Program-made: the position numbers and the translations under genes
Shown here: piece after piece, positions 1 to 64,000 of the stretch
Layout: every line of letters starts with the position of its first letter
Numbering within the stretch: position 1 is the stretch's first letter
From: Longispora fulva
GTDB lineage: Bacteria; Actinomycetota; Actinomycetes; Mycobacteriales; Micromonosporaceae
DNA length: 64,000 nucleotides
Direction of reading: 5' to 3'
Assembly: GCF_015751905.1 (NCBI RefSeq)
Contig: NZ_JADOUF010000001.1
Location: 5,890,001 to 5,954,000 of the forward strand
Notes under the pieces: generated by a model
Seen by the model: only the letters and a program-made list of their open reading frames with translations
Databases searched by the model: none
What the model was told of the DNA's origin: nothing

Positions 1-273
1 GAGCAGGTGGCCATCGTGGACGTCACGAACGGGGCGCGGCTGGAGACGTACGTGATCCCCGGCGAGCGGGGTAGCGGCGTGATCGGGATCAACGGGGCCG
101 CGGCGCATCTCGTGCACCCGGGCGACCTCGTGATCATCATCTCCTACGGGCTGATGGACGAGACCGAGGCGAAGTCGTACCTGCCGAAGGTCGTGCATGT
201 GAACCCGCGGAACGAGGTCATCGAGCTGGGGAACGACCCCACGGTGGCGAATCCTGGCGTTCGGTTGGTGTAG
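1..273 (+). CDS. panD: Aspartate 1-decarboxylase, 3' part
   Basis: PanD is a pyruvoyl enzyme that converts L-aspartate to beta-alanine for pantothenate and CoA synthesis in the cytoplasm. The frame is open at the window edge and the visible part starts inside the protein ([17 protein letters not shown]). The remaining ~90 residues match the C-terminal two thirds of the family, including [17 protein letters not shown] and the [10 protein letters not shown] strand. The Gly-Ser self-cleavage site lies upstream, outside the window. It ends in TAG and converges on the ABC permease across a strong hairpin. Apart from the cut at the edge nothing looks broken. Confidence 0.93.
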
Positions 274-332
274 GGGCCGGCGCGGCATGCCGGCGCGGGC
301 ACGCCACCGCGCGGGCGGCGCCTGAAGTGTCG

Positions 333-372
333 CGAAGGCCCGGTCTCACCCCCACGGGAGACCGGGCCTTCG
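333..372. terminator. Bidirectional terminator between panD and ABC permease
   Basis: A perfect 15-bp inverted repeat (333-347 and 358-372, core AAGGCCCGGTCTC) with a 10-nt loop lies between two convergent genes. There is only a weak T-tract, as is usual for actinomycete terminators. Confidence 0.85.
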
Positions 373-419
373 TCGTTCTCGGACAGCCGGGTGGTGTCGC
401 GACACCCGGTGCCCACGGG

Positions 420-2936
420 TCACTCGGTCGCGAGTGACTCCACCACCGGCCGGCTCACGGCCCGCCGGGCGGGGAACACCGAGGCGGCCAGGGCCGCTCC
501 GGCCGCGACGGCCAGGATGATCGCGAGCTTGCCCCACGGGACGGTCACCCCGAAGTCACCCCCCAAACTGTTGATCATGTTCATCGCCCCGGCGCTCACC
601 GCTGTCCCCAGGGCCACGCCGAGCAGCGCGCCCACCAGGGCCATCATGATCGCCTCCACGGCCAGCATGCCGCGCAGCTTGCCGCTGGTGAGGCCCACGG
701 CGCGCAGCACGCCGTTCTCCCTGGTCCGTTCGACCACCGACAGGGTCAGGGTGTTCGCCACGCCGATCAGGGAGATCACCACGGCCAGGCCGAGCATCGC
801 CGTCACGAACGCGAGCATGGTGTCCACGGTGGACGTGAGCTGCTGCTTGTACGCTGCCCGGTCCATCAGCTCCAGGGTCGGATAGTTCTCGAGCACGGTG
901 TACGCGGCGTCCATCGCCTTGTCCGCCGCCACCCCGGACGCGATCGAGGCCTCCAGCGCGTACGGCCGGTAGTCGGGGAACATCGCCGTGAAGTCCGCGT
1001 CCATCACCGAGACCTGCTTCAGGGTGGCCCGCTTCTTGTTCTCGTCCTTCTGCTGGACCACGCCCACGACCTGGAACGACCTGCCCTTGACCGTGACCTT
1101 GTCGCCGACCTTGAGCCCGGTGGGCTCCGTCGCGACGGCCTTGCCCGGGGCCAGGGTCTTCGGGTCGCCGCCGACGGTCTTCTCCCCGGCGTTGAGCGCG
1201 AACACCGGCTGGGTGGAGCGGATCTGCAGCTTCGACGCCTCGTCCACGGCCTGCCGGGGCTCGGACACCGTGCCCAGCTCGGGGAGTTTGCGCAGCTTGT
1301 CGATGACCTCCTGGGGGATGTCGCCGGCGTTGGACTGGAACATGAAGTCCGCGCCGATCTTCTGGTCGATCTGGTTGCCGATGCCGTCCTTGATGCTCTC
1401 GCCACCGACCTGGAACGCCGAGACCAGCCCGATGCCGATCACCAGCGCCACCGAGGTGGCCGCGATCCGGCGCGGGTTGCGCACGGCGTTGGAGATGGCC
1501 AGGGTGGCCGTCGCGCCGAACAGCTTCCGCAGCGGCCAGCCGAGCACCCGGACCAGGAAGGGCACGAGGACCGGGCCGAACATCACGATGCCGGCGAAGG
1601 TGAGCACGCCGCCGGCCCCGACGAACAGGAAGTTGCCGAACGTGCCGGCACCGACCAGGCAGACGACGCCCGCCGCGAGCACCAGCCCCCCGGAGATCAG
1701 CCGGAACAGGCTGACCTTGCGGGCGGTCTCCACCGCGGAGTCCGACAGCGCCGCCACCGGGGGCACCCGGGTGCCGCGCCAGGCCGGGACCAGGGCGGAG
1801 AAGACCGTGATGCCGGTACCGATGACCAGGGATAGCACGATCGTCTTCCACGTGAGGACGAGGCCGCCCTCCATCGGGAAGTCAAGCCGTCGGAGGACGG
1901 TCTGCATGCCCGCCGCGATGCCCAACCCGGCGAGGATCCCCGCAGCCGACGCCACGAAGCCCACCACCGCCGACTCGAGGACGACCGACCGGAACGCCTG
2001 ACCGCGGGTCGCACCGACCAGCCGGAGCAGCGCGGTCTGCCGGGCACGCTGGGCGAGCACGATCGTGAAGGTGTTCGCGATCACGAACGCCGCGACGAAT
2101 GCCGAGATCGCGCCGAAGGTCAGCAGGACATAGTTGAACTGTTCGACGTTTTGGACCACCTGGGCTAAACCCGCGTCGAGCAGCTGCTGGCGCGTCTTGA
2201 CGTCCCCGAGGGAGCCGACCACCTGCTTCACCTCCTTGGCCAGGGCCTCGTCGGTGACGCCGGGCGTGGCCGCGACGATGATGCCGGTGTACTTCGCGGT
2301 CCCGCTCATCCGCAGCGCCTCAGCCGGCGTGACCCCGATGAACGGCCCGCCGAAGTCGAGCGCCGTGCCGGAGACGTCCACGACCCCGACCAGGGTCATC
2401 TTCTGGCCGGCACCCTTCTCGCCGGCGACCGTGACCGACTGGCCGAGCTTGAAGCCCTGCTTGTCGACCGTGCGCGTGTCGAGGGTGACCTCGCCGGGGT
2501 TCGCGGCGAGCCGGCCGGCGGTCACGCCGTAGGACTGCAGGTCCTTGCTGGTCGGGACGCTCGACAGGGTCGCGTAGCCCCGGACCGGCTTGCCGTTCGA
2601 CCCGGTCAGGGCGCCGGAGCCGCGCAGGACGCCCTCGGCGACGGCGACCCCGGACAGTTTCGCCACCTTGTCGACCGTGGCCTGGTCGAAGCCGGGCGAC
2701 TCGACCTTGGTGCCGTCGGGGTTGCGGCCCGCGGCGCGGAACGCGTCCTCGGACAGCTCCACGCCGACGCTGGTCTTCCGGTCGAGCTTGCCGACCTTGT
2801 CGTAGGAGGCCTGCTTGAGGCCGTCGGTGAACACGAACGTGCCCGCGATGAACGCCACGCCCAGCACGATCGCCAGGGAGGACAGGATCAGTCGCACGGA
2901 GTTCGCCCGCAGCGACTTGAGGGTCAGCTTGATCAT
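420..2936 (-). CDS. ABC exporter permease, FtsX/MacB type, two FtsX domains
   Basis: This 838-aa membrane protein starts MIKLTLKSLRAN with an N-terminal transmembrane segment. A MacB-like extracellular region follows (about residues 45-245), then an FtsX domain (about 255-375, including RARQTALLRLVGATRGQ). A second extracellular region and a second FtsX domain near the C-terminus (TRENGVLRAVGLTSGKLRGM) complete it. The duplicated architecture is typical of actinobacterial lipoprotein or antibiotic-peptide exporters, where one permease chain carries both halves. Its start ATG overlaps the ATPase stop (TGATG), so the two are translationally coupled. The substrate is unknown. The two-component system upstream suggests induction by cell-envelope stress; that is inference. 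Confidence 0.88.
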   Translation of the reverse strand: MIKLTLKSLRANSVRLILSSLAIVLGVAFIAGTFVFTDGLKQASYDKVGKLDRKTSVGVELSEDAFRAAGRNPDGTKVESPGFDQATVDKVAKLSGVAVAEGVLRGSGALTGSNGKPVRGYATLSSVPTSKDLQSYGVTAGRLAANPGEVTLDTRTVDKQGFKLGQSVTVAGEKGAGQKMTLVGVVDVSGTALDFGGPFIGVTPAEALRMSGTAKYTGIIVAATPGVTDEALAKEVKQVVGSLGDVKTRQQLLDAGLAQVVQNVEQFNYVLLTFGAISAFVAAFVIANTFTIVLAQRARQTALLRLVGATRGQAFRSVVLESAVVGFVASAAGILAGLGIAAGMQTVLRRLDFPMEGGLVLTWKTIVLSLVIGTGITVFSALVPAWRGTRVPPVAALSDSAVETARKVSLFRLISGGLVLAAGVVCLVGAGTFGNFLFVGAGGVLTFAGIVMFGPVLVPFLVRVLGWPLRKLFGATATLAISNAVRNPRRIAATSVALVIGIGLVSAFQVGGESIKDGIGNQIDQKIGADFMFQSNAGDIPQEVIDKLRKLPELGTVSEPRQAVDEASKLQIRSTQPVFALNAGEKTVGGDPKTLAPGKAVATEPTGLKVGDKVTVKGRSFQVVGVVQQKDENKKRATLKQVSVMDADFTAMFPDYRPYALEASIASGVAADKAMDAAYTVLENYPTLELMDRAAYKQQLTSTVDTMLAFVTAMLGLAVVISLIGVANTLTLSVVERTRENGVLRAVGLTSGKLRGMLAVEAIMMALVGALLGVALGTAVSAGAMNMINSLGGDFGVTVPWGKLAIILAVAAGAALAASVFPARRAVSRPVVESLATE

Positions 2937-3682
2937 CAGCGCGCGCCAGCCTTGTCGAGGTTGCCCATCACGTCGAGGATGCGCTCGGGGGTCGGCCGGT
3001 ACAGCTCGGTCATGAGCCGGCCGTCGGCCAGGAACACCACCCGGTCGGCGGCGGACGCGGCCATCGGGTCGTGGGTGACCATGATGACGGTCTGGCCGAG
3101 GGTGTCCACGGCCTCCCGCAGCAGCCGGAGCACCTCGGCGCCGGACCGCGAGTCCAGGTTGCCGGTCGGCTCGTCGGCGAAGATGACCAGCGGCTTCGTG
3201 ATCAGCGCCCGGGCCACTGCCACCCGCTGCTGCTGGCCGCCGGACAGCTCGCTCGGCCGGTGGCCCAGCCGGTCTGCGATCCCCACGGCGGCGACGACCT
3301 GGGCGAACCACTTCGCGTCCGCCTTGCCGCCCGCGATGGAGATCGGCAGCATGATGTTCTCGGCGGCGGACAGGGCCGGGAGCAGGTTGAACTTCTGGAA
3401 CACGAAACCCACGTGGTCACGGCGCAGCAGCGTGAGCCTCTTGTCGTCGAGCCGGGTGACGTCGGCGTCCCCGATCCGCACCGTGCCGGCGCTCGGCCGG
3501 TCGAGCCCGGCGAGGCAGTGCATCAGCGTCGACTTGCCGGAGCCGGACGGCCCCATGATCGCGGTGAACTGGCCGGCCCCGAATTCCAGGGTCACGTTGT
3601 CCAGTGCGACGACCGCGGCCTCGCCCGTTCCGTACTGCTTGCTCAGGCCGATGGCGGCCACGGCTGCTGCGTAGTTGGTCAT
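2936..3682 (-). CDS. ABC transporter ATP-binding protein, MacB/LolD type
   Basis: This 248-aa ATPase energises the adjacent FtsX permease at the inner face of the membrane. Visible motifs are Walker A (GPSGSGKST, about residue 42), the Q-loop (FVFQKFNLLP), the ABC signature (LSGGQQQR), Walker B with catalytic Glu (VIFADEPTGNLD) and the H-loop His (VTHDP). Length and motif spacing are normal for the MacB/LolD group. No clear Shine-Dalgarno precedes the ATG. A 6-4-6 inverted repeat lies about 80 bp upstream and is a candidate operator for the neighbouring LuxR-type regulator. Confidence 0.92.
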   Translation of the reverse strand: MTNYAAAVAAIGLSKQYGTGEAAVVALDNVTLEFGAGQFTAIMGPSGSGKSTLMHCLAGLDRPSAGTVRIGDADVTRLDDKRLTLLRRDHVGFVFQKFNLLPALSAAENIMLPISIAGGKADAKWFAQVVAAVGIADRLGHRPSELSGGQQQRVAVARALITKPLVIFADEPTGNLDSRSGAEVLRLLREAVDTLGQTVIMVTHDPMAASAADRVVFLADGRLMTELYRPTPERILDVMGNLDKAGAR

Positions 3683-3760
3683 GCGCCAAACGCTAGGCGC
3701 GGGGCGCGGCTCGTGCGTCCACCCGCGAACGGGACCTCACGTCGTCCGCCGGTCGCGCAC

Positions 3761-3776
3761 TAGGGGCACACCCCTA
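3761..3776. promoter_or_regulatory. Inverted repeat upstream of the ABC exporter operon
   Basis: TAGGGG-caca-CCCCTA is a perfect 6-4-6 palindrome in the 213-bp gap between the response regulator stop and the ATPase start. Its place in the likely exporter promoter and its dyad size suit a dimeric LuxR/NarL-family regulator. The assignment is inference. Confidence 0.45.
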
Positions 3777-3895
3777 CGACCTGAGGATTACGCCACCGGG
3801 CCGCGAGCCGGGCGGACCGGGCCAGCCGCGGTCCGGCACGCGGGGCTCCGGCCGCCGCGCGCCGAGCAAGGGACCACCGTAACCATCTAATGGGT

Positions 3896-4579
3896 TTAGC
3901 GGGTTGGTTTCACCAGGCCGGACTCGTAGGCCAGGATCACGGCCTGCACCCGGTCGCGCAGCTCCAGCTTCGTGAGGATCCGGCCGATGTGCGTCTTCAC
4001 CGTGGCCTCCGCGACGAACAGCCGCTCGGCGATCTCCTGGTTCGACAGGCCCTGGGCGACGAGCAGCAGCACCTCGTGCTCCCGGTCGGTGAGCAGCTTC
4101 ACCCGGGAGTCGTCGGTGCCGCTCTGCGGGCCGAGCTGGCCGGCGAACCGGTCCAGCAGCTTGCGGGTCACCCGCGGCGCGACCACGGCGTCGCCGCCGG
4201 CCACCACCCGGATCGCCGCCAGCAGGTCCTCCGGCGGCACGCTCTTGAGCAGGAAGCCGCTCGCGCCGGCCCGCAGCGCGGCGAACGCGTCCTCGTCGGT
4301 GTCGAACGTCGTGAGCACCAGCACCTTCGGGCCGTGCGGGATGGCCGTCAGCCGCTCCGTGGCCGACACCCCGTCGAGGACCGGCATCCGGATGTCCATC
4401 ACCACCAGGTCGCACTCGACCGTGGTCAACTGGCGGAGCGCGTCGGCCCCGTCGCCGGCCTCGCCGACCACCGTCATGTCCGGCTGGGCCTCCAGGACCA
4501 TGCGGAACCCCGCGCGCACCAGGGACTGGTCGTCCACGAGAAAGACCCTGATCATGTGCTCGTCGCTCCGCTCGGTCAT
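3896..4579 (-). CDS. LuxR/NarL-family response regulator
   Basis: This 227-aa DNA-binding regulator is partner to the histidine kinase whose stop codon it overlaps (ATGA), which fixes the start MTERSDEHMIRVF; an internal ATG at 4555 is an alternative. The receiver domain (residues about 9-125) has the acidic pair (VDDQ), the phosphoacceptor Asp in VVMDIRMP and the conserved Lys in LLKSVPP. The C-terminal LuxR-type helix-turn-helix (LTDREHEVLLLVAQGLSNQEIAERLFVAE, about 160-215) binds DNA. Its expected target is the ABC exporter downstream. Confidence 0.92.
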   Translation of the reverse strand: MTERSDEHMIRVFLVDDQSLVRAGFRMVLEAQPDMTVVGEAGDGADALRQLTTVECDLVVMDIRMPVLDGVSATERLTAIPHGPKVLVLTTFDTDEDAFAALRAGASGFLLKSVPPEDLLAAIRVVAGGDAVVAPRVTRKLLDRFAGQLGPQSGTDDSRVKLLTDREHEVLLLVAQGLSNQEIAERLFVAEATVKTHIGRILTKLELRDRVQAVILAYESGLVKPTR

Positions 4580-5721
4580 GGTCGCAAGGGTAGCGTCGCG
4601 AAGACCTCGAAGCCGCCGACCAGCCGGGGTTTGGCGATCAGCTCGCCGCCGTAGAGCATCGCGCGTTCGCGCATCCCGACCAGCCCGTGCCCGCCGGAGC
4701 CGACCGGGCGGGGCACCTGGCCGCCGCCGTCGTCGACGATCGCGATGTTCAGGGTGTGCGGCAGCCACTCGAAGGTCAGGGTGACCCGGGTGCCGGCCCC
4801 GGCGTGCTTGAGCGTGTTGGTCAGGGCCTCCTGCACGATCCGGTACGCCGTCAGCTCCAGCGCCTGCGGCAGCCCCCGGGGCTGGCCGACATGGGTCATC
4901 TCGATCAGCAGCCCGGCGGCCTCCGAGCGCTCGACCAGGGTCTCGACCTGGTTGAGGACCACCACGTTGCGGTCCTCGTCCGGGGCCTCGCGGAGCACCC
5001 CGACGAGGCGGCGCATCTCCTCCAGGGACTCCCGACCCGTGTCGCCGATGGTCCGCATGGCCTCGCGGGCCTTCTCGGGGTTGGCGTCCATGACGTACCG
5101 GGCGCCGTCGGCCTGCACGATCATCACCGCGAGGCTGTGCGCGACGATGTCGTGCAGCTCGCGGGCGATCCGGTTGCGCTCCTCGCCGACCGCGATCCGG
5201 GCCAGGTGGGCCTGCTCGCGTTCCAGGGTCTCGGCCCGGTCCTCCAGGCTCACCACGTACAGCCGGCGGTTGCGGGCGTTCAGCCCTGCGAACCACACCC
5301 CGGCGACCAGGGAGCCGAGCGCGACGCCCATGCTCCCCTTCTCCTCCCAGTTCTGCTCGGTGTCGTTGACCGCGAGGACCACCCCGATCAACAGGGCGCC
5401 GCCGGCGGCGAAACCCTCCCAGAGCCTTTTCGAGTACTTGACCACGCTGTAGCCCGCGACCAGTACCGCGACGTCGTGCGGGAGGACCTGCCAGTCCATC
5501 ATCGTCTGGAACAGGGCCAGCAGGGCGACCACGGTGCACGCGATCGTCGCGTACCTCCGGCGGAACAGCAGCGCCAGGCACATCACGGTCCCGAGCAGGA
5601 ACTGGGCGACCCCGAAGTTGTCGCTGCCCAGGCCGGCCACGCAGAGCAGGAGCGCGCCGAGCACCACGGCGGCGTCGAAGACGGCACTGCGCAGCGGGAG
5701 GCCGAAATAGGTACGGGGCAC
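4576..5721 (-). CDS. DesK-like sensor histidine kinase (HisKA_3)
   Basis: This 381-aa membrane kinase starts at the GTG of VPRTYFGLPLRS. An open frame continues further upstream but would run into the divergent gene. The N-terminal half has about five hydrophobic segments. A short coiled-coil linker leads to the HisKA_3 box (NRIARELHDIVAHSLAVM), where the His is the phosphorylation site, and a C-terminal HATPase (NTLKHAGAGT; DDGGG; GHGLVGMRERAMLYGG). The absence of a periplasmic domain suggests membrane or membrane-drug sensing, as in DesK and LiaS-type kinases. It forms one transcript with the regulator that follows. Confidence 0.88.
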   Translation of the reverse strand: MPRTYFGLPLRSAVFDAAVVLGALLLCVAGLGSDNFGVAQFLLGTVMCLALLFRRRYATIACTVVALLALFQTMMDWQVLPHDVAVLVAGYSVVKYSKRLWEGFAAGGALLIGVVLAVNDTEQNWEEKGSMGVALGSLVAGVWFAGLNARNRRLYVVSLEDRAETLEREQAHLARIAVGEERNRIARELHDIVAHSLAVMIVQADGARYVMDANPEKAREAMRTIGDTGRESLEEMRRLVGVLREAPDEDRNVVVLNQVETLVERSEAAGLLIEMTHVGQPRGLPQALELTAYRIVQEALTNTLKHAGAGTRVTLTFEWLPHTLNIAIVDDGGGQVPRPVGSGGHGLVGMRERAMLYGGELIAKPRLVGGFEVFATLPLRP

Positions 5722-5778
5722 GTACCGAGCGTAACGACGTGGGCGGGTCGCGACGGCCGTCGCCAGGCTGATCAGCCC

Positions 5779-5796
5779 GTCATCCCTGAGGATGAC
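5779..5796. promoter_or_regulatory. Inverted repeat between kinase gene and divergent membrane gene
   Basis: GTCATCC-ctga-GGATGAC is a perfect 7-4-7 dyad, 58 bp upstream of the kinase start and 60 bp before the plus-strand gene. It is a candidate autoregulatory operator for the response regulator at 3896-4579. It differs from the dyad at 3761, so at most one of the two need belong to that regulator. Confidence 0.4.
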
Positions 5797-5856
5797 CCTC
5801 GTTATGCGGAGGAGGGAGGAGTACGACGAGTCGACGTCCAGGGAAAGTGAGACTTC

Positions 5857-7704
5857 GTGGCGCCTCCCTATTTCGAAAAACTGAAACAATCGGTACTGTC
5901 TGCAACCATGCCAGCCTCGGACACCCAACAAGGGCGTCTGAGCGGCGGTCTACCCACGATCCTGTTCTGGATCGGGGTGGGCCTGGCTCCGGTGGCCGCC
6001 GCGTTGCTGCTGCTCAGCCAGGGCGGGGGCCCACTTCGAGTCGCCGCCGCTCTCGCCATCCTCTCGATCGTTCTCATCGGGTTGTCCATCACCCTGCGCC
6101 GGGACAACGGTGCGGTGAGCGCCGAGATGGAGGCGACCCTCGTCGAGGAGCTGGAGCTGCTCCGCGAGGACGTCCGCGACGACATCCGGACCGCGGCCAA
6201 GGCCACGCACGCCGCGCTGCTCCGCGAGGTGCAGACCCTGCGCGGTGAGGTCGACGCGCTGCGCGGCGGCCGGCCCCAGCCCGGCCCGGTGACCGCGACC
6301 GCCGCCGTGCCCGCGCCGGGAGCCGGCGTCGTGCACCACACCGAGACCGTCCAGGTCACCACCCGGCAGACCACGCTGACCGCCGACCACCCGCACGGCC
6401 GCGCCACCCCCTATCCCCCGGCCGACGAGGCCCGCCGGCCCGAGCCGGACCCCCGCTTCGAGGGCCGCCGGGCCGAGCCGGCGCAGCCGGACGTCGCGCG
6501 TCGGCCCGGTAACGAGTACGGCGCCCGCCCCGCCCTGGAGACCAGCCGGATCGAGCCGTCGACCGTGCTCGGTCCGCGCCCCGAGCCCGCGCGGGCCGCC
6601 GAGTACGGCCGCCGGGTCGAGGACGACCGGCCCCGGTGGGAGCCGGAACCGGTCCGCGCCAGGGTCGCCGAGGAGCCCGTGGGCCGGGCGCGGATCGTGG
6701 ACGACGGCCCAGCTGTCGGCTGGCAGCCGCCGGCCCCGACCGGCCGGTACGACGACTCGACCTCTGTTTCCCGCTACGGCTCGAGCCCCCGGGCGGACGG
6801 TCCCGCCCGGGCCGACGGCGACGGCCGTTGGGACGGCGAGGGTCGCCGGGCCGACGACGGCCGGCGGGCAGACGGTGACGGGCGGCGGGCACTGCCCGAG
6901 CCGGCGCGCTTCGAATCGGAGCCCCGGCCCGCCGGGTTCGACGCCCCCCGCTGGGCCGACGGCGAGAGCCGCCGGTCCGAGCCCGAGCCGGCACGGTTCG
7001 ACTCCGACCCCCGCCGCGTGGACAGCGACCCCCGGCGTGCCGACATCGACCCGCGGCGTGCGGAACCCGAGCCGCGCCGGTCGGAGCCCGGCCCCCGCTG
7101 GGCGGACGCCGACCAGCGCAGGCCCGACACCGGCCCCCGCTGGGCCGACGGCGACGGCCGCAGGGCCGAGCCCGAGATGGACGGACCGACCCGCAACCGG
7201 CGGGCAGCCCGGCGCGCCGAGCCCGACGACGAGCCCGGCTTCGCCGCGAACCTGCCGGCCATCCCCCGCGGCAACGACCCGTGGGCGGATCTGCGGTCCG
7301 ACGCGCCCGGCTCGACCCGTTCGGCGGGCGAGTCCTGGGCCGAGGTGCGCTCCGACGAGCGCGGCGGCGAGCTGCGGATGGGTGAGCGGCGCGCGGAGCT
7401 GCGCACGGACGAGTACGGCCAGGAGTTGCGGGTCGCCGACCGGTGGGCCTCGATCCGGCAGGAGCCGGCCGACCAGGACCGCCCCGGACGCCGGGCCGCA
7501 GCGGACTGGGACGACCACCAGCCGCAGGCGACCGACGTCCCCGGCTGGCGCAACCAGGACTCCGGCGGCGACGAGCGCACGACCTCCGGCTGGACCCCGC
7601 CGCGCGACTACGACGACACCGGCTACCGCTCCCGCCACACGGAGGAACCCCGCGGCTGGCAGCCCCCGCAGGAGGACTACCCGCGCGAGGAACGCTGGCG
7701 GTAA
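5857..7704 (+). CDS. Membrane protein with long charged low-complexity tail
   Basis: I do not recognise a family for this 615-aa protein. After about 30 residues it has two hydrophobic helices (TILFWIGVGLAPVAAALLLL and VAAALAILSIVLIGLSITL). A predicted coiled coil follows (about residues 85-130, rich in E, L and R). Roughly 450 residues of Arg/Asp/Glu/Pro/Trp-rich degenerate repeats make up the rest, with units such as DPRRAEPEPRRSEPGPRWADAD. The tail should be disordered and strongly charged. The GTG start is 10 nt after AGGGAAA; an ATG at 5908 is an alternative. A cytoplasmic tethering or scaffold role is a guess. Confidence 0.75.
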   Translation: MAPPYFEKLKQSVLSATMPASDTQQGRLSGGLPTILFWIGVGLAPVAAALLLLSQGGGPLRVAAALAILSIVLIGLSITLRRDNGAVSAEMEATLVEELELLREDVRDDIRTAAKATHAALLREVQTLRGEVDALRGGRPQPGPVTATAAVPAPGAGVVHHTETVQVTTRQTTLTADHPHGRATPYPPADEARRPEPDPRFEGRRAEPAQPDVARRPGNEYGARPALETSRIEPSTVLGPRPEPARAAEYGRRVEDDRPRWEPEPVRARVAEEPVGRARIVDDGPAVGWQPPAPTGRYDDSTSVSRYGSSPRADGPARADGDGRWDGEGRRADDGRRADGDGRRALPEPARFESEPRPAGFDAPRWADGESRRSEPEPARFDSDPRRVDSDPRRADIDPRRAEPEPRRSEPGPRWADADQRRPDTGPRWADGDGRRAEPEMDGPTRNRRAARRAEPDDEPGFAANLPAIPRGNDPWADLRSDAPGSTRSAGESWAEVRSDERGGELRMGERRAELRTDEYGQELRVADRWASIRQEPADQDRPGRRAAADWDDHQPQATDVPGWRNQDSGGDERTTSGWTPPRDYDDTGYRSRHTEEPRGWQPPQEDYPREERWR

Positions 7705-7792
7705 CCCGCAGCCACACTGGGCGGGGCGTTGGGCGAAGCCCACGCCGCGTATGGCGAAGCCAGAGCTACCCGCGCGAGGAACGCTGGCGGTA
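7677..7792. repeat. 27-bp perfect direct repeat at the ends of two convergent genes
   Basis: Positions 7677-7703 (the last codons of the charged membrane protein) recur exactly at 7766-7792, 89 bp away. The second copy forms the last nine codons plus the TAG stop of the convergent ThrE-like gene on the other strand. Between the copies is 62 bp of unique DNA with an imperfect hairpin (7721-7748, GGGC-gaa-GCCC core) that may be the shared terminator. Confidence 0.85.
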
Positions 7793-9001
7793 GGCCGCCG
7801 GGACGAGGTCGGTGATCGAGTACCGGCCCAGACTGGAGCCGACCAGCATTCCCAGCGCGATCGAGATGAACGACCACAGCCCGCCGATCGCGTCGCTGGC
7901 CCCGATCGGCACGTCGGTGGCCAGCTCGTTGAGGCTGAGCAGCCCGAGCGCGCCCGGCACCATCAGCCAGAAGGCTGGCAGGAACAGCACCTGGGCCGGC
8001 GGGGCCCCGGGCACCCGCTGGAGCCAGTACGACACGACGGTCATCACGAGCGCGCCGACGAATCCGCTGAACAGGGCCCCGATCAGCCACGTGCCGACGA
8101 ACTGGGCGGTGTAGGCGAGGTAGAGCATGCCCATCAGCCAGAGCAGGGACCTGGCGGGGGCGGAGAAGTACAGGTACACGCCGAGGCCGAACACCGCGAC
8201 GCCGACCCACGGCGTCCACGGGCCCAGGGCGGGGATCAGGGTGACGTCGGCGTGGTGCGCGCCGGCGAGCCGGGTGCCGGCGGCGATCCCGAAGGTGAGC
8301 AGCAGCAGCCGGCTGATGCCGTATACCAGGCGGGTCGAGCCGGAGATCATCGCGCCGGACGCGAGTTCGACGGTGGCCATGGTCAGGGTCGCGCCGGGCA
8401 GGAAGGACACGAGTGGCGGGATCAGCACCCGCAGGGCGGTCTCGCCGAGCAGCGGGGCGGCGACCTGGTAGGCGACGGCCGTGACGAGCAGGCTGGCGAG
8501 GACCGGCAGGGCCAGGGACAGCGAGCGGCTGCGCCGGGCGAGGAGTCCGAGCAGGCCGACGCCGAGGCCGCCGACCGCGTAGGCGACCAGGGCGCGCCAG
8601 GTCGGCTCGAGGAGCAGTCCGAGGCCGACGGAGAAGGCGACATGCCCGAGCAGCGTCAGGGCCGTGCCGAACCGGGGCGCCGAGGAGAGCAGGGCGTCCA
8701 GTCGCGCGCTGCCCTCGGCGGGGGTGATCCGGGCGGTGGACGCGAGCCCGACCAGCTCGTAGAGGCCGCTGATCTGGTCGAGGCGCAGGCCGGTGCCGGC
8801 GGCCTCGGAGAAGTCGACGGCCTCGTGGTCGCGGATGAACACGCCGGTGGGCAGGACGAAGAACCGGACGTCCTCGGCCCCGTACGCGTCGGCGATGCGT
8901 TGCAGCCGCTCGGTGGTCTGGTTGACCGGGTCCCCGGCGTCGCACATGGCCACGCCCAGCTTGCGCAGGAACGTGAGCAGCGTGGCCGGGTTACTTGTCA
9001 A
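7766..9001 (-). CDS. Threonine/serine exporter family protein (ThrE-like)
   Basis: This 411-aa membrane protein has the ThrE layout: an N-terminal soluble domain (residues about 1-115: [26 protein letters not shown]) and then about ten hydrophobic helices. It includes the characteristic [18 protein letters not shown] segment after helix four or five. ThrE of Corynebacterium glutamicum exports threonine and serine by proton-motive force; the substrate here is unproven. The TTG start overlaps the last codons of the nuoD-like gene by 11 nt. The C-terminal AYRQRSSRG comes from a 27-bp repeat shared with the convergent gene, so the natural end of the protein may have been replaced. Confidence 0.85.
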
Positions 9002-10124
9002 TATCGCCCACGACGAAGAACATCGAGCCGAGGATCGCGACCAGGTCGGGGATGAGGCAGCCGGGCAGCAGGGTGGCCAGTGCCTGCACGTTGGAGTACG
9101 ACGCGGTCCGCAGCTTCAGCCGCCACGGCGTCTTCTCGCCCCGGGACACCAGGTAGTAGCCGTTGAGGCCGAGCGGGCTCTCCGTCCACGCGTACGTGTG
9201 GCCCTCGGGGGCCTTGACGACCTTGGGCAGCCGGGTGTTGACCGGGCCCTGGATGGTGTCCACCTTGTCCAGGCACTGCTCGGCGAGGTCGAGGGAGACG
9301 TAGACCTGGTCGAGCATGCACTCGAACCGGGCGTGGCAGTCGCCGGCCTGCCGGGTGACGACGGGCACGTCGAGCTCGCCGTACGCGAGGTAGGGCTCGT
9401 CGCGGCGCAGGTCGAAGTCGAGGCCGCTGGCGCGGGCGACCGGGCCGGACGCGCCGTACCCTGCGGCGGCCTCGGCGGTGAGCACCCCGACGCCCTTGGT
9501 GCGGGCCATGAAGATCTCGTTGCGCCGGATCAGGACGTCGATGTCCTTCATGCCCTTGCGGACCTCGGCGATGGTCTCCCTGGCCCGCCTGGTCCAGCCG
9601 GCCGGGACTTCTTCCTTGATCCCGCCGACCCGGTTGAACATGAAGTGCATCCGGCCGCCGGCCGCCTCCTCCATGATCGCCTGGAGCTTCTCGCGCTCGC
9701 GGAAGGCGTAGAAGACGGGGGTGATCGCGCCGATCTCCAGCGGGTACGAGCCGAGGAACATCAGGTGGTTGAGCACCCGGTTCATCTCGGCCAGAGCAGT
9801 GCGCAGCCAGGTGGCCCGCTCGGGCACCTCGATGCCCATCAGCCGCTCGACGGCCAGCGCGACGCCCAGCTCGTTGGCGAACGCCGACAGCCAGTCGTGC
9901 CGGTTGGCGAGGACGATGATCTGCCGGTAGTCGCGGACCTCGAAGAGTTTCTCCGCGCCCCGGTGCATGTATCCGATGATGGGTTCGCAGGTCACGACCC
10001 GCTCGCCGTCGACGGTCAGCTTGAGCCGGAGCACGCCGTGGGTCGACGGGTGCTGCGGTCCGATGTTCAGCACCATGTCGGCGGTGTCGAGTCCAGCTCC
10101 CACGCCCACGGTTAACTCGGTCAT
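8991..10124 (-). CDS. NADH-quinone oxidoreductase subunit D-like protein (orphan NuoD paralogue)
   Basis: This 377-aa protein belongs to the 49-kDa/NuoD/Nqo4 family, which with NuoB forms the quinone site of complex I. It has [16 protein letters not shown], the conserved second His (H29), [16 protein letters not shown], a normal C-terminus ending GDIDK, and lacks the usual actinobacterial insertions. Two residues stand out. Arg55 in MHRGAEKL is at the position methylated in mammalian NDUFS2, where ordinary M. tuberculosis and Thermus NuoD have Thr. Trp78 (RHDWLS) replaces the quinone-binding Tyr (Thermus Tyr87). The start overlaps the methyltransferase stop (ATGA), which sets it at 10124. No other nuo genes are nearby, so it probably is not the main complex I subunit. 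Confidence 0.88.
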
Positions 10125-11095
10125 GGGAAGCATCGTGCCACGTCCACCCCCCTTCCTTCGAGGAGCCACCAGTGTCCGCCGAGCCCGGCCGGGTCGGTCA
10201 GCTCCGCGGCCTCGGTCGCCGCGACGAGCGCGCGGAGGTAGCGGCGTGGGTCGGAGCTGGCCAGGGACAACGGCGGCCGGGCTCCGGTGATCCCGAGCGC
10301 CCGGAGCGCGTCGCGTTGGGAGATCAAGATCGATTCTCCGGTACTCAGCGAGTCCATCGCCACGTGCGCCGTGATGTCCGTGCTCCCATCGGGCGCGGGC
10401 TGGACCTGACGCCCCTCGCGGTACCCGGTCAAAGTACTAAAAAAAGGTCGTTGATCTTTGGTGTGGCCGTAGTCCACGGCCAGCGCGAGCCCGGTGTGCC
10501 CTGCCAGCGCCGAGCGCCAGGCCCGGTCCCGGGTCAACCCCGCCTCGGCCTGCTCGAAGTCCGGCCACCAGGCGGCCAGCCAGTCGACGGTCTCCGGGTC
10601 GGCGGCCGGGCCCAGGGTGCCGTCGGTGAGCAGCAGCCGGGCCACCCCGTCCCCGTCGCGGCCGACGACGTCGACAGGCACGTTGTCCAACCACTCGGTC
10701 GCCACGACCAGGCCCACCGTGCCGGTCGGCACCTCGCGCAGCCACGAGATGTCGGGCGAGAGCCCCGGCGGCCGATCGGCGATCTCGACCGCGGTGAACC
10801 GCAACCGGGGATCGGCCAGCTGGACCCTCAGCGCCTCCAGCAGTTCCCCGCGCCCGGCGCCGATGTCCACGATGTCGAAGCGGTCCGGATGGCCGAGCAC
10901 GGCGTCGACCTTGTGCACCAGGGTCGCGATCGCGGTGCTGAGCTGGGAGGAAGCGTGCACGCTCGTCCGGAACTGGCTCGCGGGAGCCTGCCGGACGAAG
11001 AACCCGTCGGGGCCGTAGAGCGCCCGTTCCATGGCCTCGCGCCACGTGCTGACCGGCATGTGAGGGACCCCGCTCGTGTCTGGCCGTTCCATCAC
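10121..11095 (-). CDS. SAM-dependent methyltransferase, MidA/NDUFAF7 family
   Basis: This 324-aa class I methyltransferase of the MidA family (COG1565) has the N-terminal [11 protein letters not shown] motif and a SAM-binding loop ([14 protein letters not shown]). [13 protein letters not shown] stands in for the family NELLDALP motif. It also has AVDYGHT, the [10 protein letters not shown] segment and DITAHV. NDUFAF7, the mitochondrial member, dimethylates an Arg of NDUFS2, the NuoD homologue, during complex I assembly. Here the gene is translationally coupled to a NuoD paralogue carrying that Arg. A cluster of rare codons (AAA GAT CAA CGA CCT TTT TTT AGT ACT TTG, about 10430-10460) is out of character. 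GTG 11095 or ATG 11092 may start it. Confidence 0.87.
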
Positions 11096-11227
11096 CGAAA
11101 CCTAACCCAGGGGTCGGGTCGGGTCGGGCCTGGCCGCGGCAGAGACGGGCCTGCCCGGGGCGGGGCCACCGGCGCTCGGGACAGCCTGGCCTGTTGTCGG
11201 ACCGGTCTTCAGGTGGTGGGAGCGGGG

Positions 11228-12646
11228 TCAGATCCGGCGGGGCGGGGTGCCCCACGGGTCGATGTCCGGGCCCAGGCCGTCCGCGCGGTCGGTGCCGAAC
11301 GCCGGGCGGAACGGGGAGGCGTCCCCCGGTCGGGCGCCGTAGGCGGTGTCGTTGCCGTAAGCCGATTCGCCCTGGCCGTGGGCCGAGCCGGGCTGGTTCT
11401 GGCCCGCCTGGCCGGAACCGGTCTCGTAGCCGGAGCCGGAGCCGTAGCCGGAGTCGCCGAAGCCGGGGACCGGGCCCGGACCGGTGCCGTAGCCGGGGGT
11501 CTGGGTCTGGCCGTAGCTGGCCGGCGGGGGCGGGACCGGCGGGGCCGACAGGGTCGCGGTCGCCGGGCCGGACCAGGAGTCCCCCGACGTCGCGTACGGG
11601 CCGCCGGCGGACCACGTGTCCTCCACGACCGCCGCCTCGCCACTGCCCGGGGCCACGCTCGGCGGCCAGTCCGGCGCCGCCGGGTCACCGATCGGCGGCG
11701 GGATCCGCCGGGGACGGCCGAACCGCTCCACGAGCCGGGTCACGAACAGCCCGCCCAACACGGCACCGGCGCTGACCAGAAGATCACTGAACGCGATCCG
11801 CTGCACGGCCAGCACCTGCGCGCCGAGGACGACGACGAGCGAGCCCAGGACGGTACCCAGAACGCCGCCCCGCCGGCCGAAGGCGCTCACCCCGCCGAGC
11901 AGCACGGCACCCAGGGCCGCGAACGTGTACTGCGACCCGTCCGACGCGACGCTCGCGCCCGCGTGCAGGGACAACAGGATCCCCGACAGCGCGGCGAGCA
12001 GGCACGAGCCGATCAGGGTGAGCGACGCCAGCAGCGCTGGCCCGGCGCCGGGCCGGCCGGCGGGGTCGCCGTCGATCCGGTACCGCGAGAAGCCCCGCCG
12101 GATCCCCGGGGCCATGCACAACAGCCCACCGATCACCGACAGCGCGACGGCGCCGCTCAACCAGACCACGCCGAACTTGTCCGGCTGGTCGAGGAACTTG
12201 ATCTCGACCGTGTGCAGCCTGGCGACCAGCGCCAGGATCAGCGCAGAGATGCCGGCGCTCGCCGCCCAGCCCGGCACCCGGACCACGCACACGAACAGCG
12301 CCAGGACCAGGCCGGCCAGCAGCGCGGCCCCGAACGCCAGCACCCCGGCCTCGACGTAGCCGGCGTCGCTGTGCCGGGCGAACAGGGCACCGGCCACCAG
12401 CGCGATCGGCCCGACGGCCAGGTTGACCACCCCGGCGCGGACCGTCGCCGACAACCCGACGGACATCAGCAGCAGCACGGCCGCCACCAGCGCCAGGGAA
12501 CGCAGATTGTGGGCGCCGAAACTGGCCGGCGCCAGCCCGTACAGCGTCACGGCCAGGCCGGCCACCGCGCAGGCGAGCAGCACTTCCCAGACAAGGTGGA
12601 CGAACAGCCGATCCTTGCCGGGCGCCCCGGGGGCATCGAGAGCCAT
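11228..12646 (-). CDS. RbsC-like ABC permease with Gly/Pro-rich tail
   Basis: This 472-aa protein has about eight or nine hydrophobic helices in the first 330 residues, matching the BPD_transp_2 (RbsC/branched-chain) permease fold. The typical AALGAVLLGGVSAFGRRGGVLGT segment is near the end of the domain. The last ~140 residues are disordered and rich in Gly, Ser, Pro, Tyr and Gln. No ATPase or solute-binding protein is adjacent, so it is an orphan permease or uses components encoded elsewhere. A TTG at 12673 would make a TTGA overlap with the DUF3180 stop and is a possible alternative start. Function unproven. Confidence 0.7.
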   Translation of the reverse strand: MALDAPGAPGKDRLFVHLVWEVLLACAVAGLAVTLYGLAPASFGAHNLRSLALVAAVLLLMSVGLSATVRAGVVNLAVGPIALVAGALFARHSDAGYVEAGVLAFGAALLAGLVLALFVCVVRVPGWAASAGISALILALVARLHTVEIKFLDQPDKFGVVWLSGAVALSVIGGLLCMAPGIRRGFSRYRIDGDPAGRPGAGPALLASLTLIGSCLLAALSGILLSLHAGASVASDGSQYTFAALGAVLLGGVSAFGRRGGVLGTVLGSLVVVLGAQVLAVQRIAFSDLLVSAGAVLGGLFVTRLVERFGRPRRIPPPIGDPAAPDWPPSVAPGSGEAAVVEDTWSAGGPYATSGDSWSGPATATLSAPPVPPPPASYGQTQTPGYGTGPGPVPGFGDSGYGSGSGYETGSGQAGQNQPGSAHGQGESAYGNDTAYGARPGDASPFRPAFGTDRADGLGPDIDPWGTPPRRI

Positions 12647-12669
12647 GTGCGGGACCGTACCCGCCGAAC

Positions 12670-13155
12670 TCAACCGGCGGAAGGGTCCTTGTCAATATCT
12701 TCGGGCCCCGGCGGAATCCGGCACGCGTGCTCCAGCCACAGCGCGGCGGCCAGCAACAGCGCCGACGCCGACAGCGCGAGCACCGCCCCGGGCAGGTCCC
12801 GGTCGGCCGCGTCGAGCCGCGACATCCACAGCCACAGCGCCAGCGCGCCGTACCCGCCGGCGAAGATCGCGCCCACCACCGACGAGGCCTTGGCGAGCAC
12901 CACGAGCCGCGCGACGGTCAACGGCTCGACCGGCTCGGTGCCGGGCCGGCGGGCGAGCCGGGCCCGGGTGTTCCACGCCGCGTACAGCTCAGCGAGGGCC
13001 AGCAGGCCCATGGTCAGCGCGGACAACCAGGTGAGTTTGGGCAGCTCGCCGTAGAACCTGCCGACGAACACCCAGGTCAGGGCCGCGGCGGCCAGGCCGG
13101 CCACGAACAGGGTCGCTGGGCTGGTCGGGCGCAGGCTGGGCTCCGGCTCGGTCAT
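12670..13155 (-). CDS. DUF3180 family membrane protein
   Basis: A 161-aa protein with four hydrophobic helices. Its position immediately after folK and coupling by ATGA match the DUF3180 protein of other actinobacteria (Rv3605c in M. tuberculosis). No biochemical role is known. Residues LAELYAAWNTRARLARRPG between helices two and three are the recognisable family segment. It is translated as part of the folP-folB-folK operon. Confidence 0.85.
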   Translation of the reverse strand: MTEPEPSLRPTSPATLFVAGLAAAALTWVFVGRFYGELPKLTWLSALTMGLLALAELYAAWNTRARLARRPGTEPVEPLTVARLVVLAKASSVVGAIFAGGYGALALWLWMSRLDAADRDLPGAVLALSASALLLAAALWLEHACRIPPGPEDIDKDPSAG

Positions 13156-13646
13156 GACGCCACGGTACCCACCGCGACGACGTCGCGCGCGTCCGCCGCG
13201 AGCGCCGGCTCCCGGAGCAGGTCCGCGACGAAGCCGTGCCCGGGCAGCTCGGCCCACGGGTCGACCTCCAGCCACGGCACGAGCACGAACGCCCGCAGGT
13301 GCGCCCGGGGATGCGGCAGGGTCAGCTCCGGGTCGGCGGAGAACACCGGCGTCGGGTCCCAGACCATGATCACGTCCACGTCGAGGGTGCGCGGGCCGAA
13401 CCGGCGCTCCGGGTCGCGCACCCGGCCGGCCGCCTCCTCCAGGCCGCGCGCGACGGCCAGCCAGTCCGAGTGGCCCTCCACGATCAACACCATGTTCAGG
13501 TACGCCGGCTGCAGCTCGTCGCCCCACGGCGGCGTCTCGTACACCCTGGAGGCGCTCAGCACCGCGTCGCCGAGCGTGGCCACCGCCGCCCGGAGCGTCT
13601 CGCGCCGGTCGCCGAGGTTGGACCCGAGGGCCAGGAGCGCCCTCAT
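13152..13646 (-). CDS. folK: 2-amino-4-hydroxy-6-hydroxymethyldihydropteridine diphosphokinase
   Basis: FolK transfers pyrophosphate from ATP to 6-hydroxymethyl-7,8-dihydropterin, just before the FolP step of folate synthesis. The 164-aa protein shows LALGSNLGDRRETL at the N-terminus, YETPPWG, the ATP/Mg-binding segment RRFGPRTLDVDVIM, and LPHPRAHLRAFVLVPWLEVDP. All expected catalytic residues (the two Asp of DVDVI and the Arg residues around them) are present. Start and stop each overlap a neighbour by ATGA, showing tight coupling to folB and to the DUF3180 gene. Confidence 0.95.
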   Translation of the reverse strand: MRALLALGSNLGDRRETLRAAVATLGDAVLSASRVYETPPWGDELQPAYLNMVLIVEGHSDWLAVARGLEEAAGRVRDPERRFGPRTLDVDVIMVWDPTPVFSADPELTLPHPRAHLRAFVLVPWLEVDPWAELPGHGFVADLLREPALAADARDVVAVGTVAS

Positions 13647-13999
13647 GCCTTCCTGCGCACCGTGACGGCGACGTCCGCGAACTCGTGCGGGATCGGGGCC
13701 TGCGGCTTGTGCACGGTCACCACGCAGCTGGCGACCCTCGGGTCGCCCAGGCACACCTCTGCCAGCCGCTCCGCCAGCGTCTCGATCAGGTTCACCGGCT
13801 CGCCGGCGATCACCGCGACCAGCTGGCCGGCCAACTCGCCGTAGTGCACGGTGTCGGACACGTCGTCGGTGGACGCCGCCTTGCCCAGGTCCAGGTCCAG
13901 GGTCACGTCCACGACGAAGTCCTGGCCGGCGGCGCGCTCGAAGTCGTACACCCCGTGGTAGCCGCGGGCGCGGAGTCCCCTCAGCTCAATCGAGTCCAT
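13643..13999 (-). CDS. folB: Dihydroneopterin aldolase
   Basis: FolB cleaves 7,8-dihydroneopterin to 6-hydroxymethyldihydropterin and glycolaldehyde. The 118-aa length is normal for this small octameric fold. Visible signatures are IELRGLRARGYHGVYDFER at the N-terminus, VSDTVHYGELAG, the catalytic segment VNLIETLAERLAEVCL and KPQAPIPHEFADVAV. It overlaps folP by 14 nt and folK by 4 nt. Confidence 0.95.
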   Translation of the reverse strand: MDSIELRGLRARGYHGVYDFERAAGQDFVVDVTLDLDLGKAASTDDVSDTVHYGELAGQLVAVIAGEPVNLIETLAERLAEVCLGDPRVASCVVTVHKPQAPIPHEFADVAVTVRRKA

Positions 14000-14804
14000 C
14001 GTTCACCTTTCGCAGGACGGCCAGCGCGTCGGCGGTACCGAGCACGTCGTGGACCCTGACCCCCCAGGCTCCCGCCTGGGCCGCCAGGACGCTGACCGCC
14101 AGGGTCGCGGCCTCCCGACCCTCGGTCGGCCGCGGCGCGCCGTCCGGGCCGGCGAGCAGCGCGCCGAGGAAGGACTTGCGGCTCGCGCCGATCAGGAAGG
14201 GCAGCCCGAGGCTCTTCAGGCCATCCATGTGGGCCAGCAGTGCCCAGTTGTGCGCCGCGTTCTTGGCGAAGCCCAGCCCCGGGTCGAGGATCAGCCGCGC
14301 CGGGTCGACCCCGGCCTTCGTGGCCGCGTCCACCCGCTCGGCGAGTTCGGCGGCGACCTCGGCGACGACATCCCCGTACACGGCGTTGGCCTGCATCCGG
14401 TCGGAGTGCCCGCGCCAGTGCATCAGGATCCACGGGCAGCCGGCGTCGGCGACCACCCGGGCCATGTCGGGGTCGGCCAGCCCGCCGGACACGTCGTTGA
14501 CGATGCCCGCCCCGGCGGCGAGCGCCGCCGCCGCGACGGTCGACCGGGTGGTGTCCACGCTCGTGGGCACGCCGGCGGCGGCGAGTTCCCTGATCACGGG
14601 CACCACGCGGGCCACCTCGGTGTCCGCGTCGACCCTTGCGGCACCCGGGCGGGTGGACTCGCCGCCCACGTCCACGTAGTCGGCGCCCTGGGCGCGCAGG
14701 GCCAGCCCGGCGGCCACCGCCCCGGCCAGCCCGGCGTGCCGCCCGCCGTCGCTGAACGAGTCGGGCGTGACGTTCAGGACGCCCAGGATGACCGGTGTGT
14801 TCAC
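13986..14804 (-). CDS. folP: Dihydropteroate synthase
   Basis: FolP condenses p-aminobenzoate with the pterin pyrophosphate; it is the sulfonamide target. This 272-aa protein has the full set of motifs: GVLNVTPDSFSDGG, the second loop DVGGESTRPGA, SVDTTR, NDVSGG, LDPGLGFAKNAAHNW, GASRKSF and the final RVHDV. The start is GTG (14802-14804). In M. tuberculosis folP1 directly follows folE; here the two are separated by about 13.8 kb of secretion-type genes. About 200 bp of gene-free DNA lies upstream. Confidence 0.95.
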   Translation of the reverse strand: MNTPVILGVLNVTPDSFSDGGRHAGLAGAVAAGLALRAQGADYVDVGGESTRPGAARVDADTEVARVVPVIRELAAAGVPTSVDTTRSTVAAAALAAGAGIVNDVSGGLADPDMARVVADAGCPWILMHWRGHSDRMQANAVYGDVVAEVAAELAERVDAATKAGVDPARLILDPGLGFAKNAAHNWALLAHMDGLKSLGLPFLIGASRKSFLGALLAGPDGAPRPTEGREAATLAVSVLAAQAGAWGVRVHDVLGTADALAVLRKVNDGLD

Positions 14805-15008
14805 CCGTTCAGGGTAGAACGTGGCCGGCGGCGGCCCCGCGCGATCCGTGCTGCCCGGGATTCCGCCGGGCGGGCGGGCCGGGCGTGACCCGCCTGCCGT
14901 CGGGCCTCTGCGTGGCCTTCCGGCTGCGGCCGGCGCCGTGAGCTTCTTGTGGGCGGGCCGGGGCGGCGCGAACGTCCTCCCGGCGGGCCCAGGCGTCAGC
15001 TTCGGGGG

Positions 15009-15734
15009 TCAGCCGGTGGGGCCGGGCGGAGTCAGGGGCCAGACGGCGAGTTCGACCGCGCCGACGATCTCCAGCGGCAGCTGCGCCGCCCCCGGGGGCA
15101 AGAGTCGGAAATCCGTCAGCCGGACGAACCGGCGGCCCTCGCCGTCCTCGGCGGCGACCACCATCAGCCACGTGCCGATCACGTCCCGATACACCCAGCC
15201 CAGCTGGGCGTCGTCGGGCACCCCCCGGTCGTCGGTCGGAACAGTGGACGGAGTTGGCAGGTTGGCCACAGGGGCCCCCTCAGTCGGCATGGGAATGGTC
15301 GGGACGAGCACGGGCAGCAGCGCGGCACCCTTGGCGTACGCGGAGATCTCGACCCTTCGGACGAGCTTTGTCACCCCGATCAGCCCGACGGCGAGGACGA
15401 GCACCCCCGCGCCGGCCACCAGCGCCCAGTGCTGGGCAGTGCCCACCGGTACCGGCCAGACGACCGCCCCGGCCCCGGCGGTGGCGAGGACGAGACCCAG
15501 CCCGATCGCCGCGACGGCCAGCGGGCCCGTGCCGAGATGCGGCCGGCCGGCGGATCCGAAGGAGACCACGGGGGCACCCTGCTCGGGGGTTGTCGGCCGG
15601 GCCGCGCGGGCGGCGGCGACGCCGATCCGCAGGGCGCGGGCCGCGCGGGCGACCCCGAGGTCGTACCCGCTCAGACCGGCCATGAGCAGGCCCGCGAGCA
15701 CGATCATCGTGCCCGCGATCGCCATGCGCAGCAT
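15009..15734 (-). CDS. Membrane protein of unknown function
   Basis: I do not recognise this 241-aa protein. It starts MLRMAIAGTMIVLAGLLMAG, a signal-anchor. A short soluble stretch and two more hydrophobic helices follow (about residues 70-92 and 102-124), then a C-terminal soluble domain of about 110 residues with DAQLGWVYRDVIGTWLMVVA. It is divergent from the secretion operon and lies at the point where folP and folE have been separated, so it may belong to the inserted locus. Confidence 0.7.
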   Translation of the reverse strand: MLRMAIAGTMIVLAGLLMAGLSGYDLGVARAARALRIGVAAARAARPTTPEQGAPVVSFGSAGRPHLGTGPLAVAAIGLGLVLATAGAGAVVWPVPVGTAQHWALVAGAGVLVLAVGLIGVTKLVRRVEISAYAKGAALLPVLVPTIPMPTEGAPVANLPTPSTVPTDDRGVPDDAQLGWVYRDVIGTWLMVVAAEDGEGRRFVRLTDFRLLPPGAAQLPLEIVGAVELAVWPLTPPGPTG

Positions 15735-15904
15735 GCCTTACCTCCACGGTCAGCTTTGTGCGCCGGAAGGACTCGTGCAACAGTCTTCTTAGCTTGTCCG
15801 CCGTCAGGGCGCAATGTACGGTCAAGCTCACCCTGAGCAGCGGCGCGACACAGGGTCACTGCTTACTACCACTCGGAGCAGTTTTCCGGAAGGCTAGAGC
15901 ATTG

Positions 15905-15926
15905 GCGGCCGGGCTCCCCCGGCCGC
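15905..15926 (+). promoter_or_regulatory. Leader hairpin of the secretion operon
   Basis: GCGGCCGGG-ctcc-CCCGGCCGC is a perfect 9-bp stem with a 4-nt loop. It sits 4 nt upstream of a strong Shine-Dalgarno (GGGGAGG, 15931-15937) for the first gene. It could be an attenuator, an mRNA stabiliser or a regulator site. The 15735-15942 gap must also hold the divergent promoters. Confidence 0.45.
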
Positions 15927-15942
15927 GACCGGGGAGGTCAAC

Positions 15943-16242
15943 ATGATCTTGTTGGAACTCGCGCAGGCGGCGCCATCCGTCAGCCTCGCGCACGCGGCAG
16001 AGATCGTCCTCGCCGAACCAGGAATCAACACGAACGGTGTGCTGGGCTTCTTCGCGACCAAGATCGCGCCGATCCTGCTCGCCGTGCTCGGCATCATCTT
16101 CATCGGGCGCGCCAGCAAGGGTGAGGTGTCCAAGGTCCTCACCAGCTCAGCGATCGCGATCGTGGGCATGGTGTTCGTGGCCGGTGCCGCCACACTGTTC
16201 TTCCTGGGCGAGTACCTGATCAATCTGCTGTTCACGAAGTAG
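15943..16242 (+). CDS. Small two-helix membrane protein, VirB2/TrbC-like
   Basis: This 99-aa protein has a short amphipathic N-terminus and then two hydrophobic helices (about residues 37-55 and 69-93) separated by a polar turn (GRASKGEVSKVL). Size, topology and first position in a VirB-like operon suggest the pilin-like or TrbC-like component of a type IV secretion system. Sequence similarity alone is too weak to prove it. The start is well supported by GGGGAGG 5 nt upstream. The next gene begins 18 nt after the stop. Confidence 0.7.
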   Translation: MILLELAQAAPSVSLAHAAEIVLAEPGINTNGVLGFFATKIAPILLAVLGIIFIGRASKGEVSKVLTSSAIAIVGMVFVAGAATLFFLGEYLINLLFTK

Positions 16243-16260
16243 CGGGGACGTGAGTGGACC

Positions 16261-16623
16261 ATGCGGCTGAGGACAGATGACGACATCTACCGGGCGCGCC
16301 TGGTCTACCTCGGGCCGCCTGGATATACCCTGCCAGTCCATCTGCCTTATGCGCAATATGGACTTTTTATCCTCTTAGTACCCGTTTTCATGTTCATTCA
16401 CTTCCTCTTCAGCCGTACAGTGGACCTGTTTCCGGCGTGGGAGATCGCGCTGGCGATGGTGACCACGTCGTACGTCTTCCGGCATGTGGACCCGGACCGA
16501 CCGGCACGCATGGTCATCCGCACCGCGCTCACCGACTGGCGTCGCACCAGGGAGCCCCGCGCCGAACAGCGGGAGCCCCGCCTCGTCGCCAGGAAAGTGC
16601 TCATCCGCGAGGAGCTGATATGA
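16261..16623 (+). CDS. PrgI/VirB3-like membrane protein
   Basis: This 120-aa protein has two closely spaced hydrophobic helices (about residues 33-49 and 58-72) and a basic C-terminal tail. It is encoded immediately upstream of a VirB4-type ATPase with an ATGA overlap, the conserved place of PrgI and VirB3, which anchor VirB4 to the membrane. Codons 27-45 are unusually AT-rich for this genome and include a TTA leucine codon (16375-16377). In Streptomyces-like bacteria such a codon makes translation depend on the late-expressed bldA tRNA. Confidence 0.68.
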   Translation: MRLRTDDDIYRARLVYLGPPGYTLPVHLPYAQYGLFILLVPVFMFIHFLFSRTVDLFPAWEIALAMVTTSYVFRHVDPDRPARMVIRTALTDWRRTREPRAEQREPRLVARKVLIREELI

Positions 16624-19600
16624 CCACGACCCCCCGAGGGCCGGGCGAGACCTCGCCACCGACGACGAGTGAGAAGGCCACTGTGCCCGGACAGCCCGGC
16701 CCGGTAGCGGTGTTCCGCGCACCCGGGGCAGACCCGAACGGGTCGGCGTCGATCCTGGACGCCGACGATGCCACCCTGTCGCCGTTCCTCGGGCTGGTGA
16801 CGCCGGCCCGGGAGCCGGAGCCCCGCACCACCGGCCCCGCCTCCGCTCCCGCCTCCGTCTCGGGGTCCGGGGAGCGTCAGGCGGAGCCCGCACCGCGTCG
16901 GGCGGAGCCGGAAGCCGGCCAGGGCCCGGTCCACCGGCCGATCGAGCGGACCCAGGTCCGGCCGCCGGCCGGGACGACCCGGGTGCCGACGGCCGCGGAC
17001 CGGGCGGCGCAGCCCGGCCAGACCACCCGGCAGGGTGGCCCCGCGCAGGCGGGCGGCCAGCCGCAGACCGAGCGCGCCGCGCAGCCCGGTAGCTACTCTC
17101 AGCCGGGCCACGGCGGGCAGCCCGGCGGTTACTCGCAGCCCGACCAAGGCGGACAGCCCGGCGGGGGGTTGCCGCCGCCAGGCGCGCCCCACGGCGGCCG
17201 CCCGGTGGCCGCCGGAAACCCGGCCGGCGTGTCCCGGGCCCCCGACGTCCGCCGCCCCGACGGCATGCCCGGGACGGGCACCCCCGAGTGGCAGGGCCCG
17301 CCCGTCCCGCCCCGGTACCCCGACCCGACCGGCCAGGCCGGCTCGCGCGTCCCCGGTGTCCCGCCGACCGGCCGGCCCGCCTCCGACGCCGCCCGGCGCG
17401 CGCACGACGACGAGCTCGCCCAGCACGTCGACCAGCTGTTCAACGCCGCCGTCGAGGCCGTGCAGTCCGCGCCGCAGCACCAGGCGCCCGCGCCCGTGCG
17501 GGCCACCGGCCGGGCGGTGCCCGCCGAGCGGTCCCGGATGCCTCAGGCGCCGAGGGACAACCGGCCGACGGAGGACATCCGGCTCGGCCGTGAGCACCGC
17601 GGCCTGGGCACCGCGCCGTCCACCAAGCCGGACCCCCGCCCGCGTCGGGTGCCGAAGCGCGAGGTCCAGCCGATCCGGGACGGGGTGCCGCGTCGGCAGC
17701 TGCCCCGGTTCACCGACCGCGATCCGGCGTCGGACCTGGCGATCACCGAGGTCGCCGGGCACCTGACGTTCACCCCGAACACCATCACCGCGTGGTACTG
17801 GCTGCCGGAGGTCCGCTGGGCCTTCCGCCCGGACGCCGAGCGCGAGGCGCTGATCGTGGCGATCTCGGAGCAGTACGCCGGGCTGGCCGGCTTCCGGCTG
17901 CACCTGCGGCGGACCACGATGCCGTTCCCGGCCGACGAGTGGGCCCGCACCGTGGACACCCACACGCCCCGGCCGCTGCCCAATGTGCCCGGGGCGCCCA
18001 GCTGGGGCGACCACCTGGTCAACGCGCAGAAGCACCTGTTGCAGGTGAACCATGCCGAGGGGCAGACGTACCTGGGGATCACGTTCGCGCGGCGTACCCT
18101 CGGAGACTCTTTTTCCGAGAAGATCAACCGGATGTTCGGCAAGGGCGTGACCGAGTCTGAGCGCCGGCGCACGTCGCGGCTGGTCGAACAGTTCGACGAG
18201 GTGCTGGGCGCGTTCGGCATGCGCGGCCGGCGGGTCACGGTCAAGGAACTCGAGTGGCTGCTCTACCGCTCGGTGGCGCTGTGCATGGCCCCGCCGCGCG
18301 ACATGTCCCCGGTCGGCAACGGCGAGTGGGAGCGCGGCGACCTGCTGGCCCTCACCGAGCACATCGAGCGCTACCGCACGCCCTACGGCGCGACGGTCAA
18401 GCTCGTCAACCGGCTCACCGGCGAGGAACGGCACGTCTGCGTCCTCACCGTCGGCCGGATGGAGCCGCTGGACATCCCCGAGCGGCACGAGCCGTGGCTG
18501 CACTTCCACGAGCGGCTGCCATGGCCGATGGAGCTGTCCAGCCGGGTCGACGCGCTCGGCCAGAACGACACGTTCAAGAACCTCGAGCACCGGCTGCGCA
18601 TGATCCGTTCCCAGCAGCGCGACTACGCCGAGCACGGCATGGACTCCCCGCCCGAGCTGGAGCGTCTCGCCAAGCGTGCCCTCGGCATCGGCGACGAGAT
18701 GACCACCGGCCTGCCGATCGACGCCGCCCGCGTACACGGCTGGCACCGGATCGCGATCGGCGGCCGGACCCGCGACGAGGCCCTGGAGCGCACCCGGAAG
18801 CTGATCCAGATGTACTCCCGGGAGCTGCGGATCTCCCTGCAGCACCCGAAGAACCAGGACTGGCTGGCCCGCGAGTTCATCCCCGGCGAGCCCATCGCCA
18901 ACAGCGGCTACGTCCGCCGGATGCCGGTCAAGCTGTTCGCGGCGGCGCTGCCCCAGGCCGCGTCCACCGTGGGTGACCGCAGGGGCGACCTGATCGGCCG
19001 CACCGCGGGCACCTGCCGCCGCCCCGTCTTCCTCGACGTGCACTTCCCCACCGAGGTCCGCGAGCGCTCCGGCCTGGCCGTGTTCGTCGCGGAGCCCGGC
19101 GGTGGCAAGTCGACCCTGATGGGCGGCCTCGGCTACCTGGCCGCGCGCCGCGGCGTGCAGGTCACCATGCTCGACCCGTCCGGCCCGCTCGGCCGGCTGT
19201 GCGAAATGCCAGAACTCAAACCCTATTCCCGGGTACTGAACCTGACCGGCTCCGGCCAGGGCACCCTGAACCCGTACGCGCTGATCCCCACCCCGCAGCG
19301 CCCGCACTTCGCCCCCGGCACCGAGGGCGACCGCGAGTTCCAGATCGCGCTCGGCAACGCCCGGGCCGAACGCCGGATGCTCGTCCAGGACATCTGCTCG
19401 ATGCTCGTCCCACCCCAGGTGGCCCGCGAGGCGCGCACGGCCACGATGCTCCGGCACGCGGTCCGCAAGGTCCCCGCCGAGGAGACCGCCACCCTCGACG
19501 ACATCGTCAAGGCCCTGCAGGACGGCGACGACCACTCCCGCGAACTCGGCAACCTGCTCCTGGACACCGCCGAGATGCCCCTGGCCCTGCTGTTCTTCGG

Positions 19601-20243
19601 CCGTCCCCCGGAGGGCGCGCTCGGCGACGACAAGACCCTGACCGTGATCACCATGGCCGGCCTCCGCCTGCCCGACCTCAAGATCGAACGCGAGTACTGG
19701 TCCGCGGAGGAGCAGCTGGCCCTCCCCATGCTGCACACCGCGCACCGCCTCGCCGTCCGCCGCTGCTACTCCGGCGACATGCACCGCCGCAAGCTCGTCG
19801 GCCTCGACGAGGCGCACTTCATGGACGGCTGGCGTTCGGGCCGGTCCTTCCTGGTCCGCCTCGCCCGCGACTCCCGAAAGTGGAACCTGGCCGCCTTGGT
19901 CGCCTCCCAGAACCCGAAAGACATTCTCGGACTCGACGTCCAAAACCTCGTGTCCACAGTGTTCGTGGGACGAATCGCCGAGGACTCCGAGATCGCCGAG
20001 GAGGCCCTGCGACTGCTCAGGGTGCCCCGTGGGGTCGGATATGAGCAGACCTTAGCGACACTCTCCCAAGTTGAGGCATCATCACAGGATCGGCTCGGAT
20101 TCCGGGAGTTCGTGATGCGTGACGTGGATGGGCGGGTGCAGAAGGTGCGGGTGGACATCTCCTACGTGCCACAGTTGCTGGACTACCTGGACACCACACC
20201 TACGGCCGCTGCGGAGGCTCCGCCGACCCAGGAGCGTGACTGA
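16620..20243 (+). CDS. VirB4/TraC-type ATPase with Pro/Gly/Gln-rich N-terminus
   Basis: This 1207-aa cytoplasmic ATPase would power a type IV secretion-type machine. Residues about 1-330 are disordered and rich in Pro, Gln, Gly and Arg, an extension not seen in classical VirB4. The conserved region has Walker A (VAEPGGGKSTLMGG, about residues 823-836), LDPSGPLGRL, the TLNPYALIP segment, Walker B (KLVGLDEAHFMDG, about 1058) and VASQNPKDIL. A TTA codon lies at 20052-20054. The start overlaps the VirB3-like stop (ATGA) and the stop overlaps the next ATG (TGATG), so the set is one coupled operon. Confidence 0.85.
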   Translation: MTTTPRGPGETSPPTTSEKATVPGQPGPVAVFRAPGADPNGSASILDADDATLSPFLGLVTPAREPEPRTTGPASAPASVSGSGERQAEPAPRRAEPEAGQGPVHRPIERTQVRPPAGTTRVPTAADRAAQPGQTTRQGGPAQAGGQPQTERAAQPGSYSQPGHGGQPGGYSQPDQGGQPGGGLPPPGAPHGGRPVAAGNPAGVSRAPDVRRPDGMPGTGTPEWQGPPVPPRYPDPTGQAGSRVPGVPPTGRPASDAARRAHDDELAQHVDQLFNAAVEAVQSAPQHQAPAPVRATGRAVPAERSRMPQAPRDNRPTEDIRLGREHRGLGTAPSTKPDPRPRRVPKREVQPIRDGVPRRQLPRFTDRDPASDLAITEVAGHLTFTPNTITAWYWLPEVRWAFRPDAEREALIVAISEQYAGLAGFRLHLRRTTMPFPADEWARTVDTHTPRPLPNVPGAPSWGDHLVNAQKHLLQVNHAEGQTYLGITFARRTLGDSFSEKINRMFGKGVTESERRRTSRLVEQFDEVLGAFGMRGRRVTVKELEWLLYRSVALCMAPPRDMSPVGNGEWERGDLLALTEHIERYRTPYGATVKLVNRLTGEERHVCVLTVGRMEPLDIPERHEPWLHFHERLPWPMELSSRVDALGQNDTFKNLEHRLRMIRSQQRDYAEHGMDSPPELERLAKRALGIGDEMTTGLPIDAARVHGWHRIAIGGRTRDEALERTRKLIQMYSRELRISLQHPKNQDWLAREFIPGEPIANSGYVRRMPVKLFAAALPQAASTVGDRRGDLIGRTAGTCRRPVFLDVHFPTEVRERSGLAVFVAEPGGGKSTLMGGLGYLAARRGVQVTMLDPSGPLGRLCEMPELKPYSRVLNLTGSGQGTLNPYALIPTPQRPHFAPGTEGDREFQIALGNARAERRMLVQDICSMLVPPQVAREARTATMLRHAVRKVPAEETATLDDIVKALQDGDDHSRELGNLLLDTAEMPLALLFFGRPPEGALGDDKTLTVITMAGLRLPDLKIEREYWSAEEQLALPMLHTAHRLAVRRCYSGDMHRRKLVGLDEAHFMDGWRSGRSFLVRLARDSRKWNLAALVASQNPKDILGLDVQNLVSTVFVGRIAEDSEIAEEALRLLRVPRGVGYEQTLATLSQVEASSQDRLGFREFVMRDVDGRVQKVRVDISYVPQLLDYLDTTPTAAAEAPPTQERD

Positions 20244-22069
20244 TGCCCGGCCATCGCTGGGCAGCCATTCTCCTCACGCTGATCGTCACGGCCCTCTCGA
20301 TCGCTGTTCCGGCGTCGCCGGCGATGGCGAAGAAGCCGTGCAGCCTGGAAGAGTGGCGGGAGCCCGGCAACCTGTCCCGGTGCGTCGGGGAACTCGACGA
20401 TGTCGCGGCGAGCCGGGCCACGTGCCTGAAGTCGCCGACTCCGAGCGCGCCGGACTCGGGGATGGCCGGCTGGTTCGCGTCCCGCCCGGAGTCCTCCCGC
20501 AAGGCCGGCGTCACCGGCATCTACAGCAAGTACGGCTACGCCGGCTACGACTTCACCACCTACGACATCAACTGCGTACAGACCACGATGCACCCTGACT
20601 ACAAGTTCGAGAACACCGTCGCCAACGGCGAGTTCATGATCGCCACCGGTATCGTAGGCGCGTCCAACGCGCTGCGCGAGCGCGCCTGGGAGCCCAAGGA
20701 ACTGTGGGGCTGGGCGGATCCGTTGGTGGAGAAGGCCACCAAGGCCGTGTACACGAAGGTGTTCACCGTCTTCGGTTCGCTCACGCTGGCTGTGGTCGGC
20801 CTCTACCTGCTCTGGCGGTCCCGGCAGTCGGACATGTCCTCGACGATGACCACCGCCGGCTGGGCGATGTTCGTGCTGGTCGTCGTAACGGCGCTGGCCA
20901 CCTGGCCGACCAAGGCTGCGGGCCTGGCCGATGCCACCTTGACGAACGGGCTCGCGGCGGTCCACTCGGCGATTGGGCCGTCTACGCGGGATATTCCGCC
21001 AGACAAATGCCCGCCACTCGCGGGGCCCGAAGGTTGTAAGGACAACCGCCCGCCCGCTGTTCGGGCGGGCGACACTGCCGCGGAGAACCTGCTCTACAAG
21101 AACTGGCTCCGGGGCACCCTGGGCAGCGCGGACAGCGTGACGGCGCAGAAGTACGGCATGGCGCTCTACGACGCCAAGTCGTTCAGCTGGGCCGAGGTCG
21201 AGAAGATGCGCAAGGAGCCCAACCAGCGGGCCGCGATCATCACCCAGAAGTCCGACGAGTGGCAGCGGGTCGCCGAGCAGATCAAGACCGAGGACCCGGA
21301 GGCCTACGAGTACCTTCAGGGCATGCGGGGCACCGACCGGATCGGCGCTGGCTTCGTGGCGATCCTGGCCTCCCTCGCGTACTCGTTCTTCGACATCACC
21401 GCGTCGGTACTCGTGCTCCTCGGCTTCGTGCTGTTCCGCTGGGCCGTGATCGCCGCTCCGGTGATCGGCACGGTCGCGCTCCTCAAGCCCGCCTCGGCTG
21501 GTTTCCGCCGCCTGATGAACGCGGTGCTGGCCGCCGTGTTCAACATCCTGATCTTCGGCACGGGGGCGGCGATCTACCTGTTCGCGGTCGACCAGATCAT
21601 GAGCACCGCCGCGCTGCCGGGTTGGCTGCAGGTCGTGCTGATCTGGCTGTGCGGGATCGTGGGCTGGATGCTTTTGCGGCCGTACCGGCGGATCACCCAA
21701 ATGGCGGGTAAGGAGGCCGGGGCCGCTGCGCCCGGGGCGACGTGGCGGGAACGCTTCTTCTCCGACCTGCGGTCCGCGGCGGTCGCCGCCGGTACGGCCA
21801 AGGCCGTCGCCGAGGACGACAAGGCCCCGAGCACGTCGTCGGGCGCGTCGGCACGGGTGGAGACCCGGGCTGAGGAGGTTTCGGCGGTGCCGTCGGCCCC
21901 CGTGGCGCAGTCCGCTTCCTCCCGCCCCGAGTCGAGTTCCGCTCCGGCGACCCCGGCCAGGTCCACCGGCGAGCGCCGACTGCCCGCCCCGGTGGCCGCC
22001 GAGTCCGGCGAGTCGACGTGGGGCGAGGTCTACCGGCCGTCGGAGTCCAGAACCGAGGAGCGGGTGTAG
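20243..22069 (+). CDS. VirB6/TrbL-like polytopic membrane protein
   Basis: A signal peptide (MPGHRWAAILLTLIVTALSI, likely cleaved after ASPAMA) opens this 608-aa protein. An extracellular segment of about 140 residues with several Cys follows. Then come two helices (about 175-195 and 203-225), another soluble stretch, and three or four helices in the C-terminal half. The tail of ~120 residues is Ala/Ser/Pro-rich. This layout and the position after VirB4 match TrbL/VirB6 channel proteins of Gram-positive type IV systems. Assignment rests on topology and context more than on motif. Confidence 0.72.
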   Translation: MPGHRWAAILLTLIVTALSIAVPASPAMAKKPCSLEEWREPGNLSRCVGELDDVAASRATCLKSPTPSAPDSGMAGWFASRPESSRKAGVTGIYSKYGYAGYDFTTYDINCVQTTMHPDYKFENTVANGEFMIATGIVGASNALRERAWEPKELWGWADPLVEKATKAVYTKVFTVFGSLTLAVVGLYLLWRSRQSDMSSTMTTAGWAMFVLVVVTALATWPTKAAGLADATLTNGLAAVHSAIGPSTRDIPPDKCPPLAGPEGCKDNRPPAVRAGDTAAENLLYKNWLRGTLGSADSVTAQKYGMALYDAKSFSWAEVEKMRKEPNQRAAIITQKSDEWQRVAEQIKTEDPEAYEYLQGMRGTDRIGAGFVAILASLAYSFFDITASVLVLLGFVLFRWAVIAAPVIGTVALLKPASAGFRRLMNAVLAAVFNILIFGTGAAIYLFAVDQIMSTAALPGWLQVVLIWLCGIVGWMLLRPYRRITQMAGKEAGAAAPGATWRERFFSDLRSAAVAAGTAKAVAEDDKAPSTSSGASARVETRAEEVSAVPSAPVAQSASSRPESSSAPATPARSTGERRLPAPVAAESGESTWGEVYRPSESRTEERV

Positions 22070-22072
22070 TCG

Positions 22073-22615
22073 ATGCGGTGGCTGTCCTACCTGGGCGCCC
22101 GGTACGGGATCGCCCTGGTGCTGGCGCTGCTCATCGGTGCGTTGGTCCTCACTGTCAAGATCGCGGCTCCGGAGGCCGCGCCGTCAGCGGTCGGGCCGGA
22201 CACGGGCAGCGCGCAGCCGGTGCCGGCGAACACCGAGGCGCACCAGGAGGGTGACGACCTGGAGCCGAGTAGGTCGCCGGCCCCGCCGTCGACCAGCCCC
22301 GGTGCCGCCGCGCCGGACGTCGTGGCCAAGACGTTCACGAGCGCGTGGCTGAAGCACACCGGGGTCACGGGCGACCAGTGGCGGGCCGGTATGCGGCCGT
22401 ACGCGACCGCGAATCTGATGGAAAAGCTCAAAGACACAGATCCGATTCAGGTACCGGCCGAGCGGCTCACGGGCGAGCCGAGTCCGGGTGTCTACACAGG
22501 TGCGTCGTTCGTGGAGTTCCGCTTGGCCGTCGACTCTGGCACTCTGAGTCTGAGGCTGATCGCCGATCGCGGTCAGTGGCGGGTCGACACGATCGACTGG
22601 GAGCGGACACGGTGA
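22073..22615 (+). CDS. Membrane-anchored VirB8/TcpC-like protein
   Basis: This 180-aa protein has one N-terminal helix (IALVLALLIGALVLTVKIAA), a Pro/Ala/Ser linker of about 45 residues and a compact extracytoplasmic domain (residues about 80-180). That domain includes VVAKTFTSAWLKHTG and ends in strands FVEFRLAV, LSLRLIAD and WRVDTIDW. This NTF2-like pattern is shared by VirB8, TcpC and Mce-associated proteins. In Gram-positive type IV systems the VirB8-like component sits in the cell-wall space. The start is 3 nt after the upstream stop. Confidence 0.7.
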   Translation: MRWLSYLGARYGIALVLALLIGALVLTVKIAAPEAAPSAVGPDTGSAQPVPANTEAHQEGDDLEPSRSPAPPSTSPGAAAPDVVAKTFTSAWLKHTGVTGDQWRAGMRPYATANLMEKLKDTDPIQVPAERLTGEPSPGVYTGASFVEFRLAVDSGTLSLRLIADRGQWRVDTIDWERTR

Positions 22616-23769
22616 AGCGCAGGCTGATCATCTCGGCCGTTCTGGCCGGAGTGCTCATCCTGCTCTGTTGTGCCGGCGGCACGGCCGCGGCCCTGCTCGG
22701 CGGCCTGAACGGCGACCCGAACGACCCCCGGCTCAATCTCGCCGCGTGCGGAGCCGGCACCACGATCAACCTGGACCGGCTGCCCACACTGTCCGAGTTG
22801 TCCCCGGCCGAGATGCGCAACGCCGCGATGATCGTGCAGGAGGGCCAGCGCCTGGCCATTCCGCCCCGCGCGTGGGTGATCGCGATGGGTACAGCGCTGC
22901 AGGAGTCCAACCTGCACAACCTGGCCAACAGCAACGTGCCCCGCTCTCTCGGCATCCCGCACGAGGGGGTCGGCCGGGACCACGACAGCGTCGGGCTGTT
23001 CCAGCAGCGCCCGCTCCCGCCGGACGGGGCCGGCGGGTGGGGCACCGTCGATGAGCTGATGACCCCGGCGACCAGCGCCCGGAAGTTCTACGAGAAGCTG
23101 CGCGGCATCCCTGGCTGGGAGAAGATGCGGCTCACCGAGGCGGCTCAGCGGGTGCAGGTCAGCGCGTTTCCGGAGGCGTACCAGAAATGGGAGCCCTTGG
23201 CGGCCGCCATCGTCGACAGCCTGACCGGCGGGGCGGCCCGGGCTCCCGGGGCGGCCGATCCGGCAGCGCTGGGCTGCGCGCCGGGCGGGGTGATCACCGC
23301 CGGCGGGTGGACGACGCCGGTGTCCGACCAGGTGGGCAGCAGGTTCGGCCCCCGGGACAGCAGCTTCCACTACGGGGTGGACCTCAGTTCGCCGTACCGG
23401 ACGCCGATCCGGGCCGCCGCCGCCGGCATCGTGATGACGGCCGAGTGCAACGCGCACTCCGGCACTGGGCCGATGAGCTGCGATGTCGACGGTGGGATCT
23501 GGGTGTCCGGATGTGGGTGGTATGTCGAGATCAAACACGCGGACAACGTCGCCACCCGGTACTGCCACATGATCCAGCGGCCGCCCGTCCGGGTCGGGCA
23601 GTTGGTCAGCGCCGGCGAGGTGATCGGACTGTCCGGGAGTTCCGGGAACTCGTCCGGGCCGCATCTGCATTTCGAGGTGCATTTGGGCGGCGACATGTCG
23701 AACTCGGGTGCGGTGGATCCGGTGCCCTACATGGCGGCCAAGGGCGCACCGCTGAAGGACGTCAGGTGA
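22612..23769 (+). CDS. Bifunctional cell-wall hydrolase: transglycosylase-like and M23 peptidase
   Basis: This 385-aa protein has an N-terminal signal anchor (RLIISAVLAGVLILLCCAGG). A lysozyme-like domain follows (residues about 65-200) with a candidate catalytic Glu in TALQESNLHN and the SVGLFQQRP motif. The C-terminal LytM/M23 zinc peptidase has the HxxxD (HYGVDLSS) and HLHFEV metal ligands. It would open peptidoglycan for the secretion channel, the VirB1 role. The GTG start overlaps the previous stop (GTGA). It overlaps the next, convergent gene by 8 nt. Confidence 0.9.
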   Translation: MKRRLIISAVLAGVLILLCCAGGTAAALLGGLNGDPNDPRLNLAACGAGTTINLDRLPTLSELSPAEMRNAAMIVQEGQRLAIPPRAWVIAMGTALQESNLHNLANSNVPRSLGIPHEGVGRDHDSVGLFQQRPLPPDGAGGWGTVDELMTPATSARKFYEKLRGIPGWEKMRLTEAAQRVQVSAFPEAYQKWEPLAAAIVDSLTGGAARAPGAADPAALGCAPGGVITAGGWTTPVSDQVGSRFGPRDSSFHYGVDLSSPYRTPIRAAAAGIVMTAECNAHSGTGPMSCDVDGGIWVSGCGWYVEIKHADNVATRYCHMIQRPPVRVGQLVSAGEVIGLSGSSGNSSGPHLHFEVHLGGDMSNSGAVDPVPYMAAKGAPLKDVR

Positions 23770-24487
23770 GCTGACGGGCTGAGCAGACTCTCCAGCCGTC
23801 CTGATTCGCAGTTTCGAATGCCCAATTCTGAAAATTGTTCCAGCCTTCGCCGGTGAGGCTCAGCCTCGCTTCCACGACGGATTGGCTGGACAACTTCATC
23901 TCGTCCGCAGCAACCGAAATGTGCGTGTGGAAACGGGCCTCTTGGTCCTTGACGTTCGTCATCAACCGACGCAACGCCCCTAGATCCGCCTTCTTGCAAC
24001 TGAACCGCGCCACCGTCGACTCATCCCGTGCCGTGAACATTGCATCCACCAACTGCGAAACCGCCAAGGTCGGCGTGCTTCGGTCGATTTTTGTCTGTTG
24101 GTCGTACACATTCAGCGCGATGCCCCCGGCAACCACCACCGCGACGATCACCGCCAGCCCCGCCACCAGCGCGATCACCTTCGCCCGCGGCCTCTTCCGA
24201 CCTGCCCGCCCGACGACCTCCGGCTCATCCCCACCACCCGAAGGCACCCCCGCGACCGCCTCAGCCTGGGGCAGTCCCGCACCAGAAACCCCAGACTCAC
24301 CAGACACCAGATCACCGGCCACGGCCGAAGCCCCAGACCCATCCGTGACCACGCCCCGACCGTCCGCCCCGCCACCCGACCCGTCCCGGGTCGAGCCCGG
24401 CCCGGCCTGCGCCGGCACCACCCCGGCCTGGGCCGGAGCAGCCATCGGCCACATCGGCTCGTCGTCCCGCCCGTCCCCAGTGGTCAT
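23762..24487 (-). CDS. Single-pass membrane protein with NTF2-like domain
   Basis: This 241-aa protein has a disordered Gly/Ala-rich cytoplasmic N-terminus of ~105 residues and a basic stretch before one helix (IALVAGLAVIVAVVVAGGIAL). The extracellular domain of ~115 residues includes TPTLAVSQLVDAMFTARDESTVARF and EARLSLTGEGWNNFQNWAF, and resembles small NTF2-like lipoprotein or DUF4878-type domains. It is the only minus-strand gene inside the secretion locus. Two Cys in the outer domain could form a disulfide. Function unknown. Confidence 0.72.
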   Translation of the reverse strand: MTTGDGRDDEPMWPMAAPAQAGVVPAQAGPGSTRDGSGGGADGRGVVTDGSGASAVAGDLVSGESGVSGAGLPQAEAVAGVPSGGGDEPEVVGRAGRKRPRAKVIALVAGLAVIVAVVVAGGIALNVYDQQTKIDRSTPTLAVSQLVDAMFTARDESTVARFSCKKADLGALRRLMTNVKDQEARFHTHISVAADEMKLSSQSVVEARLSLTGEGWNNFQNWAFETANQDGWRVCSARQLT

Positions 24488-24618
24488 GCCCGAAACTCTA
24501 CGCGGCACCCGCCCCACCCGGCTCGAAGCAATGCCCCCGAACCGGAACTCGCAGTGCCCCGACCGCCCACCCCACGGCGGTGCTGTCCCCGCGCCCCCGA
24601 CTGCGGTAGCGTTCGCGG

Positions 24619-27207
24619 GTGGGAATCGGCAGGCTGAGGTTCGGGGTCGAGCAGGCTGTCACTCTGCACAGGCAAGCGTCCGGCCTGGTCGCCGCCGTGC
24701 GCCGCGCCCTGGAGATGCCGACGGAGACCGGCTACTCCGCCGAGTCCACGGCCGAGCAGCGCGCGATCGTCGCGCACCTGACCCGCACCGCCGCAGAGCT
24801 GGCCCCAGGCTGGCTGAGCAGCCCACTGACGCCCGAAACCCCCGGAAGCACCGAAGCCCCCGGAGGCAACAGGGGCAACGGAATCGCGGGGAGCATCGGA
24901 GCCGCAGACCAGGCCACGCCGATCACACTCCCAGCCCTGGTCCGGATCGGCGAAGCCCGCCCCCTCCCCGACGCCGCCTTCCCCCTCCTGATCCCCACCC
25001 TCGGCAAGGGCCACCTCGTCATCGACGCCGACGCCCGCGACCCCCGGGTCACGGCCCTGATCCGCACGGTCCTCCTCCGGCTGCTGGCCACGATGCCGCC
25101 CCGCGAGCTGCGGGTCCTGATCGCCGACAGCGCGACCGTCGGCGCGGCGACCGCCCCGTTCCGCCCGTTGTTCGAGGCCGGCGCCCTGCCGGCTCCGGTC
25201 ACCGACCGCGACGGTCTCAAGCATGTCCTGGACGAGGCCGAGCGGCAGGTGAAGGCGGGGCACAAGGAGCTGCCGTACCTTCTGGTGGTCGTGGCCGTGG
25301 CCCCCGAGCTGCTGGAGCCGGCCGACGCGGCCCGGATCGCGGCCCTCGCGCACGCCGGTCCCGCCGCGCGGCTGCACCTTCTGGTGACGGCGCACGCCGG
25401 GAAGCCGCTGCCGAACAGCACCCAGCTCACCCTGCGTAAGGATCATGCGCTTCTGGTCAGTCCGGGCGGGGAGACGTCCACGATTCCGGTGCATCTCGAT
25501 CCGGCCCCGCCAACGAGTGTGATCACCGAGGTGGCGGAGCGGCTCGCGGTCGAGGCGGCGCTGGCCGGGCGGACCGAGCTGGCGAGCCTGTTGCCGGCCC
25601 AGCGCTGGGCGGAGTCGAGCCGGGCCGGGTTGAACGCGACGATCGGCCGGTCGGGCATGGCCGAGCAGACCCTGAGTTTCGACGACGCGACCCCGCACTG
25701 GCTGGTGGGCGGCCGCTCCGGTGCCGGTAAGACGGCGTTCCTGGTGAACGTGCTCTATGGCCTGGCGACCCGGTACGCGCCGGAGGAGCTGATCCTCTAC
25801 CTGCTCGACTTCAAGGAAGGCGTGAGCTTCACGGAGTTCACGCCGACCGAGCGCGACCCGTCCTGGATCCCGCACGCGCGTGCCGTGGGCATCGAGTCCG
25901 ACCGGGAGTACGGCGTCGCGGTCCTCAGGGAGCTCGACGCGGCGATGTCCCAGCGGGCGACGCTCCTGAAGCGGGCCGGTGTCACCAAGATCGGGGAGCT
26001 GCCGGAGACCATCGCCCGGGTGGTGTGCGTGATCGACGAGTTCCAGGTGCTGTTCGCCGGGAACGACAAGCTGGCCCGCGACGCCGTGGACCTGTTGGAG
26101 TCGCTCGCCAGGAAGGGCCGGTCGTACGGGATCCACCTCGTGCTCGCCAGCCAGACCGTGAGCGGGGTCGAGGCGCTGTACACGAAACGGGAGTCGATCT
26201 TCGGGCAGTTCGCCGCGCGCGTGGCCCTGCCTGGCGGGGCCGGGGTGCTCGATCCGCTGAACAACGCCGCGACGGCGCTCCGACTGGGCGAGGCGGTGGT
26301 GAACACGTCCGCTGGCGCGCCCGGCCACGACACGGTCGTGCGTTTCCCCAACCCGCACGCCGAGGTCGAGACCCTGGCCGAGCTGCGGCACACCCTCTGG
26401 CAGGCCCGCCCCGCCGGGTCGGAACCCCCGAGCGTCTTCGAGGGGTACGCGGAGCAGCACATCACCAACGACCCGGTCTTCGGCATCCCGGTGCACCGCC
26501 GGCGCGCGGAGGTGATCGTGGGCCGCAATGTGGACGTGTCGGGTTCGACGGCCTCGTTCCCGCTGGACGCGAGCCCTGGTCGGCACATCGCCGTCCTCGG
26601 GCCGAGCGAGGTCGGCGCGGACATCCTGCACGCCGCGGTGGCGGGGCTGGCCCGGCAGCACGGCCCCGGCGACGTGCGGTTCCTGCTGGTCCCGCTGGTC
26701 GCGGCGGCCGATCCGGTGTGCGACGACGTCGTGGTGGACCTCGACCGGCTCGGGCACAGCTACGAGATCCTCGACGGGTACCGGCTGCGGAACGTGCTCG
26801 CCGAGATCGCCGACCCGGCGACGGACGGCGCGCAGAAGCCCACCTACCTCGTGCTCTTCGGCGCGGACGCCGCCAGCGGCCTGCTCGAGCAGCGTGACCC
26901 GGAGCGCCGCCGCTCTGGCATCGACGACCTGCGCACGGTGCTGCGGACCGGCCCGGCGCGCGGCGTGCACGTGCTCGGCTGGTGGCGCGGGCTGCGCCGG
27001 TTCGGCGAGGACGTCGGCGGCTCGTCGGCCCGGGAGGACGTGGCCTGCCTGGTCACGCTGAACGTGCCGGGGGCGGAGGTGGCGATGATGTTGGGTCAGT
27101 CGCAGCTGGACTGGCAGTACCGGCCGAACCGGGCGCTGCTCATCGACCGGCACACCGACCGGATCGCCACGATCGTGCCCTACGTCCGCCCGGGGAGGTA
27201 CGCATGA
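24619..27207 (+). CDS. FtsK/SpoIIIE-family ATPase, EccC-like, with degenerate second domain
   Basis: In this 862-aa protein an N-terminal region of ~330 residues precedes a canonical FtsK domain. Visible motifs are Walker A (VGGRSGAGKTAFLV, about residue 366), LLDFKEGVSF, Walker B (VVCVIDEFQVLF) and the sensor HLVLASQTVSG. A second ATPase-like domain (about residues 615-862) has GPSEVGAD in place of GxxxxGK[ST], so it should not hydrolyse ATP. Tandem domains with one degenerate copy recall EccC of type VII secretion. Beside VirB4 it could act as a VirD4-like coupling protein. The start is GTG with no obvious Shine-Dalgarno. Confidence 0.82.
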   Translation: MGIGRLRFGVEQAVTLHRQASGLVAAVRRALEMPTETGYSAESTAEQRAIVAHLTRTAAELAPGWLSSPLTPETPGSTEAPGGNRGNGIAGSIGAADQATPITLPALVRIGEARPLPDAAFPLLIPTLGKGHLVIDADARDPRVTALIRTVLLRLLATMPPRELRVLIADSATVGAATAPFRPLFEAGALPAPVTDRDGLKHVLDEAERQVKAGHKELPYLLVVVAVAPELLEPADAARIAALAHAGPAARLHLLVTAHAGKPLPNSTQLTLRKDHALLVSPGGETSTIPVHLDPAPPTSVITEVAERLAVEAALAGRTELASLLPAQRWAESSRAGLNATIGRSGMAEQTLSFDDATPHWLVGGRSGAGKTAFLVNVLYGLATRYAPEELILYLLDFKEGVSFTEFTPTERDPSWIPHARAVGIESDREYGVAVLRELDAAMSQRATLLKRAGVTKIGELPETIARVVCVIDEFQVLFAGNDKLARDAVDLLESLARKGRSYGIHLVLASQTVSGVEALYTKRESIFGQFAARVALPGGAGVLDPLNNAATALRLGEAVVNTSAGAPGHDTVVRFPNPHAEVETLAELRHTLWQARPAGSEPPSVFEGYAEQHITNDPVFGIPVHRRRAEVIVGRNVDVSGSTASFPLDASPGRHIAVLGPSEVGADILHAAVAGLARQHGPGDVRFLLVPLVAAADPVCDDVVVDLDRLGHSYEILDGYRLRNVLAEIADPATDGAQKPTYLVLFGADAASGLLEQRDPERRRSGIDDLRTVLRTGPARGVHVLGWWRGLRRFGEDVGGSSAREDVACLVTLNVPGAEVAMMLGQSQLDWQYRPNRALLIDRHTDRIATIVPYVRPGRYA

Positions 27208-27830
27208 CGTGGCGCGAGTACGCCACCCTCGCCGGCCAGCTGGAGGCGCACCGCGGGGTGCAGGCCGCCAGGGCCGTCGGCCACGTGAACGCGCGCACCG
27301 CGCTGGGCGCCGAACTGACCTCGCTGGAGGAGTTGCTCGCCGGCCAGCAGGAGCGCCTCTCCGAGCTGTACGACAGGTTCGATCTGTCCGAGCCGGTACT
27401 CTCCGCGCAGCAGCCCCCGCAGGTCACCGACCTGGCCGAGGCGCTCCGCCGGGCCCGGGACGCGGCCGAGCGGTCGTCGAGCCAGCTCACGGCGGTGGAG
27501 TCGGCGGCGCGGCGTTCGCCGTACCTGCCGCACTGGTCGACGAACCTGCGCAACGCGCTGGTCTACGGCAGCACCTCGGCGGTCGCGTTCTTCGTCAACG
27601 TCGCGGCATTCCTGGCCACCTCGGGCGTGGGCCGGCTGCTCGTGACGGTGCTGTTCATCGCCCTGCCGTTCCTCGCGTACGGCGTCGGCAGTTCCCTGAT
27701 CGGCGTCCTCTTCAAGCCGGTGCTGGGCGCGAAGCCCCCGAAGACCCGTCCACTGGGGCTGGCGATCTGCCTGGCCCCGATCCTGCCGCTGTGTGCCCTG
27801 TGGGGCATCTCGTGGACCGTAGGAGGCTGA
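27204..27830 (+). CDS. Coiled-coil membrane protein
   Basis: The first ~105 residues of this 208-aa protein are helical and probably coiled-coil (ELTSLEELLAGQQERLSELYDRF). Three hydrophobic helices follow (about residues 115-135, 140-165 and 183-203). It is coupled to the EccC-like ATPase by an ATGA overlap and followed 7 nt later by a small helical protein. It probably anchors or regulates the ATPase. I do not recognise a family. Confidence 0.75.
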   Translation: MTWREYATLAGQLEAHRGVQAARAVGHVNARTALGAELTSLEELLAGQQERLSELYDRFDLSEPVLSAQQPPQVTDLAEALRRARDAAERSSSQLTAVESAARRSPYLPHWSTNLRNALVYGSTSAVAFFVNVAAFLATSGVGRLLVTVLFIALPFLAYGVGSSLIGVLFKPVLGAKPPKTRPLGLAICLAPILPLCALWGISWTVGG

Positions 27831-27837
27831 CCGCGCC

Positions 27838-28098
27838 ATGGCCAACATCGAACAGATCAAAGTGATCATCACTGCGGCGACCCGGGACACCGAGGACATC
27901 GTCACCGAGGTGCACGGGTTGTGCGACCGCCTCGACGAGGCGATGGTCCGGTTGCGCACGGCGGCCTCCGGCAGCTCGCACCCGAAGGCCGACGAGGCGA
28001 TCCGCTTCCTCCAGCAGGCCCGCGACCGCCTCGACGAGGCCGGCACCCTGGCCAGGGGTGCGGTCGACGCGGCCGGGGTTTACCGCGCGCTGATCTAG
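27838..28098 (+). CDS. Small all-helical protein next to the EccC-like ATPase
   Basis: This 86-aa protein is predicted to form two helices (residues about 3-42 and 50-83) around a short polar loop (AASGSSHPKADE). Length and helix-turn-helix hairpin shape resemble WXG100 (EsxA-like) proteins, but there is no WXG motif in the turn. A strong Shine-Dalgarno (AGGAGG, 27821-27826) is 11 nt ahead of the ATG. Its place behind an EccC-like ATPase makes it a candidate substrate or chaperone. That is inference. Confidence 0.72.
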   Translation: MANIEQIKVIITAATRDTEDIVTEVHGLCDRLDEAMVRLRTAASGSSHPKADEAIRFLQQARDRLDEAGTLARGAVDAAGVYRALI

Positions 28099-28144
28099 CA
28101 CACACGGCTGTGTGCCGGCATGTGTGCCTACATGTTCGACACTC

Positions 28145-28172
28145 CCTTTCGACAGCGACCCCCGTCGAAAGG
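28145..28172 (+). promoter_or_regulatory. Hairpin sequestering the Shine-Dalgarno of the first micropeptide
   Basis: CCTTTCGAC (28145-28153) pairs perfectly with GTCGAAAGG (28164-28172) around a 10-nt loop. The right arm contains the only plausible ribosome-binding site (GAAAGG), 8 nt before the ATG at 28181. Translation would therefore need the stem to open. Confidence 0.55.
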
Positions 28173-28180
28173 TTGTTCCC

Positions 28181-28339
28181 ATGAGTATCGTGCGCAAGTC
28201 CTTTGCCGTCGCCGCGATCGTCGCCGCCCTCCTGGTGGGCGGGGCGGCGGCGGTCGCCGCCGGCCAGCACTCCTCGGTCACGGCCCAGCAGGAGTGCGGC
28301 AACCAGCCGCAGTACCCCTACACCTGCAAGGTCGTCTGA
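28181..28339 (+). CDS. Secreted two-cysteine micropeptide, copy 1
   Basis: This 52-aa precursor has MSIVRKSFAVAAIVAALLVG as signal sequence or anchor, likely cleaved near AVAAGQ. The mature tail of about 24 residues (QHSSVTAQQECGNQPQYPYTCKVV) holds two Cys (39 and 49) that could form one disulfide. Copy 2, 41 bp downstream, has the same length, signal layout and a VTA-x(3)-C...TCK tail. Tandem duplication, secretion signal and conserved Cys argue for a real gene despite the small size. It may be cargo, a signal peptide or a bacteriocin-like product. Confidence 0.7.
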   Translation: MSIVRKSFAVAAIVAALLVGGAAAVAAGQHSSVTAQQECGNQPQYPYTCKVV

Positions 28340-28380
28340 CCCCACTCCAGCTCGCCGGACCCTGTGAGAGGACCCATCAG

Positions 28381-28539
28381 ATGAGTACCAGCATCATGTC
28401 GTTCGTTCGTGTCGGCCTCGCCGCGGTGGCGGTCGTCGCGGCCCTCGCCATCGGTGGGGCGGCGGCGGCCAGCCACCACACCACGGTCACGGCCGAGGGC
28501 CAGTGCCAGCACGCCTTCCCGACCTGCAAGCCCAACTAG
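28381..28539 (+). CDS. Secreted two-cysteine micropeptide, copy 2
   Basis: This 52-aa paralogue of the preceding peptide has a hydrophobic N-terminus (VGLAAVAVVAALAIGGAAAA) and then the tail SHHTTVTAEGQCQHAFPTCKPN. Cys49 and the following Lys align with copy 1; the first Cys is at 42 instead of 39. A good Shine-Dalgarno (GAGAGGA, 28366-28372) is 8 nt before the ATG. A terminator hairpin follows, closing the operon opposite folE. Confidence 0.72.
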   Translation: MSTSIMSFVRVGLAAVAVVAALAIGGAAAASHHTTVTAEGQCQHAFPTCKPN

Positions 28540-28553
28540 GCACCACGCGTCGA

Positions 28554-28580
28554 GCACCCGGTCACACCGTGGCCGGGTGC
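28554..28580. terminator. Terminator between micropeptide 2 and folE
   Basis: GCACCCGG (28554-28561) pairs with CCGGGTGC (28573-28580) around an 11-nt loop. It abuts the folE stop codon and lies 15 bp after the peptide stop, so it can serve both convergent transcripts. Confidence 0.75.
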
Positions 28581-29387
28581 CTACCTGTGCAGGTTGAGGA
28601 GGCTCATCGCCTCGCTGCGGGAACGCGCGTCGGTCTTGAACCGCCCGCGCACCGCCGACGTGACGGTCCGCGACCCGGGCTTGCGGATCCCGCGCATCGC
28701 CATGCACAGGTGCTCGCACTCCACGACCACGATCACGCCGCGCGGCTCGAGCTGACGCTCCAGGGTGTCGGCGATCTGCGCGGTCAGCCGCTCCTGCACC
28801 TGTGGCCGGCGCGCGTACGCCTCCACCAGGCGGGCCAGCTTGGACAGGCCGGTGATCCGGCCGTGCATTCCCGGGATGTACCCGACGTGCGCCACCCCGT
28901 GGAACGGCAGTAGGTGGTGCTCGCACATCGAGGCCACCTCGATGTCGCGGACCAGCACCATCTCGTCGTGGTTGGCGTCGAACGCCGTGGTGAGGGTCTG
29001 GGCCGGGTCGACCCGCAGCCCGGCGAACATCTCCGCGTACGCGTGCGCGACCCGGGACGGGGTCTTGCGCAGGCCGTCGCGGTCCGGGTCCTCCCCGATG
29101 GCGATCAGGATCTCGCGCACCGCTGCGGCGATCCGCGCGACGTCGACGACGTCACCGACCGGGCGGCCGGCGATCCCGCCGTCGACGAGCCGGGCGGCGA
29201 GGTAGTCCAGCTTGTCGATGTCGACGAGATCCGGTTCCGTCGAACTACCGGAGACGACCGCGCCGACCGCGGCGTCTCCCGCCGGAGCGGTGTCCGGGGC
29301 GGAGAAGCCGACTGCCGGCCCCGTGCCCTCGGCGGATGCCGAGGGCTGCGAGCCGGCAGTCGACCTGGACGCCTGGTCCCCGCTCAG
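28581..29387 (-). CDS. folE: GTP cyclohydrolase I
   Basis: FolE converts GTP to dihydroneopterin triphosphate, the first step of folate synthesis. The catalytic core is intact: [17 protein letters not shown], the zinc ligands in MCEHHLLPF and the later Cys ([10 protein letters not shown]), [27 protein letters not shown]. An unusual N-terminal extension of ~85 residues precedes it. No in-frame ATG, GTG or TTG exists between the ftsH stop and the conserved core. A CTG at 29387 overlaps the ftsH stop as CTGA and has GAGGAG 5 nt upstream, so I take it as the start (268 aa). In M. tuberculosis folE is followed directly by folP; here the secretion locus intervenes. Confidence 0.9.
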
Positions 29388-31381
29388 CGGGACTCCTCGA
29401 CCGCCGTGGGGGCGATCACGATGGCCGGCTCGGCCACGGGCTCGTCCTTGGACGGGACGGACACCGGGGGCTTGTCGGACGGGGTGCGCTTGCCGAAGCC
29501 GTTGAACGGGGCCATCGGCGGGCGCTTGACGACCCGGGCACAGATCCGGGCCATGTCCTGGGTGGTGAGGGTTTCCTTCTCCATCAGCTCCAGGACCATG
29601 TTGTCGAGCACGTCCCGGTACTCGGCGAGGATCTCCCACGCCTCGTCGTGGGCGAGCTCGATCAGGCCCCGGATCTCCGCGTCGATGTCGGCGGCGACCG
29701 AGTCGGAGTAGTCCCGGGTGTGGCCCATCGTGCGGCCGAGGAACGGCTCGTCGCCGGAGGTGCCGTACTTGACGGCGCCCAGCTTCGAGCTCATCCCGAA
29801 CTCGGTGACCATCGACCGCGCGAGCGCGGTGGCCTTCTCGATGTCGTTGCCGGCCCCGGTGGTGGGCTCGTGGTAGACGAGCTCCTCGGCGGCGCGGCCA
29901 CCCAGCGCGTACGCCAGGGTGTCGATCATCTCGGACCGGGTCTGGGTGTACTTGTCCTCGACCGGCAGGATCAGCGTGTGGCCCAGCGAGCGGCCACGCG
30001 GCAGGATCGTCAGCTTGTGCACCGGAGCTGTGTTCGGCAGGGCCCAGGCGACCAGGGCGTGTCCACCCTCGTGGTACGCCGTGACCAGCTTCTCCTTGTC
30101 GCTCATCACCCGGCCGCGGCGCTCGGGGCCGGCGACCACGCGGTCGATCGACTCCTCGAGCTCGGCGTCGCTGATCGCCTTCTTGCTCACCCGGGCGGTC
30201 AGCAGGGCCGCCTCGTTGATCACGTTGGCGAGGTCGGCACCGGTGAAGCCCGGCGTGCGCCGCGCGATGGTGTCGAGGTCCACGTCCGGCGTGAACGGCT
30301 TGCCCTTGGCGTGCACCCGCAGGATGGCGCGGCGGCCCTCCATGTCGGGGCGGTCCACGGCGATCTGCCGGTCGAACCGGCCGGGACGCAGCAGGGCCGG
30401 GTCGAGGATGTCGGGCCGGTTGGTGGCGGCGATCAGGATCACGCCGCCCTTGGCGTCGAAGCCGTCCATCTCGACGAGGAGTTGGTTGAGCGTCTGCTCC
30501 CGCTCGTCGTGCCCGCCGCCGAGGCCAGCGCCACGGTGCCGGCCCACGGCGTCGATCTCGTCGACGAAGACGATCGCTGGGGCGTTCTGCTTGGCCTGCT
30601 CGAACAGGTCACGGACCCGGGAGGCGCCGACACCGACGAACATCTCCACGAAGTCCGAACCGGAGATCGTGTAGAACGGCACGGACGCCTCGCCGGCCAC
30701 GGCACGGGCCAGCAGGGTCTTGCCGGTTCCGGGCGGCCCGTACAACAGGACGCCCTTCGGGATCTTGGCGCCGAGAGCCTGGTACTTCGCAGGGTTCTGC
30801 AGGAAGTCCTTGATCTCGTGCAGCTCCTCGACGGCCTCGTCGGCCCCGGCCACGTCCGCGAAGGTGGTCTTCGGCGTGTCCTTGGAGATCAACTTGGCCT
30901 TGGACTTGCCGAAGTTCAGGACCCGCGAACCGCCGCCCTGCATCTGGCTCATGAAGAACAGGAGCAGCAGCACGACGAGCGCCAGGGGGAGCAGGCTGAG
31001 CAGGATGCTGCCGAGCGTGCTGTCCTGGGCGACATCCGTGTTGAACTGCTCGATCTTCTTCTCGGCGGCCAGCGCGTTGAGCCGGTCGTAGAGGTCCTTC
31101 GAGACGTTTCCACCAGCCGGGTACTGAGACTGGACCTTCGTGGTCTTGTCGACCTTGTCGAAGGACGTCGGCGTCTTCAGCTCGAACTGGAGCGTCTGCT
31201 CCTTGTCCTGGATCAGGACCTTCTTGATGTTGGTCCCGTCGGCAAGAAGCGCGGAAGCCTCCGACGACTTGATCTTCTTGTAGTCACCACTACTGGAGAA
31301 GATGCCCGTCAGCAGGATCGCGCCCAGAACCACGAGGATGACCCAGAACCAGGTTCTTTTGAAGATTCGAGTTCTATCCAT
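29384..31381 (-). CDS. ftsH: ATP-dependent zinc metalloprotease FtsH
   Basis: This 665-aa membrane-bound AAA+ protease degrades misfolded and short-lived membrane and cytosolic proteins. Its N-terminal helix ([19 protein letters not shown]) and a second helix (about residues 124-142) flank the extracytoplasmic domain. The AAA module has Walker A (GPPGTGKT, about 205), pore loop and Walker B ([11 protein letters not shown]), then the second region of homology ([21 protein letters not shown]). The protease domain has the zinc site HEGGH (about 425) and a downstream Asp ligand. It overlaps folE (CTGA), the order ftsH-folE being conserved in actinobacteria. Confidence 0.97.
29385..29398 (-). promoter_or_regulatory. 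folE: Shine-Dalgarno and CTG start of folE
   Basis: Read on the minus strand, GAGGAG-tcccg-CTGA sits at the ftsH/folE junction. The CTG shares its last two bases with the ftsH TGA stop, the same 4-nt overlap geometry (NTGA) used by most neighbouring genes. This decides the folE start in the absence of a canonical codon. Confidence 0.6.
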
Positions 31382-31523
31382 GCTTATACGAGCGCAGTGC
31401 GCTCGGACCTCCCGATCCTCGGACCAGCCATCCCCGCACCAGACACGAAGGTGCGCTCCCGGACCTCACTCCGGATATTTGACGGTACACCGTGCCAGCC
31501 ATCAACACGGAGTGGCTAGCCGG

Positions 31524-32912
31524 CTAGTGTGTGATCGCGGTCACTCTGACATTGTCCCCCAGGTCGGGATCCAGGGTCGGGGAAGCCACGCTCGCCGCGC
31601 TGGGCACCCGGTCGCCCGAGGTCCCACCGGCCTCCGGTCGCAGCGTCACAACCCGCTGGACGCTGGTCCCCGGCGGCACGTCGCCGAGCTCACACGTGAG
31701 CAGTTGGCCGGCGAACGTGCAGCCAGGCATGGCTTCCGGCGCCCCGAGCGCCGTGGGCACCGTGTCGCGGAGGACGACGGCGGCCGCGGTGGACGGCCCC
31801 TGGTTCGACACCGTCAGGGTGTACCGCCAGGCGTCGGTCACGTCCAGCTCGTTCGTGATCTTCAGGTTCGCCGCTGGCGTAATCCGCAACGCCGGTGAGC
31901 GCCCCGTGGCGGTCCGCGTCAGACTGGGCAGATAGTCCGGAGCGTACAAAACGGTCGCGGTGCTGCGGAGGTTGTCCCCACCGGCGGCGACCTCGGCGCG
32001 AACGCTCAGGGTCGCGGTGGTGGTGGCCCCGGCGGCGAGGGTGCCGATCGGTACCCAGATCTGGCCGTAGATCCGTTCGCCGGAGTTGTCGAGCACCGTG
32101 GTGTGGTCGGGAATGGACGCGATCAGCCAGACATTCGTCGCGTTCGTGACCGGGCTGGCCGAGACCGTGTAGGTATAGACGATCCGGGCGCCCGGCACGA
32201 CCGGGTCGCCGGCCAGCGGCAGCCGCTCCGCCTCGGCACTGACGCCGACGGAGACCTGGGGCAGGGCGACGGCCACCGCGGCGAACACCGCGCCCACCCA
32301 GCCGGTGCCGTTCCCGGAGACGGTCAGGCGGTCGCCTCCGGTGACCTCCAGCGGATCACCCGGGGTCACCGACCGGCCGTTGACGGTGCCGACCAGCGCG
32401 CCCGGTCCGGCGGCCTGGTCGTAGCCGATCCAGCCGATCTGGGCGCGGCCGGCGCGCAGCGGCAGCTCGGCGGTCGGGGACAGCCCGTCGGCCACGGTGA
32501 CGGCGCGCAGCGGTTCGCCGGGCGAGGCGTGCACGACGAGGAGGGTCCAGCGGGCGGCGGCGACCCGGTACGCGCCGGGGCCGGCCTGCCGGACGAGGGC
32601 CGTGACGTCGGCTGTGCCCTGGAACCCGCCCGGGTAGTCGGCCAGCTCGCCGGCCACGGAGGTGTCGGGACGGCCGGGTGCGCCGACGTCGACCAGGGCG
32701 TCATCGCGGGGCGACCACCAGTACAGCCGGGCGTAGCGCACGGTCGCGCCCGAGGAAAGGGCGAGGGGCTGGGTGGCGGAGGCGGTGGCCAGGCCGCCCT
32801 CGACGGTGGTGGAGTACCGGAGCGCGACAGCACCCACCGGCTCCGCCGACGCCGGGGCGGCGCCACACGACAGCAGAAGTAGACAGAATACGAAAGAGTG
32901 CGTTTTCAGCAT
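31524..32912 (-). CDS. Secreted DUF11-repeat protein
   Basis: This 462-aa exported protein starts MLKTHSFVFCLLLLSCGAAP with a signal peptide. The N-terminal half (about residues 20-220) has a beta-rich domain with ARLYWWSP and GWIGYDQAAG. The rest has two tandem DUF11-type domains (about 225-340: ARIVYTYTVSASPVTNATNVWL; about 350-460: LTVSNQGPSTAAAVVLRDTVP), which are Ig-like cell-surface modules. No sorting signal or C-terminal anchor is seen, so it may be fully secreted. It interrupts the hpt-ftsH order. An upstream in-frame TTG at 32924 is less likely. Confidence 0.8.
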   Translation of the reverse strand: MLKTHSFVFCLLLLSCGAAPASAEPVGAVALRYSTTVEGGLATASATQPLALSSGATVRYARLYWWSPRDDALVDVGAPGRPDTSVAGELADYPGGFQGTADVTALVRQAGPGAYRVAAARWTLLVVHASPGEPLRAVTVADGLSPTAELPLRAGRAQIGWIGYDQAAGPGALVGTVNGRSVTPGDPLEVTGGDRLTVSGNGTGWVGAVFAAVAVALPQVSVGVSAEAERLPLAGDPVVPGARIVYTYTVSASPVTNATNVWLIASIPDHTTVLDNSGERIYGQIWVPIGTLAAGATTTATLSVRAEVAAGGDNLRSTATVLYAPDYLPSLTRTATGRSPALRITPAANLKITNELDVTDAWRYTLTVSNQGPSTAAAVVLRDTVPTALGAPEAMPGCTFAGQLLTCELGDVPPGTSVQRVVTLRPEAGGTSGDRVPSAASVASPTLDPDLGDNVRVTAITH

Positions 32913-32952
32913 GCCTACCCCCAAGCTTGAGGTAGGTCATACATTAGGGGAT

Positions 32953-33504
32953 CTAGCGGGAATAAACCTCAGGTTTGAGAACCCCGACAAACGGGAGCTC
33001 CCGGTACCGCTCGGCGTAGTCCAGCCCGTACCCGACGACGAACTCGTTCGGGATGTCGAAGCCGACGTACTTCACCGGCACGTCCACCTTCACGGCGTCC
33101 GGCTTGCGGAGGAACGCCACGACCTCGATGGACGCCGCGCCCCGGCTGGCCAGGTAGCGCAGCAGCCACGACAGGGTCAGGCCCGAGTCGACGATGTCCT
33201 CGCACACGATCACGTGCTTGTCCGCGATGTCGCGGTCGAGGTCCTTGAGGATCCGGACCACCCCGGAGGAGGTGGCGGCCTGGCCGTAGGAGGAGACGGC
33301 CATGAACTCCAGTTCGGTCGGAAGCGGGAACGCGCGGGCGAAGTCGGCCATGAACATGACCGCGCCCTTCAGCACGCCGACGAGAAGCACGCCGTCCCGG
33401 TCCGCGTAGTCGGCAGCGACCTGCTCGGCCAGCTCCTTCGTGCGCTCTTTGATCTGTTCCTCGGAGACGATGATGCGTTCGATATCGTCGGCGTACCAGC
33501 CCAT
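32953..33504 (-). CDS. hpt: Hypoxanthine-guanine phosphoribosyltransferase
   Basis: Hpt salvages hypoxanthine and guanine to IMP and GMP using PRPP. The 183-aa protein shows [28 protein letters not shown], the PRPP-binding loop [53 protein letters not shown] and the [10 protein letters not shown] end typical of actinobacterial Hpt. The start MGWYADD is preceded by GGCAGG. A GTG at 33534 overlapping the tilS stop (GTGA) would add ten residues and is possible. Confidence 0.94.
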
Positions 33505-33530
33505 GTGGTTAGCCTGCCCGATGACCGGGG

Positions 33531-34469
33531 TCACTCCCCCACCGGGGGTGCCACGATCCGGCCGGCCCGCCGCGCGACCGGCACCCCGCCCGGCAGCTGG
33601 GTGGGGCCCTGGCCCCGCCACGCCGTGACCAGGGCGTCAAGGGCGTCGAGGTGGCCCTTGGTCAGCGCGCCGCCCGGTACGCCCAGCGACAGCGCCCAGC
33701 GGCGCAGCACCCGGCTGCGCAGCGCCGGCCCGAGCGCCGCCAGTTCGGCGACGGCCAGCGAGGTGCCGAGCGGAAAGCGATCGGCTTGCGCGTCGAGCTC
33801 GGCGCAGTCGGCCGCCACCAGTGCGGCCGTGTTCGCCAGGTTCGCCACGACCTTCTCGCCGAGGGTGTCGACCAGCTCGCGGACCCGGGACCGGGCGAAC
33901 CGCGCGTCGGTGTTGTGCGGGTCCTCCCACGGCTCCAGGTCCAGCCCGGCGCAGCCGGCCCGGACCACGGAACGGGGCAGGTCGAGCAGCGGGCGGACGT
34001 ACACGCCGCGTCGGGCCGGCATGCCGGAGATGCCGCGCGGGCCGGAGCCCCGGGCCAGCGCGAGCAGCACCGTCTCGGCCTGGTCGTCGCGGGTGTGGCC
34101 GAGGAGGACTGCGGTCGCCCCGGTCTCGTCGGCGACCCGGGACAACGCCCCGTAGCGGGCCGTGCGGGCGGCGTCCTCGGGGCCGGCGCCGGGGCGGACG
34201 GTGACGGTCTCGACCCGCACCACGTCGAACCGCGAAGCGGCCCAGGCCGCCAGGGCCGCGGCCCGGGAGCCGGAGCCCTCCTGAAGCTGGTGGTCGACCG
34301 TGACCAGGCCGATCCGGTGCCCGGCGCGCTGCCCGACGAACGCGAGCGCCCCGGCCAGGGCCAGCGAGTCGGCCCCGCCGGAACAGGCGACCCAGACCAG
34401 CCCATCATCCGGAAGGGCCCGCCGCACCGCCACCCGGACGGCCGCCACGGCCGGCGGCGGACCCGTCAC
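33531..34469 (-). CDS. tilS: tRNA(Ile)-lysidine synthase
   Basis: TilS converts the wobble C34 of the CAU-anticodon tRNA-Ile to lysidine, so that AUA is read as isoleucine. This 312-aa protein carries the PP-loop ATP-binding motif ([14 protein letters not shown], about residue 30) and [40 protein letters not shown] and RPLLDLPRS complete the N-type ATPase domain. The C-terminal part is short, as in other actinobacteria. The GTG start overlaps the metalloprotease stop (GTGA). Confidence 0.93.
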
Positions 34470-35485
34470 GAGACCCGGGCGACCCACGCCGCGGGATCGG
34501 ACAGCTCCTCGACGTGCGGCAGCGTCTCCGGCGAGGTGAACACCTTGTTGAAGCCGGCCATGCCGACCTGCCCGACGACGGCCGCCACGAACTGCCGGCC
34601 CTCCTCGTACTGCCGCATCTTCACGTCCACGCCCAGCAGCCGGCGGATGAACTTCTCCATCGGGTTCCCCCCGGCGCGGCGCTGGGTGAACTTCGCGCGA
34701 ATGTTCTCCACACTGGGCACGACCTGCGGGCCAACGCCGTCCATCACGAACTCGGCGTGCCCCTCCAGCAGGGTCATCAGCGCCGTGAGCCGGGCGACGA
34801 CGACCTTCTGCGCGGGACTCTGGATGACGTCGAGGATGCTCGACTTCTCGTCCGACAGCGCCTGGAACGCCCGCCGGGCCCGCTCGGAGAACGCCTCGCC
34901 GTCGAGCTTGGAGGCGTCGGCGTAGGCGTGGATCTCGGCGAGGAAGTGGTCGCGCAGCCACGGCACGGCCGTGAACTGGGTCCGGTGGGTCACCTCGTGC
35001 AGGCACACCCACAGCCGGAAGTCGCGCGGGTCCACGTCGAGCTTCTGCTGCACCTCGGAGATGTTCGGCGCGACGAGCAGCAGCTCGCCGGGGGCGCCGG
35101 AGAACACCTCGTACTGCCCGAGGACCTTCGTCGACAGGTACGCCAGCACCGTGCCGGCCTGCGCGCCCGTCACCTTCGCGCCGATCGCGCCGGCCAGGAA
35201 GCCGGGCTGCTGGTCGGTGAGCCGGGGCGCGAGGGTGCCGAACAGGTTCTTCAGGCCCTCGATGTTCACCGCCGCCCAGTCGGCCCGGTCGACCACCTTC
35301 ACCGGCGGCAGATCCGCCGGCGGGAACAGCCCGGTGTACTCCGCGACGTGCGTCGCCGCCTCGTCGGTCAACCTGCGCAGCTCGGAGACCGTCTCCGCCG
35401 CCACCGCGTACGTCACCTTGGGCCCGGAACCGCCGAGTGTCGCTGCGGTCGAGGCGGCCAGCTCCCAGTCCACGAACTGCGTCAT
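34466..35485 (-). CDS. Zinc-dependent metalloprotease, COG5282/DUF2342 family
   Basis: This 339-aa protein has a zincin motif HEVTHRTQF (about residue 180), a third-ligand region further on (LLEGHAEFVMDGVG, about 255) and the family N-terminus MTQFVDWELAASTAATLGGSGP. It is conserved between dacB and tilS in actinobacteria (Rv3626c in M. tuberculosis), but its substrate is unknown. No signal peptide is seen, so it is probably cytoplasmic. Coupled to tilS by GTGA. Confidence 0.9.
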   Translation of the reverse strand: MTQFVDWELAASTAATLGGSGPKVTYAVAAETVSELRRLTDEAATHVAEYTGLFPPADLPPVKVVDRADWAAVNIEGLKNLFGTLAPRLTDQQPGFLAGAIGAKVTGAQAGTVLAYLSTKVLGQYEVFSGAPGELLLVAPNISEVQQKLDVDPRDFRLWVCLHEVTHRTQFTAVPWLRDHFLAEIHAYADASKLDGEAFSERARRAFQALSDEKSSILDVIQSPAQKVVVARLTALMTLLEGHAEFVMDGVGPQVVPSVENIRAKFTQRRAGGNPMEKFIRRLLGVDVKMRQYEEGRQFVAAVVGQVGMAGFNKVFTSPETLPHVEELSDPAAWVARVS

Positions 35486-35489
35486 GGGA

Positions 35490-35987
35490 CTAACGTAGCT
35501 CTTCCCAGCGGATCAGGGCCCGGACGCCGAGTTCGGGATACTCCTCGTAGGCGGTGACCGCCGCGACGCCCAGCCAGGTGGCGCCGGCCCCCTCGACGAG
35601 GGTGCGGGCGGCGCGGGCCTGGGTGCCCGTCTCGACCAGGTCGTCGACGAGGAGCACCCGATCGGTCGGGGTCAGGGCCTCGGGGTCCAGCGCCAGCACC
35701 TCGTACTCGCTGATCCGGGCGGTGTTCAGAGCTGACACCACCTCGGCCGGGGCCTTGCGGAGCGCCAGGAAGCCGAGGCCGAGGTGGGCGGCGACCAACG
35801 GGCCGAGCAGGTAGCCGGAGGACTGGTTGCCGGCGACGACCGTGGGCCGGCCCTCGTGCAGGGCTGCCAGGGCCGGGCCGAGGGCCGACAGGATCTCCGG
35901 ATCACGCCACAGGGCGCGCAGGTGCAGGAAGCCGTCGCCGACGAAGACGGCCCGCTCCTTCAGTACCCGTCGAATCGCTTCGGTCAC
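35490..35987 (-). CDS. Phosphoribosyltransferase, adenine/ComF-like
   Basis: This 165-aa type I phosphoribosyltransferase has the PRPP loop VLLVDDLVETGTQARAA, preceded by a VVAGNQSSGYLLGPLVAAHLG segment like the flexible-loop region of adenine phosphoribosyltransferases. It sits between dacB (GTGA overlap) and the metalloprotease, as an extra gene relative to the M. tuberculosis order. The base specificity cannot be read from sequence; purine salvage is likely. Confidence 0.82.
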   Translation of the reverse strand: MTEAIRRVLKERAVFVGDGFLHLRALWRDPEILSALGPALAALHEGRPTVVAGNQSSGYLLGPLVAAHLGLGFLALRKAPAEVVSALNTARISEYEVLALDPEALTPTDRVLLVDDLVETGTQARAARTLVEGAGATWLGVAAVTAYEEYPELGVRALIRWEELR

Positions 35988-37483
35988 AGCTTCGCCAGCT
36001 GGCCGGCTGCCTTGTCGATCGCCGGCCGCGCGTCGGCGAAGCTCGGCGAGGCGTCCGCCATCACGACGAACACCACGGCCCGGCCACTCTTCGTGGTGAT
36101 CACCCCGGCCAGCGCGTCCACCCCGGTCAGCGTCCCGGTCTTCGCCCGCACGACCCCGGTGCCGTCCGCCGTCGGCGGGTAGCGCGGGTCGAGCCCGCCG
36201 GAGAACCCGGCGACTGGCAGGCCGGTGAACAGGTAGCGCAGCTCCGGGTGGTCCGGCTTGGCGGCGCGGACGAACAGGCCGCCGAGGTAGCTGGCCGGCA
36301 CCTGGTTCTTCGGGGACATCCCGGAGCCGTCGACCTGCCCCGTCGGCGGCGTGAGCCCCAACCCGGCCACCGCTTCCTGAACGCCCTCCATGGCGCCCTC
36401 GAAGGAGGCCTGCTTGCCCCTGCCGAGCGCCGCCTGCCGGGCCAGGGCCTCGGCGAGCACGTTGTCGCTGCGCAGCAACGCGAACTCCACGAGCCGGCCG
36501 ATGGTCGGGGACAGCACCTTGCCGTACTCCCGCGCGCCCACGTCAGCCTTGCCGGCCACGACGCTCACCTTGTCGGTGCTGAGCAGCTTGGCGAACGCCG
36601 ACCCTGCGCTGGCCGCCGGGTCGGGCTGGCGCTTGGCGCCCTCGCCGGCCGGGTCCTTCGGGTCGACCCGGCCGCCGTCGACGGCCAGGGGCACGACGGT
36701 GTTGACCCAGCTGCCGATGTCGGCTGGCGCCCAGCCAGGGCCGGTCCCGGCCCCGGTGAACAGGGAGCTGTCCACGATCACCTTGGTCACGGCCTGCCCG
36801 GCCAGGGCGGTCTTCACCTGGGTGGCGAGGTCGGAGAGCTTGCCGGCGCCCGGGTAGGCCCCCGCGCCGTCGACGGACAGGGTCACGTCGCCGCCGCCGA
36901 TGATCACGACCTCGCCCGGGTTGGGGCCGGCGACGACCTTCGTCTCGATCCGGTACTCCGAGCCCCGGGCCACCAGCGCCGCCGCCGCCGTGGACAGCTT
37001 GATCGTGGAGGCCGGGGTGGCCAGGGTGTCGCCGCTCTTGTCGTAGAGCCGGTCGCCGGTCTCCAGGTCGAGCACGACGGAGGAGACCTTGGGGCCGAGC
37101 CGGGAGTCGGCGAGGGCCGGGCCGAGCGCCTTCGCGACGGAGTCGGCGGTCAGCGGCTGCCCGCTCCGGGTCGCGCCCTCGAGCACCGGCACCGGCTGCT
37201 TCTCGTCAGCGAGGCCCGGCATGAACGCGACGGCGGGCTTCTGCGTCCACGGGCGCAGGGCGGTCGCCGCACCCCCGCCAGCGCTAACCAGAAGAACTAT
37301 GACAAACGCGGCAATCCACTTAACCTTGCCGGATTTTTGTTCCACTGTGGGCGGGTTTGCCGGAAGCACGGCCGCGACGGACTGTGATGAGCCGTACACT
37401 GTCCCCGTCGAGGGGCGTGCATCGTAGCGCCCTCCGGTCACGGGTGGCTCCGAGCCCGCCGCTTGTGTGCTATGCCTCCCCAT
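35984..37483 (-). CDS. dacB: D-alanyl-D-alanine carboxypeptidase/endopeptidase (S13, PBP4 type)
   Basis: This 499-aa low-molecular-mass penicillin-binding protein trims peptidoglycan stem peptides outside the membrane. A cytoplasmic N-terminus of ~55 residues precedes one helix (WIAAFVIVLLVSAGGGAATAL). The three penicillin-binding motifs are present: SxxK (PASTIKLS, about residue 160), SxN (LLRSDNVLAE) and KTG (VRAKTGTLTG). Length and spacing match the S13 family. It heads the minus-strand run that continues into tilS, hpt and ftsH, with ppa divergent. Confidence 0.93.
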   Translation of the reverse strand: MGRHSTQAAGSEPPVTGGRYDARPSTGTVYGSSQSVAAVLPANPPTVEQKSGKVKWIAAFVIVLLVSAGGGAATALRPWTQKPAVAFMPGLADEKQPVPVLEGATRSGQPLTADSVAKALGPALADSRLGPKVSSVVLDLETGDRLYDKSGDTLATPASTIKLSTAAAALVARGSEYRIETKVVAGPNPGEVVIIGGGDVTLSVDGAGAYPGAGKLSDLATQVKTALAGQAVTKVIVDSSLFTGAGTGPGWAPADIGSWVNTVVPLAVDGGRVDPKDPAGEGAKRQPDPAASAGSAFAKLLSTDKVSVVAGKADVGAREYGKVLSPTIGRLVEFALLRSDNVLAEALARQAALGRGKQASFEGAMEGVQEAVAGLGLTPPTGQVDGSGMSPKNQVPASYLGGLFVRAAKPDHPELRYLFTGLPVAGFSGGLDPRYPPTADGTGVVRAKTGTLTGVDALAGVITTKSGRAVVFVVMADASPSFADARPAIDKAAGQLAKL

Positions 37484-37562
37484 GAGCCCCCACTTTCTCC
37501 GTACGCCCAGCCTTACACGAGACTAGATTGGATAATCAGTGATGCGCGACAAGGGAGATGGC

Positions 37563-38093
37563 GTGGAGTTCGAGGTAACGATCGAAATCCCCAAGGGTCA
37601 CCGGAACAAGTACGAAGTTGACCACGCCACCGGTCGCATCCGCCTCGACCGTACCTTGTTCACGTCGACGCAGTACCCGGCCGACTACGGCTTCATCGAG
37701 GGTACGTTGGGCGAGGACGGCGACCCGCTGGACGCGCTGGTGCTACTGCCCGAACCGACGTTCCCCGGCTGCCTGATCCGCTGCCGCGCCATCGGCATGT
37801 TCCGCATGACCGATGAGAAGGGCGGCGACGACAAGGTCCTGTGCGTGCCGGCCAACGACCCGCGCCAGGAGCACCTCCGCGACATCAACCACCTGCCGGT
37901 CTTCGACAAGCTCGAGATCCAGCACTTCTTCGAGGTCTACAAGGACCTCGAGCCCGGCAAGAGCGTCGAGGGCGCCAGCTGGGTCGGCCGCGTCGAGGCC
38001 GAGGCCGAGGTCGAGGCGTCCCGCAAGCGGCTCGCCGACTCCGGCGGCCACGAGGTCCCGGTCGCCCCGAACGCGACCCCGCTCGACCACTAG
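37563..38093 (+). CDS. ppa: Inorganic pyrophosphatase
   Basis: Ppa hydrolyses pyrophosphate and so drives biosynthetic reactions. The 176-aa protein starts at GTG ([20 protein letters not shown]), with AAGGGAG 5 nt upstream; an earlier ATG at 37539 is less likely. The metal-binding signature [11 protein letters not shown] and [16 protein letters not shown] are intact, as is [10 protein letters not shown]. The C-terminus is ~14 residues longer than in M. tuberculosis. It is divergent from dacB, a conserved arrangement. An AT-rich GATAAT (37531-37536) may be its -10 element. Confidence 0.96.
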
Positions 38094-38103
38094 GCACCCG
38101 GTC

Positions 38104-38135
38104 AACGGCCCGTCTCATACTTGAGGCGGGCCGTT
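38104..38135. terminator. Terminator after ppa
   Basis: AACGGCCCG (38104-38112) pairs with CGGGCCGTT (38127-38135). The stem continues inward for four more pairs (one G-U) to a 6-nt loop. It starts 10 bp after the ppa stop. Confidence 0.8.
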
Positions 38136-38147
38136 ACCCTTGCCGGC

Positions 38148-38954
38148 ATGACTACCCCAACCCCTCCCGGCTGGTACCCAGATCCGTCCGGCACGGCTGC
38201 CCAGCGTTGGTGGGACGGCCAGAAGTGGACCGAGCACACCCAGGGCGCGAAGCCCGTGGACTGGGAGTTGTCCGTCGACGGGGCGCACAACCCCGCCCGG
38301 ATCGCGCAGCAGGTCCAGCAGGGTGCCGGCGTCGCGCCCACCCAGCAGGGCGGCGGCTCGCTGTTCACCGAGCCCGTGCTCGTCGTGAACCAGAAGACGA
38401 AGCTGATCGAGGTCAACAACGAGTACTCGGTGTTCGACCAGCAGGGCCGCCAGCTCGGCACCGTGGTTCAGGTCGGCCAGAGCACCCTGAAGAAGGTCGT
38501 CCGCTTCCTCGGCAGCTACGACCAGTTCTTCACCCACAAGCTCGAGGTCCGCGACAACGCCGGAACCGTGCAGCTCCTGCTCACCCGCCCGGCGAAGGTC
38601 ATGAAGTCCCGGGTGATCGTGCAGCGCGGCGACGGCCAGCAGATCGGCGAGATCGTCCAGCAGAACATGATCGGCAAGATCCGGTTCGCCCTGATGTACA
38701 ACGGGCAGCAGATCGGCGAGATCCGCGCGGAGAACTGGCGCGCGTGGAACTTCTCGATCGTCGACCACACCGGCCAGGAGATCGCCCGGATCACCAAGAC
38801 CTGGGAGGGCCTGCTGCGCACCGCCTTCACCACGGCCGACAACTATGTCGTGCAGATCCACCGGCCGCTCCAGGATCCGCTGCTCAGCATGGTGGTGGCG
38901 TCGGCGCTGACCGTGGACACCGCCCTGAAGCAGGACGAGCGAGGCCTGGGCTAA
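38148..38954 (+). CDS. DUF2510 plus phospholipid scramblase-like (LOR) protein
   Basis: In this 268-aa protein the N-terminal DUF2510 motif (PPGWYPDPSGTAAQRWWDGQKWTEHT) is a short actinobacterial module often found on membrane-associated proteins. The C-terminal ~190 residues have repeated beta-strand pairs (VVNQKTKLIEVNNEYSVFD; FTHKLEVRDNAG; IVQRGDGQQIGEI; MYNGQQIGEI) of the LURP-one/scramblase beta-barrel. No strong membrane helix is visible. Function in bacteria is unknown. Its stop codon is part of a 26-bp element that recurs at 54.5 kb. Confidence 0.85.
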   Translation: MTTPTPPGWYPDPSGTAAQRWWDGQKWTEHTQGAKPVDWELSVDGAHNPARIAQQVQQGAGVAPTQQGGGSLFTEPVLVVNQKTKLIEVNNEYSVFDQQGRQLGTVVQVGQSTLKKVVRFLGSYDQFFTHKLEVRDNAGTVQLLLTRPAKVMKSRVIVQRGDGQQIGEIVQQNMIGKIRFALMYNGQQIGEIRAENWRAWNFSIVDHTGQEIARITKTWEGLLRTAFTTADNYVVQIHRPLQDPLLSMVVASALTVDTALKQDERGLG

Positions 38955-38979
38955 AACCCATTCTTCGGGTACGCCGCGT
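38954..38979 (+). repeat. Dispersed 26-bp intergenic element, copy 1
   Basis: AAACCCATTC-TTCGGG-TACGCCGCGT begins on the last base of a TAA stop codon. It matches 24 of 26 positions of the copy at 54516-54541. The rest of the 38955-39114 gap shows no gene. Confidence 0.75.
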
Positions 38980-39114
38980 TCCCGACCCGGTTTCCGTCGG
39001 TCGTCGGGGCGTGCCAGCGGTGCGGGGTGCCCTGCCCCGGCCCCCGCACCTCTTCCCGCCCGGCCGGAGGCGTGGCGGTCTATCCAGCGCGTGGCCGCAC
39101 CCGCCGGCTCGGCG

Positions 39115-39813
39115 TCAGGCGTTCACCGTGAAGCCACGGCCCGGGTCCGACGGCGGGGCGGCTGGAACGTAGCTGGCCTCTTCCAGTCGGCCGGCCCAGC
39201 CCGCCGGGTCGAACGCGGTCACCGCACCGAGCACTCGGGCCCCCAGGTCGGCGGCGGCCAGGAGCACCTCGGGTCCCGCGTAGGCCCCGGCCACGGCCGT
39301 GCGGACGGCGACGGCCTCCGCCGACCCGAGCGCCGCGGCCAGGGCGTCGGCCATGTCCGACCGCACCGCGTACATCCAGTCGCTGACCTGCGCCGCGTAC
39401 TCCGCCGTCGCCTCCGCGCGCGCGATCACGGTCTCCTGGTGCGCGCGCAGCCCCGTCCAATGCGCCCCGAACCGCGTCGCGGCCGGCCCGGTCCACTCCA
39501 GCACGGCCTCGGGCAGCGGCCCGGGCACCGGCGGCGGGGTCAGGGGCGGCCGGAGCGCCGCGGCGAACTCCAGTGCCCCGCCGGGCAGGACCCGCCACCG
39601 GGCGATCAGCGCCAGCACCGGGTGACCGGCGGGAGCGCCGCCCTCGTCGAGCAGCCGGTCGACCCGGCCGAGCAGGTCCCGCCCGGACGGGAGGAGCCGG
39701 TCCAAAGCCGCCGACTGCCGCCGGTCCACCCGGTGCCGCCCGGTCGCCGGACTCCGTCCGCCGTGCCGCACCCGCCCCGCCGAGGCCGACGACGCCCGGG
39801 TGAGGTCAGCCAT
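39115..39813 (-). CDS. WXG-like/ESX-associated alpha-helical protein
   Basis: This 232-aa protein has a basic N-terminus and a Pro-rich centre (RPPLTPPPVPGPLPEA). A helical region follows with EWTGPAATRFGAHWTGLRAHQ, a W-x-G-like turn followed by long helices, as in WXG100/PPE-type substrates. It is last in a three-gene set after YbaB-like and EspC-like genes, a common neighbourhood of type VII secretion effectors in actinomycetes. No ESX core genes are in the window. The upstream stop overlaps its start by 8 nt. Confidence 0.65.
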   Translation of the reverse strand: MADLTRASSASAGRVRHGGRSPATGRHRVDRRQSAALDRLLPSGRDLLGRVDRLLDEGGAPAGHPVLALIARWRVLPGGALEFAAALRPPLTPPPVPGPLPEAVLEWTGPAATRFGAHWTGLRAHQETVIARAEATAEYAAQVSDWMYAVRSDMADALAAALGSAEAVAVRTAVAGAYAGPEVLLAAADLGARVLGAVTAFDPAGWAGRLEEASYVPAAPPSDPGRGFTVNA

Positions 39814-40066
39814 CGAGGGTGTCCGTGGTCGCGTAGCGGTCGGCGGCCGTTCGCAGGTCATGGGCCGTCGCCGCGAGCCGGGCACGCTGGGCGGCCTCCT
39901 CGGCGGCCCGGGCGGTCAGGGCCGCCGTCCACTGGGCGTGCACGGCCCGACCGAGTTCCCCCAGGCCGCCCTGCGCCCCGCCGCCGAAGTCCTCCGGGCC
40001 ATGGGCCCCGTGCTCCGGGCCCTGGGCTCCGGGGGTGATGGCGGCGGCGAACTGTTCGGGGGTCAT
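39806..40066 (-). CDS. EspC/DUF2580-like ESX-associated protein
   Basis: This 86-aa protein has a Gly-rich N-terminal third and one long helix ending LAATAHDLRTAADRYATTD, the typical C-terminal pattern of EspC-like (DUF2580) secretion-associated proteins. ATGA overlap couples it to the YbaB-like gene. Identification rests on the C-terminal pattern and context. Confidence 0.6.
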   Translation of the reverse strand: MTPEQFAAAITPGAQGPEHGAHGPEDFGGGAQGGLGELGRAVHAQWTAALTARAAEEAAQRARLAATAHDLRTAADRYATTDTLDG

Positions 40067-40365
40067 CGGGGCACCAGGGGCGGATAGTCCCCCAACTCCT
40101 TCGCGCGAACCTTCTCCCGGGCCCAGGTGGCGGCCTCGCGCGCCGAGCGCAGGGTCTCCAGGATGTCGGCGCGGCTGTGCCCGTCGACCGTCACGGCCCG
40201 GATCTCGCCGTCCGCCGCGACCGTGACCTCGACGTTCCCGTCGGGCGAGCGCACGATCACCTCGACGGCGCGGACCGCGCGCTCGTACGCCACCTGGCGG
40301 GCCTCGATGCGCTCGTAGCGCGCGACGGCCTCGTCGGTCCAGGCCGGGTCGTACTCGGGGGGCAT
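40063..40365 (-). CDS. YbaB/EbfC-family DNA-binding protein
   Basis: This 100-aa protein has a core (VRSPDGNVEVTVAADGEIRAVTVDG) that matches the YbaB/EbfC fold seen in nucleoid-associated proteins. A helix of the divergent ESX-linked subgroup follows. A good Shine-Dalgarno (AAAGGGA) precedes the start at MPPEYDP. It is first in the three-gene minus-strand set; homologues commonly precede EspC-like and WXG genes. Direct DNA binding is not demonstrated for this subgroup. Confidence 0.75.
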   Translation of the reverse strand: MPPEYDPAWTDEAVARYERIEARQVAYERAVRAVEVIVRSPDGNVEVTVAADGEIRAVTVDGHSRADILETLRSAREAATWAREKVRAKELGDYPPLVPR

Positions 40366-40400
40366 CGATCGTCCCTTTTGGATGGTGAACGTTTGCCATC

Positions 40401-40424
40401 GGAGATTACCTATCAATGATCTCC
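40401..40424. promoter_or_regulatory. Inverted repeat in divergent promoter region
   Basis: GGAGAT-(12 nt)-ATCTCC lies between the YbaB-like gene and the M15-like peptidase gene. The spacer holds an AT-rich TATCAAT that could be a -10 element. The binding protein is unknown. Confidence 0.35.
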
Positions 40425-40445
40425 TTGGGAAGGGAAGATGGAGAC

Positions 40446-41240
40446 ATGTCCGCCTGGGACAGCGAGTTCGCACCACCCCGCCTGGCCGCGTTCGGCGAGG
40501 CGGTGCGGGCGGCATTCCATCTCGGACCGCTCGCCATCGGCACGAAGGGTGACGCAAACCATACGTATGGTTATCACCGTTCCCGCAGCTGGATCATGAT
40601 CGACGGGGACGGCGACGACGACTACTCCGTCCAGGTGCCGCTCGACCAGGGCGGCGACGGCAACTGGATCTCCGCGATCGACATCAGTCTCGACAGTGAG
40701 CGGATGGCCGCCGTGACCGGCAGGCTGCTCGAGGCCGTCCGCGCGGGAGACCCCCGGCTGGCCGCCGTGCGCGAGTTCTACGGCACGGTCGACGGCCGGA
40801 CGGTGGTCGGCTGGGACACCGCGTACCACCGGGCGGTCACCGCCGACGACAGCCACCTGTGGCATGTGCACCTCAGCTTCTACCGGTCCCGGGCGGACTC
40901 CGATCACGCGGACGTGCTCGCCGTCCTGACCGCCGAGGGAGGATCCATGGACGACTATGGCCCGTACGGAAAGCCCGCCGTCGTCGGCGACCGCACACTG
41001 GCGGTGATGATGGCCGACCTGTGGTATCAGGAACTGGCCGACAGCAGCCCGTTCATCCCCGGCCGTCCCAGCCGGCGCACCGAGCGGCTGGCCCGGATCG
41101 AGGCGAGCCTCGCAGAGATCCGCCGCGACCTCGCCCGGATCAGCGCCGGGAACGTGGACGTGCAGGCGCTCGCCGAGGCGCTCAAACCGTTCATCGGGGC
41201 CGCGGTGGCCGCCGAGCTGGCCAGACGCCTCCAGGAGTAG
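40446..41240 (+). CDS. M15-like peptidase domain protein, phage-endolysin type
   Basis: In this 264-aa protein residues 30-160 show the pattern of actinophage and actinomycete M15-like (VanY-type) peptidases: DANHTYGYHRSRS, later SAIDISLD, and DSHLWHVHLSFYRS, giving candidate zinc ligands His, Asp and His. No signal peptide is seen. The C-terminal ~80 residues are helical with a coiled-coil stretch (RTERLARIEASLAEIRRDL) and resemble phage structural or lysis proteins. GGAAGGGAAG precedes the ATG at 40446. It could be a domesticated phage gene. Confidence 0.72.
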   Translation: MSAWDSEFAPPRLAAFGEAVRAAFHLGPLAIGTKGDANHTYGYHRSRSWIMIDGDGDDDYSVQVPLDQGGDGNWISAIDISLDSERMAAVTGRLLEAVRAGDPRLAAVREFYGTVDGRTVVGWDTAYHRAVTADDSHLWHVHLSFYRSRADSDHADVLAVLTAEGGSMDDYGPYGKPAVVGDRTLAVMMADLWYQELADSSPFIPGRPSRRTERLARIEASLAEIRRDLARISAGNVDVQALAEALKPFIGAAVAAELARRLQE

Positions 41241-41279
41241 GCCACAACTTCTCCACAAGCAGGTACTACGGTCAGTCCC

Positions 41280-41951
41280 GTGAATCAACGTCGTGTCCTG
41301 GTCGTGGAGGACGAGCCGACCATCGCCCAGTCCGTCGCGGCCCGGCTGCGGGGCGAGGGCTACCTCGTCGACATCGCGGGGGACGGGCCGTCGGCGGTGT
41401 CGGCCGCCGCCGCGTACCCGCCGGACATCGTCGTGCTCGACGTCATGCTGCCCGGGTTCGACGGGCTGGAGGTGTGCCGGCGGATCCAGGCGGACCGGCC
41501 GGTGCCCGTACTCATGGTGACGGCCCGCGGGGACGAGACGGACATGCTGATCGGCCTCGGGGTGGGCGCCGACGACTACCTGACGAAGCCGTTCAGCATG
41601 CGCGAGCTGGCCGCCAGGGTCGCGGTGCTCCTGCGCAGGGTGGACCGGGCGGCGAGCGTCACGCCCCGCCAGCTCGGGCCGCTGCGGATCAACGCCGCGG
41701 AGCGCCGGGTGTTCCTGGAGGAGACGGAGGTGCACCTGACTCCGACCGAGTTCGACCTGCTCAGCAGCCTGGCGACCCGACCGAGGGCCGTGCACAGCCG
41801 CGAGCAGCTGCTGTCGACGGTGTGGGGCTGGTCGGACGCGTTCGCGAGCCGGACCGTGGACAGCCACATCAAGAGCCTGCGCCGCAAGATCGGGGCCGAG
41901 CTGATCCGGACCGTGCACGGCGTCGGCTACGCCCTGGAGGTCCCCCGGTGA
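41280..41951 (+). CDS. OmpR/PhoB-family response regulator
   Basis: This 223-aa regulator has a receiver domain with VVEDEP, phosphoacceptor Asp in VVLDVMLPGFDG and Lys in YLTKPFSMREL. A winged-helix domain follows (about residues 130-222; LTPTEFDLLSSLATRPRAVHSREQLLSTVWG; RTVDSHIKSLRRKIG; TVHGVGYALE). GTG start. The stop overlaps the kinase GTG (GTGA). The targets are unknown; the Ser/Thr kinase or the divergent peptidase are possibilities by proximity only. Confidence 0.95.
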   Translation: MNQRRVLVVEDEPTIAQSVAARLRGEGYLVDIAGDGPSAVSAAAAYPPDIVVLDVMLPGFDGLEVCRRIQADRPVPVLMVTARGDETDMLIGLGVGADDYLTKPFSMRELAARVAVLLRRVDRAASVTPRQLGPLRINAAERRVFLEETEVHLTPTEFDLLSSLATRPRAVHSREQLLSTVWGWSDAFASRTVDSHIKSLRRKIGAELIRTVHGVGYALEVPR

Positions 41952-43012
41952 CTGGGCGGCAGCGGCCCGACACCGGCTACACGACCGGCGGCTTCCCCGT
42001 GGTGCGCGGCAGCCGGGTCGGCGAATGGGCCGCCGAGTGGCTGCGGCGGGTGGTGCCCCGGCCGTTGGACCCGGTGCACTCCATCAAGATGAAGATCGGC
42101 ATCCTGGTGGCCGCGTCCATCTGGGCCGCGGCCATGGTGTTCTACTTCGGGGTCCGCTGGCCGATGCGGTACACCCTGTTCAGCGCCCTGGTCGTGGCGC
42201 TGGGGGTCACCCAGGTCATCGCGCACGGCATGACCTCTCCGCTGCGGCAGATGACGGCCGCCGCCCGCGCGATGGCCAGGGGCGACTACGGGCAGCGGGT
42301 CCGGGCCACGTCCCGCGACGAGGTGGGCGAGCTGGCCCGCGCGTTCAACCAGATGGCCACGGATCTCGCGGCGGCCGACCGGCAGCGGCGGGAGTTCATC
42401 GCGAACGTGTCGCACGAGTTGCGTACCCCGATCACGGCTCTGCAAGGGGTGTTGGAGAACGTCGTGGACGGGGTGTCGGACCCGTCGACCCTCCAGGCGG
42501 CGCTCGCCCAGACCGAGCGCCTGGGGCGGCTCGTCACCGAGCTGCTGGACCTGTCGCGGCTGGAGGCCGGCGCGGCACCCCTCAATCGGGTTTCGTTTCC
42601 CGCGAAGCCCTTCCTGGTCGAGGCCACGGCCCTGAGCGCGGCGGTGGTCGACGCGCCCGACGACCTGATGGTCACCGCCGACCGGGAACGGTTGCACCAG
42701 GTGGTCGCCAACCTGCTCGCCAACGCCTACCAGCACGGTCCGGCGGACGGCCGGGTCACCGTCGCGGCCCGGCGCGCGGGGGGCACGGTGCTGTTCGAGG
42801 TCACCGACGAGGGGCCCGGGATCCCCGTCGACCAGCGGGAACGGGTCTTCGAACGGTTCATCCGGGGCGATCGGGCGATCGGGGCGGTGGCCGACGGCGG
42901 CACCGGGCTCGGGCTCGCGATCGCCCGGTGGGTCGTGCAGTTGCACGGGGGGACGATCGCGGTGGTCGGGTCGGATCCGGGGTGCCGGATCCAGTTCACC
43001 CTCCCGGCGTGA
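41948..43012 (+). CDS. Sensor histidine kinase (HAMP, HisKA, HATPase_c)
   Basis: This 354-aa protein has two adjacent helices (about residues 51-69 and 75-95) with almost no external loop. A HAMP domain (TSPLRQMTAAARAMARGDYGQRVR), H-box (FIANVSHELRTPITALQG), N-box (NLLANAYQHG) and G-boxes (DEGPGIP; GGTGLGLAIARW) follow. Lack of an outer domain suggests it senses the membrane or an accessory protein. Partner of the preceding OmpR-type regulator. Confidence 0.94.
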   Translation: MTGRQRPDTGYTTGGFPVVRGSRVGEWAAEWLRRVVPRPLDPVHSIKMKIGILVAASIWAAAMVFYFGVRWPMRYTLFSALVVALGVTQVIAHGMTSPLRQMTAAARAMARGDYGQRVRATSRDEVGELARAFNQMATDLAAADRQRREFIANVSHELRTPITALQGVLENVVDGVSDPSTLQAALAQTERLGRLVTELLDLSRLEAGAAPLNRVSFPAKPFLVEATALSAAVVDAPDDLMVTADRERLHQVVANLLANAYQHGPADGRVTVAARRAGGTVLFEVTDEGPGIPVDQRERVFERFIRGDRAIGAVADGGTGLGLAIARWVVQLHGGTIAVVGSDPGCRIQFTLPA

Positions 43013-43023
43013 GCGGCCCGGCG

Positions 43024-43041
43024 GTGTGAGCCGCCTCACAC
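43024..43041. terminator. Small hairpin between convergent kinase genes
   Basis: GTGTGAG-ccgc-CTCACAC is a perfect 7-bp stem overlapping the end of the Ser/Thr kinase gene. It is a weak candidate terminator; nothing better lies in the 23-bp gap. Confidence 0.4.
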
Positions 43042-44355
43042 GTCCGGCACCACGGCCGGACCCGACGCGCTGCGGGACGGGCCGGGCCGGTGGCCGCCCC
43101 AACCCATCGGGGACGCCGCCCCGGATGGCGCCGGGGACGCGGGCGGCGTGGTCGCCGGGGCGTGGCTGGCCGGCAACGTCGGCTGGGGCGCCGGCGTGGT
43201 CACCGCCGGGCTCGGCGAGCTGAACGTCCGCTCGGGCGTCGGCGGGGCGCTCGACGGTGCGGGGGTGGCCGACGGGCTGGCCGGTTTGGTCACCGCCGGC
43301 AAGACCGGCTGCGGCGCGGCTGTCGTGGCCTGGGCGGTCGGGGACGTGGTCGGCGTGGCCGGCCCGTAGGAGTCCCCGGGCATCAGGCTCGGGTACGCCA
43401 CCCCGGCGGCGAGCGCGGCGGCCCCGAGCCCGGCGGCGAGCGCGACGAGTACCGGCCACGTGCGGCGTTTGCGGGCGCCGGTGCCGGCCAGGTGCAGCCC
43501 CGGCAGCTGGATCAGCCCGGAGATGTCGCCTTCACCTCCACTGAGCTGCGACAACAGGGCGCGCGCCGTTGGCCGGTCCTCGGGCCGCTTGGACACGGCC
43601 CTGGCCACGTGCTGGTACAGGTTGTCGGGCAGTCCGGACAGGTCGGGCTGCTCGTGCAGGATCTGGAGCACCCGGGTCACGGAGTCGCCCTCGCCGAACG
43701 GGTGCCGCCCGGTCGCGGCGAACGCCACGAGGCAGCCCCAACCGAAGATGTCGGCCGCCTGGGTGACCGGTCCGCCGCGGGCCTGTTCGGGGGCCATCCA
43801 GCCGGGGCTGCCGACCATCATCCCGGTCCGGGTCAGGTCGGAGGAGCCGTCCACGGCCCGGGCGACCCCGAAGTCGATCACGCGCGGGCCGCACAGCGAC
43901 AGGATCACGTTGCCCGGTTTGAGGTCGCGGTGGATCAGTCCGGCCGCGTGGATCGCGGTGAGCGCCGCGGCGACCCCGACGGCGACGCCCTGGACGGAGG
44001 AGCTGGGCAGCGGGCCGCGTTCGGCGACGGCCCTCGACAGCGGGATGCCGTCCACGTACTCGGTGACCAGGTACAACCCCTGGGCGTCCTCGCCGAAGTC
44101 GATCACGGGTGCGGTGCAGAAGGCCGCGACCCGACGGGCCAGGGCCGCCTCCCGGCGGAACCGCTCCAGGAACTGCTCGTCGTCGGCGAGCCGGGGGTGG
44201 ATCACCTTGACGGCGACGATCCGCCCGTCCGGGGCGCGGCCCATGTGCACCGTGCCCATTCCGCCGGCGCCCAGCTTCCCGATGATCTCGTACTGACCGA
44301 TCATGGTCCGCCGTCCCGAGCTCTGGACGCGCGTTTCGAACTCAAGATCACCCAT
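43036..44355 (-). CDS. Ser/Thr protein kinase with Pro/Ser/Thr-rich outer tail
   Basis: This 439-aa Hanks-type kinase has an N-terminal kinase domain (residues about 18-275): GKLGAGGMGTVHMG, VAVKV, catalytic loop HRDLKPGN, DFGVA, APEQARGG. A juxtamembrane linker and one helix (VLVALAAGLGAAALAAGVAY, about 305-325) come next. The outer part is ~110 residues of Pro/Ser/Thr/Ala with no PASTA or other folded sensor. The start MGDLEFE has GAGAGG 4 nt ahead. It is divergent from the MFS gene. Confidence 0.93.
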   Translation of the reverse strand: MGDLEFETRVQSSGRRTMIGQYEIIGKLGAGGMGTVHMGRAPDGRIVAVKVIHPRLADDEQFLERFRREAALARRVAAFCTAPVIDFGEDAQGLYLVTEYVDGIPLSRAVAERGPLPSSSVQGVAVGVAAALTAIHAAGLIHRDLKPGNVILSLCGPRVIDFGVARAVDGSSDLTRTGMMVGSPGWMAPEQARGGPVTQAADIFGWGCLVAFAATGRHPFGEGDSVTRVLQILHEQPDLSGLPDNLYQHVARAVSKRPEDRPTARALLSQLSGGEGDISGLIQLPGLHLAGTGARKRRTWPVLVALAAGLGAAALAAGVAYPSLMPGDSYGPATPTTSPTAQATTAAPQPVLPAVTKPASPSATPAPSSAPPTPERTFSSPSPAVTTPAPQPTLPASHAPATTPPASPAPSGAASPMGWGGHRPGPSRSASGPAVVPDV

Positions 44356-44496
44356 GTTGCCTCTCGGAGTGCGCGTTACACACTCAACGGGCAAAACCGG
44401 GCCGAGGTGACGGAGCGGGTCCGCACGGTGACCGGCGCGACTACGATCACTGAGGTACCCATTCGTCACCCCTCGTCATGAGATCAGGTGTCAGCG

Positions 44497-46035
44497 ATGG
44501 CGACAGAACCACAGGCCACCGTGAGTGGCAGCCATGTCCAGCAGGGCCGGCACCCCGGGATCGCCCTGGCGGTGATCACCTCGGCGCAGCTGATGATCGT
44601 CCTCGACGCGACGATCGTGAACATCGCGTTGCCGCAGATCCAGCGGGCACTCGGCTTCTCGTCGACCGACCTGTCGTGGGTGCTCAACGCGTACACCCTG
44701 ACGTTCGGTGGTCTGCTGCTCCTCGGCGGCCGGGCCGGCGACATCCTCGGCCGGCGGCGGGTCTTCATCTTCGGCATCCTGCTGTTCACCCTCGCCTCGC
44801 TGCTCGGCGGTCTCGCCCAGTCGGCGGAGTGGCTGCTGCTCGCCCGCGCCCTGCAGGGCATCGGCGGAGCGATCGCCTCGCCCACGGCCCTCTCGCTGAT
44901 CACCACGAACTTCGACGAGGGCCCCGAACGCAACCGGGCCTTCGGCGTGTTCGCGGCGGTCTCCGGGGCAGGGGCCGCGATCGGGCTGATCGCCGGAGGC
45001 ATGCTGACCTCCTGGCTGTCGTGGCGGTGGACGCTGTTCGTGAACGTGCCGATCGGGATCGCGCTGGCGCTGCTGGCCCCGCGGTACATCAAGGAGTCCG
45101 AGCGGCACCCCGGACGGTTCGACGTCGCCGGCGCGATCGCCTCCACAGCCGGCATGTCACTGCTGGTGTACGGCTTCATCCGCGCCGCGGACAAGGGCTG
45201 GAGCGACACCGGCACGATCGTGTCGTTCGTGGCCGCCGCGGTGCTGCTGGCCGGTTTCGTCCTGATCGAGCGGCGCAGCGCCCAGCCGATCACGCCGCTG
45301 CACCTGTTCCGGGACCGCGACCGGGTCGGCACGTACGTGGTCATGCTGATCACCGCCGCCGCGATGTTCGGGATGTTCTTCTTCCTCACGCTGTTCGTGC
45401 AGAACGTCCTCGGCTACTCGCCGCTGCGGGCCGGCTTCGCCTTCGTGCCGGTGACCGTGGCGATCGGGGTCACCGCGCAGCTCGCGTCCCGGATCATCCC
45501 GAGGACCGGCCCGAAGATCCTGCTGATGATCGGCGGGGCGCTCGCGGCCACCGGACTGATCTGGCTGTCCCGGATCTCGGAGAGCAGCCAGTACGTCACC
45601 GGCCTGCTGCTGCCGATGTGCATCTTCGGGCTCGGGATGGGCTTCATCTTCGTCCCCGTCACGATCGTCGCCCTGGCCCGGGTGGCCAACAAGGACTCGG
45701 GCGCGGCGTCCGGGATGCTGAACGCGATGCAGATGGTCGGCGGCTCCCTCGGGCTGTCCGTGCTGGTCACCGTGTTCGGCACGGCCAGCCGCAACGAGGC
45801 GGCGATCCAGGTCAAGCGGTTCCTCGCCCAGGCGTCCCCGGAGCAGCTCGCGCTGTTCCAGAAGACCCAACAGCTGCCGAAGCCGTTCTCCAGCCACGTC
45901 CTCGCGCACGGCATCTCCTCGGCGTTCCAGCTCGCGGCACTGCTGGCCGTGGTGGCGCTGGTGGTGACCACGGTGGTGATCCGCCGCAAGGTGGCGGGCG
46001 AGGAAGCCGGCACGGCGGCGCAACCGATGCCGTAG
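44497..46035 (+). CDS. MFS drug exporter, DHA2 (EmrB/QacA) family
   Basis: This 512-aa protein has fourteen predicted helices. DHA2 signatures seen are MIVLDATIVNIALPQIQRAL in helix one (motif D1), GGRAGDILGRRR (motif A) and RALQGIGGA (motif B). The C-terminal tail is basic. Proton-driven export of lipophilic drugs or of a metabolite is expected. It might serve the biosynthetic cluster starting 2.3 kb downstream, but three unrelated genes intervene. GTG at 44488 is an alternative start. Confidence 0.93.
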   Translation: MATEPQATVSGSHVQQGRHPGIALAVITSAQLMIVLDATIVNIALPQIQRALGFSSTDLSWVLNAYTLTFGGLLLLGGRAGDILGRRRVFIFGILLFTLASLLGGLAQSAEWLLLARALQGIGGAIASPTALSLITTNFDEGPERNRAFGVFAAVSGAGAAIGLIAGGMLTSWLSWRWTLFVNVPIGIALALLAPRYIKESERHPGRFDVAGAIASTAGMSLLVYGFIRAADKGWSDTGTIVSFVAAAVLLAGFVLIERRSAQPITPLHLFRDRDRVGTYVVMLITAAAMFGMFFFLTLFVQNVLGYSPLRAGFAFVPVTVAIGVTAQLASRIIPRTGPKILLMIGGALAATGLIWLSRISESSQYVTGLLLPMCIFGLGMGFIFVPVTIVALARVANKDSGAASGMLNAMQMVGGSLGLSVLVTVFGTASRNEAAIQVKRFLAQASPEQLALFQKTQQLPKPFSSHVLAHGISSAFQLAALLAVVALVVTTVVIRRKVAGEEAGTAAQPMP

Positions 46036-46154
46036 TCGAAAGACAAAGACCATCATGTGTTACGGCGAGGCCTGCCCCCGCCCGCCGGCACTCGTCAACC
46101 CGTGAACGTCATGCACCTCGGCGGGCCGGGCCACCGAGGCGCGTGAAGATCACG

Positions 46155-46970
46155 TCACAGCGTGGCCAGGGTTTCCACGAGCGTGGCGGCCACGGCGCGC
46201 TGGCCGGCCAGGGACAGGTGCAGGCCGTCGTCGAGGTGCCGGTCCGGGTCGGTGACCGTCCGCGTGTCGACCGTGGGCTCGGGGCGCTGGCGGAGCAGGT
46301 CGCCGATCGCGGTCAGATCCTCGTTGGCCCAGGTCAGTCCGGCCCGCTGGAAGTGGGGGTAGGCGGCGACCCTGGCCTCGTCGGCCAGGGTCGGGGTCAG
46401 CCACACCCAGCGCGCCCCCGTCCGGTGTCCGGCGAGGTCGCGGAGGGCCGTGAGGTTGCGGTCCGTCTCGGTCAGGCTCACCAGGGTCGGGCCGGTGGGC
46501 GAGCCGAGGCGTTGGGCGTCGTTGCCGCCGAGCATGCACAGGATCCAGTCCGGCGCGTGGTGCGGCAGGGCCGGGAGCAGGGTCAGGGCCTGGGTGCTGC
46601 TGTGGCCCGACACCGCCAGGTTCACGCAGGTGATGTCGTCCGCCGGGCGGCGCAGGGCGAGTAGGTGGCGCAGGATCTCGAACCAGGACAGCAGGTCGTC
46701 GGTGGTGCTCTCACCGATCGCCACGATCCGCTGGCCCGGCTCGAAGGGGAGCTTGTCGACCTTCGCCGCGAACTCATCGTCATCGAGCAGGTCCCGGGCC
46801 GCAGCCTGGGCGCGCTCGGCGAGGCCGGTCCGGAGCTGCTGATATGCGGCAACGTCCAGGCCGTACAGCGCCGCGAGTCGTTCGTCGTCGACCCCGCCGA
46901 GATAGCCCAGCGTCTTCTCCGGGTGCTGGAACCGGACGAGCCTTTCCGTCATTTCCGGGTGCATGTTCAT
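46155..46970 (-). CDS. SGNH/GDSL hydrolase
   Basis: This 271-aa cytoplasmic hydrolase has an N-terminal helical region (residues 1-80) before the SGNH core: block I VAIGESTTDD (Ser as nucleophile), a Gly block near NLAVSGHSST, block III GGNDAQ and block V DDGLHLSLAG (Asp and His). No signal peptide. It is encoded 6 bp downstream of the DUF4386-like gene and probably co-transcribed. The substrate (ester or acyl group) is unknown. Confidence 0.85.
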   Translation of the reverse strand: MNMHPEMTERLVRFQHPEKTLGYLGGVDDERLAALYGLDVAAYQQLRTGLAERAQAAARDLLDDDEFAAKVDKLPFEPGQRIVAIGESTTDDLLSWFEILRHLLALRRPADDITCVNLAVSGHSSTQALTLLPALPHHAPDWILCMLGGNDAQRLGSPTGPTLVSLTETDRNLTALRDLAGHRTGARWVWLTPTLADEARVAAYPHFQRAGLTWANEDLTAIGDLLRQRPEPTVDTRTVTDPDRHLDDGLHLSLAGQRAVAATLVETLATL

Positions 46971-46976
46971 CCTCGA

Positions 46977-47732
46977 TCAGCGGGTACGGGTACTGGGCAG
47001 CAGGAAGCCGGCCGTGATCAGCCAGGCCATGCCGGTGAACCGGGCGATCGGCAGCAGGACCGCCGCGTCCGGGACGAGCAGGGTGAGGGTGGCCAGCTCG
47101 GCGACCGCCGCGATGACCAGGCCGGTGACGGCCAAGCCCCTGGGCAGCAGCCGGGCGAGCAGGCCGGGCACGGCGAGGCCGGCGACGAGCAGGCCGGCGA
47201 ACACGACGTGCCCGACGCCGCCGGTGGCGAACGCGAGGTTGTGCAGGGCGTGCACCAGCGCCGGTTCGGTGAGGACGTCTGGGCGGGACAGCACCCAGGT
47301 GAGCAGCCCGGACAGGGTCAGCATGGCCGCAGCCAGCACCCCGCCGACCAGCGCGATGGTCGCGCCGGGTGCGCGGATGCCGAGGTTGCGGAGCCGGGCG
47401 GCGGTGGTCGCGGCGTACAGCGCGAACGGCACCGAGGCCGCGAACTGCAGCGCCGCGCCCACGCCCACGGCGGTGTGGTGTTCGCGGAAGTAGGCCAGGG
47501 TGCCGGCGGGGTCGCCGAACGGCGACGGGAACGGGTCGCCGCCGGCCAGGGCCGTGCCGAGCGCGATCCCTCCGACGAACAGGGTGGTGAACACGATGGC
47601 GAGGATCCCGGGCGGCGGACCGCCGGTTGCCTGCGGTGTCCTGGGTGGCGGGCCGCCAGTGGCCTGCGGTGCGGGGCGTGCGGTCGCCGGGTCCGCGCTG
47701 GTCAGGGCAGGGGTGCCAGAGTCTGGGCGCAC
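46977..47732 (-). CDS. Polytopic membrane protein (DUF4386-like), MarR-divergent
   Basis: This 251-aa protein has six or seven hydrophobic helices after a Pro-rich N-terminus with a repeated ATGGPPP unit. The layout and the GGVGHVVFAGLLVAGLAVPGLLARLLPRG segment resemble DUF4386-type proteins. The GTG at 47732 has GGAG 7 nt upstream and leaves the inverted repeat at 47745-47758 outside the gene; an ATG at 47762 is the alternative. Divergent from a MarR gene, so probably repressed by it. Confidence 0.75.
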   Translation of the reverse strand: MRPDSGTPALTSADPATARPAPQATGGPPPRTPQATGGPPPGILAIVFTTLFVGGIALGTALAGGDPFPSPFGDPAGTLAYFREHHTAVGVGAALQFAASVPFALYAATTAARLRNLGIRAPGATIALVGGVLAAAMLTLSGLLTWVLSRPDVLTEPALVHALHNLAFATGGVGHVVFAGLLVAGLAVPGLLARLLPRGLAVTGLVIAAVAELATLTLLVPDAAVLLPIARFTGMAWLITAGFLLPSTRTR

Positions 47733-47744
47733 AGGGCAACTCCG

Positions 47745-47783
47745 TTCACTAGAGTGAATCATTCTTAGCACAGAACTATTCTG
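47745..47783. promoter_or_regulatory. Candidate MarR operators
   Basis: Two dyads lie between the divergent genes: TTCACT-ag-AGTGAA (47745-47758) and CAGAA-cta-TTCTG (47771-47783). Spacing and position suit a dimeric MarR repressor controlling both genes. Confidence 0.5.
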
Positions 47784-47801
47784 CCCCGCTACTATCACCC
47801 G

Positions 47802-48263
47802 ATGAGCACCCCACCGCAGCCCGGAGCGGCCTTCCTGCTCGCCCAGGTGGGGGCGCACGCCGCCGCCCGGTTCGCCGAGCGGATCAGCGAGGTCGGGGTC
47901 GACCCGCCCGACGTCGGGCTGCTGCGCATGATCGCCAGCCAGCCGGGCCGCAGCCAGCAGTCCCTCGCGGAGCAGCTCGGAGTGGTGCCGAGCCGGGTCG
48001 TCGTCCTCGTCGACGGGCTGCAACGCCGTGGCCTGGTCGAACGGCGGCGCAACCCGCAGGACCGCCGCAACCACGCACTGCACCTCACCGCGGAGGCCGA
48101 ACAGGTCATGACGCGGATCCGGGAGCTGGCGTCCACACACGAGAGCGACATCTGCGCGGCGTTGGACGACCACCAGCGGGCGCAGCTCACCGAGCTTCTC
48201 GGGGCGATCGCGGCCCAGCAGGGCCTCACCCCCGGCGTGCACCCGGGATACCGACGCCCTTAG
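47802..48263 (+). CDS. MarR-family transcriptional regulator
   Basis: This 153-aa protein has a winged helix-turn-helix (QPGRSQQSLAEQLGVVPSRVVVLVDGLQRRGLVERRRNPQDRRNHALHLT), with the MarR wing RNPQDRRNHALHL and flanking dimerisation helices. It is divergent from the DUF4386-like/SGNH pair and sits 90 bp upstream of the oleA-like gene in the same direction, so it could also influence the biosynthetic cluster by read-through. The ligand is unknown. Confidence 0.9.
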   Translation: MSTPPQPGAAFLLAQVGAHAAARFAERISEVGVDPPDVGLLRMIASQPGRSQQSLAEQLGVVPSRVVVLVDGLQRRGLVERRRNPQDRRNHALHLTAEAEQVMTRIRELASTHESDICAALDDHQRAQLTELLGAIAAQQGLTPGVHPGYRRP

Positions 48264-48352
48264 CAGAGAGGCGGGGTCGCGACAAGAGGGGCTGGGCTCT
48301 TCCTGCGCCGGTCGTCGTGGCGGACGATTCGAGCAGACAGGGGAGGGTGAGC

Positions 48353-49342
48353 ATGGGTGCTCGGATCACTGGGCTGGCGGTGCATCTGCCGGAGGCCAGG
48401 TTGACCAGCCGTGAGGTGACGGAACGGATCACCGGGTACCGGCCGCCGGCCGGCCTCGTCGAGCGGCTGACCGGTGTGGAGTCGTTGCGCGTGATGCCCG
48501 ACGACTGGCAGGCGTCCGACCTGGCCGCTGAGGCCGCGCGCAAGCTGTTCGCCGACACGGGCACCGATCCCGGCGACGTGGACCTGTTGCTGTTCGCGTC
48601 GGCGAGCCAGGACATGGTGGAGCCGGCGACCGCGCACATCGTCGCCGCGAAACTGGGCCTGAGCTGCCCGGTGTTCGACGTGAAGAACGCGTGCAACAGC
48701 GTGCTCAACGCGATCGAGGTGGCCGACGCGCTGATCGGGGCCGGGGGGTACCGGCGGGTGCTGATCGCCAGCGGGGAGGCGCCGTCGCGGGCCGTGCGGT
48801 GGGACGTGCCGGACCTGAAGGCGTACCTGGAGGCGTTGCCGGGGTACACGTTGTCGGACGCCGGGGCCGCGCTCGTCATGGAGCGCTCCGACCGGCCAGG
48901 GGTGCTCGGGTCCGGGTTCTCCGCGCACTCCGGGGCCTGGCGGGTCGGGACGCTGCCGGCCGGGGGGTCGGCGCATCCGAGGGACCCGGAGTACAGCTAC
49001 TTCCGGATGGACGGGGCGGCGCTGAAGGAGGCGTTCGACTCGTTCGGGGCCGAGGTCGTGGTGGACACGCTCGCGCGGCTCGGGCTGGGGTGGGACGACT
49101 TCGCCGTGGTCGCCGTGCACCAGGTGTCGCTGCCGTACCTGGAGATCCTGCGGGAGCGGCTGGGGATTCCGGCCGACAAGCTGGTCGTCACGCTCGCCGA
49201 GCATGGGAACCTGGCGTCGGCCAGTCTGCCGTTCCAGCTGGTCAGGGCGCGGGAGGCTGGCAGGCTGGGGCCGGGGGACCTGGCCTGCCTGATCGGGTTG
49301 GCCGGCGGTGTGAGCATGGGCGTGATGGCGGTGGAGCTGTGA
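48353..49342 (+). CDS. OleA-like 3-oxoacyl-ACP synthase III family thiolase
   Basis: This 329-aa thiolase-fold enzyme has the KASIII-type triad Cys114 (KNACNSVLNA), His256 (AVHQVSLPYL) and Asn286 (EHGNLASASL). The active-site motif differs from FabH (AACSGF), and the gene starts an operon with OleC- and OleD-like genes. Together this points to an OleA-type head-to-head Claisen condensation of two acyl thioesters. A plain beta-ketoacyl synthase role is the alternative. ATG with GGGAGG 6 nt upstream. The stop overlaps the glycosyltransferase start (GTGA). Confidence 0.85.
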   Translation: MGARITGLAVHLPEARLTSREVTERITGYRPPAGLVERLTGVESLRVMPDDWQASDLAAEAARKLFADTGTDPGDVDLLLFASASQDMVEPATAHIVAAKLGLSCPVFDVKNACNSVLNAIEVADALIGAGGYRRVLIASGEAPSRAVRWDVPDLKAYLEALPGYTLSDAGAALVMERSDRPGVLGSGFSAHSGAWRVGTLPAGGSAHPRDPEYSYFRMDGAALKEAFDSFGAEVVVDTLARLGLGWDDFAVVAVHQVSLPYLEILRERLGIPADKLVVTLAEHGNLASASLPFQLVRAREAGRLGPGDLACLIGLAGGVSMGVMAVEL

Positions 49343-50079
49343 GTCTCTTTGTTGTGGTCCCGGCCTACAACGAGGCCCGGGGGATCCTGCCGACGTTGCA
49401 TGCCCTGGCCGCGCAGGTCGACCGGGACTTCACCCTGGTCGTGGTCGACAACAACTCCACCGACGGCACGGCGGCCATCGTGCGCGCCTTCGACTTCCCC
49501 GGCGGGCACCTGATCCACGAGCCGGTCAAGGGCACGGGGGCCGCGGCGGACACCGGGATGCGGTACGCGATCGCGCACGGCGCGACCCTGCTCGCACGGA
49601 CCGACGCGGACTGCCTGCCCGCCCCGGACTGGACGGCGTCGGTCCGCCGGTGCTTCGCGGAAGGGCTCGGGCTCGTCGGCGGGCAGCTGACCCCAAGAAC
49701 CGACGACGTACCGGTGAGCGCGTGGCGGCGGGGGCTGCTGCTCGCGGCCGTCGAGGTCGCCGTCGTGTTCGGCAGGCTGCGCAAGGGCAACCGGGGGCCG
49801 GAGTACCTGGGGCCGTACATCATGGCGCCGGGGTGCAACATGGCCATCACCGCCGACCTGTACGAACGGGCCGGCGGCTTCCCCCGCACCAGGATCGAGG
49901 ACCTGCACGAGGACCGGGCCCTGGTCAACGCGGTGCGCAGGCTGACGACGGCGTACGCGTACCGGCGCGACGTCCGGGTGAGCGGCTCCGTCCGGCGCGC
50001 GCACGCGTGGGGGCTGCGGCGGACCCTGGCGTGGTACGCCGACCACCGCTACCGGCCAGAGATCGTGGACATCCGGTGA
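49339..50079 (+). CDS. GT2-family glycosyltransferase
   Basis: This 246-aa inverting GT-A enzyme starts LFVVVPAYNEARGILPTL. It has VVVDNNSTDGTAAIV, the DxD-like metal motif RTDADCLP and GCNMAITADLYERAGGFPRTRIEDLHEDRAL, where the ED motif supplies the base. No membrane helices are clear. Within a coupled five-gene operon it should add a sugar to the lipid product or to a hydroxyl made by the P450. The donor is unknown. Confidence 0.88.
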   Translation: MSLFVVVPAYNEARGILPTLHALAAQVDRDFTLVVVDNNSTDGTAAIVRAFDFPGGHLIHEPVKGTGAAADTGMRYAIAHGATLLARTDADCLPAPDWTASVRRCFAEGLGLVGGQLTPRTDDVPVSAWRRGLLLAAVEVAVVFGRLRKGNRGPEYLGPYIMAPGCNMAITADLYERAGGFPRTRIEDLHEDRALVNAVRRLTTAYAYRRDVRVSGSVRRAHAWGLRRTLAWYADHRYRPEIVDIR

Positions 50080-51200
50080 CCGCCTGGGAGGAGCGGGTGC
50101 AGACGGGGGCGCATCCCGTGGCGTACCGGATGATGCGGTTGATCGCGAACAGCGGGCCGGTGCGCCGGGTCCCCCGGGTCGGGGTGGTCGTCAGCGACCC
50201 GGTCCTGGCCCGGGGGGTGTTGATGGACTCCGACACGTTCACGAAGACCGGGCCCGGCTCGCCGGCCGATCTGTGGACGCCGGTCCTCGGCCCGTCGGTG
50301 CTGCTCAACATGGAGGGCGACGCGCACTCCCGGCTGCGGCGCAAGCTGTCCGGGCTGTTCACGCCGGGGTATGTCCGCGACCTGTGCGAGCGGGTGCTGA
50401 CTCTTCCGCTGGCGCACCTGCGCGAGGACCTGGCCGCCGGCCGCGAGGTCGACCTAGTCCAGGTCGTGCGGGACTGCGCGGGCGCCGTGATCTGCGAACT
50501 CGTCGGCCTGCCCGCCGACCGGGTCGCCGAGGCCTACGCCCGGGGCACCGCCATCACCTCCATGGTCAGGCTCGGCCGGCCCCGGCTCACCGACCGGCAG
50601 ATCCGGCACGCCCGCACCGAACTCGGCGGCCTCACCGAGCCGGCGATCCGGGCGTACCGGTCCGGGGATCCGGCCACCGTGCCCGGCAGGATGCGCGAAC
50701 TCGGCCTGACCGAGGAGGAGGCGCACGGCGCGGTCGGGGCTTTCGTCCTGACGGGTACCGAGACCCTGGTGTCCTATCTGCCCCGGCTCGTCGCGCTGTG
50801 CCACGACACGGGAGTGTCGATCACCGAGTCCAATCTGGACAGTGTTGTGGCCGAGGGGCTGCGGTACACCGTGCCGTCGCCCGTGATGCTGCGCAGCGTC
50901 GTGCGGGACGGGTCCGTCGGCGGAGTCGCCGTCCGGGCCGGGGACCGGGTCGTGATCGCCACACTGTTCTGCGCGCGGGGCCGCTCCCCGTTCGACCCGT
51001 CACAGCCGGCCGACCCCGACGTGCGCCAGCTCTGGTTCGGGGCCGGCACGCACTTCTGCCTCGGCGCGCCGCTGGCCAGAGCGGAGATCGACGGGGTGCT
51101 CCGCGCGCTGATGGCGGGGCGGGTCGAGATCACGTCCCGGACCGTGGCCCGCCGGGTGCTCATTCCCGGGTACTCCCGACTCATGATCCGGAGCGTGTGA
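50076..51200 (+). CDS. Cytochrome P450
   Basis: This 374-aa soluble bacterial P450 has heme-ligand Cys328 in LWFGAGTHFCLGAPLA, the ExxR motif (EGLRY) and an I-helix VLTGTETLVSY, where the acid-alcohol pair is Glu-Thr. It is slightly shorter than typical CYPs (around 400) because of a short N-terminus. GTGA overlap with the glycosyltransferase and TGATG with the ligase gene show strict operon translation. It probably hydroxylates or epoxidises the acyl chain of the product. A redox partner is not encoded here. Confidence 0.93.
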   Translation: MTAWEERVQTGAHPVAYRMMRLIANSGPVRRVPRVGVVVSDPVLARGVLMDSDTFTKTGPGSPADLWTPVLGPSVLLNMEGDAHSRLRRKLSGLFTPGYVRDLCERVLTLPLAHLREDLAAGREVDLVQVVRDCAGAVICELVGLPADRVAEAYARGTAITSMVRLGRPRLTDRQIRHARTELGGLTEPAIRAYRSGDPATVPGRMRELGLTEEEAHGAVGAFVLTGTETLVSYLPRLVALCHDTGVSITESNLDSVVAEGLRYTVPSPVMLRSVVRDGSVGGVAVRAGDRVVIATLFCARGRSPFDPSQPADPDVRQLWFGAGTHFCLGAPLARAEIDGVLRALMAGRVEITSRTVARRVLIPGYSRLMIRSV

Positions 51201-52816
51201 TGGACCTGGTGGCGGCGGTGCTGTCGACCGCGGACGCCTCGCCCGACGCGCTGGCGATCGGGGAGATGACGTACGGCGAGCTGGCGCGGAGGGTGCGGTG
51301 CACCGCGGCCGGGTTGCTCGACGCCGGGCTGGAGCCCGGTGACCGGGTGCTGTTCTCCGTCCGGCCCGAGGCGGCCGGGGTGGTGCTCGCGTTAGGGATC
51401 GTCGCGGCCGGCGGGACCGTCGTGTTCGCCGATCCGGGGACCGGACCGGAGCTGTTCGCCGCCCGGCTGGCGCTCGCCGGGCCGACGTGGGCGGCGGCCG
51501 AGTCGCTGCTGTACGCCACCAGTCGGTACGGGCGGGGGCTGGCGCGGCGGCGGGGGCTGCTGTTGCCGTCGTACCGGGAGTTGCCGGTGCGTCACGTGTA
51601 CGCGGGGCGGTGGCTGCCGGGGGTGCCCGGTGGTGCGTTGTCGGCCCGGAGGCTGGCTTCCACGCCGTCGATCACGGCCGGAGGCGCGGCGCGCGGCGGG
51701 TCGGGGGTCGCGGGCCATGCCGGATCGGGCGTCGCGGGGCGCTCCGGGGTCGCGCACCTCGCCGATCAGGAAGCGCTCGTCGTGTTCACCTCCGGCAGCA
51801 CCGCCGCGCCCAAGGCCGTCGTGCACACCCGCGGCTCCCTGGGCGCAGGCCTCCAGCTCCTGGCCACCCGCTGCCGGATCGGCCCCGGCGACACCGTGCA
51901 CACCGACCAGCTCATGCTCGGCCTGCCGGCCCTCGTCGCCGGCGCGCACTGGACGATGCCGCCGTACGGGTTCGCCCCCGGGGCCGATCCGGCCCGGTAC
52001 GCCGCCGGACTCCGTGGCGCGACGCACGCGTTCTGTGTCCCGGCCGACCTCGCGGTCCTCCTCGACGCGGGGATCACCGCCCCCGGGCTCCGCCACCTGC
52101 TGGTCGGCGGGGCACCGGTCCTACCGCCCCTGCTCCGCCGGGCCCGGGCGGCGCTCGGCGGCACCGAGATCCTCGCCGTGTACGGCATGACCGAGATCCT
52201 GCCGATCGCCATCGCCACCGCTGAGGAGAAGCTGGCCCACACCGGGCCGGGCGACCTGATCGGCGAGCCCCTTCCCGGGGTACTGGTCACCATCGCGCCC
52301 GACGGCGAGCTGTCGGTGTCAGGGCCGAACCTGTGCCGGGGGTACCTCGGGGAGGCCCCGCTGGACAGCCACGCGACGGGTGACCTGGCGGCCATCGACG
52401 ACGGCCGGCTCGTGTTGCTCGGCCGCAAGAAGGACATGATCATCCGCCGGAAGACCAATGTGTACCCGGGCCTGTACGAGCCGGCGATCAGCACGCTGCC
52501 GGGGGTGCGCGAGGCCGCGCTGGTGGGGGTGCCCGACGAGATCGGCGACGAACGGATCGTCCTGGCGGTGGTGCCGGACCTTGTCCGGGAGCCGGGGCAC
52601 GACGGGCGTCCCGGAAGGACCGGCGGCCCGGGCGACGGGCACGAACTCGTGGCCGAACTGCGGGCGAGGCTGCCGCATGTCATCGACGCTTCCGCGCTGC
52701 CCGACGAGATCGTGCCGGTCGCGGCGATCCCGACGGTCGGCCGGACCCGCAAGCCCGACCGCGAGGCGTTGCGGCGACTGGTGACCGGGGACCGGGCCGA
52801 GGCGGGGAAGCCGTGA
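51200..52816 (+). CDS. OleC-like adenylate-forming enzyme (ANL superfamily)
   Basis: In this 538-aa protein AMP-binding motifs are VFTSGSTAAPKAVVHT (about 195-210), YGMTEILPIA (328-337), TGDLAAIDDGRLVLLGRKKDM (393-413) and the C-terminal catalytic Lys518 (GRTRKPDRE). YG-x-TE-x-LP recalls OleC, which uses ATP to close beta-hydroxy acids to beta-lactones. An acyl-CoA or acyl-AMP ligase is the alternative. A low-complexity Gly/Ala/Ser insert (about 150-188) and a second one near 465-480 are unusual. A TTA codon encodes Leu65 (51392-51394), suggesting bldA control. Confidence 0.82.
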   Translation: MDLVAAVLSTADASPDALAIGEMTYGELARRVRCTAAGLLDAGLEPGDRVLFSVRPEAAGVVLALGIVAAGGTVVFADPGTGPELFAARLALAGPTWAAAESLLYATSRYGRGLARRRGLLLPSYRELPVRHVYAGRWLPGVPGGALSARRLASTPSITAGGAARGGSGVAGHAGSGVAGRSGVAHLADQEALVVFTSGSTAAPKAVVHTRGSLGAGLQLLATRCRIGPGDTVHTDQLMLGLPALVAGAHWTMPPYGFAPGADPARYAAGLRGATHAFCVPADLAVLLDAGITAPGLRHLLVGGAPVLPPLLRRARAALGGTEILAVYGMTEILPIAIATAEEKLAHTGPGDLIGEPLPGVLVTIAPDGELSVSGPNLCRGYLGEAPLDSHATGDLAAIDDGRLVLLGRKKDMIIRRKTNVYPGLYEPAISTLPGVREAALVGVPDEIGDERIVLAVVPDLVREPGHDGRPGRTGGPGDGHELVAELRARLPHVIDASALPDEIVPVAAIPTVGRTRKPDREALRRLVTGDRAEAGKP

Positions 52817-52880
52817 CCGGGCCGGGCCGGGGTGTGCGTGTGCGGGGTGCCTGGGCAGGGACTATTTCGAGGGGTGTCTG

Positions 52881-53765
52881 GTGCGGATCGCGGTGACCGG
52901 GGCTGGCGGGTTCGTGGGCGGGGCCGTGTGTCGGGGGCTCGTCGCCGACGGGCACCGCGTCGTGCCCCTCACCCGGCGGGAGTGGGACATCACCACCGGC
53001 CCGATGACCGACCCGCCGGAGGTCGACGCGGTCGTGCACTGCGCCGCGGCCGTCACCGACTGGGGACCTCTCGAACCGGTCCGCCGGGCCAACGTCGACG
53101 GCACCCGGCACGTGCTGGCCACTTTCCGGACCGCCCGGTTCGTGCACGTCTCCACGGCCAGCGTCTACGACCCGTTCCGCCCCACGGTGCGCGCCGTCGA
53201 GGCGGAGGCGCCCGTGGGCCGCTACCTCACCGGGTACGCCGCGACCAAGGCCGCCGCCGAGCAGCTCGTCCTGCACCGCCCGGACGCCGTCGTCCTCCGC
53301 CCGCACGCCGTGTACGGCCCCGGCGACCCCACCCTGCTCCCCCGGGTACTCGGCGCGATCCGGGGCCGCACGCTGTGGATCGTCGGGGACGGCCGGGCGG
53401 CCCAGTCGCTCACGTCCGTGGCGAACCTGGTCCGGGCCGTCGGGTTGGCGTGCGCCGGGGGCCCCGGGGGCGCGTACAACATCGCGGACGCCGAGCCGGT
53501 CGAGGTCGGGGCGGCGTTGCGGGACCTGTTGGCGGCCCGGGGGCTGGCGGTCCGGGTCCGTGGGCTGCCGATCGGGGTGGCGTGGCCGGTCGCCGGGGCC
53601 CTGGAACGGGGGTTCCGACTGGCGGGTACGCGCCGCCCACCCCGCCTGACCAGGTACGCGATCAGCCACCTCGCGATGGAACGCACCCTGGACCTGACCA
53701 GGGCGACCACGCTGCTCGGTTACGCCCCGACCCCGACGTCCTTCGCCGGCGCGGCCGACTGGTGA
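52881..53765 (+). CDS. OleD-like NAD(P)-dependent reductase/epimerase (extended SDR)
   Basis: This 294-aa protein has the Rossmann motif TGAGGFVGGAV, HVSTASVYD, catalytic Tyr119/Lys123 (GYAATKAAAE), and LRPHAVYGPGDPTLLPRVL. The last segment and the C-terminal PRLTRYAISHLAMERTLD, followed by LLGYAPTP, are the hallmark of the 3-beta-HSD/OleD branch. OleD reduces the beta-keto acid from OleA to a beta-hydroxy acid, the OleC substrate. GTG start, 64 bp after the ligase gene; same strand and operon direction. Confidence 0.85.
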   Translation: MRIAVTGAGGFVGGAVCRGLVADGHRVVPLTRREWDITTGPMTDPPEVDAVVHCAAAVTDWGPLEPVRRANVDGTRHVLATFRTARFVHVSTASVYDPFRPTVRAVEAEAPVGRYLTGYAATKAAAEQLVLHRPDAVVLRPHAVYGPGDPTLLPRVLGAIRGRTLWIVGDGRAAQSLTSVANLVRAVGLACAGGPGGAYNIADAEPVEVGAALRDLLAARGLAVRVRGLPIGVAWPVAGALERGFRLAGTRRPPRLTRYAISHLAMERTLDLTRATTLLGYAPTPTSFAGAADW

Positions 53766-53788
53766 GCGAGCGTGGGTAGCATCGGTTC

Positions 53789-54454
53789 ATGATCACGAAC
53801 CCGGACGCGGTCACCGTCCTCTGCTACGGCGACTCCAACACGCAGGGCGAACGCCCCAGCGACTACGACCTGGGCCGCTGGCCCGCCGACGTGCGCTGGA
53901 CCGGCCAGCTGCAGGACCTCCTGGGCGACGGCTTCTCCGTCATCGAGGAGGGCCTGGGCGGCCGGACCACCGACGTGGACTACGCCGATCGGGTGGGGAA
54001 GAACGGCCGCACCTACCTGCGCCCGTGCCTGGACACGCACACGCCGCTCGACATCGTCGTGCTGATGCTCGGCACCAATGACCTGAAGATCGTGTTCGAC
54101 CGGTCGGCCGACCAGATCGCCGCCGCGGTGGGCGGGTTGTTGGACGACATCGAGACGTACGGGGTCGGCCGGGCCGGGCCGCCGAAGGTCATCCTGCTGT
54201 CCCCCGCCCCCGTGGACGACACGAAGCCGGGGTACTACGCCGACGAGATCCCGAGGTACGACACCGCCTCGGTGGCGAAGTCACGGGAACTGGCCGACCG
54301 GCTGCGGGCGCTCGCGGAGAAGCGGGGGCACCTGTTCGCCGACATCGGCATCGTGGCCGAGGTGGGCGACGACGGCGTGCACCTCACCCGGGACTCGCAC
54401 AGCGCCGTGGCCGCGCTGGTGGCGGCACGCATCTCCGACGCTCTGGCCCGCTGA
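53789..54454 (+). CDS. SGNH/GDSL hydrolase
   Basis: This 221-aa arylesterase-like hydrolase has block I CYGDSNTQGERP (Ser16), GLGGRTTD, GTNDLK and DGVHLTRDSH (catalytic Asp/His). No signal peptide, so it acts in the cytoplasm. It begins 23 bp after the oleD-like gene and may be the last gene of the biosynthetic operon, for example cleaving a thioester or lactone. It is not related to OleB, which is an alpha/beta-hydrolase. The substrate is unknown. Confidence 0.9.
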   Translation: MITNPDAVTVLCYGDSNTQGERPSDYDLGRWPADVRWTGQLQDLLGDGFSVIEEGLGGRTTDVDYADRVGKNGRTYLRPCLDTHTPLDIVVLMLGTNDLKIVFDRSADQIAAAVGGLLDDIETYGVGRAGPPKVILLSPAPVDDTKPGYYADEIPRYDTASVAKSRELADRLRALAEKRGHLFADIGIVAEVGDDGVHLTRDSHSAVAALVAARISDALAR

Positions 54455-54479
54455 CCTACCGTCGCACGCCGGGTCGGTG

Positions 54480-54541
54480 ACGCGGCGTAATCAGAGAATG
54501 GTTTTCAAGACCTTCAAACCCATTCATCGGTTACGCCGCGT
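54480..54541. repeat. Long inverted repeat made of two copies of the dispersed element
   Basis: Copy 2 (54516-54541, plus) and copy 3 (54480-54505, minus) of the 26-bp element face each other. Their outer GACGCGGCGTAA/TTACGCCGCGTC arms (54479-54490, 54531-54542) pair perfectly. An inner GAATGGTTT/AAACCCATTC pairing is nearly perfect. The structure could extrude as a cruciform or act as an RNA hairpin 185 bp upstream of the surface-protein gene. The rest of the 54455-54726 gap has no visible gene. Confidence 0.8.
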
Positions 54542-54726
54542 CTCTCCCCCTGCGCGCGGCGGCTCGACGACAGCGCGGTCGCGGCGCTGCGGGCGCGTCT
54601 CCTGACCACATAGCGGGATCAACCGCCGGTATCGGCAACGTTCACTGTCCACGCCTTGCGGGTCTCGATGTGGAGCTCTACGGTGGAGGCCCGATCCGCG
54701 CCTACATCTCACACGGGGGAGACTCG

Positions 54727-56847
54727 TTGCGCACCCTTCGCGGCGCCATGACCGCTGCCATCGCACTGGCGGCTTCTGCCGCAGTCCTTCCGGCTCCGGC
54801 CCTCGCCGGACCCGCCGCGCCCACCGCGCCGTACACGGCCATCACCCTCACCGGGCCGGCCTCCGGCAACCACATGTTCAACGGGAGCAAGGTCCTCGAC
54901 GCGACCACCGCGACCGTGACCGCCACCCCGTGGGGGGCCGAGGGCCTCGTCCTGGGAGCCACCCCGACCGCTGGTGACCCGGTCAGCGTCGAGATGGTCG
55001 CTCCGCCGTCGACGCCCTGGCAGACCGGTACGACGTACCAGGTCCAGCGGTCCGCCAACGGCGCCTACGCCGGCATGGATGTCAGCGTGAGCTCGCGCGG
55101 CTGCAACCAGACCTCGGGTTCCCTCACGGTCCTGCAGGTCACCCGCAACGCCGGCGCGCTCACCGCGTTCGCGGCCAGCTACTCCTACCAGTGCGACAAC
55201 GACCAGCCGGTCACCGGCCAGGTCCGGTGGAACTCGACGGTCGGGTACAACGCCGTCGCCCTCAACACCTCCGGAATCGACTTCGGCAGCCAGGAGGTCA
55301 ATGTCCCGGGCACCCCGCAGCAGGTGGTGCTGACGTCGCTGGGCTCCGAGGCGACCACGCTCGGCTCGGCCGGCATCGTGGGCCCGCACTCCTCGGCGTT
55401 CTCCGTCACGGCGGACACCTGCTCCGGCGCGACCCTCGCGTACGGTGCCACATGCGCCGTGACGATCAAGCCGCTGACCGCGCTGAAGGGCCAGCAGACG
55501 GCCCAGCTGTCGATCCCGAACTCCACCACGGGCGGCTCGCTGGTCGTCAGCCTCGCGCTGTACGGGACCGACGCGTGGGCGGGTAACAAGGGCACGTACA
55601 CGACCCTGAACCCGAACCGCATCCTCGACACCCGCAGCGGGCTCGGCGCGGCCGGCAAGGTCGGCCCGGGCGGCATCCTGCACCTGCAGGTCGGCGGCCG
55701 GGGCGGCGTCCCGGCGACCGGGGTCTCCGCCGTCACGCTGAACGTCACGGTCACCGAGCCGACCAGCTCGGGCTTCCTGACCCTGTTCCCGACGGGCGTG
55801 GCCCGTCCGACGGCGTCGTCGCTCAACTTCCTGCCGGGCTGGACCGGGGCGAACTCGGTCACGGTCAAGGTCAGCGCCGACGGCGGGGTGGACATCTACA
55901 ACCACGCCGGTCTGACGCACATCATCGCCGACGTCCAGGGCTACTACACCGACAGCGACCAGACGTACTCGATGGGCGGCTTCTTCCACCCGATCGCCCC
56001 GCGCCGGCTCATCGACACCCGCGAGGGCGCCGGGGGCAAGCTGCCGTCGAACTACTACCTGCGTACCGGCCTGAACTTCAACGCGGCCAACCCGCACATC
56101 CGCGCGTACGTCGTCAACGTCACCGCGACCCAGCCGGAAGGCCCGGGCTTCCTCACCGCGTGGAACGGTCACGAGTCGGACCTCCAGCCCACCTCGACCC
56201 TGAACTACCAGCGCGCGGAGACCGTGCCGAACCTGGCCGTCGTCCCCGTCGCGCCCTGCTGGGGCTGCGGCTCGGCCGAGAACTGGCCGGTGATCGGCGT
56301 GTACACGATGGCGACCACGCACGTGATCGTGGACATCGTCGGCTTCTTCGACGACGGCACCTACTCGGGCGACGGCCTGCGGTTCGACCCGGTCACCCCG
56401 ACCCGGATCGTCGACTCCCGCGAAGGCCAGGGCGTCCCCGGCGCGCTGAACGCCCAGACGACCACTAAGGTCACCGCCCCGGCCGGCGTCCTCGACACGA
56501 AGGGCGGCCAGACCTACAGCCTCGCCCTGAACGTCACTGCCGTCGACCCGACCGCCGACACCTTCCTCACCGTGTGGCCCAGCGAGATCCCCGGCCTGGA
56601 GAAGCCGTGGGTCAGCAACCTGAACCCGCACCCGGGCAAGGTCACCCCGAACGCCGTGGTCACCGGCATCGGCCCGTCGAACGGTTTCAACGTGTTCAAC
56701 CACGCCGGCCGGCTGCACCTGGTCGTCGACGTGGTCGGCCGCTACTACTTCCACGCCCCGAGCGGGAGCGCCCTGCGGTCGCCGGGGGCGTCCGTGCCGG
56801 CACCCGACGCCGGGCCGGTCGCGATCGGCTACAAGGCCGCCGCCTGA
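54727..56847 (+). CDS. Secreted cell-surface protein: ASH-like domain and three tandem beta repeats
   Basis: This 706-aa exported protein has a TTG start (LRTLRGAMTAAIALAAS) preceded by GGGGGAG. The signal peptide ends near PALAGP. A first beta domain (about 30-175) is followed by an ASH/HYDIN-like domain (about 180-290: SGIDFGSQEVNVPGTPQQVVLTSLG). Three repeats of ~130 residues follow, each opening (R)I/LxDTR/SR and closing with H-x-I/V-V/A-DV-x-G-Y/F: starts near 295, 420 and 560. Such repeats occur in actinomycete adhesin-like wall proteins. No anchor motif is seen. Confidence 0.8.
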   Translation: MRTLRGAMTAAIALAASAAVLPAPALAGPAAPTAPYTAITLTGPASGNHMFNGSKVLDATTATVTATPWGAEGLVLGATPTAGDPVSVEMVAPPSTPWQTGTTYQVQRSANGAYAGMDVSVSSRGCNQTSGSLTVLQVTRNAGALTAFAASYSYQCDNDQPVTGQVRWNSTVGYNAVALNTSGIDFGSQEVNVPGTPQQVVLTSLGSEATTLGSAGIVGPHSSAFSVTADTCSGATLAYGATCAVTIKPLTALKGQQTAQLSIPNSTTGGSLVVSLALYGTDAWAGNKGTYTTLNPNRILDTRSGLGAAGKVGPGGILHLQVGGRGGVPATGVSAVTLNVTVTEPTSSGFLTLFPTGVARPTASSLNFLPGWTGANSVTVKVSADGGVDIYNHAGLTHIIADVQGYYTDSDQTYSMGGFFHPIAPRRLIDTREGAGGKLPSNYYLRTGLNFNAANPHIRAYVVNVTATQPEGPGFLTAWNGHESDLQPTSTLNYQRAETVPNLAVVPVAPCWGCGSAENWPVIGVYTMATTHVIVDIVGFFDDGTYSGDGLRFDPVTPTRIVDSREGQGVPGALNAQTTTKVTAPAGVLDTKGGQTYSLALNVTAVDPTADTFLTVWPSEIPGLEKPWVSNLNPHPGKVTPNAVVTGIGPSNGFNVFNHAGRLHLVVDVVGRYYFHAPSGSALRSPGASVPAPDAGPVAIGYKAAA

Positions 56848-56862
56848 CAGCTGACGTCTGAT

Positions 56863-56895
56863 GGCGCCCCGGGGGGGGACTCCCCCCGGGGCGCC
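56863..56895 (+). terminator. Strong terminator after the surface protein
   Basis: A 14-bp perfect GC stem (56863-56876 with 56882-56895) and 5-nt loop, 15 bp after the stop codon. Confidence 0.85.
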
Positions 56896-56981
56896 GTTCG
56901 CGTTCCGGGCTTCTCCGGGCCCGTCCGTGTTCCGGTCCCGGGGATGCCGTCCGCGTCACGGGCTCCTGGTGGAGCCACGCG

Positions 56982-57010
56982 AAAGGCCCCGATCGATGAT
57001 CGGGGCCTTT
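56982..57010 (-). terminator. Terminator of the tRNA-Thr gene
   Basis: AAAGGCCCCGATC-gat-GATCGGGGCCTTT is a perfect 13-bp stem ending in TTT on both strands, just downstream of the tRNA 3' end on the minus strand. Confidence 0.88.
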
Positions 57011-57014
57011 GAGC

Positions 57015-57059
57015 TGGAGCCGCCTTCGGGATTCGAACCCGAGACCTACGCATTACGAG
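57015..57059 (-). pseudogene. 3' fragment of tRNA-Thr(CGT): attachment site of an integrative element
   Basis: On the minus strand the fragment runs from the anticodon loop (CTCGTAA, anticodon CGT) through variable loop, T-arm (TCGGG-TTCGAAT-CCCGA), 3' acceptor strand (AGGCGGC), discriminator and CCA. The 5' half is missing: upstream of the anticodon loop the expected ACGCA stem is replaced by unrelated DNA. This is the classic product of site-specific integration into a tRNA 3' end. The intact tRNA copy should be at the other end of the element, beyond 64000, on the minus strand. Confidence 0.85.
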
Positions 57060-57263
57060 GGGGTATTTTCCTTTGATCACAGGCATCTAGCTGGGCTTTT
57101 GTCTTCAGTCGGCATAGCTCCACGGTCCCTGGTTTCATCATGGGCTCACAGTTCGCTCCACGTGTGGCTCCACGTCCCAGCGCACTGCGATCCTGACCCC
57201 GGAGATCGGCACGGCCTTTCCGTGGTGACACAGGGTGCCGACCTCCGAGCCTTGGAGCGGTTG
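57060..57263. other. Element terminus without visible gene
   Basis: No coding frame with convincing codon use or start. It probably contains integrase arm sites, but I cannot identify repeats that prove it. Confidence 0.5.
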
Positions 57264-57950
57264 CTACTCCTCGGCCGCCGCTGCCGCGACGAGCTGCCCG
57301 ATCGCCTTCTTGGTCAACTTCGCTCCCTGCCCGCGGGGGCACAGGTAGGCCTGCGGCTCCAGGATGTCATTCAACGCCCGAACAAGCCCGGACACGGTCT
57401 GGTCGTCGCCCCAGGTCTTGCCCGCGATCTGAATGATCCAGTCGAGGGTTTCGGCACTGGTGTTGCACTGGTCAAGGTCGACCTCGTAGTCGTACGCGTC
57501 TTTCGAAGAGTTGCGCAGGACACGCGTGCTTGCGTCGAGGTGCCACGGGCCCCACCCCTGCTTGGTAAGACGCGCGGGGTCCTTTGCCGTCACTGCCCGG
57601 AGACCGCGGTTCAGCAGGACGAGCTGGGTGAAGTCGGAGTCCTGCTCCGCAGCGGCGAGCGCTTGTACCGCCTGGTCGGTGTAGCTCGCAGGAACCATGA
57701 GCCGGTACCACCGTGAGTCCGAACTCATGTGTAGGTCATCTCCGAGCCCCTCAGCCCGGAGCACTTCGATTCCAGCCTCGCAACAGCTCCGCACGCAGGC
57801 GAGGATGTGGAACGGCACCTCTGGGTCCTGGCCAGAGATACGAAGCTGATCGAAGATGCGGTCGCGGTCGATTTCAACCTTTGACCAGGTCGGATGGGGT
57901 TCGACAACGAGGAAGCTGCCGTTGGCAAGTTCAACGCGTTGCTGCTCCAT
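57264..57950 (-). CDS. Protein of unknown function in the integrative element
   Basis: I do not recognise this 228-aa protein. Start MEQQRVELANGSFLVV with GGAG upstream. The N-terminal part is beta-like and includes HPTWSKVEIDRDRIFDQLR. A Cys-rich helix (HILACVRSCCEAGIEVL) and WGPWHLDASTRVL follow. The C-terminal 90 residues are helical (AETLDWIIQIAGKTWGDDQTVSGLVRALNDIL). No membrane segment. Lower GC than the chromosome. Located next to the attachment site, where cargo or defence genes often lie; no function is claimed. Confidence 0.7.
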   Translation of the reverse strand: MEQQRVELANGSFLVVEPHPTWSKVEIDRDRIFDQLRISGQDPEVPFHILACVRSCCEAGIEVLRAEGLGDDLHMSSDSRWYRLMVPASYTDQAVQALAAAEQDSDFTQLVLLNRGLRAVTAKDPARLTKQGWGPWHLDASTRVLRNSSKDAYDYEVDLDQCNTSAETLDWIIQIAGKTWGDDQTVSGLVRALNDILEPQAYLCPRGQGAKLTKKAIGQLVAAAAAEE

Positions 57951-58368
57951 GGAACTCCGTTCGCAGGGTGAGGATGACGACACCAGGGTCCAGCGTCAGG
58001 ACATCGCCAGATGTTCCACAGAATCAGCAAAATTCTGATGTGCCGGCGAACGGCTCGACAAGATGGCAGCCGTCCCGTAGTCCGTCCTGCAAGGCGCTGG
58101 CGGTCGGCGATGCAACTGAGCTGACAGACTTGGCTCAACCCCTAGGCTGGGGTTGGCATGTCGGCTGTCAGCATCACTGCGCTAGGGCATCGTCCGGTCG
58201 ATGGGGTGATAGGCCACCTTGGCACGTCGAACAATTCTGTGCCCATGGAGCTCGCTGAGTCGGCTTTGTGCTTGCCCATCAACGCTACGTGCCGTAGCAC
58301 ACAACACCATGACTTCATCACGGGCGTCCGAACCAGGACCAGGGAGCCTTGATCAGCCGGTGCGGTTG
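57951..58368. other. Gap of about 420 bp without a supported gene
   Basis: Short frames exist on both strands (for example 58158-58352 plus) but have no ribosome-binding site or coherent protein pattern. Divergent promoters for the flanking genes must lie here. Confidence 0.5.
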
Positions 58369-59793
58369 ATGAGCATCAGGCGAGCGATTGGCCTCGGGAT
58401 CGGTAGTGGCCTGATACTTGTTGCCGGTTTAGTTTTGACAGCCCTTTGGGCGGCCGGCTTTCCACAGTTCAAAAGCGATGGAACCGTTACTGCGGGAACC
58501 TTGTTTGAGCTGTTAAAGCTCACCTTCTCTGTCGTTGCCGGCATAGGGGGCGCAGTGGCTCTCGTAATCGCATATCGCAAGCAACGAGTAACCGAGGCTC
58601 AGAACATATTGGCACACGTTGCCGATGAGCGTGCGGCAGCAGCAAAGATTCTCGCAGACGCCGCAGATGCACGTGCAGCACTGGAGTCGGACAGGACAGG
58701 TGTCCGCATTTTCAATGAGCGCTACGCAAAGGCCGTTGAGCAGCTCGGAAATGATAAGGCTGCCGTTCGCCTTGGCGGGGTCTACGCTCTGGCCGGTCTC
58801 GCCGACGACTGGGAGGCTGGTCGGCGTACCTGTATTGACGTTCTTTGCGCGTACCTGCGCATGCCGTACGCACCTCCACCCGATCTGAATGACGAAAGGG
58901 TCCAGAAATCTGTTGCCATTACCGGAATGGCTGAATGGTTGCGGAAGAATGCACCAGCCAAAGAGGAGCAGCAGGTCCGCTTCACCATCATCCACCTCAT
59001 CGGGGCGCACCTGCGCGACACTTCGCCCGTGTCGTGGCAAGGCCACGATTTCGACTTCACAGGCGCAATTTTCGATGGAGGAGATTTTGGTGGCGCCGTC
59101 TTTAGCGGAGGCACTGTAAGTTTCAAACAGGCCAAGTTCACTGGCGGAAACACTCGATTTCAAGGGGCTACGTTTTCTGGCGCCGCAGTCAGCTTCGTTG
59201 GGGCAGAATTTGCCGGAGGTGTAGTCCAATTTAGCGAGTCACGATTCATGACAGGACTAGTAGACTTCCAAGACAGCGGGTTTACTGGTTCGGACGTATT
59301 GTTCGACAGCTGCGTTTTCGCCAGCGAGGTCCTATTCTCGAATATTTCCGTCCTCGCTGGCACGATCTACTTCGGAAGTACCGAATTTCTGGACGGCGCA
59401 CAGGTGGTCCTCGAAGGCTGCAATATTACAGACGGGGCGCTCGATTTCAGCGGGGCGGAGTTTTCGGGGGGCGATGTTTACTTTGATGGTTCGGAGTTCA
59501 TTGGAGGTGAGGTAAAATTTACCTCTTTCGGCCTAGGGGCTACGTTTAGCGGCGGCCATGTTCGGTTCAACTCGGCGAGCTTTTCAGGCAGTGTGGCGGA
59601 CTTCCGCTCGGCAATCTTCTCCGGCGGAGAGGTATCCATGACGGATGCCGAGTTTGAAGTTCCGCCGCTCTTTCCAGACTGGCCCAGCGGACCACCAAAA
59701 GGGCTGACGCTCCCCGCTGGAATGGATGCGAGGGGCAATCCGAACACCACATCTCTGCCCCAGAGAACGGGTCAGCAACCCTCAGGAGTTTGA
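58369..59793 (+). CDS. Pentapeptide-like repeat membrane protein
   Basis: This 474-aa protein has two N-terminal helices (GLGIGSGLILVAGLVLTALW; about 46-66) and a coiled coil (about 70-115). The family motif RIFNERYAKAVEQLGNDKAAVRLGGVYALAGLADD follows. About 200 residues of a right-handed beta-helix come next, with repeating F-x-G-G-x-V-x-F-x-x-A pattern. Such proteins are common in actinomycete accessory DNA, with unknown function. Codon use is AT-richer than the host and includes TTA (58513-58515). A perfect palindrome GAGGTAAAATTTACCTC lies in the coding region (59506-59522). Confidence 0.82.
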   Translation: MSIRRAIGLGIGSGLILVAGLVLTALWAAGFPQFKSDGTVTAGTLFELLKLTFSVVAGIGGAVALVIAYRKQRVTEAQNILAHVADERAAAAKILADAADARAALESDRTGVRIFNERYAKAVEQLGNDKAAVRLGGVYALAGLADDWEAGRRTCIDVLCAYLRMPYAPPPDLNDERVQKSVAITGMAEWLRKNAPAKEEQQVRFTIIHLIGAHLRDTSPVSWQGHDFDFTGAIFDGGDFGGAVFSGGTVSFKQAKFTGGNTRFQGATFSGAAVSFVGAEFAGGVVQFSESRFMTGLVDFQDSGFTGSDVLFDSCVFASEVLFSNISVLAGTIYFGSTEFLDGAQVVLEGCNITDGALDFSGAEFSGGDVYFDGSEFIGGEVKFTSFGLGATFSGGHVRFNSASFSGSVADFRSAIFSGGEVSMTDAEFEVPPLFPDWPSGPPKGLTLPAGMDARGNPNTTSLPQRTGQQPSGV

Positions 59794-59848
59794 AGGTACC
59801 CTGACGCGACCAAGCAGACGCCGGTCGCACGCGCCGACTGGTAGTCGG

Positions 59849-59917
59849 TGACACAACTGACAGAACTGACACAACCCGCTCGCGACGGGGGTTGTGTCAG
59901 TTCTGTCAGTTGTGTCA
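59849..59917. repeat. 29-bp perfect inverted repeat built from six 9-bp iterons
   Basis: The left arm (59849-59877) reads TGACACAAC, TGACAGAAC, TGACACAAC plus CC; the right arm (59889-59917) is its exact complement. The 11-nt centre is GC-rich. Three direct iterons per arm in mirror image go beyond a simple terminator and suggest a replication or regulatory protein site. It lies 30 bp downstream of the replication-protein gene and 55 bp after the pentapeptide gene, both convergent here. Confidence 0.9.
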
Positions 59918-59947
59918 GGGCAATCTCCGGAAGCATGGATCGGGCTT

Positions 59948-61879
59948 CTATCGGGTCAAGTTCGGGTTGGTGTGCTTGTCGAGTTCGGGGTGCACCTCGT
60001 AGGTCGGGGATGGCGGCCGTCCGCCCCCGACCTTCTGGGATGTCGGTAACTGCCGGATGTATCCGTGGTTTTCGAGGAGCTCGAGAACTGGGTCGAGATG
60101 TGCAGCGGTCTTGAAGTGGTTCTGGGTGCCCCGGTAGAGGTCGCGTTTGGTGAGCCGGTCTGTTCGCGTGCGGGTAATCCAGACGAGGGCAGTTCGGGCC
60201 TGGGCAACGGTAGGGTCGGCTCCCATATCGTCGAAGGCGGCGAGGGCGTGAGTGGCGTAGTAGTGGCCAAGGATGGTGGCTCGCTCCAGGGTGTCGGCGG
60301 TGACGGGGCGGCACGGTCCGTCGTCGAGGTGTTGGGCGAGGTGAAGTAGTCCGGCGATGCGGACGATCGCTCCTGTGTATTTGCTGCCCCAGTCGACGAT
60401 GTGAGACCACTCGGCTCCTGGTGCAAGGCGTGGTTCGGTGTCGCGTTCGATGTCCAGGACGCGTTCGTTGGCCTCTGGGGTGAGTGGGAGTGCTGCGGGG
60501 TCGGTCCAGTCGGCCATGGCACACACCAGCCGGGTGAGGTTGGTGGCGTACGTGTCGGTGACCTCCGCGGTGACGGGTTCGGTGCCGATGCGGCGGCGGC
60601 CCACGGTGTTTTCGGGGACGGCGAACAGGATTCGGGCGAGGAGGCCCTTGCCCCGGAATCCGGGCAGGCTGGCGATGTCGCGCAGGACATCGGGCTGAAC
60701 CGCGAGCCCGAGGGTGAGGGCGGGCCTTTCGACGTGCTCGGATTGGCGGCCTTGGCGTCCGACGCGGAGCATGTCTCCGGCGTGGCCTTTGAGGAAGACT
60801 TCCAGGTTCGGGGTGCCGGAGTAGCGGCCGGCGAGGGTGGCGAAGATGCCCCCTTCGGCGGACAGTACTGCGATGCGTCCGCCCTGCTCGCACAGCAGCG
60901 AGGCGGCCTTTTCGCTGGTGACGTCGTCGGCGATGAGCTGTGGAATCACGGGAACGGTGACGCTGTCGGCCTGCATGGCGGCGGCGATCGCGTCGGCAAG
61001 CAGGGCGTCTCGGGTTGTCGCGTCGGCGTTGGCGGCCACGACGGTGGCTTTCTCCGCTGCCTTGGTGGCGACCCGGGAGGCGAGCTCGGCTTCGATGATG
61101 AGGGGCTTGACCCGCTCGGTCATGGCACGTTCGGCTACCAGTAGCGGGCCAATCATGGCTGCGAACACGGCGGACTTTCGCGCCCCGGGCGGCAGGACGA
61201 CGACGGCGAACAGGTTGACGGGTTCACGCCACGAGCCGCGCACCTCCACCTCGGCGCGTCCCCCTGCTGCGGTGGACAGGGCGGCTAGGGCGAGGGTGCC
61301 GGCGACGTCGGGCGGGGTCTGGGTGAACTCGGTGACCCCGGCGACCATGTCGCCGACCCACTCGGGCAGTACCTCGATCGGGAACGTGGGCAGCGTCGCC
61401 CGGGAGCCGAGCGGGATCGGTGCCGGCCACACGCCGACCGTCTGTGCGGCCTGTTCCAGCCAGGTGCGGCCCTCGGCGAGGAGTTGGGCGGTGTCGGTGC
61501 CGTTGCTGCCGGCGTTGATGAGTCGCGTGCCGATGGTGACGACGTCGCGGTTGCGGGCGTGGTCGGCCACGATCCGGGCGTAGTAGCCGGCGTTGGCGCT
61601 GGTGGGCACTGCCCGGACGCAATCATGCAGGTAGGCGACTCCGCCGACCCGGTTGAGTTCGCCGTTGTCGGCGAGGTGGGCGGCGACGGCGACGGGGTCG
61701 GTCGGGGCTCCGCTGGCGTGGAGGGAGTGCAGCGTCTGCCAGATGATCATATGTCGTGGGTAGTAAAAGTCCCCCGCCCCCACGACCCCTTTCGTGGTCA
61801 GGATGACGCTGGGGTCGAGCATCGCGGCACCGACCACGAGGCGTTCGGCATCCAGGTCGTGCGGCAGGCTGCGCTCCAC
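59948..61879 (-). CDS. DnaB N-terminal plus DUF3987 replication protein
   Basis: In this 643-aa protein residues 1-125 form a DnaB-like N-terminal helical domain (SLPHDLDAERLVVGAAMLDPSVI; HMIIWQTLHSLHASGAPTDPVAVAAHL). The rest is a DUF3987 ATPase-like domain with a P-loop-like VLPPGARKSAVFAAM, where RKS stands in for GK[ST]. ISAEGG-like VLSAEGGIFATLAGRYSG is characteristic. DUF3987 proteins act as primase/helicase-like replication proteins of mobile elements. GTG start, 2 nt after the HNH gene stop. Probably needed for autonomous replication of the excised element. Confidence 0.85.
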   Translation of the reverse strand: MERSLPHDLDAERLVVGAAMLDPSVILTTKGVVGAGDFYYPRHMIIWQTLHSLHASGAPTDPVAVAAHLADNGELNRVGGVAYLHDCVRAVPTSANAGYYARIVADHARNRDVVTIGTRLINAGSNGTDTAQLLAEGRTWLEQAAQTVGVWPAPIPLGSRATLPTFPIEVLPEWVGDMVAGVTEFTQTPPDVAGTLALAALSTAAGGRAEVEVRGSWREPVNLFAVVVLPPGARKSAVFAAMIGPLLVAERAMTERVKPLIIEAELASRVATKAAEKATVVAANADATTRDALLADAIAAAMQADSVTVPVIPQLIADDVTSEKAASLLCEQGGRIAVLSAEGGIFATLAGRYSGTPNLEVFLKGHAGDMLRVGRQGRQSEHVERPALTLGLAVQPDVLRDIASLPGFRGKGLLARILFAVPENTVGRRRIGTEPVTAEVTDTYATNLTRLVCAMADWTDPAALPLTPEANERVLDIERDTEPRLAPGAEWSHIVDWGSKYTGAIVRIAGLLHLAQHLDDGPCRPVTADTLERATILGHYYATHALAAFDDMGADPTVAQARTALVWITRTRTDRLTKRDLYRGTQNHFKTAAHLDPVLELLENHGYIRQLPTSQKVGGGRPPSPTYEVHPELDKHTNPNLTR

Positions 61880-61881
61880 GG

Positions 61882-62244
61882 TCAGCTCCCGTCGAGGTCG
61901 AAGAGCGGGGTCATTCCGGCGGTCAGGGCCCGGTGTCGGGTGAGGGCGGCGGTGCGGGCGTGGTGCGGAGCGTCGTAGCGCAGGTGGCAGCGCTGGCACA
62001 TCGCCCGCAGGTTCGCCGGGTCGCAGTTCTCCGGCGTGTGGTCGAGGTGCGCGACGGTCAGGATCACCAGAGAGTGGGTGACCGGGTGCGGCAGCTCGTT
62101 GACGGCGGTGCAGCGTCCGCCGTGCCGGGCTCCGCACTCCCCCGCGCACTCGCACCGCCAGCCGGCGCGCTCGTCGCGGATCGCGAGGGATATCTGGGGC
62201 CAGCCAGGCGGGTAGCGGTGCAGGTTCTCGGGCCGGATCGGCAC
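61882..62244 (-). CDS. HNH endonuclease
   Basis: This 120-aa nuclease has GTG start MPIRPENLHRYPPGW with GAGGAG 6 nt upstream. A Cys pair early (CECAGEC) and LTVAHLDHTPENCDPANLRAMCQRCHLRYD carry the HNH core, with His/Asp metal ligands and a CxxC zinc site. Size and position beside the replication gene are typical of HNH genes in actinophages and integrative elements, where they may cut DNA in packaging, transfer or defence. Confidence 0.9.
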   Translation of the reverse strand: MPIRPENLHRYPPGWPQISLAIRDERAGWRCECAGECGARHGGRCTAVNELPHPVTHSLVILTVAHLDHTPENCDPANLRAMCQRCHLRYDAPHHARTAALTRHRALTAGMTPLFDLDGS

Positions 62245-62307
62245 GGAAGGCTCCTCAGCGCGGGATGGGTGGCCCGCACCGCACCAGGGCGGTGCGGGCC
62301 AGGGCAA

Positions 62308-62655
62308 TCAGCTCGTGGAGTGGGTGCAGTCGGCTCCGCAGGCGCAGCGGCGCGGGCTGGCGATGGAGGTCTTGACGGTGAAGGCGACGGCGTCGGGGAC
62401 GTGGAGCGCGGTGGCCTTGTGGTGCCAGTAGTCCGCCGACAGGCTCACCGGAGCGGCCGTGAGCCCGAAGAGGGCGGCGATGCCGTCGACCAGGGCCACG
62501 CGCTCGGCCTCGTTCCTGATGGCGGCGGTGCCGTACTCGCGGACGTCAAGGAACAGATGCGCCTGCATCCGGTTGGCGTCGGGGTGGGCGTCGAGCGTGT
62601 CTGCGATGGCGCGGAGCTTGTCGGCGAGGGTCGTGGTGATGGTCGGGGTGCTCAT
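62308..62655 (-). CDS. Small protein of unknown function
   Basis: This 115-aa protein has N-terminal helices LADKLRAIADTLDAHPDANRMQAHLFL, a beta-like middle (VSLSADYWHHKATALHVPD) and a C-terminal cysteine group (CACGADC). Shine-Dalgarno GGGAGAA precedes the ATG. Similar small helical proteins are frequent in actinophage and integrative-element operons. No function is recognised. Confidence 0.7.
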   Translation of the reverse strand: MSTPTITTTLADKLRAIADTLDAHPDANRMQAHLFLDVREYGTAAIRNEAERVALVDGIAALFGLTAAPVSLSADYWHHKATALHVPDAVAFTVKTSIASPRRCACGADCTHSTS

Positions 62656-62682
62656 GGCTGCTGTTCTCCCTACTGGGGTGGG

Positions 62683-62925
62683 CTATCGGGTTCCGCGTGC
62701 GTGGGTGGCTCGGGCGTGGGTGAGGAGCTTCCGGCCGAGCCGGAGTCGTTTGCCGGTGCCCTTGCACCGTTTGCAGTCGCGCCAGGCGCGTCCGGTCGGG
62801 GAGCGTTTGCGGCCGGAGCCGGTGCAGCGCGGACAGTTCTTGAACGGCCAGATCGCGCACGCTGCGGCGTAGATCGCGGCCCAGATCAGGGCCGCGCCGA
62901 CGGCGAGGATCAGGAGTTGCGCCAC
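62683..62925 (-). CDS. Small membrane protein with two CxxC knuckles
   Basis: This 80-aa protein has an N-terminal helix (LLILAVGAALIWAAIYAAACAIW), then CPRCTGSG and, 17 residues on, CKRCKGTG, a DnaJ-type zinc-ribbon pattern, and a basic tail. The GTG start overlaps the upstream stop by 16 nt. Comparable SpdB-type or zinc-finger membrane proteins accompany transfer genes in actinomycete elements, but the match is only by layout. Confidence 0.7.
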   Translation of the reverse strand: MAQLLILAVGAALIWAAIYAAACAIWPFKNCPRCTGSGRKRSPTGRAWRDCKRCKGTGKRLRLGRKLLTHARATHARGTR

Positions 62926-63119
62926 GGGCCTGACTTGGGTCGGTGCGGTACCGGGCAGCCGACGCCCTCGCAGCGGCCCTTGAAGCATCGGGCCAGGGCC
63001 CGCATGCCCGGGGTGGGGCCGGTGCGGATGACGGTCAGGGTGAGTTCGGCGAGTTCGAGGATGCCGCCAGCGACGGCCAGAGCGCCGATGGCGGCGAGGA
63101 TGATGAGCAGGGTGTTCAC
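62910..63119 (-). CDS. Small membrane protein, possible transfer accessory
   Basis: This 69-aa protein has a single N-terminal helix (TLLIILAAIGALAVAGGILEL) followed by a basic tail with Cys pair CFKGRCEGVGC. GTG start with GGAG 9 nt upstream. First of the small-protein run after the FtsK-type gene; unknown function. Confidence 0.62.
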   Translation of the reverse strand: MNTLLIILAAIGALAVAGGILELAELTLTVIRTGPTPGMRALARCFKGRCEGVGCPVPHRPKSGPWRNS

Positions 63120-63282
63120 GGGTGACGTGCTCCAATTCTGGTGACTGTGCGTGATGACGTTTGGGCATGGCTATCGCCAGCCCGGGGACCCGCCGATGGC
63201 CGTTCTTGGCCGTTTCGGCTGGTCAGCGGGTCGGGGTCTAGGTCGCTAGGTGGCTGGCCAGGGTGGTTGGCGGGTTCTAGCG

Positions 63283-63320
63283 GGGGGTCTAGACCTAGAG
63301 GGTTGGGGGTCTAGACCTAG
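63283..63320. repeat. Direct repeats with palindromic GGTCTAGACC core
   Basis: GGGGGTCTAGACCTAG occurs at 63283-63298 and 63305-63320 (period 22 bp). A degenerate third copy (GGGGTCTAGGTCGCTAGG) is near 63233-63250. The core GGTCTAGACC is a perfect 10-bp palindrome. The 63120-63323 gap holds no gene, so this may be an operator or a transfer-related site just downstream of the translocase gene. Confidence 0.7.
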
Positions 63321-63323
63321 CCC

Positions 63324-64000
63324 CTATCCGCTCTTCCACTTTCGGTTACTGTCGGTGATGGCCAGGGTGATGTGGTCGCGGATGATGCCCTTGAGGTTTT
63401 GGCCCTTCTCGCCGGGCACCTGTCCCCAGACCTGTTCGGTGGCGACCTTGAAGGGCTTGAGGGCTGCGGCCAGCCAGGTGGCCTTGGCTCCGTTGTCGTT
63501 GTCGGCCTGGTGCCCGTACACGTCGGGGCGCAGCTCAATCAGCCGCTCGACGACGGTCTTGGACCACACCTTGGCCTCGGATGCCGGGATGACGGCGAGG
63601 ATGTCTTCGAGCAGGGTCGACGCTGCGGTGGTGTCGGTGGCGGCAACCTCGCCCACGGCCTGGCCGGTCAGGGTGCCGGCGTTCTCGCGCAGCAGCCTGG
63701 CCCGGTCGAGGATGGTTTCGGCGTCCTGGCCGTTGGCGAAGTGCGTGCGAACGATGCCCGGGGTGTCGGACATGCCCTTGAGGATGCCGACGCCCTTGTG
63801 GGACGGCAGCAGCCGCGACGCGTCGAGGCCCTCGGAGTATGAGCCGGCTCCGAGGACGGTGTCGGAGACCTGCCAGGCGGCGACGCGCAGGGCGAAGCGG
63901 GCCTGGTGCTGGTCGCGCAGGATCGACGGGCAGGACTTGTCGTCGGGCTTCTGGGTGGCGCACATGACCGACACCCCCACGGCTGGGGCGACGCGGGTGA
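63324..64000 (-). CDS. FtsK/SpoIIIE-type DNA translocase, C-terminal part (cut by window edge)
   Basis: The frame is open to position 64000. The visible C-terminal ~225 residues begin TRVAPAVGVSVMCATQKPDDKSCPSILRDQ, the sensor and arginine-finger region of FtsK-like ATPases. RFALRVAAWQVSDTVLG and GSYSEGLDASRLLPSHKGVGILKG, typical of conjugative FtsK/Tra proteins of actinomycete elements, follow. Walker A and B lie outside the window. No gamma domain is recognisable in the C-terminus. It probably moves double-stranded DNA between mycelia. Confidence 0.85.
   Translation of the reverse strand, partial: TRVAPAVGVSVMCATQKPDDKSCPSILRDQHQARFALRVAAWQVSDTVLGAGSYSEGLDASRLLPSHKGVGILKGMSDTPGIVRTHFANGQDAETILDRARLLRENAGTLTGQAVGEVAATDTTAASTLLEDILAVIPASEAKVWSKTVVERLIELRPDVYGHQADNDNGAKATWLAAALKPFKVATEQVWGQVPGEKGQNLKGIIRDHITLAITDSNRKWKSG

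What the first reader, a model, noticed from the sequence alone, without database searches (positions are those of the whole stretch)
48353..53765. OleA-GT2-P450-OleC-OleD operon without OleB: candidate new beta-lactone or hydroxylated lipid pathway
Five genes with start/stop overlaps encode an OleA-like thiolase (Cys114/His256/Asn286), glycosyltransferase, P450 (Cys328), OleC-like ANL enzyme (YGMTEILP) and OleD-like reductase. In OleABCD the OleC product is a beta-lactone that OleB decarboxylates to an olefin; OleB is absent here. Lipstatin and nocardiolactone pathways are known examples that keep the lactone. The added P450 and glycosyltransferase suggest an oxidised, glycosylated product. 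The first two sentences are what I see and what is known of the family; the product is inference.
Basis: partly seen in the sequence, partly recalled or inferred. Interest (0 to 1): 0.85.

Follow-up and report, generated by a model that had tools for sequence, protein, structure and literature searches.

The report
OleB-less OleA-glycosyltransferase-P450-OleC-OleD gene cluster

Summary
The five genes are real, at the stated coordinates, with the stated residues; three of four junctions overlap, the last is a 64-nt gap. The ANL protein groups with 13 OleC rows against 28 ordinary ANL rows (99/96), though it fails curated OleC cut-offs and BLAST cannot tell. The thiolase keeps the OleA-type Glu, absent from two FabHs and the three other KASIII proteins found in the genome. 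No OleB and no over-cut-off OleC was found in the genome.

Order OleA-GT2-P450-OleC-OleD recurs in 48 of 69 related loci (one counted twice); GT2 is the most conserved in 46 of 48. It is rare: 14 of 200 same-family genomes, own included. A second, related P450 flanks 27 of the 48 but was not found in this genome.

The kind is not new: PMC7064751 describes the same five domains without oleB in Actinoplanes atraurantiacus and proposes a hydroxylated, glycosylated beta-lactone. That remains the likeliest product; none is known. New here: the family's extent, its OleC affinity, the second P450, and an ANL keeping the ligase hinge that OleC lost.

The parts
48353..49342 (+). OleA-like thiolase (KASIII fold); E90, C114, H256, N286
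49339..50079 (+). GT2 glycosyltransferase, predicted soluble GT-A fold, DxD at 89-91; the most conserved member of the unit
50076..51200 (+). cytochrome P450; heme Cys328, ExxR E260/R263, I-helix GTET 227-230
51200..52816 (+). OleC-like ANL (adenylate-forming) enzyme, two-domain fold; A3, A5, A8 hinge and A10 Lys518 present
52881..53765 (+). OleD-like SDR reductase; GxxGxxG, Ser91, Tyr119, Lys123
52817..52880 (+). 64-nt gap between ANL and OleD genes, GAGGGG ahead of the OleD GTG start

Best explanation
The unit most likely makes a glycosylated, hydroxylated dialkyl beta-lactone. OleA joins two acyl-CoAs head to head to a 2-alkyl-3-keto acid; the OleD-like SDR reduces it to the 3-hydroxy acid; the ANL enzyme adenylates the carboxylate and the 3-hydroxyl closes the four-membered ring; the P450 hydroxylates an alkyl chain; GT2 puts a sugar on that hydroxyl (if it took the 3-hydroxyl, the ring could not close). 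Without OleB the lactone is not decarboxylated. Shown here: the genes, their residues, the OleA and OleC affinities, no OleB found. Inferred: every reaction, their order, the sugar and the chains. Relatives with a second P450 probably add a second oxidation; this genome lacks that gene. My odds: OleA/OleD chemistry about 0.85, glycosylation 0.75, retained lactone 0.6.
For: Tree: family plus 13 OleC rows against 28 ordinary ANL rows, 99/96. Residues between the conserved Pro and the A10 Lys: 6 in five-gene 53/53, Nocardia 14/14 and Bacteroidota-type 13/13 rows; 7 in OleC 13/13; 5 in 27/27 'other' ligases and 12 of 13 countable own-genome rows. Leu two places after YGxTE: five-gene 44/53, OleC 12/13, 'other' ligases 0/27, own-genome 1/14. 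The A8-loop glycine is absent in 48 of 53 five-gene and 13 of 13 OleC rows, present in 26 of 27 and 10 of 14 ligases (one of the 14 gapped). The OleA Glu is in 52/52 five-gene and 4/4 comparison OleA rows, and not in the 3 other own-genome KASIII or 2 FabHs. A Saccharothrix OleA inside the window's OleA clade (100/100) sits in an oleB-oleC-oleA-oleD-like run. No OleB at E<=1e-10 in the own genome. The OleA of a same-type cluster was active (PMC7064751, passages).
Against: Curated cut-offs are missed: OleC models 84.5 of 900 and 148.7 of 478 bits, OleD 144.2 of 580. A protein that the first tree puts among ordinary ligases (L096) scores 184.7 with NF006754, and BLAST of the ANL against four OleC loci (58-106 bits) overlaps that against ordinary ligases (60-92). 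Nine of the 13 OleC rows are themselves below the NF006754 cut-off (332-380 bits). The ANL keeps Lys411/Asp412 of the A8 hinge, as ligases do (Asp 25 of 27), and OleC has lost it (Asp 0 of 13). Five of 53 five-gene rows keep the A8 glycine, four of them from Lentzea/Saccharothrix. GT2 gives no clue to donor or acceptor. No metabolite is known.
Confidence: 0.5

Rival explanations
1. The product is a glycolipid of a 2-alkyl-3-hydroxy (mycolate-like) acid without a lactone: the ANL enzyme activates the acid as acyl-AMP or CoA ester for transfer to another acceptor, and GT2 glycosylates the 3-hydroxyl or a P450-made hydroxyl.
For: The ANL keeps the GRKKD hinge that OleC lost and a complete two-domain fold; its nearest solved folds include amide bond synthetases and aryl-adenylating enzymes. 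GT2 is the best conserved gene (46 of 48), so the sugar may matter more than the ring. A PapA-type acyltransferase lies downstream of the Nocardia version (L018).
Against: Tree and A10 spacing place the ANL with OleC; the A8 glycine is absent in 48 of 53. Apart from the second P450, 0 of 2473 ORFs of 60 aa or more within 6 kb of 47 units and the window's match in three or more other lineages and 5 match in two (these 5 were not identified), so no transferase or carrier gene is a constant companion.
Confidence: 0.25
2. The lactone is a transient intermediate that the P450, or an unlinked hydrolase, opens or decarboxylates, so the end product is an oxidised olefin, diol or ketone.
For: The P450 is invariant in the heme Cys and ExxR (53 of 53); the genome has many alpha/beta hydrolases (70 Abhydrolase_1 matches).
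Against: No OleB at E<=1e-10; GT2 would have no obvious role; two genomes that also hold an oleBC fusion keep the five-gene unit as a separate locus (G202, G207).
Confidence: 0.08
3. The ANL is an ordinary acyl-CoA ligase and the cluster a diverged fatty-acid operon.
For: Below all OleC cut-offs; GRKKD hinge; BLAST scores overlap those of ligases.
Against: Tree 99/96 against 28 diverse ANL rows; A10 spacing unlike 27 of 27 'other' ligases; constant company of OleA and OleD.
Confidence: 0.07

Closest known systems
Actinoplanes atraurantiacus OleA-GT-OleC-P450-OleD region (PMC7064751, Fig. 6 legend and section 11 read)
   Same: Same five protein domains, no oleB in the genome, family Micromonosporaceae; its OleA was active with p-nitrophenyl esters (passages); the same product idea.
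   Different: Listed as OleA, GT, OleC, P450, OleD; here P450 precedes OleC. Its sequence was not fetched, so identity to the window is not measured.
Nocardiolactone cluster (gene names nltABCD recalled; JBC paper not held; passages of PMC7413640; comparator L122 in Nocardia coubleae)
   Same: KASIII, OleC and OleD homologues; beta-lactone kept.
   Different: L122 is KASIII + degenerate KASIII + OleC over cut-off (605 bits) + OleD, with no GT2 match in its 4.6-kb core L092; the window has one KASIII, GT2 and P450, and an ANL from a sister clade of OleC. That L122 is the nocardiolactone cluster is my inference.
Lipstatin cluster (lst; recalled, and passages of PMC7064751)
   Same: OleA/OleC/OleD homologues, no OleB, beta-lactone kept.
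   Different: LstA/LstB heterodimer, and (recalled) an NRPS and a formyltransferase; here one KASIII, with GT2 and P450.
oleABCD / oleBC-fusion olefin pathway
   Same: OleA, OleC-like and OleD-like enzymes.
   Different: No OleB found; ANL below OleC cut-offs and with the A8 hinge intact.

Membership tests
OleABCD olefin pathway | OleB beta-lactone decarboxylase, separate or fused to OleC | tested here: not met
   OleB query cut from the Paenarthrobacter fusion: 0 matches at E<=1e-10 in G000 (45 candidates scored), while it finds the Cellulosimicrobium fusion at 60% and a Saccharothrix OleB at 41%
OleA thiolase | Cys/His/Asn and the OleA-specific Glu (Glu117 in Xanthomonas OleA, by my count of the alignment) | tested here: met
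   E90, C114, H256, N286; aligned to 3row; 52 of 52 five-gene rows keep E
OleA thiolase | Non-decarboxylative condensation of two acyl-CoAs | not testable with these tools
   Needs an assay; for the A. atraurantiacus OleA I saw reported activity with p-nitrophenyl esters only
OleC beta-lactone synthetase | Curated OleC models over cut-off | tested here: not met
   NF045786 84.5 of 900; NF006754 148.7 of 478
OleC beta-lactone synthetase | Phylogenetic grouping with OleC and not with ordinary ligases | tested here: met
   With 13 OleC rows (4 over the NF006754 cut-off, 9 below it) at 99/96 against 28 ANL rows; 62 rows in all
OleC beta-lactone synthetase | Degenerate A8 hinge (no GRxKD), as in the 13 OleC rows | tested here: not met
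   K411/D412 kept in the window; D412 53 of 53 five-gene, 0 of 13 OleC
OleC beta-lactone synthetase | Forms a beta-lactone from a 3-hydroxy acid and ATP | not testable with these tools
   Needs an assay
OleD reductase | NF042422 over cut-off | tested here: not met
   Best model, but 144.2 of 580 bits; Ser/Tyr/Lys present
A. atraurantiacus-type oleACD + GT + P450 cluster | Same five protein families together and no oleB in the genome | tested here: met
   against PMC7064751 section 11
A. atraurantiacus-type oleACD + GT + P450 cluster | Same gene order (A-GT-C-P450-D) | tested here: not met
   Window is A-GT2-P450-C-D; of 69 loci 48 have the window's order and 1 (L082) the printed one
Lipstatin/nocardiolactone type | Two-subunit KASIII (LstA/LstB) | tested here: not met
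   One KASIII with complete triad; the other three PF08541 matches of the genome lie over 800 kb away; no second KASIII among the flanking ORFs scanned

The most novel reading that the evidence does not exclude
The family is a distinct, uncharacterised class of glycosylated beta-lactones made by a mobile five-gene cassette (with a second P450 in many lineages) found across Actinomycetota and in a Gemmatimonadota MAG, and its ANL enzyme is a beta-lactone synthetase of an intermediate kind that still has the domain-alternation hinge of acyl-CoA ligases, so that it records how a ligase became a lactone synthetase.
Probability: 0.3. Interest if true: 0.62.

Novelty: new member of a known kind. Interest (0 to 1): 0.4.

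Why it matters
Some beta-lactones are enzyme inhibitors with drug use (lipstatin). A compact cassette that recurs in many actinomycetes, including named Streptomyces species, and whose best conserved gene is a glycosyltransferase, points to a compound class whose structure I did not find in my library searches (long lists were shown only in part). The ANL enzyme is a natural test case for what separates a CoA ligase from a beta-lactone synthetase.

Tried and rejected
Curated family scores as a test of OleC identity: uninformative, since ligase-like proteins reach higher NF006754 scores than the window ANL. BLAST: also uninformative. A quick first tree left the place of OleC open, so 14 own-genome ANL rows and 9 more OleC rows were added. 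Fold searches of GT2 (WrtF fucosyltransferase first, PcManGT at 26% identity) and of the ANL do not fix donor, acceptor or reaction. No PDB chain matches the Nocardia OleC (L122) at E<=1e-30. P450 relatives by sequence gave no substrate hint.

A mistake of mine, mended: from a single-linkage clustering I had concluded that no neighbour gene recurs beside the unit across lineages. A stricter rerun shows one that does, the second P450. The flanking MarR, two GDSL hydrolases and MFS gene of the window have no match beside the other 47 units, so I leave them out of the unit. The Nocardia clusters were first taken for the nocardiolactone cluster; rejected because N. coubleae has both a KASIII-KASIII-OleC-OleD locus (L122) and the GT2/ANL cluster (L018).

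Rows left out before counts: L053, L056 and L070 (broken or partial ANL) are not among the 53 five-gene rows, though L053 is among the 48 for order; L049 and L131 are the same place and both are counted, so 48 of 69 is 47 of 68 distinct loci. L015 has no OleA on its contig, hence 52 OleA rows. L075 is not in the 12 Bacteroidota-type OleA rows; with it the Glu is in 11 of 13. The 27 'other' ligases include one from the own genome (L099).
Full report
What is there. Five genes lie on the + strand at 48353-53765: a KASIII/thiolase-fold protein, a GT2 glycosyltransferase, a P450, an adenylate-forming (ANL) enzyme and an SDR reductase. The first three junctions overlap by 4, 4 and 1 nt; the OleD-like gene starts 64 nt after the ANL stop with a GAGGGG before its GTG. 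The window is part of an 8.68-Mb single-contig genome. One 'same family' genome, G061, has a contig of the same length (130,866) holding the ANL at the same place as Hamadaea tsunoensis locus L049, so I infer that the family is Micromonosporaceae.

Is the thiolase an OleA? The PDB alignment puts Glu of VEPATA (E90) against the Glu of EPSTAS in Xanthomonas OleA (3row); by my count from the catalytic Cys, recalled as C143, this is Glu117, named in the title of a 2017 paper as key to condensation (title seen in the reference list of PMC7064751; the paper is not held). Two FabHs have Phe there. The Glu is in 52 of 52 five-gene rows, 13 of 13 Nocardia rows, 11 of 12 Bacteroidota-type rows and 4 of 4 OleA rows from OleC-bearing comparison loci, and in none of the three other KASIII of this genome (Met, Cys, Thr). 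Four of the 13 Nocardia rows lack the Cys; I take them to be the degenerate second KASIII of that cluster. In a careful tree of 32 rows the window OleA lies in a clade (100/100) with eight five-gene OleAs and the OleA of Saccharothrix locus L123. That gene lies between an OleC over the cut-off (541 bits) and an OleD-like match, with an OleB match upstream of the OleC. The tree warns of long branches (L170, L062, and a join of Nocardia with oleBC-type OleAs), none next to the window.

Is the ANL protein an OleC? By curated models it is not (84.5 of 900 and 148.7 of 478 bits), and BLAST scores do not separate OleC from ligases. The careful tree of 62 rows does: the window, 20 family rows and 13 OleC rows stand against 28 ordinary ANL rows, 14 fetched from the own genome and 14 others, one of which (L099) is also from the own genome (99/96). 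Of the 13 OleC rows, four pass the NF006754 cut-off and nine score 332-380 bits; two of the nine (L124, L125) are shown to be OleB fusions. This is a clade if the root lies among the 28, which is my assumption. Alignment columns agree in part: the Pro-to-Lys spacing of the A10 loop is 5 residues in ordinary ligases (27 of 27; 12 of 13 countable own-genome rows), 6 in the family (53, 14 and 13 of as many) and 7 in OleC (13 of 13). The A8 glycine that I recall as lining the pantetheine tunnel of acyl-CoA ligases is present in 26 of 27 and 10 of 14 ligases (1 gap), 5 of 53 five-gene, 0 of 14 Nocardia, 2 of 13 Bacteroidota-type and 0 of 13 OleC rows. The hinge is a difference: Asp412 is kept in 53 of 53 five-gene rows, but OleC has His or Gln (13 of 13). 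So I read the enzyme as a sister of OleC with a ligase-like hinge. The AlphaFold model is a confident two-domain ANL (pLDDT 87.8); fold neighbours do not decide the reaction.

Is OleB missing? A query cut from the OleB half of a Paenarthrobacter oleBC fusion found nothing at E<=1e-10 in this genome, among 45 scored candidates. In the same search 5 of 16 genomes matched: two oleBC fusions (G202, G207), an OleB next to OleC (G209), and weaker matches in G211 and G214 (28-40% identity). None of these lies in a five-gene unit, judged from contig lengths and positions. No match in the own genome passes the NF006754 cut-off.

How widespread? Of 69 loci tested for order (60 from that scan, one plasmid, eight same-family loci), 48 have A-GT2-P450-C-D on one strand, one of them counted twice. 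They come from Streptomyces, Pseudonocardiaceae, Arthrobacter and Paenarthrobacter, Cellulosimicrobium and Oerskovia, Microbacteriaceae, a Propionibacterium MAG, Micromonosporaceae and a Gemmatimonadaceae MAG; a Roseisolibacter contig (L070, also Gemmatimonadota by my knowledge) holds the ANL and OleD end. Others: A-C-GT2-P450-D (3), A-GT2-C-P450-D (1, S. viridifaciens plasmid pKVP2), A-P450-C-GT2-D (1, Thermoleophilia MAG), Nocardia forms (14), fragments (2). It is rare: 14 of 200 same-family genomes, own included, have the ANL at E<=1e-60; the one other genome of the genus does not; 3 of 396 phylum genomes, own included, have the GT2 at E<=1e-60 (the rows show six candidates scored per genome). 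Mean identities to the window over the 48 loci: GT2 67.1, OleA 60.8, OleD 55.9, P450 55.6, ANL 54.0; GT2 leads in 46 of 48.

A second P450. In 27 of the 48 loci (26 of 47 distinct) a P450 of about 390-475 aa, about 35% identical to the unit's own, lies beside the unit: 9 Streptomyces, 2 Saccharopolyspora, 4 Microbacteriaceae-type (one an unplaced Actinomycetota MAG), 6 Cellulosimicrobium-type and 5 distinct Micromonosporaceae loci. The other 21 (12 Arthrobacter-type, 7 Lentzea/Saccharothrix/Pseudonocardia, L045, L060) match only with the unit's P450. In 10 of 14 Nocardia loci the divergent P450 is of this second kind (42-47%). The own genome has none: its best match is the unit's P450 (35%), the next a 52-bit P450 fragment match elsewhere. 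Of five copies scanned, all five have 'P450-derived glycosyltransferase activator' (TIGR04515) as best NCBIfam model, far below its cut-off (43-77 of 343 bits); the copy printed keeps heme Cys and ExxR, so I read it as an oxygenase. Apart from it, 0 of 2473 flanking ORFs match in three or more other lineages and 5 match in two.

Transfer. The window's OleA, GT2, P450 and ANL are nearer to Streptomyces and Pseudonocardiaceae copies than to the Hamadaea and G051 copies of its own family, those family copies have the second P450 and the window does not, and the spread is patchy. This suggests horizontal transfer; it was not tested further.

What does it do? The best reading is the one printed for A. 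atraurantiacus in PMC7064751: condensation, reduction, ring closure, chain hydroxylation, glycosylation (section 11). My results support the first three by affinity and by the OleB not found, and show that GT2 and a P450 are constant parts of the unit. The A. atraurantiacus OleA was active and 29% identical to Xanthomonas OleA, while E. coli FabH (27%) was not active (passages). The GT2 model is a confident soluble GT-A protein (pLDDT 91.2); D91 and D192 are in 53 of 53 five-gene rows; donor and acceptor are unknown. Papers: PMC7064751 section 11 and passages; PMC7158056 passages, with no occurrence of 'glycosyl' or 'P450'; PMC7413640 and PMC11837247 passages; all others as search listings. 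Among the titles listed I saw no other paper on such a cluster, but one search listed 12 of 46 papers and most subscription papers are not held, so absence from print is not shown.

Verdict. Interest lies in a conserved, uncharacterised cassette and in a hinge-bearing sister of OleC.

Noticed in passing
L017, L018 and 12 further Nocardia loci: A second OleC-like Nocardia cluster: KASIII, a 288-aa degenerate KASIII, a ~120-aa protein without Pfam match, sometimes OleD, then GT2 (65-70% to the window) and ANL (49-54%), in 10 of 14 loci with a divergent P450 of the second kind and, in L018, a PapA-type acyltransferase downstream; in N. coubleae it stands apart from a KASIII-KASIII-OleC-OleD locus (L122).
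   Followed up: partly
L002:3846-5018 (+) and 26 further five-gene loci: A second P450, about 35% identical to the unit's own, beside the unit in 27 of 48 loci; not found in the window's genome.
   Followed up: partly
L062-L069, L071-L075: Contigs labelled Bacteroidota, Hydrogenedentota or Paceibacterota with OleA and ANL relatives, mostly with OleD, and no GT2 or P450 match; an AurF-like diiron oxygenase gene lies beside the run in L062 and L065.
   Followed up: partly
L123 (G209, Saccharothrix): An oleB-oleC-oleA-oleD-like run whose OleA falls in the five-gene OleA clade, although the same genome also has the five-gene unit (L008).
   Followed up: partly
L082 / L174, plasmid pKVP2 of Streptomyces viridifaciens: The five genes on a linear plasmid, with another P450, a ferredoxin and an FAD oxidoreductase nearby.
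   Followed up: no
window 44488-46035, 46155-46970, 47802-48263, 53789-54454: MFS transporter, GDSL hydrolase, MarR regulator and a second GDSL hydrolase flank the unit here; no match beside the other 47 units compared.
   Followed up: partly
L009, L010, L013, L014 (Lentzea/Saccharothrix): These ANL copies have Gly at the A8 position where most of the family has Lys, Arg, Thr or Ser; possible functional shift or reversion.
   Followed up: no
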